Of a DNA stretch of 37,213 nt, positions 1 to 37,213 are shown piece by piece (the stretch's first letter is position 1; each line of letters begins with the position of its first letter). A model generated the notes under the pieces. That model did not search any database, was not told the origin of the DNA, and saw only the letters and a program-made list of their open reading frames with translations. This DNA comes from an uncultured Clostridia bacterium (lineage in GTDB: Bacteria > Bacillota > Clostridia > Oscillospirales > Acutalibacteraceae): positions 1-37,213 of the forward strand of contig CAMOVW010000006.1 of assembly GCA_946627725.1 (NCBI GenBank). Reading direction: 5' to 3'. The position numbers and the translations under genes were made by a program.

Positions 1-578
1 GAAGCCCACATTTTTGAATGGCTGATCTGCGTAACGGTTTCCTTCACAGTTCCTATGAGCTTCGGATCTTTGCAGCGCTTCGTCCAGAGGATTTCTTTTT
101 TCACGGTCGGCATCGCGACGAGGTGCATATGATAGTGATAAACGGGATGACCGAGCTCATCCGTCGCGGCCTTATTGATTTCATCCGCGTGCATCACGGC
201 GGTGACGATATTTCGTTCTCCGTACTTGCTGCAGGCATACCGATACGCTTCTTTGTAGAACCTTTTTGCGTATTCATAACCGCCGTTCGTTTCAAAATAC
301 ATGGTGTTGACGTCGAACACGATCTCGTCAAAAAGCACCGCGTCGGCTTTCAATCCTCTGCGTGAAATCTCTCCGGATTCTTCCATTGAGAGAAGAATAT
401 CCATATATGATTTGTCGCCGGGATCTTTGAAATGCACGTTCATCGGGATGCGTTCCGGGTCCACGTTAACGTTCCCGTAGTCGTTGTTCTTCCGCTCGTT
501 ATGCCGTTCGATCACCCCGATTTTTGACGCAGTGTACGTCTTTACTCTGGCGCAGCTCATATTGTTTTCGTTAGCCAT
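1..578 (-). CDS. mob: MobV-family relaxase (plasmid recombination/mobilization protein), C-terminus cut by window edge
   Basis: This frame is open from an ATG at 578 to the window edge and is missing from the ORF track because its stop lies outside. The N-terminal 190 or so residues read as a MobV/Pre relaxase. There is an early 'HNERKNNDYGN' block (family motif I), and about 130 residues in 'HADE' followed by 'HYHMHLVAMPT', the His-rich metal-binding motif III. MobV enzymes nick oriT and carry the 5' end during mobilization of plasmids and integrative elements. A good ribosome site (aaaggaggg) lies just upstream. An oriT-like hairpin sits about 40-75 bases before the start, as in pMV158-type systems. 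The family is usually 400-500 aa, so more than half is outside the window. Confidence 0.9.
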   Translation of the reverse strand, partial: MANENNMSCARVKTYTASKIGVIERHNERKNNDYGNVNVDPERIPMNVHFKDPGDKSYMDILLSMEESGEISRRGLKADAVLFDEIVFDVNTMYFETNGGYEYAKRFYKEAYRYACSKYGERNIVTAVMHADEINKAATDELGHPVYHYHMHLVAMPTVKKEILWTKRCKDPKLIGTVKETVTQISHSKMWA

Positions 579-616
579 TGGCGTTCCCTCCTTTCCTTCA
601 GAATCTCGCAGAGCGC

Positions 617-659
617 GTTACACAAGATTCTGTCGAATCTGTGTAACCCACTATGACAC
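617..659 (-). other. oriT: Candidate oriT of the MobV relaxase (hairpin plus nic-like sequence)
   Basis: The arms GTTACACAAGATTC and GAATCTGTGTAAC form a 13-bp inverted repeat with a four-base loop and one bulged A. On the minus strand the arm is preceded by CATAGTGGGTTACAC, which matches the core of the pMV158 MobM nick region (TAGTGTG/TTA) at all but one base. By analogy the nick would fall between 647 and 646. Position directly upstream of the relaxase gene fits the family. The nic assignment is inferred from similarity recalled, not computed. Confidence 0.65.
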
Positions 660-687
660 TTTCGGATTCTCCGCAAAGTGCCGTGGG

Positions 688-707
688 CAAGGGGCAAAGC
701 CCCCTTG
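688..707 (-). terminator. GC-rich hairpin after the repA-like gene
   Basis: CAAGGGGC and GCCCCCTTG form an eight-base stem around an AAA loop, 18 bases beyond the stop of the RepA-like gene. There is no T-run on either strand, so it may be a processing or pause hairpin rather than a classical intrinsic terminator. It separates repA from the oriT region. Confidence 0.4.
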
Positions 708-724
708 ACCCCCGTGCGGCGCGC

Positions 725-1801
725 TCAGAACGGCAGGTCGTCGTCAAACAGATCTTCCTGCCTTTCCTCGCTTTCCGCATCGCCCGTCGGCAAAGTCCAA
801 TACCAGAGAAAGCCGTCTTTTTCGGATGAAACGCCGGCGTTTTTCTTGGCCTTTTTGACGGTCGATTTCTTGAAGCCGGCGGCTTCAAGCCTCGCTTCGC
901 AATCGGTCGCGGGCAGCCTTCCGTCCTTCAGCATTTCCTTTATAAAGGACGTTGCCGCATACGTTTTTTCGCTCGGTCTACCCTGTTTCGGAACGAAAGC
1001 GGCGAGCGCCTGCTCCGCCGTCAGCTCGATCTCATCGAGAAAATCGATCCCGTTTTCGTTTACCGCAAAGAGGATCGCAGAGCCCGTCGGCGCGAGATTG
1101 GACTTCACCTGGACCATCACTCTTTCGTTCGGATCGGCTTCGTTTTTCGTTCGCGCGATCGCTAAAATGCTTCTCGCCGCGCCCGCGATATCGATGGAAC
1201 CGGAGGTACGGTAAAGCGGTGAGGTCTCTTTCATTTTGTTCATGTGCGCGATGATGACGATGGCGCAGCCGGTATCCCTCGCGACGGAAATCAGGTGGTT
1301 GAATTCCGCGCGCGTTTCGTTCGCGGCGTTCAGAGAACAGCCGTCGCCGATATACGAGCTGAGCGGATCGAGAATGAGAAGCCCCGCGCAGTATCGTTCG
1401 ATCGCTTCCCGGATACGGTTGTCGCCGAAAGTCAGGTTCTTTTTGTTTTCGCTGATAAAGATCAGTCGTTCACGGTCGCCGTCGGAAGCGATGAACCGGG
1501 GCACGACGGTATCGTCCGCATCGTCCTCGGTCGTTTGGTAAATCACCGTCATCGGCTCGTGCGCGTCACTTTCATCCGTAAACGGAAGCGGTTTTCCCTG
1601 CGATAAAAGCGCGGAAAGCGACAGCATCAGCTTGCTTTTTCCGTCGCCGGGATCGCCCTGCAAAAGCGTTACCTTGCCGAAGGGGATATACGGATACCAG
1701 AGCCATCGGACCTCCTTCGGCGTGATCTCGCTCGCCCGGACGACCTCAAGTTCAACGTCGATCGGCGGTTCGTTTGGCGCGTAAGTCATTTTGATTTTCA
1801 C
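725..1801 (-). CDS. RepA-like AAA/RecA-fold ATPase of a mobilizable element
   Basis: A 358-aa RecA-fold ATPase of the hexameric RepA helicase/AAA_25 group. The Walker A motif 'GDPGDGKS' is near residue 51. A Walker B-like 'LLILDP' lies near residue 142, followed by 'VIIAHMNK' with the sensor-type His. The C-terminal 80 residues look like a winged-helix ('KSTVKKAKKNAG') and end in an acidic tail 'DLFDDDLPF'. In Clostridia such genes sit beside MobV relaxases on mobilizable elements, where they are presumed to help replication or strand separation; that role is inferred here. The start ATG at 1801 has the ribosome site AAAAAGGAGTG. The start overlaps the end of the preceding 69-aa gene by 50 bases in another frame. 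Confidence 0.85.
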   Translation of the reverse strand: MKIKMTYAPNEPPIDVELEVVRASEITPKEVRWLWYPYIPFGKVTLLQGDPGDGKSKLMLSLSALLSQGKPLPFTDESDAHEPMTVIYQTTEDDADDTVVPRFIASDGDRERLIFISENKKNLTFGDNRIREAIERYCAGLLILDPLSSYIGDGCSLNAANETRAEFNHLISVARDTGCAIVIIAHMNKMKETSPLYRTSGSIDIAGAARSILAIARTKNEADPNERVMVQVKSNLAPTGSAILFAVNENGIDFLDEIELTAEQALAAFVPKQGRPSEKTYAATSFIKEMLKDGRLPATDCEARLEAAGFKKSTVKKAKKNAGVSSEKDGFLWYWTLPTGDAESEERQEDLFDDDLPF

Positions 1802-1961
1802 TCCTTTTTGAAATATATTTCGGGCAATTGAGGATCGCGGCGCGGAAGCTCTGTTTGCATTTACGCATGCAATGCAAACAAATTTCGTTATATGATCTCC
1901 GTCCGCGATCGTTCAGAAAGAACGCCCAATCCTTTCTGAACAACGTGGGTAATTTCAGCAT
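1752..1961 (-). CDS. Small Cys-rich protein (69 aa) overlapping the repA-like gene
   Basis: The ORF track shows a 135-aa frame, but a strong ribosome site (GGGAGGTGATTCG) lies directly before the internal ATG at 1961, and a strong terminator sits inside the upstream part. The 69-aa product contains 'CLHCMRKCKQSFRAAILNCP', a CxxCx3C-x10-C pattern typical of a small zinc-ribbon-like or metal-binding fold. I have a general memory of similar small proteins next to repA and mob genes in Firmicute elements but cannot give a family name. It probably leads the operon 69-aa gene, repA, oriT, mob. The 50-base overlap with repA suggests translational coupling. No function is assigned. Confidence 0.65.
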   Translation of the reverse strand: MLKLPTLFRKDWAFFLNDRGRRSYNEICLHCMRKCKQSFRAAILNCPKYISKRSENQNDLRAKRTADRR

Positions 1962-2013
1962 CGAATCACCTCCCTTCGTTTTTTCGGCTGCTGCCGACAG
2001 CCGGAGATTGGCA

Positions 2014-2050
2014 TAAAAAAAGAACCTGTTCTTTTTACGGAACGGGTCCT
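2014..2050 (-). terminator. Intrinsic terminator (minus strand)
   Basis: On the minus strand GGACCCGTTC and GAACAGGTTC form a ten-base stem (one G-U pair, one mismatch) around CGTAAAAA, followed directly by TTTTTTT. No convincing coding region precedes it on this strand, so it may end a short RNA or leader transcribed from about 2160. Confidence 0.75.
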
Positions 2051-2168
2051 TATGTAAAACGGTATTCGGTTTTTTCGGCAACCTCTTCCACGGGTGCGCC
2101 GACTTAACAACTTCTTGAATACTTGCCGGGGAAGAGAACGTGTTTTCCTCTCCCTCCACTATATCTAT
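2051..2168 (-). ncRNA. Possible short structured RNA or leader ending in the terminator
   Basis: Between an AT-rich stretch near 2165 and the terminator at 2050 the minus strand can fold. GGGAGAG pairs with CTCTTCCC near 2151-2125 (one bulge), and GGTT pairs with AACC just before the terminator. The frame that covers it (GTG at 2159) has no ribosome site and unconvincing composition. It could be a regulatory RNA of the element or an attenuator ahead of the 69-aa gene. No known RNA family is recognised. Confidence 0.3.
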
Positions 2169-2199
2169 ATCCGAAATTTTGATTTTCGCCGATAATCGC

Positions 2200-2274
2200 G
2201 TGACAAATGATTTGGGATGCCTGTGACAAAATCATTTTCGCACATTCGACATCGTTCCGCTCTTTTGATATGAT
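2200..2274 (+). promoter_or_regulatory. Divergent control region: inverted/direct repeats and a weak promoter
   Basis: GTGACAAA occurs at 2200 and again at 2223. AAATGATTT (2205-2213) and AAATCATTT (2229-2237) form an inverted repeat with arms about 24 bases apart. This could be an operator between the minus-strand replication/mobilization operon and the plus-strand tnpV pair. A weak promoter for the latter is TTCGAC (2245-2250), 18 bases, TATGAT (2269-2274). Confidence 0.4.
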
Positions 2275-2306
2275 GAAAACGCAAAAAAAGAAGCGGAGGT
2301 TTTATC

Positions 2307-2468
2307 ATGCGAGAGAAAAGAATCAAAATCAGTTTTACGGATTTCGAGTGCAACCTGCTGATCAACGGTATCAACGAATGGAGGAACATGCTGCTTGAAA
2401 TAGACTATCCGACCGAAGACGTTGACGCGCTACTGCTCAAGCTCATAAAAAAGGCGGAGGGTAAATGA
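2307..2468 (+). CDS. Small conserved protein (53 aa) upstream of tnpV
   Basis: This ATG frame has the ribosome site GCGGAGG seven bases upstream and is too short for the ORF track. The product starts 'MREKRIKISFTDFE' and continues with an amphipathic helix ('LINGINEWRNMLLE', 'DALLLKLIKKAE'). Proteins with this layout (beta strand start, 'N.LNE.RN.L', 'LLLKL') are common beside tnpV in clostridial elements; the role is unknown. The stop lies one base before the tnpV start, and the shared GGAGGG near the end serves tnpV, so the two are co-translated. Confidence 0.75.
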   Translation: MREKRIKISFTDFECNLLINGINEWRNMLLEIDYPTEDVDALLLKLIKKAEGK

Positions 2469-2469
2469 T

Positions 2470-2892
2470 ATGAAGAAATATATCATCGACGAACGAACCG
2501 GCTGGGAGTATGAACTGATCGGCGAGCAGTATTATCCCACCGGCAGGGCGATGCGAAACGGCGTGATGACGCCGAGCGAACTACCCGAGGATAACGGGCC
2601 GGGAGAAGAAAGGCCGATCGGCGTATGGGGGCAGCGGCATTTGCGCTACATCCGGCAATACAAGAAATCGTTATATCTCGATTTGTTCATGTCCGGAACG
2701 CTGAACGCCTACCTTGCCGATATCAACGTTCAGGCAGAGAATTCCTTCTCCCGGCTGGTAAAAGAAATGGCTGCGCGAGAGGGCGTGACCGAAAAACTCA
2801 AAGCCGACGATCAAATGGCTTGGGTACAGCGGATGAATAACATACGAAACCGAGCAACGGAACTGATAAATCAAGAATTGATTGTTATTTGA
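2470..2892 (+). CDS. tnpV: TnpV family transposon-associated protein
   Basis: The 140-aa product matches the TnpV family known from Tn4451-type elements. It has an N-terminal 'YELIGEQYYPT', then 'IGVWGQRHLRYI', 'LYLDLFMSGTLNAYLADI', and a C-terminal 'ADDQMAWVQRMNNIRNRATE' block that is the best conserved part of the family. Length is normal for TnpV. Its molecular function is not established; it is a reliable marker of mobilizable elements. It follows the 53-aa gene with a one-base gap. Confidence 0.9.
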   Translation: MKKYIIDERTGWEYELIGEQYYPTGRAMRNGVMTPSELPEDNGPGEERPIGVWGQRHLRYIRQYKKSLYLDLFMSGTLNAYLADINVQAENSFSRLVKEMAAREGVTEKLKADDQMAWVQRMNNIRNRATELINQELIVI

Positions 2893-2910
2893 TGCGTTTT
2901 ATGTTAGAAT
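2882..2910 (+). promoter_or_regulatory. Promoter for the HEAT-repeat gene
   Basis: TTGTTA (2882-2887), 17 bases, TAGAAT (2905-2910) fits a sigma-A promoter and lies about 45 bases before the TTG start of the next gene. It overlaps the end of tnpV. A separate TTGACA at 2923 has no matching -10. Confidence 0.45.
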
Positions 2911-2953
2911 AGGAATCGTTTGTTGACACTATAGATCGCGAGGTGATGGCGGG

Positions 2954-3559
2954 TTGACCGAATCGGAGTTATACAAAACGCTGGGGGCGCTGACGAAAAA
3001 CAAAGAGGAATGGAAAGCGAACGTCCCGTACGTCTCGTCGCTTCTTTCTTCTGATTCCGTTAAGATACGGGCAAAGGCGCTGTGGCTGCTGGGCGAAATG
3101 GGCCTATGCCATCCCGACGCCGTGCGGGACAGCGTTTCAATGATTGCGGATTTCCTGGATTCCGAAGAACCGCTGCTGCGGGAGCGGGCCCTTAACGCCT
3201 TGGGCAGGATCGGGCGCGGCAACTTCGATTTGATCGAGCCGTATTGGGCGGGGTTGTTCCGGTTTGCCGATGATAAAGAAGCAAGCGTCAGATTAAGCTT
3301 TATCTGGGCGTCGGAGAATATCGCCATCGACACGCCGGACCCGTACCGGGACTATATGCCGATATATGTCGGGTTGCTGCGGGATCCCGACGACAAGGTG
3401 CGTATGGAATCGCCGGAGATCTTCCGCGTTCTCGGAAAGCGCCGCCCGGAATTCGTGCTGCCCTATATCGATACGCTGCAACAAATCGCGGGGACCGATG
3501 ATAATCGGGTGGTAAGGATCCACTGCGCCGGGGCGATCAAAGCGACGGAAAGAACGTGA
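2954..3559 (+). CDS. HEAT-repeat protein
   Basis: A 201-aa protein made of repeating helical pairs. Examples are 'VKIRAKALWLLGEMG' (about residues 36-50), 'PLLRERALNALGRIG', 'ASVRLSFIWASENIA' and 'DKVRMESPEIFRVLG', ending with 'NRVVRIHCAGAIKA'. These are HEAT/ARM-type scaffolding repeats with no catalytic motif visible. HEAT proteins of this size bind partners or, in the AlkD group, damaged DNA; nothing here allows a choice. The start is TTG, because the nearby ATG at 2946 meets a stop after three codons and AGGTG lies about nine bases before the TTG. It has its own promoter and terminator, so it is probably monocistronic. Confidence 0.75.
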   Translation: MTESELYKTLGALTKNKEEWKANVPYVSSLLSSDSVKIRAKALWLLGEMGLCHPDAVRDSVSMIADFLDSEEPLLRERALNALGRIGRGNFDLIEPYWAGLFRFADDKEASVRLSFIWASENIAIDTPDPYRDYMPIYVGLLRDPDDKVRMESPEIFRVLGKRRPEFVLPYIDTLQQIAGTDDNRVVRIHCAGAIKATERT

Positions 3560-3601
3560 AAAACAGCGGGACGGTCAGACGTACTGTCTTAAACATCTGA
3601 T

Positions 3602-3641
3602 AAAAGTAAGCCGGCGGGGGTCCTCCGCCGGTTGCTTTTTA
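3602..3641. terminator. Bidirectional terminator between converging genes
   Basis: CCGGCGG (3611-3617) and CCGCCGG (3625-3631) form a perfect seven-base stem followed by TTGCTTTTT on the plus strand and by CTTACTTTTA on the minus strand. It separates the HEAT gene from the long minus-strand array ending with DUF4250. Confidence 0.85.
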
Positions 3642-3650
3642 TCATTTGAT

Positions 3651-3833
3651 TTAACACTTTATAAACTGATTCCGTTGACGGTCGTAGAAATAACCGATCG
3701 CGGACAGCTTCGCTTCCAGCGCGGCGCGGTCCTCGTTGAGATCTTCGCAAAGCGCGTCGAGATCTGCGTAATAATCCCGCAGTTTCGTATTCACCACGCT
3801 CATCAGCAAAAGCGGGTCTTTGGGCAGAATCAT
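3651..3833 (-). CDS. DUF4250 family protein
   Basis: The 60-aa sequence matches the DUF4250 pattern closely: 'LPKDPLLLMSVVNTKLRDYYADLDALCEDL', then 'DRAALEAKLSAIGYFYD...NQF'. It is a short soluble helical protein of unknown function, common in Clostridia, and length is normal for the family. It is the last gene of the operon DUF3793, ABC, ABC, membrane protein, DUF4250, and the bidirectional terminator follows within ten bases of its stop. The ATG at 3833 has GGAGCGTGAT upstream. Confidence 0.85.
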   Translation of the reverse strand: MILPKDPLLLMSVVNTKLRDYYADLDALCEDLNEDRAALEAKLSAIGYFYDRQRNQFIKC

Positions 3834-3875
3834 GGCATCACGCTCCGTTCTTCACGTTACTTAAACATACTTCCG

Positions 3876-4355
3876 TTAAAAAAGCAATACTACGAGTCCG
3901 GCTACTACGGCGGCTCCCGCGATCCAGATCAGCGTCAGGATCCCGCGCTTTTTCAGTATTTGCGGCCATGTCTGAACGAACGGGATGCCCTCCGTGCCGG
4001 GGATGATCCAGAATTTGCTGTGCCCGACCCACAGGCGGTCGATCACGACGCCGTCGTACCAGTTCATGACTTCAAGGAACAGCAGCGCCTGCCAATAGGC
4101 CGTTCCGAACGTGCTTGCGCCGTTCCAGAGCCCGATGATCAGCACCAGCACGGCCAGCAGAACAAGGAGGAACGGGATCATGAACCGTTTTCTTTTTTTC
4201 GCAACCGTTTCCCGGTCCGTCAGACCAAGCTCAAACACTTTTTCCTGCACCGGCTTCGGGTAAAAAAACAGGCCGTTCAGCGCGTTGTTCCCCACGCCTA
4301 ACTTTACCATAAGCGTAAACAGCCCGCAAAACAGGATCAGTTGTAAAACGATCAT
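3876..4355 (-). CDS. Small polytopic membrane protein (paralogue family A)
   Basis: 159 aa with about four hydrophobic segments: residues 1-20, 60-80, 83-100 and 140-159. It shares with the protein at 16678-17169 the soluble block '(K/R)TVELGL/KVFELGLT' before the second segment and the pattern 'D..(V/I)DR.W..H(S/T)K.W.IPGTE' between segments three and four. The protein at 15270-15770 is a more distant third copy. No known function is recognised. It sits 24 bases after the second ABC gene and is clearly in that operon, so it may be an accessory membrane subunit of the transporter. Confidence 0.75.
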   Translation of the reverse strand: MIVLQLILFCGLFTLMVKLGVGNNALNGLFFYPKPVQEKVFELGLTDRETVAKKRKRFMIPFLLVLLAVLVLIIGLWNGASTFGTAYWQALLFLEVMNWYDGVVIDRLWVGHSKFWIIPGTEGIPFVQTWPQILKKRGILTLIWIAGAAVVAGLVVLLF

Positions 4356-4379
4356 TTCCGGTTTTTCCTCCGTTCCTGC

Positions 4380-6122
4380 TTATATTCTCCACTTCATAGA
4401 GGCAGATTGCAGAGAGAGCATCCGGGCGAAAAGCCCGTTTTCGTTTTGCAGGAGTTCTGCGGGCGAGCCTTCTTCTGCGACCTTGCCGTCCTTCAACACC
4501 ACGATCTTATCCGCCGCCTCCACGGTGCGCATCCGGTGCGCGATAACGAGGACCGTTTTACCGGCGAGCAGACGCGAAAGCGCGCCCTGCACCTTTGTTT
4601 CGTTTTCCACGTCAAGCGAAGCGGTCGCCTCATCAAGAAGTACGATCGGCGCGTCCTTTAAGAGCGCGCGGGCAATGGAGATGCGCTGACGCTCGCCGCC
4701 GGAGAGCTTTGTGCCGTTTTCTCCGATCGCCGTTTGATACCCGTCCGGAAGCTTTTCAACGAATTCGTCGCAATTCGCCGCCTTTGCCGCCGCGAGGACT
4801 TCCTCGTCGGTCGCGCCGTGTCTGCCGAGACGGATGTTCTCCATAACGGTATCGTCAAACAGCACGACGTCCTGAAATACCATGGAATAATCGGTAAGAA
4901 GCACTTCCGGATCAACGGTCGATATGTCCACGCCACCGACTTTTATCTTTCCGCCGTTTATATCCCACAACCGCGCCGCAAGACGTGCGCAGGTGCTCTT
5001 TCCGGAGCCGGAGGGACCTACGAGCGCCGTGACTTCGCCCTCTTTGGCGGTGAAACTGACGCCGCGGAGCACCTCGTGATCGTCGTAGGCGAAGCTGACG
5101 TTTTCAAACGTGATGTCGTGTCCGTCGGGTTTGAACGTTTCCGCGCCTTCCGCCGTCGGCGTGTCGTAGATTTCATTGAGACGGCTTGCGGAAACCTGAG
5201 AAACGAACATCTCAGCGATCAGTGCGAGCGACTGGTCGAACGGAGCGTAGATACGGGTGATGACCATGAGGAACATGAACATCAGCATAAAGTCGATCTT
5301 TCCGGACAGGATGAGCGCCGCGCCGGTGAGGATCGTCGTCGCTACGCCGAGACGCATGATGACCGAAGCGCCGTTGACGAACAGACCGATCGTCAGCTCT
5401 CCGCTTCTCATTGTTTTCTCAACACGGTCGATCTTCTTGTTCAGGCGGTCAAGATACTCTTTTTCGCGGTTGGTCGCTCTGATCTCGCGGATGTTCTCAA
5501 GCGATTCCTGAATATTGTCGGATACCGCCACAGCTTCGGATTTCAGTTTTACGGAAGCGCGCTTCTGCAGCTTCCTGCTTCCGAAAAGCAGGATGAACGC
5601 GACAGGAACGCCCCACAGGCAGGCGATCGCCATGCGCCAGTCGTAGATAAGCAGCACGACCGCGATGATCGCCGTTGAAATATACGCGCCGTAAAGGTAA
5701 CCGAGGCAGTGAGACCATACATGCTCCAAACGGTTGACGTCGCCCATGACGGTCTCGGTCAGATCCGCGAGATCGCGTTTTCCGAAATATCCGAGCGGAA
5801 GTCTGCGCAGCCGTTCCGCAAGCGTGATGCGCGTGTCTTTTATCTCTCTGTAAACAAGTCCGTAGGTATTATGATACTGCTGCAGGTGCGTAATAAACGA
5901 CAAAACGACGAACGCGGCGACAAGCCCGATAAAGAGCCATGCGTTCGGCAGAGCGTCGCCGCCCGTCAGCGTGTTCATATACTTCTGCATCAGAAAATAC
6001 AGGATGCCCATGCCCGCCATCATAAGTAAATTGACGACCACGGTCCAGACGGCGCCGACTCTCGTGTTTCTTAAGCCCTTATCGGTCAGCGCGTATTTCT
6101 TTTTCAGTTTTTCCCCCATCAT
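4380..6122 (-). CDS. ABC transporter half-subunit, exporter fold (Irt/Ybt-like), second of pair
   Basis: A 580-aa fused membrane and ATPase half-transporter. Six membrane segments fill residues 1-310. The ATPase follows with Walker A 'GPSGSGKST', signature 'LSGGERQR', Walker B 'IVLLDEATASLD' and switch 'VIAHRM'. It starts two bases after the stop of the other half-transporter, so the two surely form a heterodimer. In this exporter-fold family the pairs nearest in organisation are IrtAB and YbtPQ, which import metallophores despite their exporter architecture. The DtxR-type site before DUF3793 supports a metal-related role. Multidrug or peptide export remains possible. Confidence 0.85.
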   Translation of the reverse strand: MMGEKLKKKYALTDKGLRNTRVGAVWTVVVNLLMMAGMGILYFLMQKYMNTLTGGDALPNAWLFIGLVAAFVVLSFITHLQQYHNTYGLVYREIKDTRITLAERLRRLPLGYFGKRDLADLTETVMGDVNRLEHVWSHCLGYLYGAYISTAIIAVVLLIYDWRMAIACLWGVPVAFILLFGSRKLQKRASVKLKSEAVAVSDNIQESLENIREIRATNREKEYLDRLNKKIDRVEKTMRSGELTIGLFVNGASVIMRLGVATTILTGAALILSGKIDFMLMFMFLMVITRIYAPFDQSLALIAEMFVSQVSASRLNEIYDTPTAEGAETFKPDGHDITFENVSFAYDDHEVLRGVSFTAKEGEVTALVGPSGSGKSTCARLAARLWDINGGKIKVGGVDISTVDPEVLLTDYSMVFQDVVLFDDTVMENIRLGRHGATDEEVLAAAKAANCDEFVEKLPDGYQTAIGENGTKLSGGERQRISIARALLKDAPIVLLDEATASLDVENETKVQGALSRLLAGKTVLVIAHRMRTVEAADKIVVLKDGKVAEEGSPAELLQNENGLFARMLSLQSASMKWRI

Positions 6123-6123
6123 T

Positions 6124-7935
6124 TCAAACGCCCTCCTTTACCGACGCGATCTTCCATTGGACTGCCTGATTGTATTCTTTCCACATGCGCTCGTACAGCC
6201 CGCCGGCGCATGATAATTCGTCGTGCGTGCCTGTTTCAACGATATGTCCCTGATCGAGCACCACGATTTTGTCCGCGCCGACGACGGTGGAGAGTCTGTG
6301 CGCGATCATAATGACCGTACGGCCTCGCGTCAGCGTTTTCAGCGCTTTCTGGATCAGCGCCTCGTTTTCGGGATCGGCAAACGCCGTTGCCTCATCGAGC
6401 ACGATGATCGGCGCGTCCTTCAAAATCGCGCGGGCGAGCGCCACGCGCTGCTGTTCGCCGCCCGACAGATACGTTCCTTCCGAGCCGATCAGAGTGTCTA
6501 TCCCGTTCGGGAGTTTTTCTATAATATCGTCGCACTGCGCGGCGTGAAGTGCCGAAAGGACTTCTTCTCTTGAAGCGTCCGGACGCGCGGCGCGGACGTT
6601 TTCGAGTATCGAGGTCTTGAACAGGCGGGTATTCTGGAACACGAACGCGACCTTATCCATCAGAACGTGCGGATCGATATCCTTCACGTTGACGCCGCCG
6701 ACAAGGATCTGCCCGGATGAAACGTCCCAGAAACGCGGAATCAGACTTGCCGCCGTCGTCTTTCCTCCTCCCGACGGACCGACAAGCGCGACCGTCTGAC
6801 CGGGCAGGACCTTGAACGAAACATGATCGAGCGCCGGAAGTTCAGCGCCGTCATAAGTAAACGTAACGTCTTTGAACTCCACGCCGTTGTCCTTCGGCGT
6901 CTGCGGATCATCCGTTATTTCAAGCGTCGGCGCGTTCATGACTGTATTGATACGGGCAAGCGCGTTTTTGGCGAGGATCGTACCGGCTGACGCGAACATG
7001 ATCCGGGCGAGCGCCGTGGAAACGATCGCCGAGAATACCGCGTAGAAAGCGAAGTTGGTGATGAATCCGGCGAAATTTCCGGCAGAAAGCGCCGACGGGG
7101 CGATCAGAAGCACCGCGGGCACGAGGAAGATGAACACGCCTTCCGTAGCGGTTAGGTTGACCGACTGAGGAACGCGGCAAACGCCTCTGGTGTATCTTTC
7201 CGCTTTGGCGCTGTAATCCTCTATCGCCGCTTTGAACGCCTTAAAGGAATACACGGTCTGCTGAAAGACCTTGACGACGGGGATGCCGCGCACGTATTCC
7301 GTGCCGGCTTTGCTCATAGCGTCCTGCGCCTGCTGATATTCCATCATCAGCTTCGCGTTTTTACCTCCCATCATCGAAAACATTGCAAGAACCGATATCA
7401 CGGCGGCAAGCAGGCAGGCGAGCCCCATGCGCCAGTCGAATACGAACATTAAAACGATCATGGCGATGAACATCGCCGCCGTTCCGACGATGTCTGCGAG
7501 ATTGTGTGCGAGCAGCGTTTCCGTCTCTCCCGCGCCGCCGTCAAGACGGTTGCGAAGCAGCCCCGACGCGTTGTTGTCAAAAAAGCCGAGCGGCGTTTTC
7601 ATCAGGTGAGCGACGCCCTGTTTGCGAATATTCGCGGCGGTGCGGAACGCCGAAAGATGCGTGCACATCAGCGCGGCGAAATATACGATGATACCGCCGA
7701 AGGAAAAGCCGAACGCCATCCAGCCGTATTTTGCGATCTGGGTGGCCTCGGTCCAGTCCGGAGCGACGCTGATCAGATCCCTTGCCGCCAGCCAGATACA
7801 GAAGTAGGGAATCATCCCCATGACCATTGCGACAGCTGAAAGGAACATCCCAAAAAACGTCAGAACCTTATACTTCCCGGCGTAGCCTATCAGCACAGAG
7901 ACTTCGTTTGGTTGCTTTGTTTTTTTCTCTTTCAT
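6124..7935 (-). CDS. ABC transporter half-subunit, exporter fold (Irt/Ybt-like), first of pair
   Basis: A 603-aa half-transporter with six membrane segments (residues 20-320) and an ATPase domain: Walker A 'GPSGGGKTT', signature 'LSGGEQQR', Walker B 'IIVLDEATAFADPENE' and switch 'MIAHRLSTV'. The 'ATAFADPE.E' form after Walker B, in place of the usual 'ATSALD', is from memory a feature of the IrtA/YbtP-like siderophore transporter group. No extra siderophore-interaction domain is fused, unlike mycobacterial IrtA. It follows DUF3793 by 25 bases. Substrate is not known; a metal chelate or a product of the neighbouring enzymes is a reasonable guess. Confidence 0.87.
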   Translation of the reverse strand: MKEKKTKQPNEVSVLIGYAGKYKVLTFFGMFLSAVAMVMGMIPYFCIWLAARDLISVAPDWTEATQIAKYGWMAFGFSFGGIIVYFAALMCTHLSAFRTAANIRKQGVAHLMKTPLGFFDNNASGLLRNRLDGGAGETETLLAHNLADIVGTAAMFIAMIVLMFVFDWRMGLACLLAAVISVLAMFSMMGGKNAKLMMEYQQAQDAMSKAGTEYVRGIPVVKVFQQTVYSFKAFKAAIEDYSAKAERYTRGVCRVPQSVNLTATEGVFIFLVPAVLLIAPSALSAGNFAGFITNFAFYAVFSAIVSTALARIMFASAGTILAKNALARINTVMNAPTLEITDDPQTPKDNGVEFKDVTFTYDGAELPALDHVSFKVLPGQTVALVGPSGGGKTTAASLIPRFWDVSSGQILVGGVNVKDIDPHVLMDKVAFVFQNTRLFKTSILENVRAARPDASREEVLSALHAAQCDDIIEKLPNGIDTLIGSEGTYLSGGEQQRVALARAILKDAPIIVLDEATAFADPENEALIQKALKTLTRGRTVIMIAHRLSTVVGADKIVVLDQGHIVETGTHDELSCAGGLYERMWKEYNQAVQWKIASVKEGV

Positions 7936-7960
7936 TTTTTCATCCGCCTTTCTCTTAATA

Positions 7961-8512
7961 TCAATCGGCCACGATCAGCCGTTCGATGCTTGTTCCGTTA
8001 GCCCATTGCGAGCAGTAAACGGCAGTACACTTTTTGTATTTTGCAAAAGTCTTTTTTGCCGCCGCTTCGTCACCGTAGACCTTCCAGAAGCCCACGCACT
8101 TGCAGTTTGCCGCGCCGAGTGCAATAAAGCCGCAAACGTCCTCCGGCGGGTACCCGAGGAACAATCCCACTTCATGCGGGAAACCTGCGTTGCTGCAAAG
8201 TCTTTGCCGCAGGTTTGTCACGCAACGCGCCGGACATTCCGGGGAATAGCCATGATCTTCCAGAACCTTTCGCGCTGACGGTTTCTGCAGATCATCCGCC
8301 AGTTTTTTCGGGCGGTACAAATACAGCAGCGCCCGGTTTTCCCGGCAGCGCAGCGGAATGATAAGCAAGCCCTTTGATGCGAACTGACGATTGAACGCGC
8401 GCAGTTCATCCCGAAGTTCCTTTTCGTCCGTATAAGCGACAGAAAACAGGTTTCCCGTTTTCATTCCTGCCAACGTCGGTGAACAGTGACGGATCAATAC
8501 TTCTTCTGACAT
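7961..8512 (-). CDS. DUF3793 family protein
   Basis: The 183-aa protein has the family landmarks: 'HCSPTLAGMKTGNLFS' at the start, 'LLYLYRPKKL' in the middle, then 'FPHEVGLFLGYPPEDVCGFI' and 'GFWKVYGDE'. These proteins are soluble, of unknown activity, and in my experience often lie near feo and flavodoxin genes in Clostridia. It is the first gene of the ABC operon. The ribosome site AAGGGGG lies eight bases before the ATG. A TTAGCGTTTGCTAA palindrome just upstream matches the palindromes at the feo/dtxR locus of this window, so it is probably metal-repressed. Confidence 0.88.
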   Translation of the reverse strand: MSEEVLIRHCSPTLAGMKTGNLFSVAYTDEKELRDELRAFNRQFASKGLLIIPLRCRENRALLYLYRPKKLADDLQKPSARKVLEDHGYSPECPARCVTNLRQRLCSNAGFPHEVGLFLGYPPEDVCGFIALGAANCKCVGFWKVYGDEAAAKKTFAKYKKCTAVYCSQWANGTSIERLIVAD

Positions 8513-8529
8513 TTTGTTACCCCCTTGAT

Positions 8530-8581
8530 GTTAGCGTTTGCTAACTTGTGAGTAAAAAAATAAAATTTGCTTAACAGTCAA
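8530..8581 (-). promoter_or_regulatory. DtxR-type operator with promoter for the DUF3793-ABC operon
   Basis: GTTAGCGTTTGCTAAC (8530-8545) is a perfect six-base-arm palindrome of the same TTAGC-N4-GCTAA form as two sites between feoA and the DtxR-family gene. Upstream on the minus strand a TTGACT (8581-8576) could be a -35 element; the -10 is a T-rich stretch without a clear match. The palindrome would then lie at or just after the transcription start, a good position for repression. Confidence 0.7.
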
Positions 8582-8638
8582 ATATAGAAAACTACCTGAC
8601 AGCGCGATCTGCTCTGCGTTCTCCTTTTGCGTAAGCGA

Positions 8639-9505
8639 TTACCGATGATCCGCGATAAAGCCATAGAACTGTTCGTGCAGTCGGCGCATTTCATCCGGCG
8701 CTTTCATAGAATGCCGGTACATAAACGTATCGCCGAAGCTGCTTTTGAATACGCCGCCGAGAACCGCCCCGATCAGGGATACGGGCAAAAATCGAAACAG
8801 ATTCATTTTTGCGGGAGACAGCTTAAACCCCATGCGTGAAACATCACGGAAATTCTTTTTGATCTGTGAAGCGGTTTGCTTCATCAATACATGGTCTTCT
8901 CCCGCGTTTGCAGGATCCGCCGCCTCATAATACGCGTCGGCAATCGGGACCACCATCGCCAGATGGCAAATCTGCCAGACGTGCATATCGTTTACGATCT
9001 GACACGGTATGCCCGCTTTTCTGAAAACGGCAGCCAGCGTTTTTTCTCTTCCGTCTGTTTTACCTATCGTGGTCAGTTGGATGAGCCGCGGCGTCAGGGC
9101 GGCGTTGAGCAGATCGCCCTCAAAACCGCCGCCGGCGCCGGGAAACGCCGGCAGGACGCGTCCTTTCCCGCAGACCGCTTCCCATTTATCGTAAGTGTCA
9201 AGAGAGTTTACCATCGTTACGATCGTAGAGCTGATATTCTCTCTCAGCTCCGAAAGCGCCGTCAGCAATTGGTTCTCACGCACGGTAAGGAAGATAAAGT
9301 CATATCTGTCCGTCGGCTCCAGCCGGGATATCACGGTCACGGGAGCCGTTTTTATCTGCTTGTTTTCCATATAACGCAAGCCTTGGGTCTGCAGGCATTC
9401 CAACCGTTTTCCCCTTGCGTACACCGTCACGTCGTTTCCCGCTTCGGCAAGCAGCGCGCCGTACAGACTGCCGATAACACCGGCCCCATATACCAGAACC
9501 TTCAT
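8639..9505 (-). CDS. Ketopantoate reductase-like (ApbA/PanE family) dehydrogenase
   Basis: A 288-aa protein with an N-terminal Rossmann fold 'MKVLVYGAGVIGSLYG' (GxGxxG) and an NADP-type 'YARG' after the second strand, followed by the helical C-terminal domain of the ApbA/PanE superfamily. The track starts 18 codons upstream, but the conserved 'MKVLVYG' start at 9505 has the ribosome site ACGGAGG. Although PanE makes pantoate, homologues reduce other 2-oxo acids or imines, and nothing nearby belongs to CoA synthesis. The first 36 bases are nearly identical to those of the paralogue at 13444-14415, suggesting recent exchange. It is the last gene before the DUF3793 promoter. Confidence 0.82.
   Translation of the reverse strand: MKVLVYGAGVIGSLYGALLAEAGNDVTVYARGKRLECLQTQGLRYMENKQIKTAPVTVISRLEPTDRYDFIFLTVRENQLLTALSELRENISSTIVTMVNSLDTYDKWEAVCGKGRVLPAFPGAGGGFEGDLLNAALTPRLIQLTTIGKTDGREKTLAAVFRKAGIPCQIVNDMHVWQICHLAMVVPIADAYYEAADPANAGEDHVLMKQTASQIKKNFRDVSRMGFKLSPAKMNLFRFLPVSLIGAVLGGVFKSSFGDTFMYRHSMKAPDEMRRLHEQFYGFIADHR
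9470..9505 (-). repeat. 36-base repeat at the start of the dehydrogenase gene, copy 1
   Basis: On the plus strand GCCGATAACACCGGCCCC and the following 18 bases match 14380-14415 at 35 of 36 positions. The identity ends at the start codon side and stops abruptly inside the gene, whereas the two proteins are otherwise well diverged. Confidence 0.85.
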
Positions 9506-9551
9506 TTTCTGTTGCCTCCGTATAACATGGCTTTCTGTATAAAAAACCAAC

Positions 9552-9583
9552 GTATTCATGAATCTTCACATCTTTTTCACCAA
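9552..9583 (-). pseudogene. Relic of an alpha/beta hydrolase gene 5' end
   Basis: The minus strand reads TTGGTGAAAAAGAT then GTG AAG ATT CAT GAA TAC, that is (M)KIHEY, directly after the CPBP gene. The start of the intact hydrolase at 25103, ATGACGATCCATGAATTC, is alike at 14 of 17 bases after the first. The same 30-base segment recurs at 16615-16645. After six codons the frame runs out of family resemblance, so only the gene start appears to survive. It could instead be a conserved leader. Confidence 0.45.
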
Positions 9584-10275
9584 GAGAAGACATTCCCGAA
9601 ATCCAGTGCGGCGTGAATCAGGATCGGCGTCCACAATGTGCCGGTCTTTTCCTTTAAAAACTGAAACACACAGCCGCCTGCCATCAGTCCCAGAAAACTT
9701 CCTGTAAAGAAGTGAAGCGCATAGTCAGCCGTAATCTCTTTCCAGTCAGCATAAGCAAAGAAGTGCATCGCTGCAAAGAGACAGTTCGGCCACAGATAGC
9801 GAAGCCAGATGTTTTCCTCCTTCAGCAGCCGGCCACAGATACCTCGCGCGACAAATTCTTCAGTGAAGGCGATAAAGACCGTATAGTACAGCAGGCCGTA
9901 CAGAACGGATCCTGCGTTCTTTTTGACGATCAGAGCAGCGGCTGTCTCGCAGAGCAGCACGCCAATCAAGATAAAAACGATCATCCATTGTTGTTTCCCG
10001 AAAACCGTGAAAGCCAATTCCTGCGCAAAGCGATTTTTGAATACAGCCAAACCAATCACAATCAGGAGGATCGGCACGGCAGCCAAGATCAGTTGCTGAG
10101 AGATGGCCGTTGGAAAAGCTGCCGCCCCATTTTTTGACGGAATCATCGTACCGGTTTCTTGCCAGTGGTAAATCAACCGAGAAGCCCATATAATGTCGGC
10201 AAGGCAAATGAGCAGGATCAGCAGGAGCCTGCCCGCCAATGACGGCCATTTTCTTATGTTCTTTTTTTGAGTCAT
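9577..10275 (-). CDS. CPBP-family intramembrane metalloprotease
   Basis: The 232-aa polytopic protein has six to eight membrane segments and the three CPBP (Abi) motifs in order. 'TEEFVARGICGRLL' gives EExxxR, 'NCLFAAMHFF' gives FxxxH, and 'LWTPILIHAALDF' gives the last HxxxD-type motif. CPBP proteases are related to the Rce1 CAAX protease; in Firmicutes they act in peptide maturation, bacteriocin self-immunity or signalling. It is the last gene of the presumed operon starting at 16547. A KIHEY-type relic begins at its stop codon. Substrate unknown. Confidence 0.85.
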   Translation of the reverse strand: MTQKKNIRKWPSLAGRLLLILLICLADIIWASRLIYHWQETGTMIPSKNGAAAFPTAISQQLILAAVPILLIVIGLAVFKNRFAQELAFTVFGKQQWMIVFILIGVLLCETAAALIVKKNAGSVLYGLLYYTVFIAFTEEFVARGICGRLLKEENIWLRYLWPNCLFAAMHFFAYADWKEITADYALHFFTGSFLGLMAGGCVFQFLKEKTGTLWTPILIHAALDFGNVFSW

Positions 10276-10320
10276 AACAGACCTTTTATACGATACGTGT
10301 ATCTATGTCTCCTCGCGCCG

Positions 10321-10953
10321 TTATATTTTTCCTTTCGTTGCCAGCACGGTAATCCAGGGCTTCGACGGATGGTGATCTGTTTTGACCTCAGAAAACCCCG
10401 CGACCATCAGTGCCGACGTGAGCTGTTCTGCCGTATAGCACTTCATACCGTCGATGATTTTTTCAAATTTCAGGGAGGTTTCGTCCGTACCGTCGGATTC
10501 GTTGCAGATCAGGAACGTGCCGCCGGGTTTCAGCACCCTGCACACCTCGGCAAAGCAGGTTTCCAGCCCCGGCCAGAAATATACCGTTTCAAACGCCGTG
10601 GCAAGATCAAAGGCGGCGCCGTCGAACGGAAGCGAAGCCACGTTTTCCCGCTGCACGGTACACCGGCCTTCGGAGATCTCTTTTTTGTTGGTCGCTTTCG
10701 TCTTTTTCACGGACGTTTCCGAATAATCCAGCGCCGTGAGCTTCGCTTTTGAATAGCGTTCCAAAAGCGCCGCAGCGTTTCTGCCGCCGCCGCAGCCGAG
10801 CTCGACGATAGCGGCGGGCGCGATCCCTTCCAGGTGCGACATGCCCCAGTCCGCCAGTTTCGCATGGCCGCCGTTCATGCCGTCCACCATCATTTTTCCG
10901 AGAAAGCCCTCGGGTTTTCTTGTTTGATTTACGTAATTTTTGAAGAGTCCCAT
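10321..10953 (-). CDS. Class I SAM-dependent methyltransferase
   Basis: A 210-aa Methyltransf_11-type enzyme. Motif I is 'IVELGCGGGRNA', the acidic residue after strand two is in 'LTALDYSE', 'VASLPFDGAAFDLATAFETVYFW' corresponds to the post-I region, and 'EVCRVLKPGGTFLICNE' is the family hallmark. The track start would add 21 residues read inside the upstream gene; the ATG at 10953 has GAGGAAATA and starts seven bases after the upstream stop. It forms a tandem with the membrane-anchored methyltransferase before it. Small-molecule O- or N-methylation is likely; the substrate is unknown. Confidence 0.85.
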   Translation of the reverse strand: MGLFKNYVNQTRKPEGFLGKMMVDGMNGGHAKLADWGMSHLEGIAPAAIVELGCGGGRNAAALLERYSKAKLTALDYSETSVKKTKATNKKEISEGRCTVQRENVASLPFDGAAFDLATAFETVYFWPGLETCFAEVCRVLKPGGTFLICNESDGTDETSLKFEKIIDGMKCYTAEQLTSALMVAGFSEVKTDHHPSKPWITVLATKGKI

Positions 10954-10960
10954 TATTTCC

Positions 10961-11746
10961 TCACTTTCTGCCCACGAGCAGCGCGGAGCCGGATAATTCC
11001 ATCCACACAGATTCAAACTTTGACATGAATTTGCCGTTCGTGGTGTCGATCAGTTCAACCCGCTCGTAGCCCATATCCTTCAGCTTTCGCACGAACGCCT
11101 CCATATCGCCGTATCTGGATTTTGAGAAGATATCGTGCAGGGCGAAGATCCCGCCCTTTTTCAGTGTGCGCAGCGTTTCAAGCAGATACGCCTGCCGGTC
11201 GCCGGGGATGTTGTGGTACACGTAGTTGCTTACCACCGCGTCAAAGCTCTCGTCCGGGAAATCCAGCTTTGTTGCGTCGCCGCGCCCGAATGAGACGTTT
11301 TTCACGCCCTCCGCCCCGGCGTTGTTTTCGCACAGGGGCTTATTGAAGGAGGCGTATTCCTTGCCCCAGCGGTCCACGCCGATAAATGACGCGTTCGGGT
11401 TACGTTTGGCGCAGGCAATGGTCAGCGCGCCGCTGCCGCAGCCCACGTCCAGCCCTACGCCGCCGTCCGGCAGATCCACGTATTCCGCGATGCCTTCGAT
11501 GATCTGGCGCGACATCTGCCGTTTGCCGTTGTAGGAGAACGCGCGGTACAGCAGGAGCATCCACAGAGATACGCAAACGCCCACGACCGTCCCGATCAGG
11601 AATACGATGAACAGCACGGTTTTCAGCGCGCCGGAAACGATTCCCGTGCAACCGAAAACGATGAACAGGAGCCCGAATACGGCGGTCGCGATCGCGGCGG
11701 TCAGTACCATGCCCTTCGGCATCCAGTTTTTATAATCCGGTTTCAT
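10961..11746 (-). CDS. Membrane-anchored class I SAM-dependent methyltransferase
   Basis: 261 aa counted from the ATG at 11746, which overlaps the stop of the MBL-fold gene as ATGA. Residues 15-70 form two hydrophobic segments. A methyltransferase domain follows: 'VGLDVGCGSGALTIACAK' (motif I), 'FIGVDRWG', 'FPDESFDAVVSNYVYHN' and 'LRTLKKGGIFALHD'. The two-helix anchor fused in front of a Methyltransf_11 domain places the enzyme at the inner face of the membrane. It is co-translated with the MBL-fold protein, so the two probably act in one path. Substrate unknown. Confidence 0.82.
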   Translation of the reverse strand: MKPDYKNWMPKGMVLTAAIATAVFGLLFIVFGCTGIVSGALKTVLFIVFLIGTVVGVCVSLWMLLLYRAFSYNGKRQMSRQIIEGIAEYVDLPDGGVGLDVGCGSGALTIACAKRNPNASFIGVDRWGKEYASFNKPLCENNAGAEGVKNVSFGRGDATKLDFPDESFDAVVSNYVYHNIPGDRQAYLLETLRTLKKGGIFALHDIFSKSRYGDMEAFVRKLKDMGYERVELIDTTNGKFMSKFESVWMELSGSALLVGRK

Positions 11747-12609
11747 CTCGTCTTCACCTTCCCAAGCAGATAATTTCTCGCGTTTTGTTCCGTGTCGTCG
11801 TCTTCCTCGTAACCGTCGTACGGCGCGGAGGGGTCGACGTATTTCTTCGTAAAGGGTTTGCAAAGCTCCGTGCGGTGCAGGAACGCGAAATCAAGATCGT
11901 CCGTCCAGCCGGTATGCCCGGTGATGATCTTGAGAGGCATGTTCCTTGCGCGAAGGTCCCGTTCCAGTTTTTCCAGCGACTTCACCGCCAGCTTGTTGTC
12001 CTCGGCCAGCGTTGCGATAAAGCTGTAGCCGCCGTCCGCGCCGAACCAGATCGTATCGCCGGTGAACAGGTATTCGTCGTCGATCAGGTAGACCATGTGG
12101 CCCCAGGTGTGGCCTGGAACCAACAGACACTCGATTTTGATATCGCCGATATGGAATATCTGCCCGTCTTTCAGCAAAACCTTCTTGTTGTTTGTTTTTA
12201 CCATCGGCAGTTTGTAAAGCCCGTGGATGACCTTTCTTCGCGTTTCGCCGGTCAGGTAGCGGTTTTCGATCTCGCCGATATAGACCGTCGCGTCTTTGAA
12301 AAGCTGTTCGCTGTCCGTTTCCAGCGCGCCGACGTGATCCGTATCCTGATGCGTGATGAGGATATGTTTGACGGAAGCGGGGTCGATATCGAGCCACGTC
12401 ATCTTTTCCTGCAGCCGCGCGTAGTTATATCCCGCGTCGATCATAATTGTGGTTCCGTTTTTCGTGTAGAAAAAGATGTTCGCCACCCATTCCCGCACGC
12501 ATGCGACGCGCCCGTCGATCCGTCCCGTATTAAGGGGTTTGAAAATAGCCCTGCCGCGGAACAGCGCGCCCATGGATTTTTTCTGGTTTTCCGAATCTTT
12601 TCTTGCCAT
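11743..12609 (-). CDS. Metallo-beta-lactamase-fold hydrolase
   Basis: A 288-aa MBL-fold protein. The first metal motif is 'THQDTDHVG' (about residues 86-94), so the usual HxHxDH is HxDxDH here. It is followed by 'PGHTWGH' and 'FTGDTIWFG', the second and third metal ligands. N-terminal 'TIMIDAGYN' is also typical. The fold covers hydrolases of esters, thioesters and lactones, and which one applies cannot be told. The changed second His may alter the metal site. It starts 20 bases after the ATC-hydrolase gene and overlaps the next methyltransferase. Confidence 0.82.
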   Translation of the reverse strand: MARKDSENQKKSMGALFRGRAIFKPLNTGRIDGRVACVREWVANIFFYTKNGTTIMIDAGYNYARLQEKMTWLDIDPASVKHILITHQDTDHVGALETDSEQLFKDATVYIGEIENRYLTGETRRKVIHGLYKLPMVKTNNKKVLLKDGQIFHIGDIKIECLLVPGHTWGHMVYLIDDEYLFTGDTIWFGADGGYSFIATLAEDNKLAVKSLEKLERDLRARNMPLKIITGHTGWTDDLDFAFLHRTELCKPFTKKYVDPSAPYDGYEEDDDTEQNARNYLLGKVKTR

Positions 12610-12629
12610 TCGCGTTTTTCTCCCGTTTT

Positions 12630-13346
12630 TTACTTGTATCCTTTGCCTTGTGTGAAGACCGGCGGCCAGTATGCCATAGGCTGCGCGTTGATCTTCAGCT
12701 TGAAATCGCAGTAGTCCCCGTCCTCAAAACAGGTGTGCTCCCGGAACAGCGGCACGCCGAACGCGCCGAACATCACGTAGTCCAGATTGCACAGGTATGG
12801 CATATATGCCTCGTAGCCGTGCGCCTTTGCGAAGTTCGAGAGGGGGCAGATCAGGTTATGATAACTGAAATCATAGCCTTCTTCCGGCGGAATCATGGTT
12901 TTCGTCTCAAAGCTGCCGGGATTTTTTGCCGCGTTCGCCGCGTTTTGCGCGTCTTTTTTCAGATATTTTTTGTTGAGAGAGTTGACGTTGGTAAAGGACT
13001 TGTGTGCGATCGTTTTTACGAGTTTCGGCATACCGTTGAACTTGCGTTCATAAGCCAGCACCATCAGATAACCGATCTCTTCCATTCCGACGCCGTATTG
13101 CTTCAAAATCTCGCCCATGGAAACAAAGCAGTAAGCACCGGTCAGGTTACCCGTGCCACTCACGTCGTCTCCGCCGATATACGGGAAGTTCTCCAGCATA
13201 TTCTTTTCATAGTGATCCCAGATCTCCCCAAACACATCGGAAAACGGCTTATTGCTGCATTTCTCCAATTCAGCAGAAATCGGTTTCAATAATCCGTTCA
13301 TTGCCTTTCTCAGCTTTGGAGCTTTATTCGCATAATACTCGTGCAT
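12630..13346 (-). CDS. ATC hydrolase family protein (L-2-amino-thiazoline-4-carboxylate hydrolase-like)
   Basis: 238 aa with the core shared by five proteins here: a Cys-Pro in 'CPLSNFAKAHG', then 'MPYLCNLDYVMF', which gives C-P-x(17-18)-P-x-(L/M)-C-x-x-D. The C-terminal 'CDFKLK' matches the family's 'CDYWVVG' strand. In Pseudomonas, ATC hydrolase opens L-2-amino-thiazoline-4-carboxylate on the way to cysteine, and the Pfam family is named for that. Clostridial members are divergent, so the substrate should be treated as unknown. A deleted copy of the same family lies immediately upstream (13351-13436). The start has GAGGGATAACAAG upstream. Confidence 0.75.
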   Translation of the reverse strand: MHEYYANKAPKLRKAMNGLLKPISAELEKCSNKPFSDVFGEIWDHYEKNMLENFPYIGGDDVSGTGNLTGAYCFVSMGEILKQYGVGMEEIGYLMVLAYERKFNGMPKLVKTIAHKSFTNVNSLNKKYLKKDAQNAANAAKNPGSFETKTMIPPEEGYDFSYHNLICPLSNFAKAHGYEAYMPYLCNLDYVMFGAFGVPLFREHTCFEDGDYCDFKLKINAQPMAYWPPVFTQGKGYK

Positions 13347-13350
13347 CTTG

Positions 13351-13436
13351 TTATCCCTCTTTCTTCACTCTGTCTCCTACGACCCAGTAGTCGAAGACTC
13401 CGTCGCCATTTGCAATGGTATCCCTTTGTATTTCAT
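13351..13436 (-). pseudogene. Deletion relic of an ATC hydrolase gene
   Basis: Minus strand from 13436 reads ATGAAATACAAAGGGAT, the same start (MKYKGI) as the intact gene at 24167, where only one of the 17 bases differs. In another frame the same stretch ends 'TIANGDGVFDYWVVGDRVKKEG' and a stop, matching the C-terminus 'TIAKGEPICDYWVVGDKAED' of that protein. Only about 86 of the expected 630 bases remain, with the ends joined out of frame. This is a clear internal deletion and not a shadow ORF. Confidence 0.8.
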
Positions 13437-13443
13437 TCCACAT

Positions 13444-14415
13444 CTACCTTCCGTAAGTCAATCTGGTTTTGTCCCAAGATGGCATTTTGCTGTACAGCCT
13501 GTCGAAATGCGGCATCCGGAAATCCTGCTTTTCAGCACGCAGCTTTTGAAAAGCTCTGTCCAGATCCTCCATTTCCCGTGGGGCGTGACGGCAGTGCTCT
13601 GTGGTACAGAGTGCGCCGATTTTTGTCCGGGACATCCAGTAAATAACCAGCTTCACAAGTTGATTGGAAATGCCCGGCTCCAGACTTTTTTCATCCCCGG
13701 CCGGGCGGACCGGATAGCCTAGCCCCATCAGCAGATGATAGGCGTCGCCCGCCGCGTTCAGCAGCAGCTTTCTTTCTTCTTTTGTGGATCTCTTCAGATC
13801 GCACCCTGTTTTGTAGCACAGATAGACGACCGGCAGAACAAAAGCCGCGTGATATTTCAACCAAGCGTCCATATTGTCACACCAGGAAACCGACATCCTG
13901 CTGCCGGCAAAAAGTTGTTTCAGCAATGCCTTTTCTTCAGCAGTCGCCTCTTTATGCGCTTTTCCGACGGTCAGTTTGCCGTCTCCCGCATGCACAGTGG
14001 TTAGTTTCCCGTTCTCGCGTGTCCCGGCTGTGGAGCCAAAGCCGAACAGCACTTCTTTCGGAGAGGTGGTTGTCTGGAGAATGTGGTTCTCCATTTCGGG
14101 AACGGACAGGTTGTTGCCCACCAGCACGACGATCGGGCTGTCAACTGCAGCCAAATCATCCAGGATCTTTTCCATCTGGCGGTACTGCGTCACGGCAAAC
14201 ACGATGTCATAACGCTGTCCGTCCGGCTTTTCCAGTACGTGGGGATGATCCACCGTGTCTTTCTTCTGAAGGTAATGCCGGATGCGCAGGCCGTCCTTCT
14301 CCAATGTTTCTTTCCACGCTCCACGGGCGATTACAGTGACGTCATTTCCGCTTTTTAAGAGCGCATGCACGAGCTGCCCGCCGATCACACCGGCCCCATA
14401 TACCAGAACCTTCAT
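13444..14415 (-). CDS. Ketopantoate reductase-like (ApbA/PanE family) dehydrogenase, second copy
   Basis: 323 aa beginning 'MKVLVYGAGVIGGQL' with a GxGxxG nucleotide-binding loop and 'VIARGAW' after strand two. 'LVGNNLSVPEMENHI' and the helical C-terminal half fit the ApbA/PanE superfamily. It begins one base past the stop of the alpha/beta hydrolase gene and shares its ribosome site GGAGGG. The start region (14380-14415) is nearly identical in DNA to the paralogue at 9470-9505, while the remainder has diverged. It may act as a 2-oxo-acid or imine reductase in the pathway encoded here; substrate unknown. Confidence 0.82.
   Translation of the reverse strand: MKVLVYGAGVIGGQLVHALLKSGNDVTVIARGAWKETLEKDGLRIRHYLQKKDTVDHPHVLEKPDGQRYDIVFAVTQYRQMEKILDDLAAVDSPIVVLVGNNLSVPEMENHILQTTTSPKEVLFGFGSTAGTRENGKLTTVHAGDGKLTVGKAHKEATAEEKALLKQLFAGSRMSVSWCDNMDAWLKYHAAFVLPVVYLCYKTGCDLKRSTKEERKLLLNAAGDAYHLLMGLGYPVRPAGDEKSLEPGISNQLVKLVIYWMSRTKIGALCTTEHCRHAPREMEDLDRAFQKLRAEKQDFRMPHFDRLYSKMPSWDKTRLTYGR
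14380..14415 (-). repeat. 36-base repeat at the start of the dehydrogenase gene, copy 2
   Basis: Matches 9470-9505 with a single mismatch. The two genes begin with the same twelve codons at DNA level, including synonymous positions, which suggests gene conversion or recent shuffling of gene starts, and not protein-level conservation alone. Confidence 0.85.
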
Positions 14416-14416
14416 G

Positions 14417-15166
14417 TCATACAGTCCCTCCGATAAAGCGTTCGATCTCCTCTACGTATTCCTTCGTATGCGCAGCCATATAACCGCAATGCTTGTATCC
14501 GGAACGTATTACGAGTTCTGCTCCCGGCATATACACCGGGATCGTTTTTCGCGAATATCTCAGATCAAAATCTTTTTTCCCAAAATCCAGATGAAGCTTG
14601 CGCTGTTCTTCTTCAGTCAGCTTCCGCAGATCATAATGACAGCAGGCACGGCAGATCGCATCGATATCTTCCGGTGTAATGCGCTCAAAATTCTTTGCCA
14701 TGAGCGTCGCATAGTCTATCCCATACATGTTGATGAGCATCGAAGAGGGTCTGCCCTTCAGTTTCGCGGACTTTTTCTTTCTCGAACGAAACATCTTGCT
14801 GACAAACCACTCTGCAAAACCGGCGCTTTCCGTAAGCGCTACACCGTCCAGCCATGCATGGCAGACCGTAAACGCAGAGTCAAGAAAAAGCCTGTAAGCT
14901 ACCGCCGCCCCTAATGATGCCCCATAGACCAATTCAATAGCTGTGCATCCCGTCTCAAGCAAAAAGTCCTTCAGAGTCTGATATTCCTCATCTGCACTGA
15001 GATACGCGCCTGCCTTCCCATGACCGCCCTGATCAGGGGAAATGATATGGTAGGAGCCGTGAAAAAACGGGCTCAATTGACCGTACAGATCCGATCCGTA
15101 TATCATCATCGGCGCAAGCAGGATGATCGTCGGATCATTCCTGTTGCCATATTCGTTGATAAACAT
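14417..15166 (-). CDS. Alpha/beta hydrolase
   Basis: 249 aa from the ATG at 15166, which has the ribosome site GGAGG five bases upstream; the longer track start adds 16 weakly supported residues. The fold is visible from 'TIILLAPMMIYGSDLY' (oxyanion strand), 'YHIISPDQGGHGKAG' and the nucleophile elbow 'VYGASLGAAVA' (GxSxG). A late 'YKHCGYMAAH' may supply the catalytic His. N-terminal 'INEYGN' parallels 'IHEFGN' of the hydrolase at 24333-25103, so they are paralogues. Downstream it is coupled to the dehydrogenase gene. Confidence 0.82.
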   Translation of the reverse strand: MFINEYGNRNDPTIILLAPMMIYGSDLYGQLSPFFHGSYHIISPDQGGHGKAGAYLSADEEYQTLKDFLLETGCTAIELVYGASLGAAVAYRLFLDSAFTVCHAWLDGVALTESAGFAEWFVSKMFRSRKKKSAKLKGRPSSMLINMYGIDYATLMAKNFERITPEDIDAICRACCHYDLRKLTEEEQRKLHLDFGKKDFDLRYSRKTIPVYMPGAELVIRSGYKHCGYMAAHTKEYVEEIERFIGGTV

Positions 15167-15269
15167 AGGGCCTCCATTCCTCTTATATGTCTTTTTCAGT
15201 TCATCTGTTGCCATTCTGCATCCAAACTCTCAAGCAATAAATCAGCATTCCAGCTCACAATCCCCGATC

Positions 15270-15770
15270 TTATGAAAACAATGTACAGATCCAGGCGGCA
15301 AGTGCAGATGCAGCTGGGAATATGACCAGCAGTTTCAGCAGCTGGCTCTTGATGTTAAAGCCATATTTTCTGCCCTCAAACACGGGTTCCACCTCCGGGA
15401 AGTAGTGCTGGAAGAATTTGAACTTCATCAGCAAAAAGTAATCGAAGCAGACCATGTCATAGAGCTTGTAAACGGTGAAGATGAGCACGAACCGCAGGAA
15501 GAACTGCCAGAAGGTAAACCCGCTTCTGAATCCATCCCAAATCGAGATCACACCGACTCCCAGAATCATGAGAATGCTGAACCCCAAAAGCGCCCAGCCG
15601 ATCGTCCTTGCGCCATAAAACAGTTCCTCAGTCCTCGGTTGAATGACCTTCTGCGCTTCCTTTGGCGCTGAAGAAAAGAACTTCTTGTTCTGAATAAACG
15701 CCACAGCCGAAATCAGCATCAGCGTAATTGCCGCGCAAAACACGATTGCCAGAAAAATGGTTAAAAGCAT
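15270..15770 (-). CDS. Small polytopic membrane protein (paralogue family A, divergent)
   Basis: 166 aa with four hydrophobic segments at about residues 1-27, 55-75, 85-105 and 140-165. The layout matches the proteins at 3876-4355 and 16678-17169: a short soluble block after segment one ('AQKVIQPRTEELFYG'), then 'YDMVCFDYFLLMKFKFFQHYFP', which corresponds to the 'DR.W..H(S/T)K.W.IPG' region of the others. No function is recognised. The start has GGAGGACAGATTTC upstream. It lies between the seven-helix membrane protein gene and the alpha/beta hydrolase. Confidence 0.65.
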   Translation of the reverse strand: MLLTIFLAIVFCAAITLMLISAVAFIQNKKFFSSAPKEAQKVIQPRTEELFYGARTIGWALLGFSILMILGVGVISIWDGFRSGFTFWQFFLRFVLIFTVYKLYDMVCFDYFLLMKFKFFQHYFPEVEPVFEGRKYGFNIKSQLLKLLVIFPAASALAAWICTLFS

Positions 15771-15818
15771 GAAATCTGTCCTCCGATCCGTATATCAGGT
15801 ATTATTTCTTTCTTTGAT

Positions 15819-16547
15819 TCACTTTGCGATTTCTCCCGCCTTGACCATCTCTTTCAGCAGGATCAGCCCGAGCATCAGCACAAGCGCATGTCCGAAGGAT
15901 TCCGTCCCGTGATCCAGCTGGTTGATCGGCCAGGGCAACAGGGTGAACAGATTTCCGATAACGCCCGGCATCATAATCGGATTGCAGAGCGTCGCAAGGA
16001 TCCTTGCCCCGGTGCTTTTTAACGGGATGATCTTCTTCCAGACCATGGTAATCATGATGACAGCCAGACCGAGATCACAGACGACGTACGCCGTCAGCAT
16101 ACCCGGTGCGTTGGCATAAAACACACGGTTCGCGATGTCAGCCGCAGTCTGAATCTCTCCGTAAGCTTCAAAAACATATTTGAAGATCAGCGCGTTTGTC
16201 ATGAACATCGCGTGGACCCATGCCCACGCCACGGTCCCCATGATATATGCTGCACGAAACAGTTTGACCCAAATTTGGTTTTTCGGTTCCGTCACATGGA
16301 TCTTCAAAAGTCCGTACATTCGATGGAATCCCATGTAGTACAGTATCGTCCCAATGAAACCGCAGAGAATGCTCGCCCACATGCGCCATTCCGCCATATC
16401 CAGATAAGCGACCTTCGTAAACAGTCCGATGGTTTCCGTCGTCTGCCCCTTCCCGGTCGCCGCAAACAGGAAATCGCCGATCACATAGAGCAGGCATCCG
16501 ACGATACCCGCGATTAGGAGTTTTTTGGTCTTTCTTGCTGTCTCCAT
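15819..16547 (-). CDS. Polytopic membrane protein, about seven helices, unknown function
   Basis: 242 aa with hydrophobic segments near residues 9-30, 57-78, 98-118, 147-175, 190-210 and 220-237. Loops are short, and Trp and Met are frequent ('WAWVHAMFMTN', 'LFTLLPWPINQLDHG'). There are no transport or enzyme motifs I can name; a DUF6796-type family is possible but unverified. The ribosome site GAGAGGAG is good. A 130-base gap precedes it, so it probably begins the transcription unit running to the CPBP gene at 9577. Confidence 0.65.
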   Translation of the reverse strand: METARKTKKLLIAGIVGCLLYVIGDFLFAATGKGQTTETIGLFTKVAYLDMAEWRMWASILCGFIGTILYYMGFHRMYGLLKIHVTEPKNQIWVKLFRAAYIMGTVAWAWVHAMFMTNALIFKYVFEAYGEIQTAADIANRVFYANAPGMLTAYVVCDLGLAVIMITMVWKKIIPLKSTGARILATLCNPIMMPGVIGNLFTLLPWPINQLDHGTESFGHALVLMLGLILLKEMVKAGEIAK

Positions 16548-16562
16548 CTCGTCCTTCTCCTC

Positions 16563-16625
16563 TCAAATACTTTCGCTGCGCTCCCAGCCGTCTCCGGCAT
16601 CGGTTTTATATTTATGAATCTTCAT
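16563..16625 (-). pseudogene. Mini-ORF, probable deletion relic of an alpha/beta hydrolase gene
   Basis: A 20-codon frame, 'MKIHKYKTDAGDGWERSESI', with GGTGA upstream, lies in the gap between two membrane protein genes. Its start and upstream 14 bases repeat at 9552-9583 (TTGGTGAAAA[AT]GAT[AG]TGAAGATTCAT[AG]AATA). The first residues match hydrolase starts of this cluster ('MTIHEF', 'INEYG'), and 'DAGDGWE' resembles 'EAKDGWE' near the C-terminus of the hydrolase at 21902. It looks like a gene whose middle was lost. A genuine leader peptide is the alternative. Confidence 0.45.
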
Positions 16626-16677
16626 ATCATTTTCACCAATAAGTCTTTAGCAGCTACCGGCAAAAGAATGGTCGAAA

Positions 16678-17169
16678 TTATCTGATGATAAGGCACATGA
16701 TTCCGGACAGCGCAGCCGATATAACCGCCATTCCGGCCGTACCCATGATCCATTTTCTCTTTTTATCTGAGGACGAGATATAGGGCTTCAAATCTTCGGT
16801 CCCCGGAATGTCCCATGCCTTTGTGTGTTCAACCCAATACCCATCGATCAGAAAGCGGTCTATGAGATTCATGATCGACAGGATGACGAACATGTGACAG
16901 AAGCCCTGAATGAATCCTCTCGCACCGTTGATCACATAAACACATACCAGAACGTAAATCAGATACCCGGGTACGCAGAGCCCTTTGAATACAAGGCCCC
17001 TCTTCCGAATCTTGCCGGAGGAAGTCAACCCAAGTTCAACTGTGCGCTTTTGAACTGCATCGCTGTACAGATGGACCATCCCGACCGCCCCACGGCGAAT
17101 GCCGATCGCACAAATGAGATATAACAGAACTCCCAGTCCCAGTCCTTCAAGCAACAGCTTTACCGCCAT
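16678..17169 (-). CDS. Small polytopic membrane protein (paralogue family A)
   Basis: 163 aa with four hydrophobic segments: residues 5-25, 62-82, 85-105 and 140-162. It shares 'VELGLTS' and 'DRFLIDGYWVEHTKAWDIPGTEDL' with the copy at 3876-4355 ('DRLWVGHSKFWIIPGTEG'). The conserved soluble loop with His, Lys, Trp and 'IPGTE' between segments three and four suggests a specific function, as opposed to a generic membrane anchor. It begins two bases after the stop of the ATC hydrolase gene, with GGAGGAG as ribosome site, and is the last gene of that run. Confidence 0.72.
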   Translation of the reverse strand: MAVKLLLEGLGLGVLLYLICAIGIRRGAVGMVHLYSDAVQKRTVELGLTSSGKIRKRGLVFKGLCVPGYLIYVLVCVYVINGARGFIQGFCHMFVILSIMNLIDRFLIDGYWVEHTKAWDIPGTEDLKPYISSSDKKRKWIMGTAGMAVISAALSGIMCLIIR

Positions 17170-17171
17170 AC

Positions 17172-17873
17172 TTACTCCTCCTTACGCCTGCTGACCAGGA
17201 ATCCGCCTTCATCGGTAACAGTCGTGTATTCTGAAGCGATCGGGTTCTTGCTCCCCACCACTAAGTAATCGCAGACAGCACTGTTCCCGCAGGTGCCGCA
17301 GCGGATCAATTGCCCGTGGATCTCGGCAATGCCGAAAAAATCGCTGTTGCAAAGAAGCGGCAGCACGTGCATAAGGCCGTGCTTTTTTGCAAACTCCGCA
17401 TTGGGACACTGCGTAAAGCTGTACCTTGCGGCATGATGCGCCTTGTCATAAGGTTCGTCCACGTTGATAAAGCCGTCCGGATATCTGACAGCGTCTTTTC
17501 TGTCACGATCGCCGCTTTTGCGGAAGACCTTGTCGATCAGCCACATATCGGCAGAACGGTTCAGATCGAACACCTTGCCAAGCTTCGTAAACGATCCCAT
17601 AAACATCTGCTGTATGAACTCCTGCAGCTCCCGTACGGGGGGCTGATCGGGTAGGGCCGGGTACAGTGCGAATACCAGAAGTCCGCCGTAGATCGCTCTC
17701 GCGTGGCCGTTTTTCTTACCGCCGTAATCGGGAAGATCCTTCAAATATGCCTTATAGTGCTCTTCGGTCTTCTTCCAGATGGACGCTGCCTGCTCCTCTC
17801 CGTACCGCCCTTTCAGCCAAGCACGCACCGGTTTTCCATAAGGGAGCTGATCGATCGTCAAATGAACTGCCAT
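17172..17873 (-). CDS. ATC hydrolase family protein
   Basis: 233 aa, closely similar over nearly the whole length to the protein at 22807-23535: 'LPYGKPVRAWLKGRYGE', 'DLPDYGGKKNGHA', 'GFINVDEPYDKAHHAARYSFTQCPNAEFAKKHG', 'VLPLLCNSDFFG' and 'IRCGTCGNS..CDYLVVG'. It carries the family Cys-Pro and the later Cys-x-x-Asp, plus an extra CxxC near the C-terminus that the other three paralogues lack. The substrate is unknown; the named family activity is thiazoline ring hydrolysis. It is flanked by an alpha/beta hydrolase and a membrane protein in one operon. Confidence 0.8.
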   Translation of the reverse strand: MAVHLTIDQLPYGKPVRAWLKGRYGEEQAASIWKKTEEHYKAYLKDLPDYGGKKNGHARAIYGGLLVFALYPALPDQPPVRELQEFIQQMFMGSFTKLGKVFDLNRSADMWLIDKVFRKSGDRDRKDAVRYPDGFINVDEPYDKAHHAARYSFTQCPNAEFAKKHGLMHVLPLLCNSDFFGIAEIHGQLIRCGTCGNSAVCDYLVVGSKNPIASEYTTVTDEGGFLVSRRKEE

Positions 17874-17904
17874 CTTTTTCCTCCGGCATCAAATAATCTA
17901 CCTG

Positions 17905-18672
17905 TTACACCGGTGTCGCCATAAACTCATCGATGGCCTTCAGTACAGGGGCGGCATATTTTTCTCCGCCGAACAGCCACTGCTCGTGCTGCATATTAAA
18001 TTCGCGGATCTCCGGATCGCGGAAATACTTTTTGTATCGCTTCAGATATTTTTCGCCCATCTTGTTCGCGTAGATAAAATGTGCCTTTGTATGCTCCACA
18101 TGGATATCTTCCTTAAGATGGGTAAGAATATCCGTGTAATACTCGTTCTTGATGGACTCGGACGAGAATTTCTCAAAACACGCCATGAACCTGTCCGCTG
18201 TTTCGTCGTCCATCTCAAAAAATCCTTTCAATTTCTCTCTGGTTTTCGCTTTCTTCTTGTCGCTTTTTGTAAAGCCGGTCAGCAGCGGCACCACAAGCTT
18301 CGACTGCAGCCACGCGCTGAAACGACCGCTCTGGTCAAGGTCCGGGCTGCCGAAGATGCCGTGATCCAGATGGACGTTCTGCCGTTGGATCAATTGCCCG
18401 ACGAAGCTCGAACCGAGCGAGGAACCGAGCGCGCCGTCTATCTTGCCGCCGAAGTTCTCTTTTATATATCTTTCGATCTTCTTCGTCACGGTGAGCATAT
18501 CGGGGAAAATGCTGCCGCTGCCGTCGAAGCCGTCGTAGTTCACGCAGACCAAATGATATTTTTCCGCCAAAGCGTCCAGAACGGAGCCGAAGTTCGTCTG
18601 ATAATCACAGGCCGTTCCAGGCAGCAGAAACAATACCTTGCCGGTCATTTGTCCCATTTCGTCGAATTGCAT
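17905..18672 (-). CDS. Alpha/beta hydrolase
   Basis: A 255-aa enzyme with 'KVLFLLPGTACDY' (first core strand), 'YHLVCVNYDGFDGSG' and the nucleophile elbow 'LGSSLGSSFVG' (GxSxG). A late 'MQHEQWLFG' may supply the catalytic His. The ATG at 18672 was chosen over the GTG one codon earlier because AAGGAGG is spaced eight bases from it. It lies 13 bases after a methyltransferase gene and 31 before the ATC hydrolase, so it is co-transcribed. Esterase or thioesterase activity is plausible; the substrate is not evident. Confidence 0.8.
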   Translation of the reverse strand: MQFDEMGQMTGKVLFLLPGTACDYQTNFGSVLDALAEKYHLVCVNYDGFDGSGSIFPDMLTVTKKIERYIKENFGGKIDGALGSSLGSSFVGQLIQRQNVHLDHGIFGSPDLDQSGRFSAWLQSKLVVPLLTGFTKSDKKKAKTREKLKGFFEMDDETADRFMACFEKFSSESIKNEYYTDILTHLKEDIHVEHTKAHFIYANKMGEKYLKRYKKYFRDPEIREFNMQHEQWLFGGEKYAAPVLKAIDEFMATPV

Positions 18673-18685
18673 CACGCCATCCTCC

Positions 18686-19369
18686 TTATGCCTTTTTACC
18701 TGTGAAACAGCCGATGCCCTCCACCGCCGTTACGCTCACGTCCTTATACATCCCCTGCAAACGCCGTCTGAGGGAGTCCTCCGTTTCAAACGGCTGGGTG
18801 AAAAAGCCCTTGGGAACGTACAGATGATTGACAAACCAGTCCGTCCGTCTGCAGCAGCCTGCGATATAAAAGCAGCCGCAGAAGGTCCCGCCTTTTTTCA
18901 GAACGCGGTTGGTTTCTCTGTAAGCAGCCTCCTTATCCGGGAACGCGTGAAAGCCGTTGAGCGACAGAACGATATCGAAGCTTTCGTCGGGGAACGGCAG
19001 CGCGCCCACGTCGCCCTGCAGGAAGGTGATGTTCTTTATTCCGGCGCGGTCCGCCTTCTGCTTTGCCGCATTCATCATATCCGCGGAATAGTCAAGGCAG
19101 GTGATCTGCGCCTCCGGCAGATCTTTATAGATAGGCATGGTGAGCACGCCGGTGCCGACCGGCACCTCCAGCAGTTTACCTGTGAAATCCATCGGCACGC
19201 CGGAGAGCGCCTGCTCGATATAGCGGAGGTTCTTTTCCGCGTCCATGTTCCACACCGCGCGGCAGATCGCTTTCCCCGGCAAGGTGGAATAGGTCATCAT
19301 GCCGTCGTAAAACGAGGCGTTGCCGCCGGTGAGCTTATAAGCGTTTCGGATCTGTTCTTTTCTCGTCAT
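18686..19369 (-). CDS. Class I SAM-dependent methyltransferase
   Basis: 227 aa, Methyltransf_11/25 type. Motif I is 'LLEVPVGTGVLTMPIYK', where the usual first Gly is replaced by Pro, followed by 'ITCLDYSADMM', 'FLQGDVGALPFPDESFDIVLSLNGFHAFPD' and 'RVLKKGGTFCGCFYIAG'. The C-terminal region includes 'TDWFVNHLYVPKGFFT', typical of this clostridial group. It begins four bases after the stop of a second methyltransferase, so the two are made together. Substrate unknown. Confidence 0.85.
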   Translation of the reverse strand: MTRKEQIRNAYKLTGGNASFYDGMMTYSTLPGKAICRAVWNMDAEKNLRYIEQALSGVPMDFTGKLLEVPVGTGVLTMPIYKDLPEAQITCLDYSADMMNAAKQKADRAGIKNITFLQGDVGALPFPDESFDIVLSLNGFHAFPDKEAAYRETNRVLKKGGTFCGCFYIAGCCRRTDWFVNHLYVPKGFFTQPFETEDSLRRRLQGMYKDVSVTAVEGIGCFTGKKA

Positions 19370-19373
19370 ACGT

Positions 19374-20207
19374 TTACCCCGCGAATGTGATCTTCACGAT
19401 TTTCATTTTCACCAAACTGTCGCAGAAGCGGAGCATCAGCTTGTGGAACAGCCCCACGTCGTTGTAGATATCCCGGTAGCCGCGCATGTAGCTCTTTGCC
19501 GTGACCGAGGCAAAGCTGCCGCTCCAACCGGTCAGCTCTTTTTCGTCTTCAAGGGAGAAAAACGCGCTCACGTCCGTGATGCCCGCCTCCTTCAGCCAGG
19601 TTTTTCGCATCATCTTCGCGCCGCGGGCATTGCAGGAATCGAACGCCAGCACCGCGCCGGGAAAGCAATCCGCCATTGTCGCGAACAGCCGTCTGACCGC
19701 TTCTGTTTTGAAATAATAGAACACGCCGGAGGCGAAAAACACTGCGCCGTTTGAAGCGTCGATCCGGTCGATCCAAGCGTAGTCGTTGAGATCACAGGCA
19801 ATATTTTCTTCCCGTTCTCCGGCGGGCAGCAGTTCGTCACGGATTTTTATCACGTCCGGCATGTCGATATTGTACCCGCGGCAGAGCCCGTTGTCGCACT
19901 TGCGGAAGGTATCGTCCAGCCCGCAGCCCAGATTCACTACGGCGGCTTTCGGGTGATCCTTCAGATACGCTTCCGCTTCCTGCCGCAGGTCGTACTGCCG
20001 CTGCGCCACCTCCAGCGCGCCGAACAGTCCCGCCGCGGATTCCATCTTTTTCCGCTTTTCGGCAAAATCGTAATCCAGCGAATCGCAGATCCGCTTTGCT
20101 TCGGGGTCGGAAAACAGCGCCGGGAAATGCTCCGAGCAGACAAGCCGCCCGAACAGTGGGATCACCAGCGTTTCCTGTACGGTATTCTTCTCAATGTGAT
20201 ATTTCAT
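19374..20207 (-). CDS. Leucine carboxyl methyltransferase (LCM/PPM1)-type SAM methyltransferase
   Basis: 277 aa of the LCM/PPM1-like group. The motif 'AVVNLGCGLDDTFRKCDNG' followed by 'GYNIDMPDVIKIRDELLP' is the characteristic long motif I with the Asp-x-Pro downstream. 'DYAWIDRID' and 'VFFASGVFYYFKTEAVRRLF' correspond to the later motifs. Bacterial members are mostly O-methyltransferases of secondary metabolites acting on carboxylates or hydroxyls. The ATG at 20207 has AAAAGGAGAAAAC upstream and follows the ZIP gene by 18 bases. Confidence 0.85.
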   Translation of the reverse strand: MKYHIEKNTVQETLVIPLFGRLVCSEHFPALFSDPEAKRICDSLDYDFAEKRKKMESAAGLFGALEVAQRQYDLRQEAEAYLKDHPKAAVVNLGCGLDDTFRKCDNGLCRGYNIDMPDVIKIRDELLPAGEREENIACDLNDYAWIDRIDASNGAVFFASGVFYYFKTEAVRRLFATMADCFPGAVLAFDSCNARGAKMMRKTWLKEAGITDVSAFFSLEDEKELTGWSGSFASVTAKSYMRGYRDIYNDVGLFHKLMLRFCDSLVKMKIVKITFAG

Positions 20208-20225
20208 GTTGTTTTCTCCTTTTGT

Positions 20226-21005
20226 TTATCCCAGCGCCACATCCAGCGCCATCATCACGCTGAAGCCGATGGCAAAGGCGATCACGCCGATATTGGAGTG
20301 TTCCCCGGCGCTCATCTCCGGGATCAGCTCCTCCACCACCACGTACAGCATCGCGCCCGCGGCAAAAGAGAGCAGATACGGCATGGCCGGGACTACCAGC
20401 CCCGCGATCAGCACGGTCAGCGCGCCGAACACCGGCTCCACCGCGCCGGAGAGCACGCCCAGCGCGAACGCTTTCGGTTTGCGCTTTCCCTCCGCGAACA
20501 GCGGCATGGAAATGATCGCGCCCTCCGGGAAATTCTGGATGGCAATGCCCAGCGCCAACGCCAGCGCGCCGCCCGTCGTGATGCTGGCGGAACCGGAGAG
20601 GAGCCCCGCGTAAACGACGCCAACCGCCATCCCCTCCGGGATATTGTGCAGCGTGACGGCCAGCACCATCATGGCGGTGCGGTTCAAGCGGCTTTTCGGG
20701 CCTTCCGCCTGATCGATGCTTCTATGCAGATGCGGGATGATATGATCCAGAAGCAGCAGGAACAGTACGCCCAGCCAAAAGCCAATGAACGCCGGAAGAA
20801 AGGCGAGCCTTTCCTTGTCGGCAGACTGTTCGATGGCGGGCACGATCAGGCTCCAGACGGAGGCCGCCACCATCACGCCCGCCGCGAAACCGGTGAGCGC
20901 ACGCTGCACGGACATTTTCAGATCTTTTCGCAGAAAGAACACGCAGGCCGCGCCCGCCGCTGTGCCGATGAACGGGATCAGCAGCCCCAATACGACCGTT
21001 TTCAT
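20226..21005 (-). CDS. ZIP family divalent metal transporter
   Basis: 259 aa, eight membrane segments. The two metal-site helices are plain: 'LHNIPEGMAVGV' (about residue 120) and 'QNFPEGAIISMPL' (about residue 155), and 'VEELIPEM' is found in a later helix. It belongs to the GufA/ZupT branch, which takes up zinc, iron or manganese. The ATG overlaps the stop of the metal-binding CxxC gene (ATGA). A metal importer inside an enzyme array strengthens the idea that the whole region concerns metals. Confidence 0.9.
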   Translation of the reverse strand: MKTVVLGLLIPFIGTAAGAACVFFLRKDLKMSVQRALTGFAAGVMVAASVWSLIVPAIEQSADKERLAFLPAFIGFWLGVLFLLLLDHIIPHLHRSIDQAEGPKSRLNRTAMMVLAVTLHNIPEGMAVGVVYAGLLSGSASITTGGALALALGIAIQNFPEGAIISMPLFAEGKRKPKAFALGVLSGAVEPVFGALTVLIAGLVVPAMPYLLSFAAGAMLYVVVEELIPEMSAGEHSNIGVIAFAIGFSVMMALDVALG

Positions 21006-21256
21006 TTTCTGCCGAACAGCCCTTTCTTTTCATACGGCGCGCTTTCCACGCCAAGGCAGGTATATCCCGTCTCGTCAATGGCAGTCTTTAAGTCTGCTGC
21101 GTTTACGGGTTCTTCCGTCAGAAAGGACGCTTCTTTTTTCGTATGGGAGGCGGTCACTTTTTTCGCCTTCGGGACCGCTTTTCTTATCGCGTCGCAAATA
21201 TGCGCCTCGCACATGCCGCACATCATGCCGTCGATCTGTAACGTCGTTTTAACCAT
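21002..21256 (-). CDS. Heavy-metal-associated (HMA) domain protein
   Basis: 84 aa from the ATG at 21256, which has AAGGA upstream and overlaps the preceding stop; the 129-aa track frame reads back inside the ATC hydrolase gene. It contains the HMA motif 'IDGMMCGMCEAHICDAIRK' (CxxC) and the ferredoxin-like strand pattern of CopZ/MerP-type chaperones, ending 'GLFGRK'. Such proteins bind Cu(I), Zn or Hg, or pass metal to a transporter. It is translationally coupled to the ZIP transporter gene, which is its likely partner. No P-type ATPase is in the window. Confidence 0.82.
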   Translation of the reverse strand: MVKTTLQIDGMMCGMCEAHICDAIRKAVPKAKKVTASHTKKEASFLTEEPVNAADLKTAIDETGYTCLGVESAPYEKKGLFGRK

Positions 21257-21896
21257 ATCTTTTTCCTTCTTTCTTTTTGTAGCCGCAGTCGCAGTACGGG
21301 CCGCCGGAGGCCAGCGTGTATTCCCGCACGAAATCGCAGGCGCCGCCCACCTCGGCCATCGTGTAATCGAGTCGGCACATCGCCGGAACATATTTGAACA
21401 GTCCCAGTTCCTTCATCAGCGTACAGATGCCGCATTTTGAAAATCGCGCCTCATACCCGCTGCCGTCTTTGTAGGGCAGAAATTCCATGTTCCAGGAATA
21501 CGGATTCCGGTCGGCGGCGTTCAGCGCGGCGGTTTTCTTCATTCCCGCCACGTCCTTTTCGCTGAATTTGCGTTTATCGCTCATCCGGAAAAACCAGCGT
21601 GTCGGCGCGTTCATCATGGCCTTTTCGTAAAAGACCGTCAACTTTTCCACCGCCGGTTTTTCTTTCATGGAGAGCAGGAAAGAGGCGAGCATGGCGCAGC
21701 TTATTATGTTCATTTTGAAGCGGTCGCCTTTTTCAAATTCCGGAAGCTTTTGAATAATCTCTTTGTATTTCGGCTTCGCCGCGGCTGTAATCCTTACTGC
21801 CTCATTCTCATTGAAGCAGAGAACCGAAACCAGATGGTTTTGGAACGATCTTTTGTAAAGCGCCCACATGCCCATGGGCATACCGATATATTTCAT
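21249..21896 (-). CDS. ATC hydrolase family protein
   Basis: 215 aa from the ATG at 21896; a GTG three codons earlier is the alternative, but the paralogue at 24167 also begins 'MKY'. The family core is 'FSKCGICTLMKELG' and 'VPAMCRLDYTMAEV', with Cys-Gly in place of Cys-Pro. The C-terminal strand is 'GGPYCDCGYKKK'. It lies six bases from the stop of the hydrolase gene upstream and overlaps the HMA gene by eight bases. Function beyond the family name is unknown. Confidence 0.75.
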   Translation of the reverse strand: MKYIGMPMGMWALYKRSFQNHLVSVLCFNENEAVRITAAAKPKYKEIIQKLPEFEKGDRFKMNIISCAMLASFLLSMKEKPAVEKLTVFYEKAMMNAPTRWFFRMSDKRKFSEKDVAGMKKTAALNAADRNPYSWNMEFLPYKDGSGYEARFSKCGICTLMKELGLFKYVPAMCRLDYTMAEVGGACDFVREYTLASGGPYCDCGYKKKEGKRYG

Positions 21897-21901
21897 ATTT
21901 A

Positions 21902-22810
21902 TCACGCGCCTTTTATCAGCCGGACCATCAGCTCCCAGCCGTCTTTTGCTTCCCTGCAGACCGGAAAAACGGGATAGCAGTGGAACATTCCTTCGCCCAC
22001 GATCATTTCGTAATCGACGCCGTATTCACACATGGCTTTTTCAAAGGACGGGGCGCAGGCGTAAAGCGTCTCGTCGCTGCCGTAAATGAAGGTGGTTTTC
22101 GGGCAGTTTGTGAAGTCGCCCTTCTGCAGCCAGATCATATATTTCGGAACGCTTTTGTCACCGTGCCGCATGATCTCCACCGCGGTTTTCATATACTGCG
22201 CCGGAATCGCGACGTCCTTTTTGTCCAGCTCCAACATTCTCTGCCATTCTTCGTCCGTATCCACGCAGGTGCCGGGCGAGATCGCCAGTATATATCCCGG
22301 CATGGGCGTGTCCGCGTGCCCGTCGTTGATATACGGAACCATGCCGAGCGCCAGATTGCCGCCGGAAGAGGTGCCGAGCACCGAGATGTTTTCCGATGCG
22401 TAATCCCGCAGCATCACCCGGTAGGTCTCGTGGATCATTTCATAAGCCTTTGTCAAAGGATAATCGGTACACAACGGATAGTACGGGACGAATACGTCAA
22501 CGCCGGTTTCTTTTGCGAACCGCAGCGCTTTCTTGATGGAACCGGATCTTGGCGCCGATATCATCCCGCCGCCGATCAGGAAGAGGTTGGCCTTATTTGC
22601 TTTTTTCTTGTGAATCAGCTTCAGCACAGGGCAGCCCATGATTTCAATGCGACTGATATCAAAAGCCTCGTCCTTCAGGTTCGGGATCCGGTTCTTGGCA
22701 TTCTGCTTTCGCCGGTTTTCCAGGAGCTCTTCTGTACTCATGCCGGTCCACATTTTCTTAATGTTTGCGGCTTTTACCAGCCGTTTCAGAATTTCGTATT
22801 TCAGTGTCAT
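21902..22810 (-). CDS. Alpha/beta hydrolase of the hormone-sensitive lipase type
   Basis: 302 aa. The HSL-type oxyanion region is 'LIGGGMISAPRSGS' (GGG), the nucleophile is 'VLGTSSGGNLALGM' (GxSxG), and a late 'FHCYPVFPVC' supplies the probable catalytic His. 'YGSDETLYACAP' fits the Asp position. These enzymes hydrolyse short acyl esters. It starts within ATGA of the upstream ATC-hydrolase stop, so it is coupled to it. The C-terminal 'EAKDGWE' is echoed in the mini-ORF relic at 16563-16625. Confidence 0.87.
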   Translation of the reverse strand: MTLKYEILKRLVKAANIKKMWTGMSTEELLENRRKQNAKNRIPNLKDEAFDISRIEIMGCPVLKLIHKKKANKANLFLIGGGMISAPRSGSIKKALRFAKETGVDVFVPYYPLCTDYPLTKAYEMIHETYRVMLRDYASENISVLGTSSGGNLALGMVPYINDGHADTPMPGYILAISPGTCVDTDEEWQRMLELDKKDVAIPAQYMKTAVEIMRHGDKSVPKYMIWLQKGDFTNCPKTTFIYGSDETLYACAPSFEKAMCEYGVDYEMIVGEGMFHCYPVFPVCREAKDGWELMVRLIKGA

Positions 22811-23535
22811 TTCATCATGTCCCCCTTCTTCCTGCTGACCAGAAAGCCCTGTTCGTCCGGTACCGTTTCATACTCCCCGGCGATCGGATTCCTGTTTCCC
22901 ACAACAAGGTAGTCGCATTGATTGCTGTTGCCGCAGGTGCCGCAGCGGATCAGCGTCCCGTGTATCTCTCCGATCCCGAAGAAGTCGCTGTTGCACAGGA
23001 GCGGAAGCACATGGAGAAGCCCGTGCTTTTTGGCGAATTCCGCGTTGGGGCACTGTGTGAAGCTATAGCTTGCCGCATGGTGTTCTTTATCATACGGTGC
23101 GTCGACGTTGATAAACCCGTCAGGGTACCGGAGGATATCCTTGCGGTCTCTGTTCCCGGACTTCCGGAACACGTTGTCGATCAGCCGCATGTTGGACGGG
23201 CGGTTCAGGTCAAAGATCTTTCCGAACTTTGTAAAGGGGCCCATAAACAGGTTCTGCACAAAGTCCTGCAGTTCGGATATCGGCGGCCGGTCCGGCAGCG
23301 CGGGATAGAGCGCGAAGATCAGCAGACCGCCGTAGATCGCCTTGGCGTGCCCGTTTCTGCTTCCGCCGTAGTCAGGCAGATCCAAAAGATAGTTCCGGTA
23401 GTTCTCCTGCGTCTGCGCCCAGATCCTGTCTGCCTCGGCTTCCCCGTAGCGGTCTTTCAGCCAGTTTCGGACCGGTTCCCCGTAAGGGAGCTGTTCGATC
23501 GTCATGTGGCGGTTTTTCATTTTGCCTGTTTTCAT
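22807..23535 (-). CDS. ATC hydrolase family protein
   Basis: 242 aa from the ATG at 23535, which overlaps the stop of the upstream paralogue as ATGA and has GGAGG six bases before it. It is the close duplicate of the protein at 17172-17873: the same 'LPYGEPVRNWLKDRYGE', 'SFTQCPNAEFAKKHG', 'VLPLLCNSDFFG' and 'IRCGTCGNS'. The extra CxxC near residue 205 could bind metal or form a disulfide. It is one of three ATC-family genes within 2.9 kb. Confidence 0.8.
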   Translation of the reverse strand: MKTGKMKNRHMTIEQLPYGEPVRNWLKDRYGEAEADRIWAQTQENYRNYLLDLPDYGGSRNGHAKAIYGGLLIFALYPALPDRPPISELQDFVQNLFMGPFTKFGKIFDLNRPSNMRLIDNVFRKSGNRDRKDILRYPDGFINVDAPYDKEHHAASYSFTQCPNAEFAKKHGLLHVLPLLCNSDFFGIGEIHGTLIRCGTCGNSNQCDYLVVGNRNPIAGEYETVPDEQGFLVSRKKGDMMK

Positions 23536-24167
23536 TTCGGGTCCTCCGCTTTGTCTCCCACGACCCAATAATCACAGATCGGTTCCCCTTTTGCGATCGT
23601 GTGTTTCCTATGTAATTTCCCGTGCTGCAGCCGAAACATGACCTCGTCCGTGGCGCAGAGCGCTGGCATCAGCTCCGCGATGCCTTCGCGTTCACAGAAC
23701 TCGCAGATCGGGCAGCGGGTGAAATAATAGAAGCTGCCTTCTTTGTGGCGGGACTCGTCAAAGCTCACGTTCCAGTTGACCGGATAGTCTTTCCCGTGTC
23801 TGGCAAACCAGGCTTCGTATTTCCGCATCTCCCGTTCCCATTTTTTCGGAGTCCTGTTCAGATCTGTCATGCCGAAAAACGTGCGGAGCATCCCGGATTC
23901 CAGCACGTCGGTCATCACCATCGCCATCCCGTCCGGCGTGATCTGCCTGCCGCTACCCAGCCAGACCGCGGTGAAAACATAGGCAAAGTATGCATTCATC
24001 GCCATGGGGTTGCCGGGCCCCAGATCGTCGGCACGGGAAAGAAGCCGTCTGTATTCGTTTTTTCCGTTTTTGACAACTTTTTCTGCCAACTCTCTATCAA
24101 ATCGCCTTGCTATGCTCTTTTTTATCAATGGCGCAAACAGCATCCAATAAATTCCTTTGTATTTCAT
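23532..24167 (-). CDS. ATC hydrolase family protein
   Basis: 211 aa starting 'MKYKGIYWMLFAPLIKKSIARRFDRELAE', with the core 'YFTRCPICEFCEREG' and 'MPALCATDEVMF', then 'HTIAKGEPICDYWVVGD'. This is the most canonical family member here and the parent type of the relic at 13351-13436. It follows a 165-base gap, so it is likely the first gene of the transcription unit running to 16678. The upstream ribosome site is weak (AAAGAGAAAA). Confidence 0.8.
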   Translation of the reverse strand: MKYKGIYWMLFAPLIKKSIARRFDRELAEKVVKNGKNEYRRLLSRADDLGPGNPMAMNAYFAYVFTAVWLGSGRQITPDGMAMVMTDVLESGMLRTFFGMTDLNRTPKKWEREMRKYEAWFARHGKDYPVNWNVSFDESRHKEGSFYYFTRCPICEFCEREGIAELMPALCATDEVMFRLQHGKLHRKHTIAKGEPICDYWVVGDKAEDPK

Positions 24168-24332
24168 AAGCGCGTTTTCTCTTTTTTGAAATCAGAAATC
24201 TTCTTACATAAAAATATTACTCTTCAAAATCAGTTTTGGATACTCACATTGAAACACATCAGCCAGTCTCCGACCCCACACAGAAACAAACCCGCAAAAC
24301 CGAAAAGAAAAGCCTCTTTCCATCTTCTATAT
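24168..24332 (-). promoter_or_regulatory. Gap that should hold the promoter of the unit from 24167 to 16678
   Basis: 165 bases without a gene, AT-rich near the downstream start. A TAATAT at about 24224-24229 on the minus strand could be a -10 element, but no clear -35 is spaced correctly. No TTAG-N-CTAA palindrome is seen, so metal control of this unit is not supported by a local operator. Confidence 0.3.
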
Positions 24333-25103
24333 TCATTCATTCGATTCATCTCCGATTGCTCTGCATAACTCCGAAGCCAGCAGTCCGGGCTTCAGTGCCG
24401 CAAGGCCACCGTGCCCGATCTCTTCAAAAACACGGAACACGGTTTTCGGTAAATGGTTTTTGATGTACAGAATATCCCATTTCCGGGCTTTTTCTTCCGT
24501 TCTCGCGTACCAGTATTCCAAATGCCTGCAATCCGTATTGATTTCTTTCGGCATATCGTAATTGTTGCAGGATTCAAAGGTCCGCCATATAGTCTTCGCG
24601 CTGACGAACTTCAACACCTTTTCAATGTACCTGAGATCTTCTTCCGAATATTCGTCGGAGGTGAACGCCTTTTCCAGCAGCCGGATCCCGCCGAGCTTTC
24701 CCATGGAAACCATCAGGAAATCGCGGACCGCGATCAGCCGCGTTGCGATCCACGGCAGCTGATACGGCGTAATGCCGCCGTCTATCACGGCGCTTCGCGG
24801 TTTGATCCGGTTATCTGCAAGGAGCTTTGTCACGATCGCGCCGCCCATGGAGCAGCCATAAACGCAGGCAATCTCTGTGTGTCCGTTTTTAATCAGCCGA
24901 TCCGCCAGCTCCGATGCGATCTTCTCCACGCCGGTGAAATCCCCCGGCATCTCTTCATCGTATCCGGGCAGCGCCGGGATGATCAGATGATACCGGTCCT
25001 CCAGCAGCGGGATCACATACTCGAAATAATCCCACATGACAAGGGCGGGGTGGATCAGCACAACCACCGGTTTATTCTCATTTCCGAATTCATGGATCGT
25101 CAT
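24333..25103 (-). CDS. Alpha/beta hydrolase
   Basis: 256 aa. It begins 'MTIHEFGNENKPVVVLIHPALVMWDYF', and 'YHLIIPALPGYDEE' and the nucleophile elbow 'VYGCSMGGAIVT' (GxSxG) follow. Late 'EEIGHGGLAALKP' supplies the catalytic His. It is a standard clostridial alpha/beta hydrolase of about 250 aa. Its first codons resemble the two relics at 9552 and 16563, so this branch has been copied and lost within the array. It follows the SAM-synthetase-like gene by 43 bases. Confidence 0.85.
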   Translation of the reverse strand: MTIHEFGNENKPVVVLIHPALVMWDYFEYVIPLLEDRYHLIIPALPGYDEEMPGDFTGVEKIASELADRLIKNGHTEIACVYGCSMGGAIVTKLLADNRIKPRSAVIDGGITPYQLPWIATRLIAVRDFLMVSMGKLGGIRLLEKAFTSDEYSEEDLRYIEKVLKFVSAKTIWRTFESCNNYDMPKEINTDCRHLEYWYARTEEKARKWDILYIKNHLPKTVFRVFEEIGHGGLAALKPGLLASELCRAIGDESNE

Positions 25104-25146
25104 CCGGACGCCTTCTTTCGCCTTTCTAAGATAGTTTTATTGTGCC

Positions 25147-25932
25147 TTAACGAATCAAACCCCATTCTGCGAACTTCTCAAAGCCGCCGACGCCCCTTAT
25201 GTATTCTTTTGCAATCGCTGTGATCTCATCGTAAGGGACGCCGTTGATACAGTCGTCGCCGATGGCGCAGCACAGCTCGACCGGCTTCCCGGTTTCCTGC
25301 GCCTTGAGCCACGCGTAAATATTGACGCTGACGTCTGCTTTGGACAGATCCTTTCCATGGAGACCGCCGCCCGTTACGCTGTCGCCCATATCCGAGCCGA
25401 GCTTCCGGTTGGTCGCGCCGCTGTCCACGTCCGACCCGCCGGTCCAATCTCCCAACGGATTGACCTCGGCGTCGGCATAGTATCTGCGAAGGAACACGCT
25501 GTCGGCGTTGCTTTGGCAGATGATCAGACGGTTGCCGTCAAGGATGTATTTCCCGTCGCTTTTGTAGGCGTCGTAGATCTGCCGCGCCAGAGCGGTCAGC
25601 TTCTTTTGTTCTTCCGTTACCGGCATGCCTTTAAAAATACCGTTATCGCCGCAATGAACGCTTTCGTTCTGGTTTTCCGCAAGATGGACGTCCTGCGGAA
25701 CTTCCGCGTAATCTACCGCAAGTTCGCCCGCAATGCGGGAGACAGCCGCGGTGACCTGGTTCCTCGGCAGACGCACGGAGGTTTCCGCAATAATGTGACA
25801 GTTGCCGTGTCCGAGCAAAACCTCTACCGCGATTTTCGGGCTTTCTTCCAAGGCGTATGCCAGATCCACCAACGCGCCGGCGATACGGTCTGCCACTTTA
25901 TCCGGATGCGCGGGATTTACTTTCTCAAACAT
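25147..25932 (-). CDS. Compact S-adenosylmethionine synthetase-like protein
   Basis: 261 aa against about 390 for normal MetK. The N-terminal ATP loop 'NPAHPDKVADRIAGALVD' corresponds to 'GHPDK.(C/A)DQISDA', 'HCGDNGIFKG' to 'GDQG..FGYA', and 'NPLGDWTGGSDVDSGATNRKLGSDMGDS' with 'GGGLHGKDLSKADVS' to the C-terminal 'GGP.GDAGLTGRK...GGGAFSGKD'. About 110-130 residues from the middle and end are absent. It sits between a methyltransferase and a hydrolase in the same operon. It may be a dedicated SAM supply for the five methyltransferases, or make or use a different nucleotide; the activity is not proven. Confidence 0.75.
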   Translation of the reverse strand: MFEKVNPAHPDKVADRIAGALVDLAYALEESPKIAVEVLLGHGNCHIIAETSVRLPRNQVTAAVSRIAGELAVDYAEVPQDVHLAENQNESVHCGDNGIFKGMPVTEEQKKLTALARQIYDAYKSDGKYILDGNRLIICQSNADSVFLRRYYADAEVNPLGDWTGGSDVDSGATNRKLGSDMGDSVTGGGLHGKDLSKADVSVNIYAWLKAQETGKPVELCCAIGDDCINGVPYDEITAIAKEYIRGVGGFEKFAEWGLIR

Positions 25933-25968
25933 ATCATTTTCCTTTCTGTTTTCTCTTCTCCGTTTTTT

Positions 25969-26580
25969 CTACTTTTCATTTCTTCTGACGCACTCGGTAT
26001 ATATCAGGGCAATCCGCGCCGCCATTTCCTTGCTGAAAGTGACCTTCCAGCCGTTCACTTCCAGAAATTGCAGATATTCCTGCGCGGACCACTGATGTTC
26101 AAAACGGACCCCTGCAACGCGCAGGATGCCGGACCAGATACGGCTCACCGTCGTTCCCTTGTGTTCCACGAAATTCGGCGCGATCAGAACGCCGTCGGGC
26201 CGCAGCACGCGGTCGATTTCCCGCAGCGCCCGTTCCGGTTCCGGAATGATATGCAAGGCGTTGGAAATGATCACCGCGTCAAAGGAATCGTCTTCATAGG
26301 GAAGCGCCGTGGCGTCCGCCACCTCAAACCGCAGCTTTGTCGGGTATACGCCTTTTTTCGCTTGAGCGATCATCCCTTCGGAATAGTCCGTTGCAATGAT
26401 CGTTTTGGAAGCGGAGGCCACGTGCTTCGCCAATAACCCGGGGCCCGTAGCGATCTCTAGCACGTCCTTGTTCCGGATCGTCTCAGGGATCCTGTCGTAC
26501 ATAAACTGGTATATCTTTTTATCTGACCGCATGGCCCGCTCATAGATCGGCGCATACAGATCCCACATCTTTTTTGTCAT
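25969..26580 (-). CDS. Class I SAM-dependent methyltransferase (UbiE-like)
   Basis: 203 aa from the ATG at 26580, which has AAGGTGA upstream; the longer track start reads through the feo terminator. Motif I is 'VLEIATGPGLLAKHVA', then 'IIATDYSEGMI', 'VADATALPYEDDSFDAVIISNALHIIPEPE' and 'IDRVLRPDGVLIAPNFVEH'. It is the first gene of the array, directly after the feo terminator, and is followed by the SAM-synthetase-like gene after 36 bases. No clear promoter is seen, so some transcription could come from feo read-through. Confidence 0.85.
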   Translation of the reverse strand: MTKKMWDLYAPIYERAMRSDKKIYQFMYDRIPETIRNKDVLEIATGPGLLAKHVASASKTIIATDYSEGMIAQAKKGVYPTKLRFEVADATALPYEDDSFDAVIISNALHIIPEPERALREIDRVLRPDGVLIAPNFVEHKGTTVSRIWSGILRVAGVRFEHQWSAQEYLQFLEVNGWKVTFSKEMAARIALIYTECVRRNEK

Positions 26581-26604
26581 AGACGTCACCTTTTTGTTTG
26601 AACG

Positions 26605-26649
26605 AAAAAAAACATACGGCGCGCAGGATCGTTTTCCCGGCACCGTATG
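26605..26649 (-). terminator. Terminator of the feo operon
   Basis: On the minus strand CATACGG and CCGTATG form a seven-base outer stem with an inner CCGGG/CCTG part, followed by TTTTTTTT. It lies about 45 bases after the FeoB-associated gene and just before the methyltransferase start. Confidence 0.85.
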
Positions 26650-26695
26650 CGTTTGTTGGGTATTTGAAGCGAAACTTCCTGCCGGGCGGAACAGC

Positions 26696-26869
26696 TTACT
26701 TCTTCTGATGACAGGTCCCGCTCATCGCGCAGTGCGCGCAGTTCCCGCCGCAGGACGAAACGCCCTTTTTCTTATCCTTCCGGAGCTTCACGACGATAAT
26801 CACAACGATTGCGATCAGGAACAGCGTGATCAGCACCGTGCCGATGTTCGCCGTCAGCCAGCTCAGCAT
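26696..26869 (-). CDS. FeoB-associated Cys-rich membrane protein
   Basis: 57 aa, not in the ORF track. One membrane helix (residues 8-27), then basic 'KLRKDKKKG', then 'SSCGGNCAHCAMSGTCHQKK' with four Cys and two His. This is the standard layout of the FeoB-associated Cys-rich membrane protein (FeoC-like position) of Firmicutes. The ATG at 26869 lies 22 bases after the feoB stop. It probably helps FeoB function or senses iron or redox state through its Cys cluster. Confidence 0.9.
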   Translation of the reverse strand: MLSWLTANIGTVLITLFLIAIVVIIVVKLRKDKKKGVSSCGGNCAHCAMSGTCHQKK

Positions 26870-26891
26870 AAAACCGCTTCCTTTCGTATTC

Positions 26892-29378
26892 TCAGATCTT
26901 CTTCGTCAGCTTTGTGGCTTCCTTGTATTTACGGAAGAACAGCATATATACCATGCACGCTATAATCGCCAGCGCGCAGATGAAGCCGATCACGTTGAAC
27001 CTGCCGGTGAACGCGCCGCCGATCTGGTTGATGCACAGAGAAACCGCGTAAGCGAAGCCGCACTGGTATGCTATTGCGAACCAAGTCCATTTTGCGTTGT
27101 TCATCTCGCGCTTGATGGCGCCGATGGCCGCAAAGCAGGGCGCGCACAGCAGATTGAACACCAGGAAGGAGAAGCCGGTAATGCCGGTGAACGCCTGATG
27201 CAGCGCCTGCCAGGCGGTGAGCTCGCCGCCGCCGTAGAGGATGCCCATGGTGCCCACGATGTTCTCCTTGGCCACCAGACCGGTGATGGAGGCAACCGCC
27301 GCCTGCCACGTGCCCCAGCCGAGCGGGGCGAAGATCCAGGCGATCACAGAGCCGATGCGGGCCAGGATAGAGAGATCCAGCTCATCCTCCGCCAGCATAC
27401 GGAAACCGTCTGCGGTGAAGCCGAAGTAAGAGGTGAACCACACGAGGATGGTGGAGAGCAGAATGATGGTACCTGCCTTTTTAATGAAGCTCCAGCCGCG
27501 CTCCCACATAGAACGGAGCACGTTGCCGAGCGTGGGCCAGTGATAGGCGGGCAGCTCCATCACGAAGGGGGCCGGGTCGCCCGCGAACATCTTCGTCTTC
27601 TTCAGCATGATACCGGAAACCACGATGGCCGCCATGCCGATGAAATAGGCGGAAGTGGAGATCCACGCGCTGCCGCCGAAGATCGCGCCCGCGATCATGG
27701 CGATAAAGGGCACCTTGGCGCCGCAGGGAATGAAGGTGGTGGTCATGATGGTCATGCGCCGGTCGCGTTCGTTTTCGATGGTACGGCTGGCCATGATGCC
27801 GGGCACACCGCAGCCCACGCCGATGAGCATGGGTATAAAGGATTTGCCCGAAAGGCCGAACTTGCGGAAGATGCGGTCCAGCACAAAGGCGATACGCGCC
27901 ATGTAGCCGCATGCTTCGAGGAAGGCGAGCATCAGGAAGAGCACCAGCATCTGGGGCACGAAGCCCAGCACCGCGCCGACGCCCGCCACGATACCGTCAA
28001 GGATCAGGCCCTGCAGCCATTCGGCGGCGCCCGCTTTTTCGAGCAAATTGCCCACAAGCACCGGCACGCCGGGTACCCACACGCCGTAGTCGGCGGGATC
28101 GGGCGCTTCAAAGCCTTTTTCGGTGAAGTAGTCTTTCGCCTCCACGAAGGTCATGCCCACGGTCTCTTCCTCGTCGGCGTCCTGCGGGATAGCGTCGTAA
28201 TAGGCGGTCAGGGTGCTGATCTCCAGCGTCTCCTCATCCTCCACGTCCACCGTGGCGGTTTTTTCCGTGGGAACAAAGGCGTCAAGCTCCGCTTTTGCGG
28301 CCTCTTCGTCAAAATCCTCCGCCTCGGGGTCTAATTCCGTAAACGCCTGTACCGCGTTCAGGGCGTTGGTATACTCGTCGTTTACTTCCTCATACGCCTT
28401 GGTGCCGATGCCCAGCAGGTGATACCCGTCGCCGAAAAGCCCGTCGTTGGCCCAGTCGGTCGCGGGCGCGCCAACGGCCACCATGGCGATCCAATAGACG
28501 AGGAACATCACGGCGGCAAAAATGGGAAGGCCCAGCCAGCGGTTGGTGACCACCCTGTCGATTTTATCGGAGGTGGTCAGGCTGCCTTTGTTCTTCTTTT
28601 TATAGCAGGATTTTATGATCTGGGCGATGTACACGTAGCGCTCGTTTGTGATGATGCTTTCGGCGTCGTCGTCCAGCTCGGTTTCCGCCGCGGCGATATC
28701 CTTTTCAATGTGCGAGAGCGTATCGGCGGGGATATTCAGCTGTTCCAGCACCTTGTCGTCCCGCTCGAACACCTTGATCGCGTACCAGCGCTGCTGCTCC
28801 TCGGGCATGTTATGGACGACCGCTTCTTCAATGTGCGCCAGCGCGTGCTCCACGGGACCGGAGAACGTGTGCATCGGAACGGTCTTCGCGTTGTTAGCGG
28901 CTTCAATGGCAGCTTCAGCCGCTTCCGTAACGCCGGTTCCCTTCAACGCGGAGATCTCCACGACCTTGCATCCGAGCTGTTTGCCGAGCTGTGCCGTGTC
29001 GATCCTGTCGCCGTTCTTTTTCACCACGTCCATCATATTGATGGCCAGCACCACGGGGATGCCCAGCTCCGTAAGCTGCGTGGTCAGGTAAAGGTTACGC
29101 TCGAGGTTCGTGCCGTCGATGATGTTCAGAATGGCGTCGGGGCGTTCGCTGATCAGATAGTTTCTGGCAACCACTTCCTCCAGCGTATAGGGGGAAAGGG
29201 AGTAGATGCCGGGAAGGTCGGTGATCGTTACGTCGTCGTGTTTTTTCAGTTTGCCTTCCTTTTTCTCCACGGTCACGCCCGGCCAGTTGCCAACAAATTG
29301 GTTGGAGCCGGTGAGCGCGTTGAACAGCGTGGTTTTGCCGCTGTTCGGGTTGCCCGCTAAAGCGATTCGTATATTCAT
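26892..29378 (-). CDS. feoB: Ferrous iron transporter FeoB
   Basis: 828 aa. The N-terminal G domain has G1 'GNPNSGKTT' (about residues 9-17), G3 'DLPGIYS' (54-60) and G4 'NMMD' (114-117). The helical GDI region follows, then the membrane domain with Gate-type segments ('PMLIGVGCGVPGIMASRTIENERDRR'). Between the first membrane helix and the rest, residues 325-430 hold a long acidic insertion rich in Glu and Asp ('DPEAEDFDEEAAKAELDAF'), larger than in E. coli FeoB. FeoB imports Fe(II) across the cell membrane. It is downstream of two feoA genes and under the DtxR-type sites. Confidence 0.97.
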   Translation of the reverse strand: MNIRIALAGNPNSGKTTLFNALTGSNQFVGNWPGVTVEKKEGKLKKHDDVTITDLPGIYSLSPYTLEEVVARNYLISERPDAILNIIDGTNLERNLYLTTQLTELGIPVVLAINMMDVVKKNGDRIDTAQLGKQLGCKVVEISALKGTGVTEAAEAAIEAANNAKTVPMHTFSGPVEHALAHIEEAVVHNMPEEQQRWYAIKVFERDDKVLEQLNIPADTLSHIEKDIAAAETELDDDAESIITNERYVYIAQIIKSCYKKKNKGSLTTSDKIDRVVTNRWLGLPIFAAVMFLVYWIAMVAVGAPATDWANDGLFGDGYHLLGIGTKAYEEVNDEYTNALNAVQAFTELDPEAEDFDEEAAKAELDAFVPTEKTATVDVEDEETLEISTLTAYYDAIPQDADEEETVGMTFVEAKDYFTEKGFEAPDPADYGVWVPGVPVLVGNLLEKAGAAEWLQGLILDGIVAGVGAVLGFVPQMLVLFLMLAFLEACGYMARIAFVLDRIFRKFGLSGKSFIPMLIGVGCGVPGIMASRTIENERDRRMTIMTTTFIPCGAKVPFIAMIAGAIFGGSAWISTSAYFIGMAAIVVSGIMLKKTKMFAGDPAPFVMELPAYHWPTLGNVLRSMWERGWSFIKKAGTIILLSTILVWFTSYFGFTADGFRMLAEDELDLSILARIGSVIAWIFAPLGWGTWQAAVASITGLVAKENIVGTMGILYGGGELTAWQALHQAFTGITGFSFLVFNLLCAPCFAAIGAIKREMNNAKWTWFAIAYQCGFAYAVSLCINQIGGAFTGRFNVIGFICALAIIACMVYMLFFRKYKEATKLTKKI

Positions 29379-29441
29379 GATTGTATATTCCTTTCTGCCG
29401 ATGCCGGCTTTGAATGATTCGCGTACGCTAACCGATGTCTG

Positions 29442-29466
29442 AAAAAATATCGGGGATCTGTTCCCC
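29442..29466 (-). terminator. Small hairpin between feoA and feoB
   Basis: On the minus strand GGGGA and TCCCC pair around ACAGA, followed by GATATTTTTT. The stem is short, so it would be a weak attenuator that could lower feoB relative to feoA. Speculative. Confidence 0.35.
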
Positions 29467-29474
29467 TTGCCGTT

Positions 29475-29696
29475 TTATTCGATCTCGATCATTTCCGCAT
29501 CCGCTTTGCGGATCGAAAGCTCATAGCCACGCACCGTAACCTCCACCGGGTCGCCGAGCGGCGCCACTTTGCGGATATACACCGGGGTGTGCTTGGTGAT
29601 CCCCATGTCCATGATGCGGCGTTTCACCGCGCCTTCGCCGTGGAGCTTCACCACTGTGACTGTTTCGCCGATGTTCGCGTCTCTGAGTGTTTTCAC
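29475..29696 (-). CDS. feoA: FeoA domain protein
   Basis: 73 aa with the SH3-like FeoA pattern: 'LRDANIGETVTVVKLHGEGAVKRRIMDMGI', 'TPVYIRKVAPLGDPVEVTVRGYELSIRKADAEMIEIE'. The 'R.(L/I)..MGI..G/T.V' and 'PLGDP(V/I)....G..L.(L/I)R' blocks are the hallmark. FeoA is a small cytosolic partner of FeoB. It is the second of two tandem feoA genes, 27 bases after the first, with GGAGGAAAC before the ATG. Confidence 0.93.
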   Translation of the reverse strand: MKTLRDANIGETVTVVKLHGEGAVKRRIMDMGITKHTPVYIRKVAPLGDPVEVTVRGYELSIRKADAEMIEIE

Positions 29697-29723
29697 TGTT
29701 GTTTCCTCCTATGTATAAAAGTT

Positions 29724-29936
29724 TTATACCATAATTTTACGGGCAAGCGCTTTGTCCACGGCTACGCGGCTCTCCTTGACCTTTACGATCAGGTTGCCCG
29801 CCAACGTACTTACGATACAGACCTCGCCGCCCACATTGAAGCCCAGCGTTTCCAGATGCTGTTTGACCTCCGGACTGCCGCCGATTTTCTTGATGATCTG
29901 CGGCTGACCGACGTCGGCCATGCTGAGAGGTATCAT
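29724..29936 (-). CDS. feoA: FeoA domain protein, first copy
   Basis: 70 aa, a second FeoA-type SH3 domain: 'MADVGQPQIIKKIGGSPEVKQHLETLGFNVGGEVCIVSTLAGNLIVKVKESRVAVDKALARKIMV'-like pattern with 'LETLGF..GGEV' and 'VKESRVA(V/L)D..LA..I'. This is the variant that accompanies a standard FeoA in many Firmicute feo operons. It is the first gene of the operon, with GGGGGAAATA before the ATG, directly downstream of the operator region. Confidence 0.92.
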   Translation of the reverse strand: MIPLSMADVGQPQIIKKIGGSPEVKQHLETLGFNVGGEVCIVSTLAGNLIVKVKESRVAVDKALARKIMV

Positions 29937-29959
29937 ATTATTTCCCCCTGTTTATATTA

Positions 29960-30074
29960 TTAGCATAAGCTAACTAATGTCTTAAAAGAAATGGTTAGTG
30001 AATCCTAACCGACAAATCGAAGAAAAGTGGTTAGTAATTCCTAACCACCCCATATTATAGTTAGCTTCCGCTAA
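29960..30074. promoter_or_regulatory. Four DtxR/MntR-type palindromes between feoA and the regulator gene
   Basis: TTAGCATAAGCTAA (29960-29973), GGTTAGTGAATCCTAACC (29993-30010), GTGGTTAGTAATTCCTAACCAC (30027-30048) and TTAGCTTCCGCTAA (30061-30074). All are inverted repeats of a TTAG half-site with four- or six-base centres. The multiplicity and position between a metal transporter operon and a DtxR-family gene point strongly to the regulator encoded at 30166 as the ligand. Confidence 0.85.
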
Positions 30075-30082
30075 TTTGTCAA
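30054..30082 (-). promoter_or_regulatory. Consensus promoter of the feo operon
   Basis: On the minus strand TTGACA (30082-30077), 17 bases, TATAAT (30059-30054) is a perfect sigma-A promoter. Its spacer is filled by the palindrome ATTAGCGGAAGCTAAC, so a bound repressor would block polymerase. The third palindrome lies over the expected transcription start. Confidence 0.88.
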
Positions 30083-30105
30083 GATGTTTTTCAAACTTTT
30101 TTTGC

Positions 30106-30134
30106 TTGATTTTCATTCTTGCATATGGTATGCT
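30106..30134 (+). promoter_or_regulatory. Promoter of the DtxR-family gene
   Basis: TTGATT (30106-30111), 17 bases, TATGCT (30129-30134), 31 bases before the ATG. A half-site GCTAAC lies at the expected start of transcription. The full palindromes are upstream of this promoter, so autorepression is less clear than repression of feo. Confidence 0.65.
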
Positions 30135-30165
30135 ATTGCTAACTGAAGAACCGGGAGGTGTTTTT

Positions 30166-30537
30166 ATGGCGTTGCATGAATCCGGAGAGATGTATCTGGA
30201 AACAATCTATATTCTTACGCAACGGTCCGATTCCGTCCGCAGCATTGACGTCGGCGAGTATATGGGGTATTCAAAACCGTCCGTCAGCCGGGCCGTCGGT
30301 CTGTTGAAAAAAGACGGCTACATTGTTATAGATGAAAAAGGATATATCAACCTGACCGAAACGGGCAGACAGAAAGCAGAACAGATCTATGAACGCCATC
30401 TGATCCTTACTTCGTTGTTTCAGAATCTCGGCGTGGACGAGGAGACAGCCTCCGAGGACGCCTGCCGGATTGAGCACTATCTCAGCGATAAGACCTTCAA
30501 TGCGATTAAGGCGCATATGAACAAATACAAATCCTGA
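30166..30537 (+). CDS. DtxR/MntR-family metal-dependent transcriptional regulator
   Basis: 123 aa from the ATG at 30166, with the ribosome site GGGAGGTG; the track adds 30 residues from the promoter region. It begins 'MALHESGEMYLETIYILTQ', typical of the MntR/IdeR group. The winged helix 'VRSIDVGEYMGYSKPSVSRAVGLLKKDGYIVIDEKGYINLTETGR' follows, then the dimerisation/metal region with 'ERHLILTSLF', 'DEETASEDACRIEHYLSD'. The Glu, His and Cys residues in 'ERH' and 'DACRIEH' are those that bind Fe(II) or Mn(II) in the family. It lacks the SH3 domain of DtxR, as usual for Firmicutes. It is divergent from feo and probably represses feo and the DUF3793-ABC operon. Confidence 0.93.
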   Translation: MALHESGEMYLETIYILTQRSDSVRSIDVGEYMGYSKPSVSRAVGLLKKDGYIVIDEKGYINLTETGRQKAEQIYERHLILTSLFQNLGVDEETASEDACRIEHYLSDKTFNAIKAHMNKYKS

Positions 30538-30573
30538 TACTTGTTTTCGCTGCCCAAACAGAGGAACGTATAA

Positions 30574-30747
30574 TTAAATTATGACCGGTTTTCTGCAAGG
30601 TTGTTCTTTGATTATGCGGACCAATATTTGAGCCGGGCACAGCAGGAAGTTGCCCCTAAATCGACCTTCTTTCTCTTGTTGCAGTATGAAATGATAAATC
30701 GTAACAAATCATTTAACACAAGAATAATAGAAGACCCCAAAGAATAG
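30574..30747 (+). pseudogene. Open frame without a start codon, possible gene remnant
   Basis: 58 codons between two stops read 'NYDRFSARLFFDYADQYL...', ending 'SFNTRIIEDPKE'. The composition looks protein-like, but there is no start codon near the 5' end and no ribosome site. It may be the tail of a lost gene. No family is recognised. The rest of the 30538-30756 gap shows nothing else. Confidence 0.25.
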
Positions 30748-30756
30748 CTTTTTTGT

Positions 30757-30786
30757 CCCGTTGCGAACTACTCGCGACGGGATTTT
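30757..30786 (+). terminator. Intrinsic terminator upstream of lexA-like gene
   Basis: CCCGTTGCG and CGCGACGGG form a nine-base stem (one G-U) around AACTACT, followed by ATTTTT. It would stop read-through from the regulator gene or the remnant above before the LexA promoter. Confidence 0.8.
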
Positions 30787-30799
30787 TCATGTTAAGGTA

Positions 30800-30858
30800 T
30801 TGACAAAACAAATGTTCTATGTTATTCTGATAATAGAATATGTTATTCTGTTAATGAA
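30800..30858 (+). promoter_or_regulatory. Promoter and operators of the LexA-like gene
   Basis: TTGACA (30800-30805), 17 bases, TATTCT (30823-30828). The -10 is one arm of the palindrome TATTCT-GATAAT-AGAATA, and the motif GTTATTCTG[AT]TAAT occurs twice, at 30821 and 30842. Autorepression by the LexA-like protein is very likely. The motif recurs at 33817. Confidence 0.8.
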
Positions 30859-30878
30859 CAATAAAGGAGGCAACACCG

Positions 30879-31496
30879 ATGGCAAGGCCGAAGAATTATG
30901 AAAGAATGGAAGCCATTCTGGAGTATTTAACGGAGTATATGACGGAACATCAGATCCAGCCGACCGTGGCGCAGATCGCGGAGCGTTTTCAATTTTCCAC
31001 CAGTATCGTGCACCGGTATCTGAAGGATCTTGCACGGGAGCAAAAGCTCGGTTATGAAAACGGCGTCATAACGCTAAAGGTTGGAAACCGCATCCAGTAC
31101 AATTCCACCAAGTGCCTTGCGTTGGATAATATCGGTTCCTGCGGCCCCGGCACGGTGGAAGAACAGCACGTGATCGCGTTCAACATGCTGTCCCCCTTTT
31201 ATTTTCCGGAGAAGAATCTCGTATCGATCACAGCTGCCGGCGATTCCATGGAGAACGCGGGGATCTCTTCCGGCGATACGCTGTTTATTGAAATCGGTGC
31301 CGAACCCGCGAAAGGTGATATCGTCGCCGCGCTTGACGACGAGGGCGAAACGCAGATCAAACGGCTGCGTGGTTATCGAAAGAACGGACAGCCGATTCTT
31401 GCTTATGAGAACGATGCCTGCTATCCCGGAAAGGTCGTTAAAAAGAACATCGTCCGCATTCAGGGCGTCGTTCGGCATATTCTGAAGCATTGCTGA
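30879..31496 (+). CDS. LexA-like repressor with S24 autoprotease domain
   Basis: 205 aa. The N-terminal winged helix (residues 1-65) contains 'PTVAQIAERFQFSTSIVHRYLKDLARE'. The S24 domain has the nucleophile in 'AAGDSMENAGI' (Ser123) and the general base Lys161 in 'TQIKRL'. The self-cleavage site is probably Cys88-Gly89 in 'IGSCGPG', a Cys-Gly bond as in UmuD where LexA has Ala-Gly. The protein should repress its own promoter and be inactivated by RecA filaments on DNA damage. The ribosome site AAAGGAGG precedes the ATG. It leads an operon with DUF6076 and a sigma-like gene, unlike the usual lexA context. Confidence 0.9.
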   Translation: MARPKNYERMEAILEYLTEYMTEHQIQPTVAQIAERFQFSTSIVHRYLKDLAREQKLGYENGVITLKVGNRIQYNSTKCLALDNIGSCGPGTVEEQHVIAFNMLSPFYFPEKNLVSITAAGDSMENAGISSGDTLFIEIGAEPAKGDIVAALDDEGETQIKRLRGYRKNGQPILAYENDACYPGKVVKKNIVRIQGVVRHILKHC

Positions 31497-31510
31497 ACGG
31501 AGGAAAACCG

Positions 31511-32662
31511 GTGGTAAAAGCTTATGACTATATCGTTGCGGATTACGCCGGAAACAAGGTTAAGGTCAACGGTGAAGAGTACAAGGTCGGCGCATGCTGC
31601 GTCGATCTTCTGAACTCTTTTAACGGGCCGGAAGAGGAAAAAGCGTTTGAAGAGCTTTCCTTGAGAATCCGTGAAGAATCCGCCGTACTTGAATCTGACG
31701 TTATTCCGCAGGAAGCCCTGGACGCTCTCGGCGCGGATATCGTTTCTCTTCTTCGGCTCGTAAAAAACGTGCATCCGTTTACGGCGTTTGCGGCGGATAC
31801 GCAGCTTGATGCGGTCAGGGGCGCTTTTTCTGCCGATGATGCAATCAGATTTCGCAGACTCTACAACGAATGCTGCGTGACCGCATCCTATACAGGCATG
31901 TCCCCGTATGAGGTCCTTCGCGAAAATCGCCCGGATCTCGACGCCAAGCTCTTTTTCGACATGGCGGCGAACAGTCTCAAGTTGTTTAAAAATCTGACCG
32001 TGTTATACGGCGAATTATATCTGGATTTTATATATTCAAAACGAAAGATCGGCGCGCTGGCGGATCAGTTCTGCGCGCTTCCCAAGGCGGACGCGGAGCA
32101 CATGATGCCGATCGCGTTTGAAACGCTGCCGAAAGTCGCGACGCAAACGAAGACGCAGTTCGTAAAGGCGGATTTCTCCGGCAGGAACAAATCCCAACTG
32201 GCGAACAGGTTATATTTCAGCCGATATATCGATTTTATCTTTTACGATTTTTATCATGGGCTCGGTTTCGGGCACTATCCGCGTAAATGCGAGATCTGCG
32301 GCAAGTTTTATCTGAAGACGGACAGCCGCCCGCAGCGGTACTGCAGCGGCTTATCCGGGATCACAGGCAGAAACCACAGGGTGCTGACCTGCAGGGCGGT
32401 CGGCAAACGCCGCGGAGAAAAGGAGCGCGCAGTAAACGATTCTATCCTGATCGTATATAAAAGAGTTCGCGACGGTATCCGGCAGGACGAACACAGAGGT
32501 AATATTTCAGCTGAGCTCTCTAAATTTGCAAAAATAGAGGCCCAAAATTGTAAGGAAAAAGCAATTCACGATACTGCTTACGCAAACGGCGCGTACGTTA
32601 CGGATATGAACAAAGACAGATTTTACGCCGCCGCACCGTCGGGCGGTTTCGGTTCGGCATAG
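31511..32662 (+). CDS. DUF6076-like protein with zinc-ribbon
   Basis: 383 aa from the GTG at 31511, preceded by ACGGAGGAAAACC; the track's TTG at 31490 overlaps the lexA stop and lacks a ribosome site. It starts 'KAYDYIVADYAGNKVKVNGEEYKVG', continues with a helical middle, and near residue 260 has 'PRKCEICGKFYLKTDSRPQRYCSG' (CxxC...C), a zinc-finger-like motif typical of DUF6076 proteins. A basic stretch 'GKRRGEKERA' follows. The function is unknown. It lies 14 bases after the lexA-like stop and is co-expressed with it. Confidence 0.7.
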   Translation: MVKAYDYIVADYAGNKVKVNGEEYKVGACCVDLLNSFNGPEEEKAFEELSLRIREESAVLESDVIPQEALDALGADIVSLLRLVKNVHPFTAFAADTQLDAVRGAFSADDAIRFRRLYNECCVTASYTGMSPYEVLRENRPDLDAKLFFDMAANSLKLFKNLTVLYGELYLDFIYSKRKIGALADQFCALPKADAEHMMPIAFETLPKVATQTKTQFVKADFSGRNKSQLANRLYFSRYIDFIFYDFYHGLGFGHYPRKCEICGKFYLKTDSRPQRYCSGLSGITGRNHRVLTCRAVGKRRGEKERAVNDSILIVYKRVRDGIRQDEHRGNISAELSKFAKIEAQNCKEKAIHDTAYANGAYVTDMNKDRFYAAAPSGGFGSA

Positions 32663-32680
32663 CAACGGGAGGTTGAATCG

Positions 32681-33766
32681 TTGTACGAGGTTTACGAAAA
32701 AGATTACGACGAAAGCGAATTTGAATACGATTACGACGGCGAGGCCCCGGACGAGGAAGACGATTACTTTGCCGAAACAGAAAACGGAGACGATGATGAG
32801 GACGACCGCCCGAAAAGGAAAAAGGAGAAGGACGAAGAGGTCCGCGTAGACCCCTACCGTTTTTTGCGCAAGGCCTGTCCGGTTGAAAAGGCAACGATCC
32901 CCGGTTGCAATATGAACGATACGATGCAGCGGCATATTGAAAACTATCTCGCTGATGGAAAAGAAATGTCGCTGAATTATTTTTTTTCGGTCAGCGAACC
33001 GTTGATCAATCTGGCAGTGTCGGCCTTTGAGGTCCGTTATCACGTCAAGGGCTGCTTTGAGGATCTGAAAAGCGCATATCTGAATGGGATAATGAAGGCG
33101 CTGCAGAAGTACGACGTCAAAAAAGAAAAGGTGTTTTTTGATTACGCGAAGCATTACGGCAAAACCGAAATGCATGAGTTCGTGCGGACCAGCTATTGCA
33201 GGCATTCGGTCCCGTCGAAATATCAATACAAAAAGCTGCGGGACGTGATGCGGTTCTATCGTGAATACGGAAGCAGATCCGACGACGAGGCCATTGAAAA
33301 GATCGCACAGGCGGCGGAGGTCTCTCCGGAAGAGGCGCGCCGATACTTACTTGCCGGGGACCGAAACACCCGTTTCGTGGATTATTACTACATGGGGCCC
33401 GATCCGGACGCGGAGGACGAGGATCTCACCTGTGAGGATCTTGTCGGCGATTATTCGCTGAACCCCGAAACGGTTTTCTTTGAGACGATGCGCGCGGACG
33501 CCGTGATGGAAGCGTATGATTCTCTTACCTACCGGGAGAAGGAAATGGTCGCGATGGACCTCTCTTTCTGCTCCGAGTGCCTGCAGCCGGAAATGATTAT
33601 AAATAAAAAGGGAGAACGCGAACCAAAGCCCCTGCACGCAAATTCCTACGTCAGCATTGCGGAGGCGTTTGAAATGGAGGATGGCAACTGGGCGAAGCAC
33701 ATCATCGACGGCGCGTACGACAAAATGCGCAAGCAGCTGTTGGCGTCCGAATACTTTACGGATTAA
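32681..33766 (+). CDS. Divergent sigma-70-family factor with acidic N-terminus
   Basis: 361 aa with a TTG start preceded by ACGGGAGG. Residues 1-50 are extremely acidic ('EAPDEEDDYFAETENGDDDEDD'). Residues about 125-170 resemble sigma region 2 ('DLKSAYLNGIMKALQKYDVKKEKVFFDYAKHYGK.EM'), 204-225 region 3 ('IEKIAQAAEVSPEEARRYL'), and 280-355 region 4 ('LTYREKEMVAMDL' and 'SIAEAFEMEDGNWAKHIIDGAYDKMRKQL'). It is the third gene of the LexA operon, 18 bases after DUF6076, so it should be derepressed by DNA damage. The acidic domain might mimic DNA or restrain the factor. Call based on motif order; a non-sigma relative is possible. Confidence 0.7.
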   Translation: MYEVYEKDYDESEFEYDYDGEAPDEEDDYFAETENGDDDEDDRPKRKKEKDEEVRVDPYRFLRKACPVEKATIPGCNMNDTMQRHIENYLADGKEMSLNYFFSVSEPLINLAVSAFEVRYHVKGCFEDLKSAYLNGIMKALQKYDVKKEKVFFDYAKHYGKTEMHEFVRTSYCRHSVPSKYQYKKLRDVMRFYREYGSRSDDEAIEKIAQAAEVSPEEARRYLLAGDRNTRFVDYYYMGPDPDAEDEDLTCEDLVGDYSLNPETVFFETMRADAVMEAYDSLTYREKEMVAMDLSFCSECLQPEMIINKKGEREPKPLHANSYVSIAEAFEMEDGNWAKHIIDGAYDKMRKQLLASEYFTD

Positions 33767-33795
33767 TCCTTTTTTCAAGTCTGTTATCGTTTGGT

Positions 33796-33840
33796 TTGAC
33801 TTCGTTGGAGATTTTTGTTATACTGATAATGTAACAAAAA
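33796..33840 (+). promoter_or_regulatory. Orphan promoter overlapped by a LexA-type operator
   Basis: TTGACT (33796-33801), 17 bases, TATACT (33819-33824) is a strong sigma-A promoter on the plus strand. GTTATACTGATAATGTAAC matches the motif at the LexA-like promoter, and TTTTTGTTA...TAACAAAAA is a perfect nine-base inverted repeat around it. No plus-strand gene follows; the transcript would run antisense to the DUF6809 and excisionase-like genes. Confidence 0.65.
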
Positions 33841-33889
33841 AAGGCCCCTGCCTATCTGATATTTCCATAATACCAAACAAACAGGGGCT
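33835..33889 (-). terminator. Terminator of the DUF6809 operon
   Basis: On the minus strand GCCCCTG and CAGGGGC form a seven-base stem with a 31-base loop, followed by CTTTTTTTG. It lies 16 bases past the DUF6809 stop. The large loop is unusual for an intrinsic terminator. Confidence 0.6.
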
Positions 33890-33904
33890 TGTTGAATGTA
33901 TTGA

Positions 33905-34204
33905 TTACAGCTTTTTCATTAAGTCCCGATACGGCGTGTCGGTATTCACAAACGCATCATACGTAAACGCCGCGCCGAGGCGGAAGCCGACGATGAAGCT
34001 GTCCAGCTCCGAGATCGTATCCAGCTCGCCCTGTGCGTCCATGATTCTTTCAAGCACGCCGCGCTGTTCATCGGGTAAAGCGTTTTCTATCCCCGGCCAG
34101 TGATCCGTGATAAAGGTTCTCAGCTTATCTGCGCGGCTGCCGGGTTTCACCGTCCGCGCCTGTGGATCGACGTTGCCGAAGAACAGATTTTCAAGGAAGC
34201 TCAT
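33905..34204 (-). CDS. DUF6809-like protein
   Basis: 99 aa: 'MSFLENLFFGNVDPQARTVKPGS' at the start, a helical middle ('LPDEQRGVLERIMDAQGEL'), and 'LDSFIVGFRLGAAFTYDAF' near the end. These match the small clostridial family I know as DUF6809 ('LE.L.YGN..P.E', 'E...F..GF.LGA.L..E'). It is soluble and of unknown function, often present on mobile elements. It overlaps the excisionase-like gene upstream by 14 bases and is co-translated with it. Confidence 0.72.
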   Translation of the reverse strand: MSFLENLFFGNVDPQARTVKPGSRADKLRTFITDHWPGIENALPDEQRGVLERIMDAQGELDTISELDSFIVGFRLGAAFTYDAFVNTDTPYRDLMKKL

Positions 34205-34472
34205 TTTCGGAACCTCCCTTCGGCATACGGATCGGAAGCTTCGCCTTCAGCTTCAAACGGTAAAGCTTATAGTGCTTGCTCATCACATAATCGATCACGC
34301 AGGTTTTCGGAATCATGTAACCGTGGTCGATCACGAAGTGCCGTACCACGTTTTCGCGCATCAGCTTTCGGGCGGTGTTATCGCCGATCCCGCCGAGCAT
34401 CTTGCAGAATTGCGGAAGCGTTACCACGTCGGGATACTCCGCAAAAAGGGCTTCGTACTGTGTTCTTGTCAT
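34191..34472 (-). CDS. Excisionase/MerR-like DNA-binding protein
   Basis: 93 aa from the ATG at 34472 (AAGAAGG about ten bases upstream); the 148-aa track frame extends into non-coding DNA. 'PDVVTLPQFCKMLGGIGDNTARKLMRENVVRHFVIDHGYMIPKTCVIDYVM' is the winged-helix pattern of excisionases and helix-turn-helix DNA-binding proteins. The C-terminus is basic ('YRLKLKAKLPIRMPKGG'). A nearby tRNA-end fragment fits a role in excision of an integrated element, but no integrase gene is visible in the window. Confidence 0.7.
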   Translation of the reverse strand: MTRTQYEALFAEYPDVVTLPQFCKMLGGIGDNTARKLMRENVVRHFVIDHGYMIPKTCVIDYVMSKHYKLYRLKLKAKLPIRMPKGGSENELP

Positions 34473-34776
34473 ATGCAAAACCTTCTTTTTTATTGATTTA
34501 TCGATGGCAGAAGGTTTATTGAAGATATGATTTGTAAAACATTTTGAAAAATGTGGCATTGATTTGTCACCGGTTTGACACCAAAGGGTTCGCTGCTTTT
34601 CCAAGGGGTTGCCACCAGCCCGAATCACCGGACACACAAGACTTTTCCGCGCTTCATCATCGGATTTATCATGTTGCGCCGTTCGGAACCGGTGTCCGCT
34701 GTGTTCCGTCAGCTTCCGTCAGATGCGCTTCACATTCCGCGTTTCGAGCAAAACTTAAAATCTCGTTCAAGCAATT
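34473..34776. other. Non-coding stretch, no supported gene
   Basis: About 300 bases between the excisionase-like gene and the tRNA fragment. The short ORFs in the track have no ribosome sites. It presumably contains the promoter of the minus-strand pair and, if the element model is right, the end of an integrated element. I see no clear promoter or repeat. Confidence 0.4.
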
Positions 34777-34808
34777 GAGTACCGGTTCGATCCCGGTCAC
34801 CAGCACCA
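34777..34808 (+). other. tRNA 3'-end fragment, probable attachment site
   Basis: ACCGGTTCGATCCCGGT is a complete T-arm (five-base stem, TTCGATC loop), followed by an acceptor strand CACCAGCA and CCA. No matching 5' half (GCTGGTG) lies in the preceding 100 bases, so this is only the 3' third of a tRNA gene. A strong terminator follows four bases later, as for a real tRNA gene. Tyrosine-recombinase elements leave exactly such fragments at their far end. Confidence 0.7.
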
Positions 34809-34811
34809 CAT

Positions 34812-34857
34812 CGGTACGCAGGCTATGATACAATAGCTTGCGTACCGTTTAATTTTT
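34812..34857 (+). terminator. Strong intrinsic terminator after the tRNA fragment
   Basis: CGGTACGCAGGCTAT and ATAGCTTGCGTACCG form a 15-base stem (one G-U) with a GATACA loop, followed by TTTAATTTTT. It most likely belonged to the original tRNA transcript. Confidence 0.9.
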
Positions 34858-34886
34858 CCTGTGCTGAAAAGCCTTGCTACAAGGGC

Positions 34887-34935
34887 AAAGCGAGACAGGT
34901 GGGTTCATTTCTGAATTCCAGCTGTCTCGCTTTTT
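34887..34935. terminator. Long hairpin AAAGCGAGACAG / CTGTCTCGCTTT
   Basis: A perfect 12-base inverted repeat with a 23-base loop, followed by TT on the plus strand. It may be a terminator or the end of a repeated element. It lies between the tRNA terminator and the CotH gene; strand unclear. Confidence 0.55.
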
Positions 34936-34959
34936 AAATTTATGCCCGAAAAATTGATA

Positions 34960-34975
34960 GAGTGAACATTCACTC
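34960..34975. promoter_or_regulatory. Palindrome GAGTGAA-CA-TTCACTC, TetR-operator-like
   Basis: A perfect seven-base inverted repeat with a two-base centre. TetR-family operators in Firmicutes often have this form (AGTGAA.N.TTCACT). No TetR-family gene is in the window, and no promoter is obvious beside it; the CotH gene ends 75 bases away. It could be a relic of a lost regulator gene. Confidence 0.45.
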
Positions 34976-35050
34976 ATTTGAACCCACCCCTATACTTTTT
35001 AATTATTCATATGGGCGTGTTCTTTTTCAATTAATGTTTATCTTACTTCC

Positions 35051-36778
35051 TTAGTCAAGCCATTGACTGTCAAGCCACGCTATTCTTCCGTTAATGAAAT
35101 TGGTCAAGCTATCAACATTAGATTGGAACGTTTTTCTCTCGCAGAAACCGCTCGGTCCTTGCCAAATATAATGTCCCAAAGTCCTGAAACGTTGATAATT
35201 AAGCTGCGCAGATACTCTTATCTCATCCGCTTTTTCTTGTAAATCATTGTTTGCAAAATCAGAAATAGCATCACGCTTTTCAGCCCATCTGTCCTTAACT
35301 TTTTGATTAAACGCAGGATCCTGGAACAAACGCACATACCAACCTGCCTTAACGTGGAAGTTCTCAGTTTTTGCTAATTCTCCCATGTAATTGCCGTAAG
35401 CTATGTCATTATCCCAAACCGGCGCCATATGCAGCAATTTATCTTTCGGATTATAATACATATACGTTGAAAGGTCAAAGACACCGTCATGATTCTTAGA
35501 AAGCTCCTCCATTATATACCAATCAACAAAAGAATCAACGTCTATGTATGACGCATAACCGGTTTCTTCATCTGCAAAGTTATCGGAATAAATAACGTCT
35601 TCTACGCTTTGAATATACGACGCTATATATTTTACTATATCCAAATTACCGTCATTAGGATTATCCAGATCCGGGTCTTTCAAACTGAAAATAATATTTC
35701 TTGACGTTGTAAAATTATATGGCTCATTTTTAAACCTGTTCAATTCCACAATAAATCCACCGTCATCATATTGAATCACGCCGTCTTTATTTGTATCTTT
35801 CAATTCTCCTGAAAGAATATCAGAAATATCCGGTATATCAATTCTTTTGCTGCCTATTTTTATTGTAGTTGCAATGTTATAGTTGCCATGATACTGACCG
35901 TTAAGTATTAGATCTACACAGACAAATTCTGTTTTCCACATATTATCACGCGCAAATACAGTTCTTTCAAGTTCCGAAGCAAACCAGTTCCGTAGCAAAG
36001 ATTTATCTCTGATATTTGCCATAAGCGCCCAAGTCTTATTCTTACCCATTCCGAGAACTTTGGCGGAGTTTTCGAACTTTAATGTATATGGCTTTTTTGC
36101 AGTAGGCCAAATCCAAGTGCTGTTGCCTCTGCCTTTAATTCTTATTGGAGTTTTTTCAAGAGAATCATAATCTGTTCCGTTGCCGTCTATTGTAATAGTT
36201 GCACCTTCCAGCCAGCTATTATGATTTGATATAGCTTTTCCATCGGGAGTTTCTATATAGACAACCGGAATGCCTGTATATGCTACTTGATACACTCGAG
36301 TTTTCACTGCGCTGACCGGTGTTTTTATTAAGCAATAATAATATCTGATTTCAGGACTTTCAAAATCAGGCGTAGTGTATGAGCTCGAAGTTGCTCCTTC
36401 TATAGCTTCTGCGTTGTTTTTCTTAAGGTCACTGCATGAATACCATTGATATGTAGTTTTTGATCCGGTTAATACTTTATCACTTAATTTCAGCTCAACG
36501 CCCTGTCCGCCCGCGCTAAGGTTAAAATACGGATTATCAGCAGATATTTTACCAATAATATCATCTATAATGAAGATTATTCTGTTATACACAGAAGCCA
36601 AAGTATCTTTGATTCTGCTTTCAACATTATCCTCCCCTTTTTCTATTTTAATTTCAGAGCCTAAACTGCCGGCAGCCAATTCGGTATTATTAACATCGGC
36701 AAATGCCAAAACAGGTCCTGAAATAATAACTGCTAAGACAAAAGCAAGAATGCCCAATAAGACTTTTTTCTTTTTCAT
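35051..36778 (-). CDS. Secreted CotH-kinase-family protein
   Basis: 575 aa from the ATG at 36778, chosen because GGGAGTG lies just before it; the track starts five codons earlier. A signal peptide is clear ('KKKKVLLGILAFVLAVIISGPVLAFA'). Residues about 100-160 look like an Ig-like domain ('TTYQWYSCSD', 'YYYCLIKT'). The CotH domain follows: 'IRIKGRGNSTW', 'KKPYTLKF', 'NKTWALMANIRDKSLLRNWFASEL', 'DSFVDWYIMEELSKNHDG' and 'PVWDNDIAYGN', the likely active-site region. CotH proteins are secreted protein kinases, in Bacillus acting on spore coat. Codon use and AT-richness differ from everything to the left, indicating separate origin. Confidence 0.9.
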   Translation of the reverse strand: MKKKKVLLGILAFVLAVIISGPVLAFADVNNTELAAGSLGSEIKIEKGEDNVESRIKDTLASVYNRIIFIIDDIIGKISADNPYFNLSAGGQGVELKLSDKVLTGSKTTYQWYSCSDLKKNNAEAIEGATSSSYTTPDFESPEIRYYYCLIKTPVSAVKTRVYQVAYTGIPVVYIETPDGKAISNHNSWLEGATITIDGNGTDYDSLEKTPIRIKGRGNSTWIWPTAKKPYTLKFENSAKVLGMGKNKTWALMANIRDKSLLRNWFASELERTVFARDNMWKTEFVCVDLILNGQYHGNYNIATTIKIGSKRIDIPDISDILSGELKDTNKDGVIQYDDGGFIVELNRFKNEPYNFTTSRNIIFSLKDPDLDNPNDGNLDIVKYIASYIQSVEDVIYSDNFADEETGYASYIDVDSFVDWYIMEELSKNHDGVFDLSTYMYYNPKDKLLHMAPVWDNDIAYGNYMGELAKTENFHVKAGWYVRLFQDPAFNQKVKDRWAEKRDAISDFANNDLQEKADEIRVSAQLNYQRFRTLGHYIWQGPSGFCERKTFQSNVDSLTNFINGRIAWLDSQWLD

Positions 36779-36863
36779 AAATAACACTCCCATAAACTAT
36801 TATTGAAAGATATATGCGTATCGGCTTAAGCCGGCAAAGCCCCAAATTATATAGATAACTCCG

Positions 36864-37157
36864 TCAAGAATCCTCTGTTGCGAACCTTTCTCGAAACTCT
36901 TTGAATGTGATCTGCAACGCCTTGGCCATCCTAAAGCAACTCGTTTCTCTCGTTTCTCTGATATGCTTCTATTCTACACCCATTTCTGTCCGTTTGTTTG
37001 GACTGTTATCTATACAGAAAACGATTTCCGCAAGGATTCGTCTGCCCGAAGTGTTGGAGACGGGAGATTTATCCAGTTCGTACACGTCATGTTTGTCAGT
37101 GTAAAAGCTGCCGCCGCCAAACATCCGTAGCCGCAGGAACCGTAATGCATCGCACAC
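36864..37157 (-). pseudogene. Stop-interrupted remnant, C-terminal part resembles an XRE-type regulator
   Basis: One frame of 98 codons runs from a GTG at 37157 to a TGA at 36864, broken by a TAG at 36971-36969. The first part reads 'GGGSFYTDKHDVYELDKSP'. After the TAG comes 'RMAKALQITFKEFRERF', which resembles the last helices of a Cro/XRE helix-turn-helix domain. Neither part has a ribosome site. The window edge prevents a view of anything upstream. The remaining 36779-36863 stretch contains only a short GGCTTAAGCC palindrome. Confidence 0.35.
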
Positions 37158-37213
37158 GCTTGCCGCTCACAACTTGGTTTTGGGCGATATACCTTTGTGC
37201 TACGGATAAACGC

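Follow-up and report, generated by a model that had tools for sequence, protein, structure and literature searches.

The window, a 37,213-nucleotide stretch of DNA from an uncultured Clostridia bacterium, carries directly upstream of its DUF3793 gene a palindrome that very probably marks this gene and an importer-like ABC transporter pair as part of an iron-starvation response in many gut bacteria. We interpret this palindrome, with good confidence, as the operator of a DtxR-family and probably Fe(II)-activated repressor over the DUF3793-ABC operon, shared with the feo operon. When iron is sufficient, a repressor dimer bound a short way ahead of the DUF3793 start codon would keep the DUF3793-ABC1-ABC2-membrane protein-DUF4250 operon switched off, and feoA-feoA-feoB likewise. 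Iron starvation would release the repressor, and the ABC pair would import iron-siderophores by means of an exporter fold, in the manner of IrtAB/YbtPQ. A single operator would in this way bring into the iron regulon of anaerobic gut Clostridia both the widespread DUF3793 family and a candidate siderophore importer; this bears on how these bacteria may acquire siderophores. A literature search of incomplete coverage found no paper on this regulon.

Distribution of the palindrome

The exact form TTAGC-N4-GCTAA occurs 3 times in the window against 0.02 expected. It is seen in GTTAGCGTTTGCTAAC, whose end (minus strand) lies 17 bp ahead of the DUF3793 ATG at 8512, and, as the preliminary description had reported, in two of the four palindromes between feo and dtxR, the other two of which read TTAGT-N4-CCTAA (Table 1). 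A two-mismatch scan of the window returned 14 occurrences where 12.5 were expected by chance, so that the near-exact form alone is informative. The TTAG/CTAA halves lie 4 bp apart, as in DtxR-family sites, and the geometry is the single-dimer form published for IdeR: DtxR-family iron sensors recognise CCTAA repeats, one dimer can occupy two repeats with a 4-bp spacer, and in repressed genes the box lies over the start site or the −10 region (PMC10317159). A consensus scan gave no clear promoter for the DUF3793 site, which counts against the operator reading.

Table 1 Features of the window, with positions, strand and supporting evidence
Feature	Position	Strand	Evidence
DUF4250 protein, 60 aa, last gene of the operon	3651..3833	-	PF14056, E 1.1e-25; same order in L136
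Terminator-like hairpin after DUF4250	3611..3631	-	Consensus scan alone; such hairpins are common there by chance
Small membrane protein, 159 aa	3876..4355	-	No Pfam family; homologues downstream of the motif in G021, G043 and L136
ABC2, partner half-transporter, IrtB/YbtQ-like	4380..6122	-	Pfam; PDB matches
ABC1, half-transporter (membrane domain and ATPase), IrtA/YbtP-like	6124..7935	-	Pfam; PDB matches
DUF3793 protein, 183 aa, first gene of the operon	7961..8512	-	PF12672, E 6.5e-59; AlphaFold2 pLDDT 95
Putative operator palindrome GTTAGCGTTTGCTAAC	8530..8545	.	Sequence; genome excess; kept before DUF3793 in relatives
FeoB	26892..29378	-	PF02421 and related
FeoA, copy two	29475..29696	-	PF04023
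FeoA, copy one	29724..29936	-	PF04023
feo/dtxR palindrome 1	29959..29974	.	ATTAGCATAAGCTAAC; TTAGCATAAGCTAA from 29960
feo/dtxR palindrome 2	29994..30009	.	GTTAGTGAATCCTAAC; TTAGTGAATCCTAA from 29995
feo/dtxR palindrome 3	30030..30045	.	GTTAGTAATTCCTAAC; TTAGTAATTCCTAA from 30031
feo/dtxR palindrome 4	30060..30075	.	GTTAGCTTCCGCTAAT; TTAGCTTCCGCTAA from 30061
DtxR-family regulator, 123 aa, candidate binder of the sites	30166..30537	+	PF02742 and PF01325; alignment to DtxR

Pattern searches of the whole 3.58 Mb genome recovered nine exact copies of GTTAG-N6-CTAAC, where about one was expected from a first-order model built on dinucleotide frequencies in 122 kb of the genome (Poisson P ~1e-6), and a single copy of the reversed control pattern. 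The motif is therefore above random genome frequency, a point on which the preliminary description had staked its regulon. Three exact copies lie in the window (one before DUF3793, two at feo/dtxR) and two before a second DUF3793 gene followed by a flavodoxin gene; one each precedes a methyltransferase gene, a ferredoxin gene, and a small ORF ahead of a ZIP transporter gene (the names ZIP and PduL-like come from translations read by eye, with no database match behind them), and the last is inside a coding region, at its end. Among the copies with one mismatch are the two remaining feo sites of the window and, on contig C4, three sites at a second feo locus. Most exact copies precede metal genes, and at least four metal-related units of this genome have such sites (feo/dtxR, DUF3793-ABC, the second DUF3793 with its flavodoxin, and ZIP), in addition to the second feo locus with its near-matches and some isolated sites. 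The two-operon regulon proposed earlier holds, through conservation and genome excess, in its link between the DUF3793-ABC and feo operons, but is too small in its count.

Individual sites differ in their setting. The palindrome of the ZIP unit begins three bases after a perfect TATAAT, itself preceded at 17 bp by TTTACA, and so is placed as a repressor site would be. Between this unit and the DUF3793 unit of the same contig, C35, are two methyltransferase-like genes (L012:2674-4314), the second with a perfect motif directly upstream. On C108, a perfect motif (C108:7965-7980; L014:5966-5981) lies about 100 bp ahead of the gene for a 56-aa ferredoxin and upstream of promoter-like hexamers; we rejected this ferredoxin as a conserved target, a perfect site being found in 2 of the 30 family loci examined, its own included. 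Copies on C65 and C305 fall in coding sequence and look like chance. One-mismatch sites on C47, C120, C142 and C314 were likewise set aside as chance-like; that on C120 precedes a YbeY-like gene, and the short stretches read around the other three showed no recognisable metal gene. As the genome is a draft assembly (404 contigs, 93% complete, 3.4% contaminated), contigs other than that of the window could in part belong to another organism.

The motif recurs at the same genes in relatives. Summed over 60 genera of the family, GTTAGCN4GCTAAC was found 86 times and the reversed pattern 8 times, and across the order 50 of 59 genomes had GTTAG-N6-CTAAC. Among 84 ORFs at motif sites located without regard to genes in the fetched family loci, which were picked irrespective of function, 21 were FeoA, 12 FeoB and 9 DtxR-family, some of the 84 being spurious and a single locus being able to contribute several. 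The site is accordingly shared with feo both here and in relatives, as expected of an iron regulon. DUF3793 was detected in 16 of the 60 genera, including the bacterium's own, and the motif stands upstream of its operon in 15 of 15 relatives, where the next gene is usually a flavodoxin.

Public DUF3793 loci gave a similar picture: within 600 bp, the motif was perfect in 65 of 80 and matched at 9/10 in a further 8, compared with 0-6 motif-bearing loci for control windows of comparable size elsewhere in the same 80. A motif-blind count of palindromes in these loci ranked GTTAG-N6 first (40 loci), the best unrelated palindrome reaching 4, and the site consensus was (A/G)GTTAG(C/T)N4(G/A)CTAAC(C/T). 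Some of these loci also contain feo, dtxR or ZIP genes. The nearest public record, L135 (uncultured Clostridia bacterium, goat rumen), has DUF3793 with its site followed by the same ABC genes. At L090:7195-7482 a DUF2325 gene (Pfam) lies between the motif and DUF3793, with a similar ORF in L093; such an intervening gene may explain other sites placed 300–400 bp upstream. Adjacent motif copies tend to be spaced with a period of about 10.5–10.75 bp (P 0.008 over distinct spacings, the loci being partly related), such that bound dimers would sit on one face of the DNA.

The candidate regulator

Alignment to DtxR places Met9 and Cys100 of the window's DtxR-family protein at the positions of Met10 and Cys102, residues that raise iron selectivity and for which MntR has Asp or Asn, and Glu (PMC10317159). 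The protein does not pass the MntR cut-offs of NCBIfam models NF008273 (82.8 bits vs 153) and NF003025 (66 vs 138). Several observations count against it as the iron-activated reader of the sites: related regulators keep the Cys while the Met position varies, two ancillary DtxR ligands are replaced in our reading of the alignment, and the genome also encodes one Fur-family protein and, on contig C356, the second of its two DtxR-family genes above the Pfam cut-off. The C356 paralogue has a recognition helix nearly identical to that of the window regulator, and it is possible, if rather unlikely, that the same regulon is read by this paralogue or by both, perhaps in response to manganese. The occurrence of the motif at both ZIP and DtxR-family genes would suit such an arrangement, as would the fact that the best NCBIfam match of the window protein, below cut-off, is MntR. 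Against it, the window regulator adjoins four sites at an iron operon, feo, and has the iron-selective Met9 and Cys100 pair, and dtxR lies beside the motif repeatedly in relatives.

Control by the window's own regulator, as we prefer to read these sites, would resemble the DtxR/IdeR regulons of Actinobacteria, with their 19-bp box TTAGGTTAGSCTAACCTAA, in the family of the regulator, the TTAG/CTAA half-sites and the iron-uptake targets; with IdeR it also has in common the 4-bp spaced single-dimer form (PMC10317159). It differs in its consensus, GTTAG(C/T)-N4-(G/A)CTAAC, in sites that often come in pairs or more, in a regulator of 123 aa without the C-terminal SH3-like domain, and in targets that would include DUF3793 and this ABC pair. 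A further sequence between feoB and feoA (window 29418-29431), TTCGCGTACGCTAA, is one mismatch from the motif, and the second feo locus has the exact TTAGCCTTTGCTAA at the matching feoB/feoA place.

The ABC transporter pair

Orthologues of both half-transporters were found in 8 genera, the bacterium's own included, giving 9 pairs in relatives, all of which have the motif just upstream of ABC1 (8 perfect, and 9/10 in L111). Only one of these pairs, in L088, adjoins DUF3793 in the stretches read, so this evidence is separate from that of the DUF3793 sites. No copy of at least 9/10 was found within ~1.5 kb at 14 other ABC-exporter loci of the genome. As the motif exceeds expectation and is kept ahead of DUF3793 and of ABC orthologues across many genera, it is scarcely credible that the palindrome arose by chance and has no function, even if some genomic copies, such as those in coding sequence on C65 and C305, are chance-like, the more so as the ferredoxin site illustrates that conservation is not automatic.

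Full-length searches of the PDB were topped by two-domain P-glycoproteins because both of their halves match, and the membrane domains were for this reason also used alone. Among solved half-transporters, the best matches of full-length ABC1 and ABC2 were YbtP/YbtQ; for the membrane domains alone, the best PDB matches were IrtA and IrtB. The closest solved relatives of the pair are therefore IrtAB/YbtPQ, in contrast to two paralogues from the same genome, which best matched TM287 (3qf4_A) and 8wcw_A and had neither YbtPQ nor IrtAB among the best 60 matches listed for either. IrtAB is an exporter-fold protein that imports iron-loaded siderophores (PMC10246721), and YbtPQ too is described as an importer that resembles exporters (PMC10967856). 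Like the mycobactin importer IrtAB and the yersiniabactin importer YbtPQ, the window's transporter consists of two exporter-fold half-transporters; identity is low, and the N-terminal siderophore-interaction domain of IrtA is absent. From these PDB matches and its predicted regulation, the pair is probably an exporter-fold siderophore importer. No siderophore synthesis genes were seen in the stretches read.

The genes around the pair in relatives are of two kinds. Translations beside it at L112:8344-9264 and L115:8390-9004 read like TetR-type regulators, which are common neighbours of exporters and count against our interpretation, and an AraC-type regulator (Pfam) lies ahead of it at L118:8439-9398, a type of gene that accompanies some siderophore systems. 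The TetR-type neighbours, together with the exporters' fold of the pair and the many NCBIfam exporter models that match it below cut-off, would suit an exporter, of a siderophore, haem or a drug, that is nonetheless part of the iron regulon. We regard export as the less likely direction and doubtful overall, given that the best matches of the membrane domains are the importers IrtA and IrtB, that YbtP and YbtQ lead among half-transporters at full length, and that the gene ahead of one relative pair is AraC-type. Further half-transporter pairs in the same relative genome also have a motif upstream, perfect (L118:3321) or 9/10 (L112:1036).

DUF3793 and the remaining operon genes

DUF3793 is a clear member of PF12672, a family without known function that here gains an iron-regulon context, and our literature search, incomplete in coverage, found no paper on its function. 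The AlphaFold2 model is confident (mean pLDDT 95); Foldseek found no match to it in the PDB at E ≤ 0.001, phmmer found none for the sequence, and NCBIfam and PADLOC returned no match. Residues invariant in 47 DUF3793 sequences include Pro112-His113-Glu114, Asp125 and Cys162. From these residues and the regulon one might guess at a metal-handling role. More tentatively than the operator itself, we propose that DUF3793 may be a core protein of the iron-starvation response in gut Clostridia, with a fold so far absent from the PDB and possibly handling iron through His113-Glu114, Asp125 and Cys162, and that siderophore uptake through the exporter-fold ABC pair may be governed by this same DtxR-type operator of the single-dimer form.

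The gene identities found for this operon and for the feo/dtxR region agree with the preliminary description. Gaps of 1–42 bp separate the five genes of the operon. The metal-starvation context attributed to all of them in the preliminary description is borne out for DUF3793 and the ABC pair by conservation in relatives; for the small membrane protein and DUF4250 it comes from operon structure and a few relatives, which are consistent with their being regulon members. Two of the relatives sampled, G021 and G043, encode close homologues of the membrane protein (70–75%), each in a gene group that follows a perfect motif, and the public locus L136 has the order DUF3793, membrane protein, hydrolase-like gene, DUF4250, the one case among relatives of DUF4250 in a motif/DUF3793 context. 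The DUF3793 protein of L136 is 74% identical to that of the window. At L136:3578-3807, residues 1-59 of ABC1 are fused to the end of ABC2 (543-575), and the absence of the pair from that operon is either a deletion or an assembly error.

Two further copies of operon genes were observed in this genome. A third DUF3793 gene is a fragment of the last third only (G000:C17:18684-18788, 78% identical) with no motif nearby, and the small membrane protein at 3876-4355 has a paralogue (34% identical), likewise without a Pfam family, at 16678-17169 of the window.
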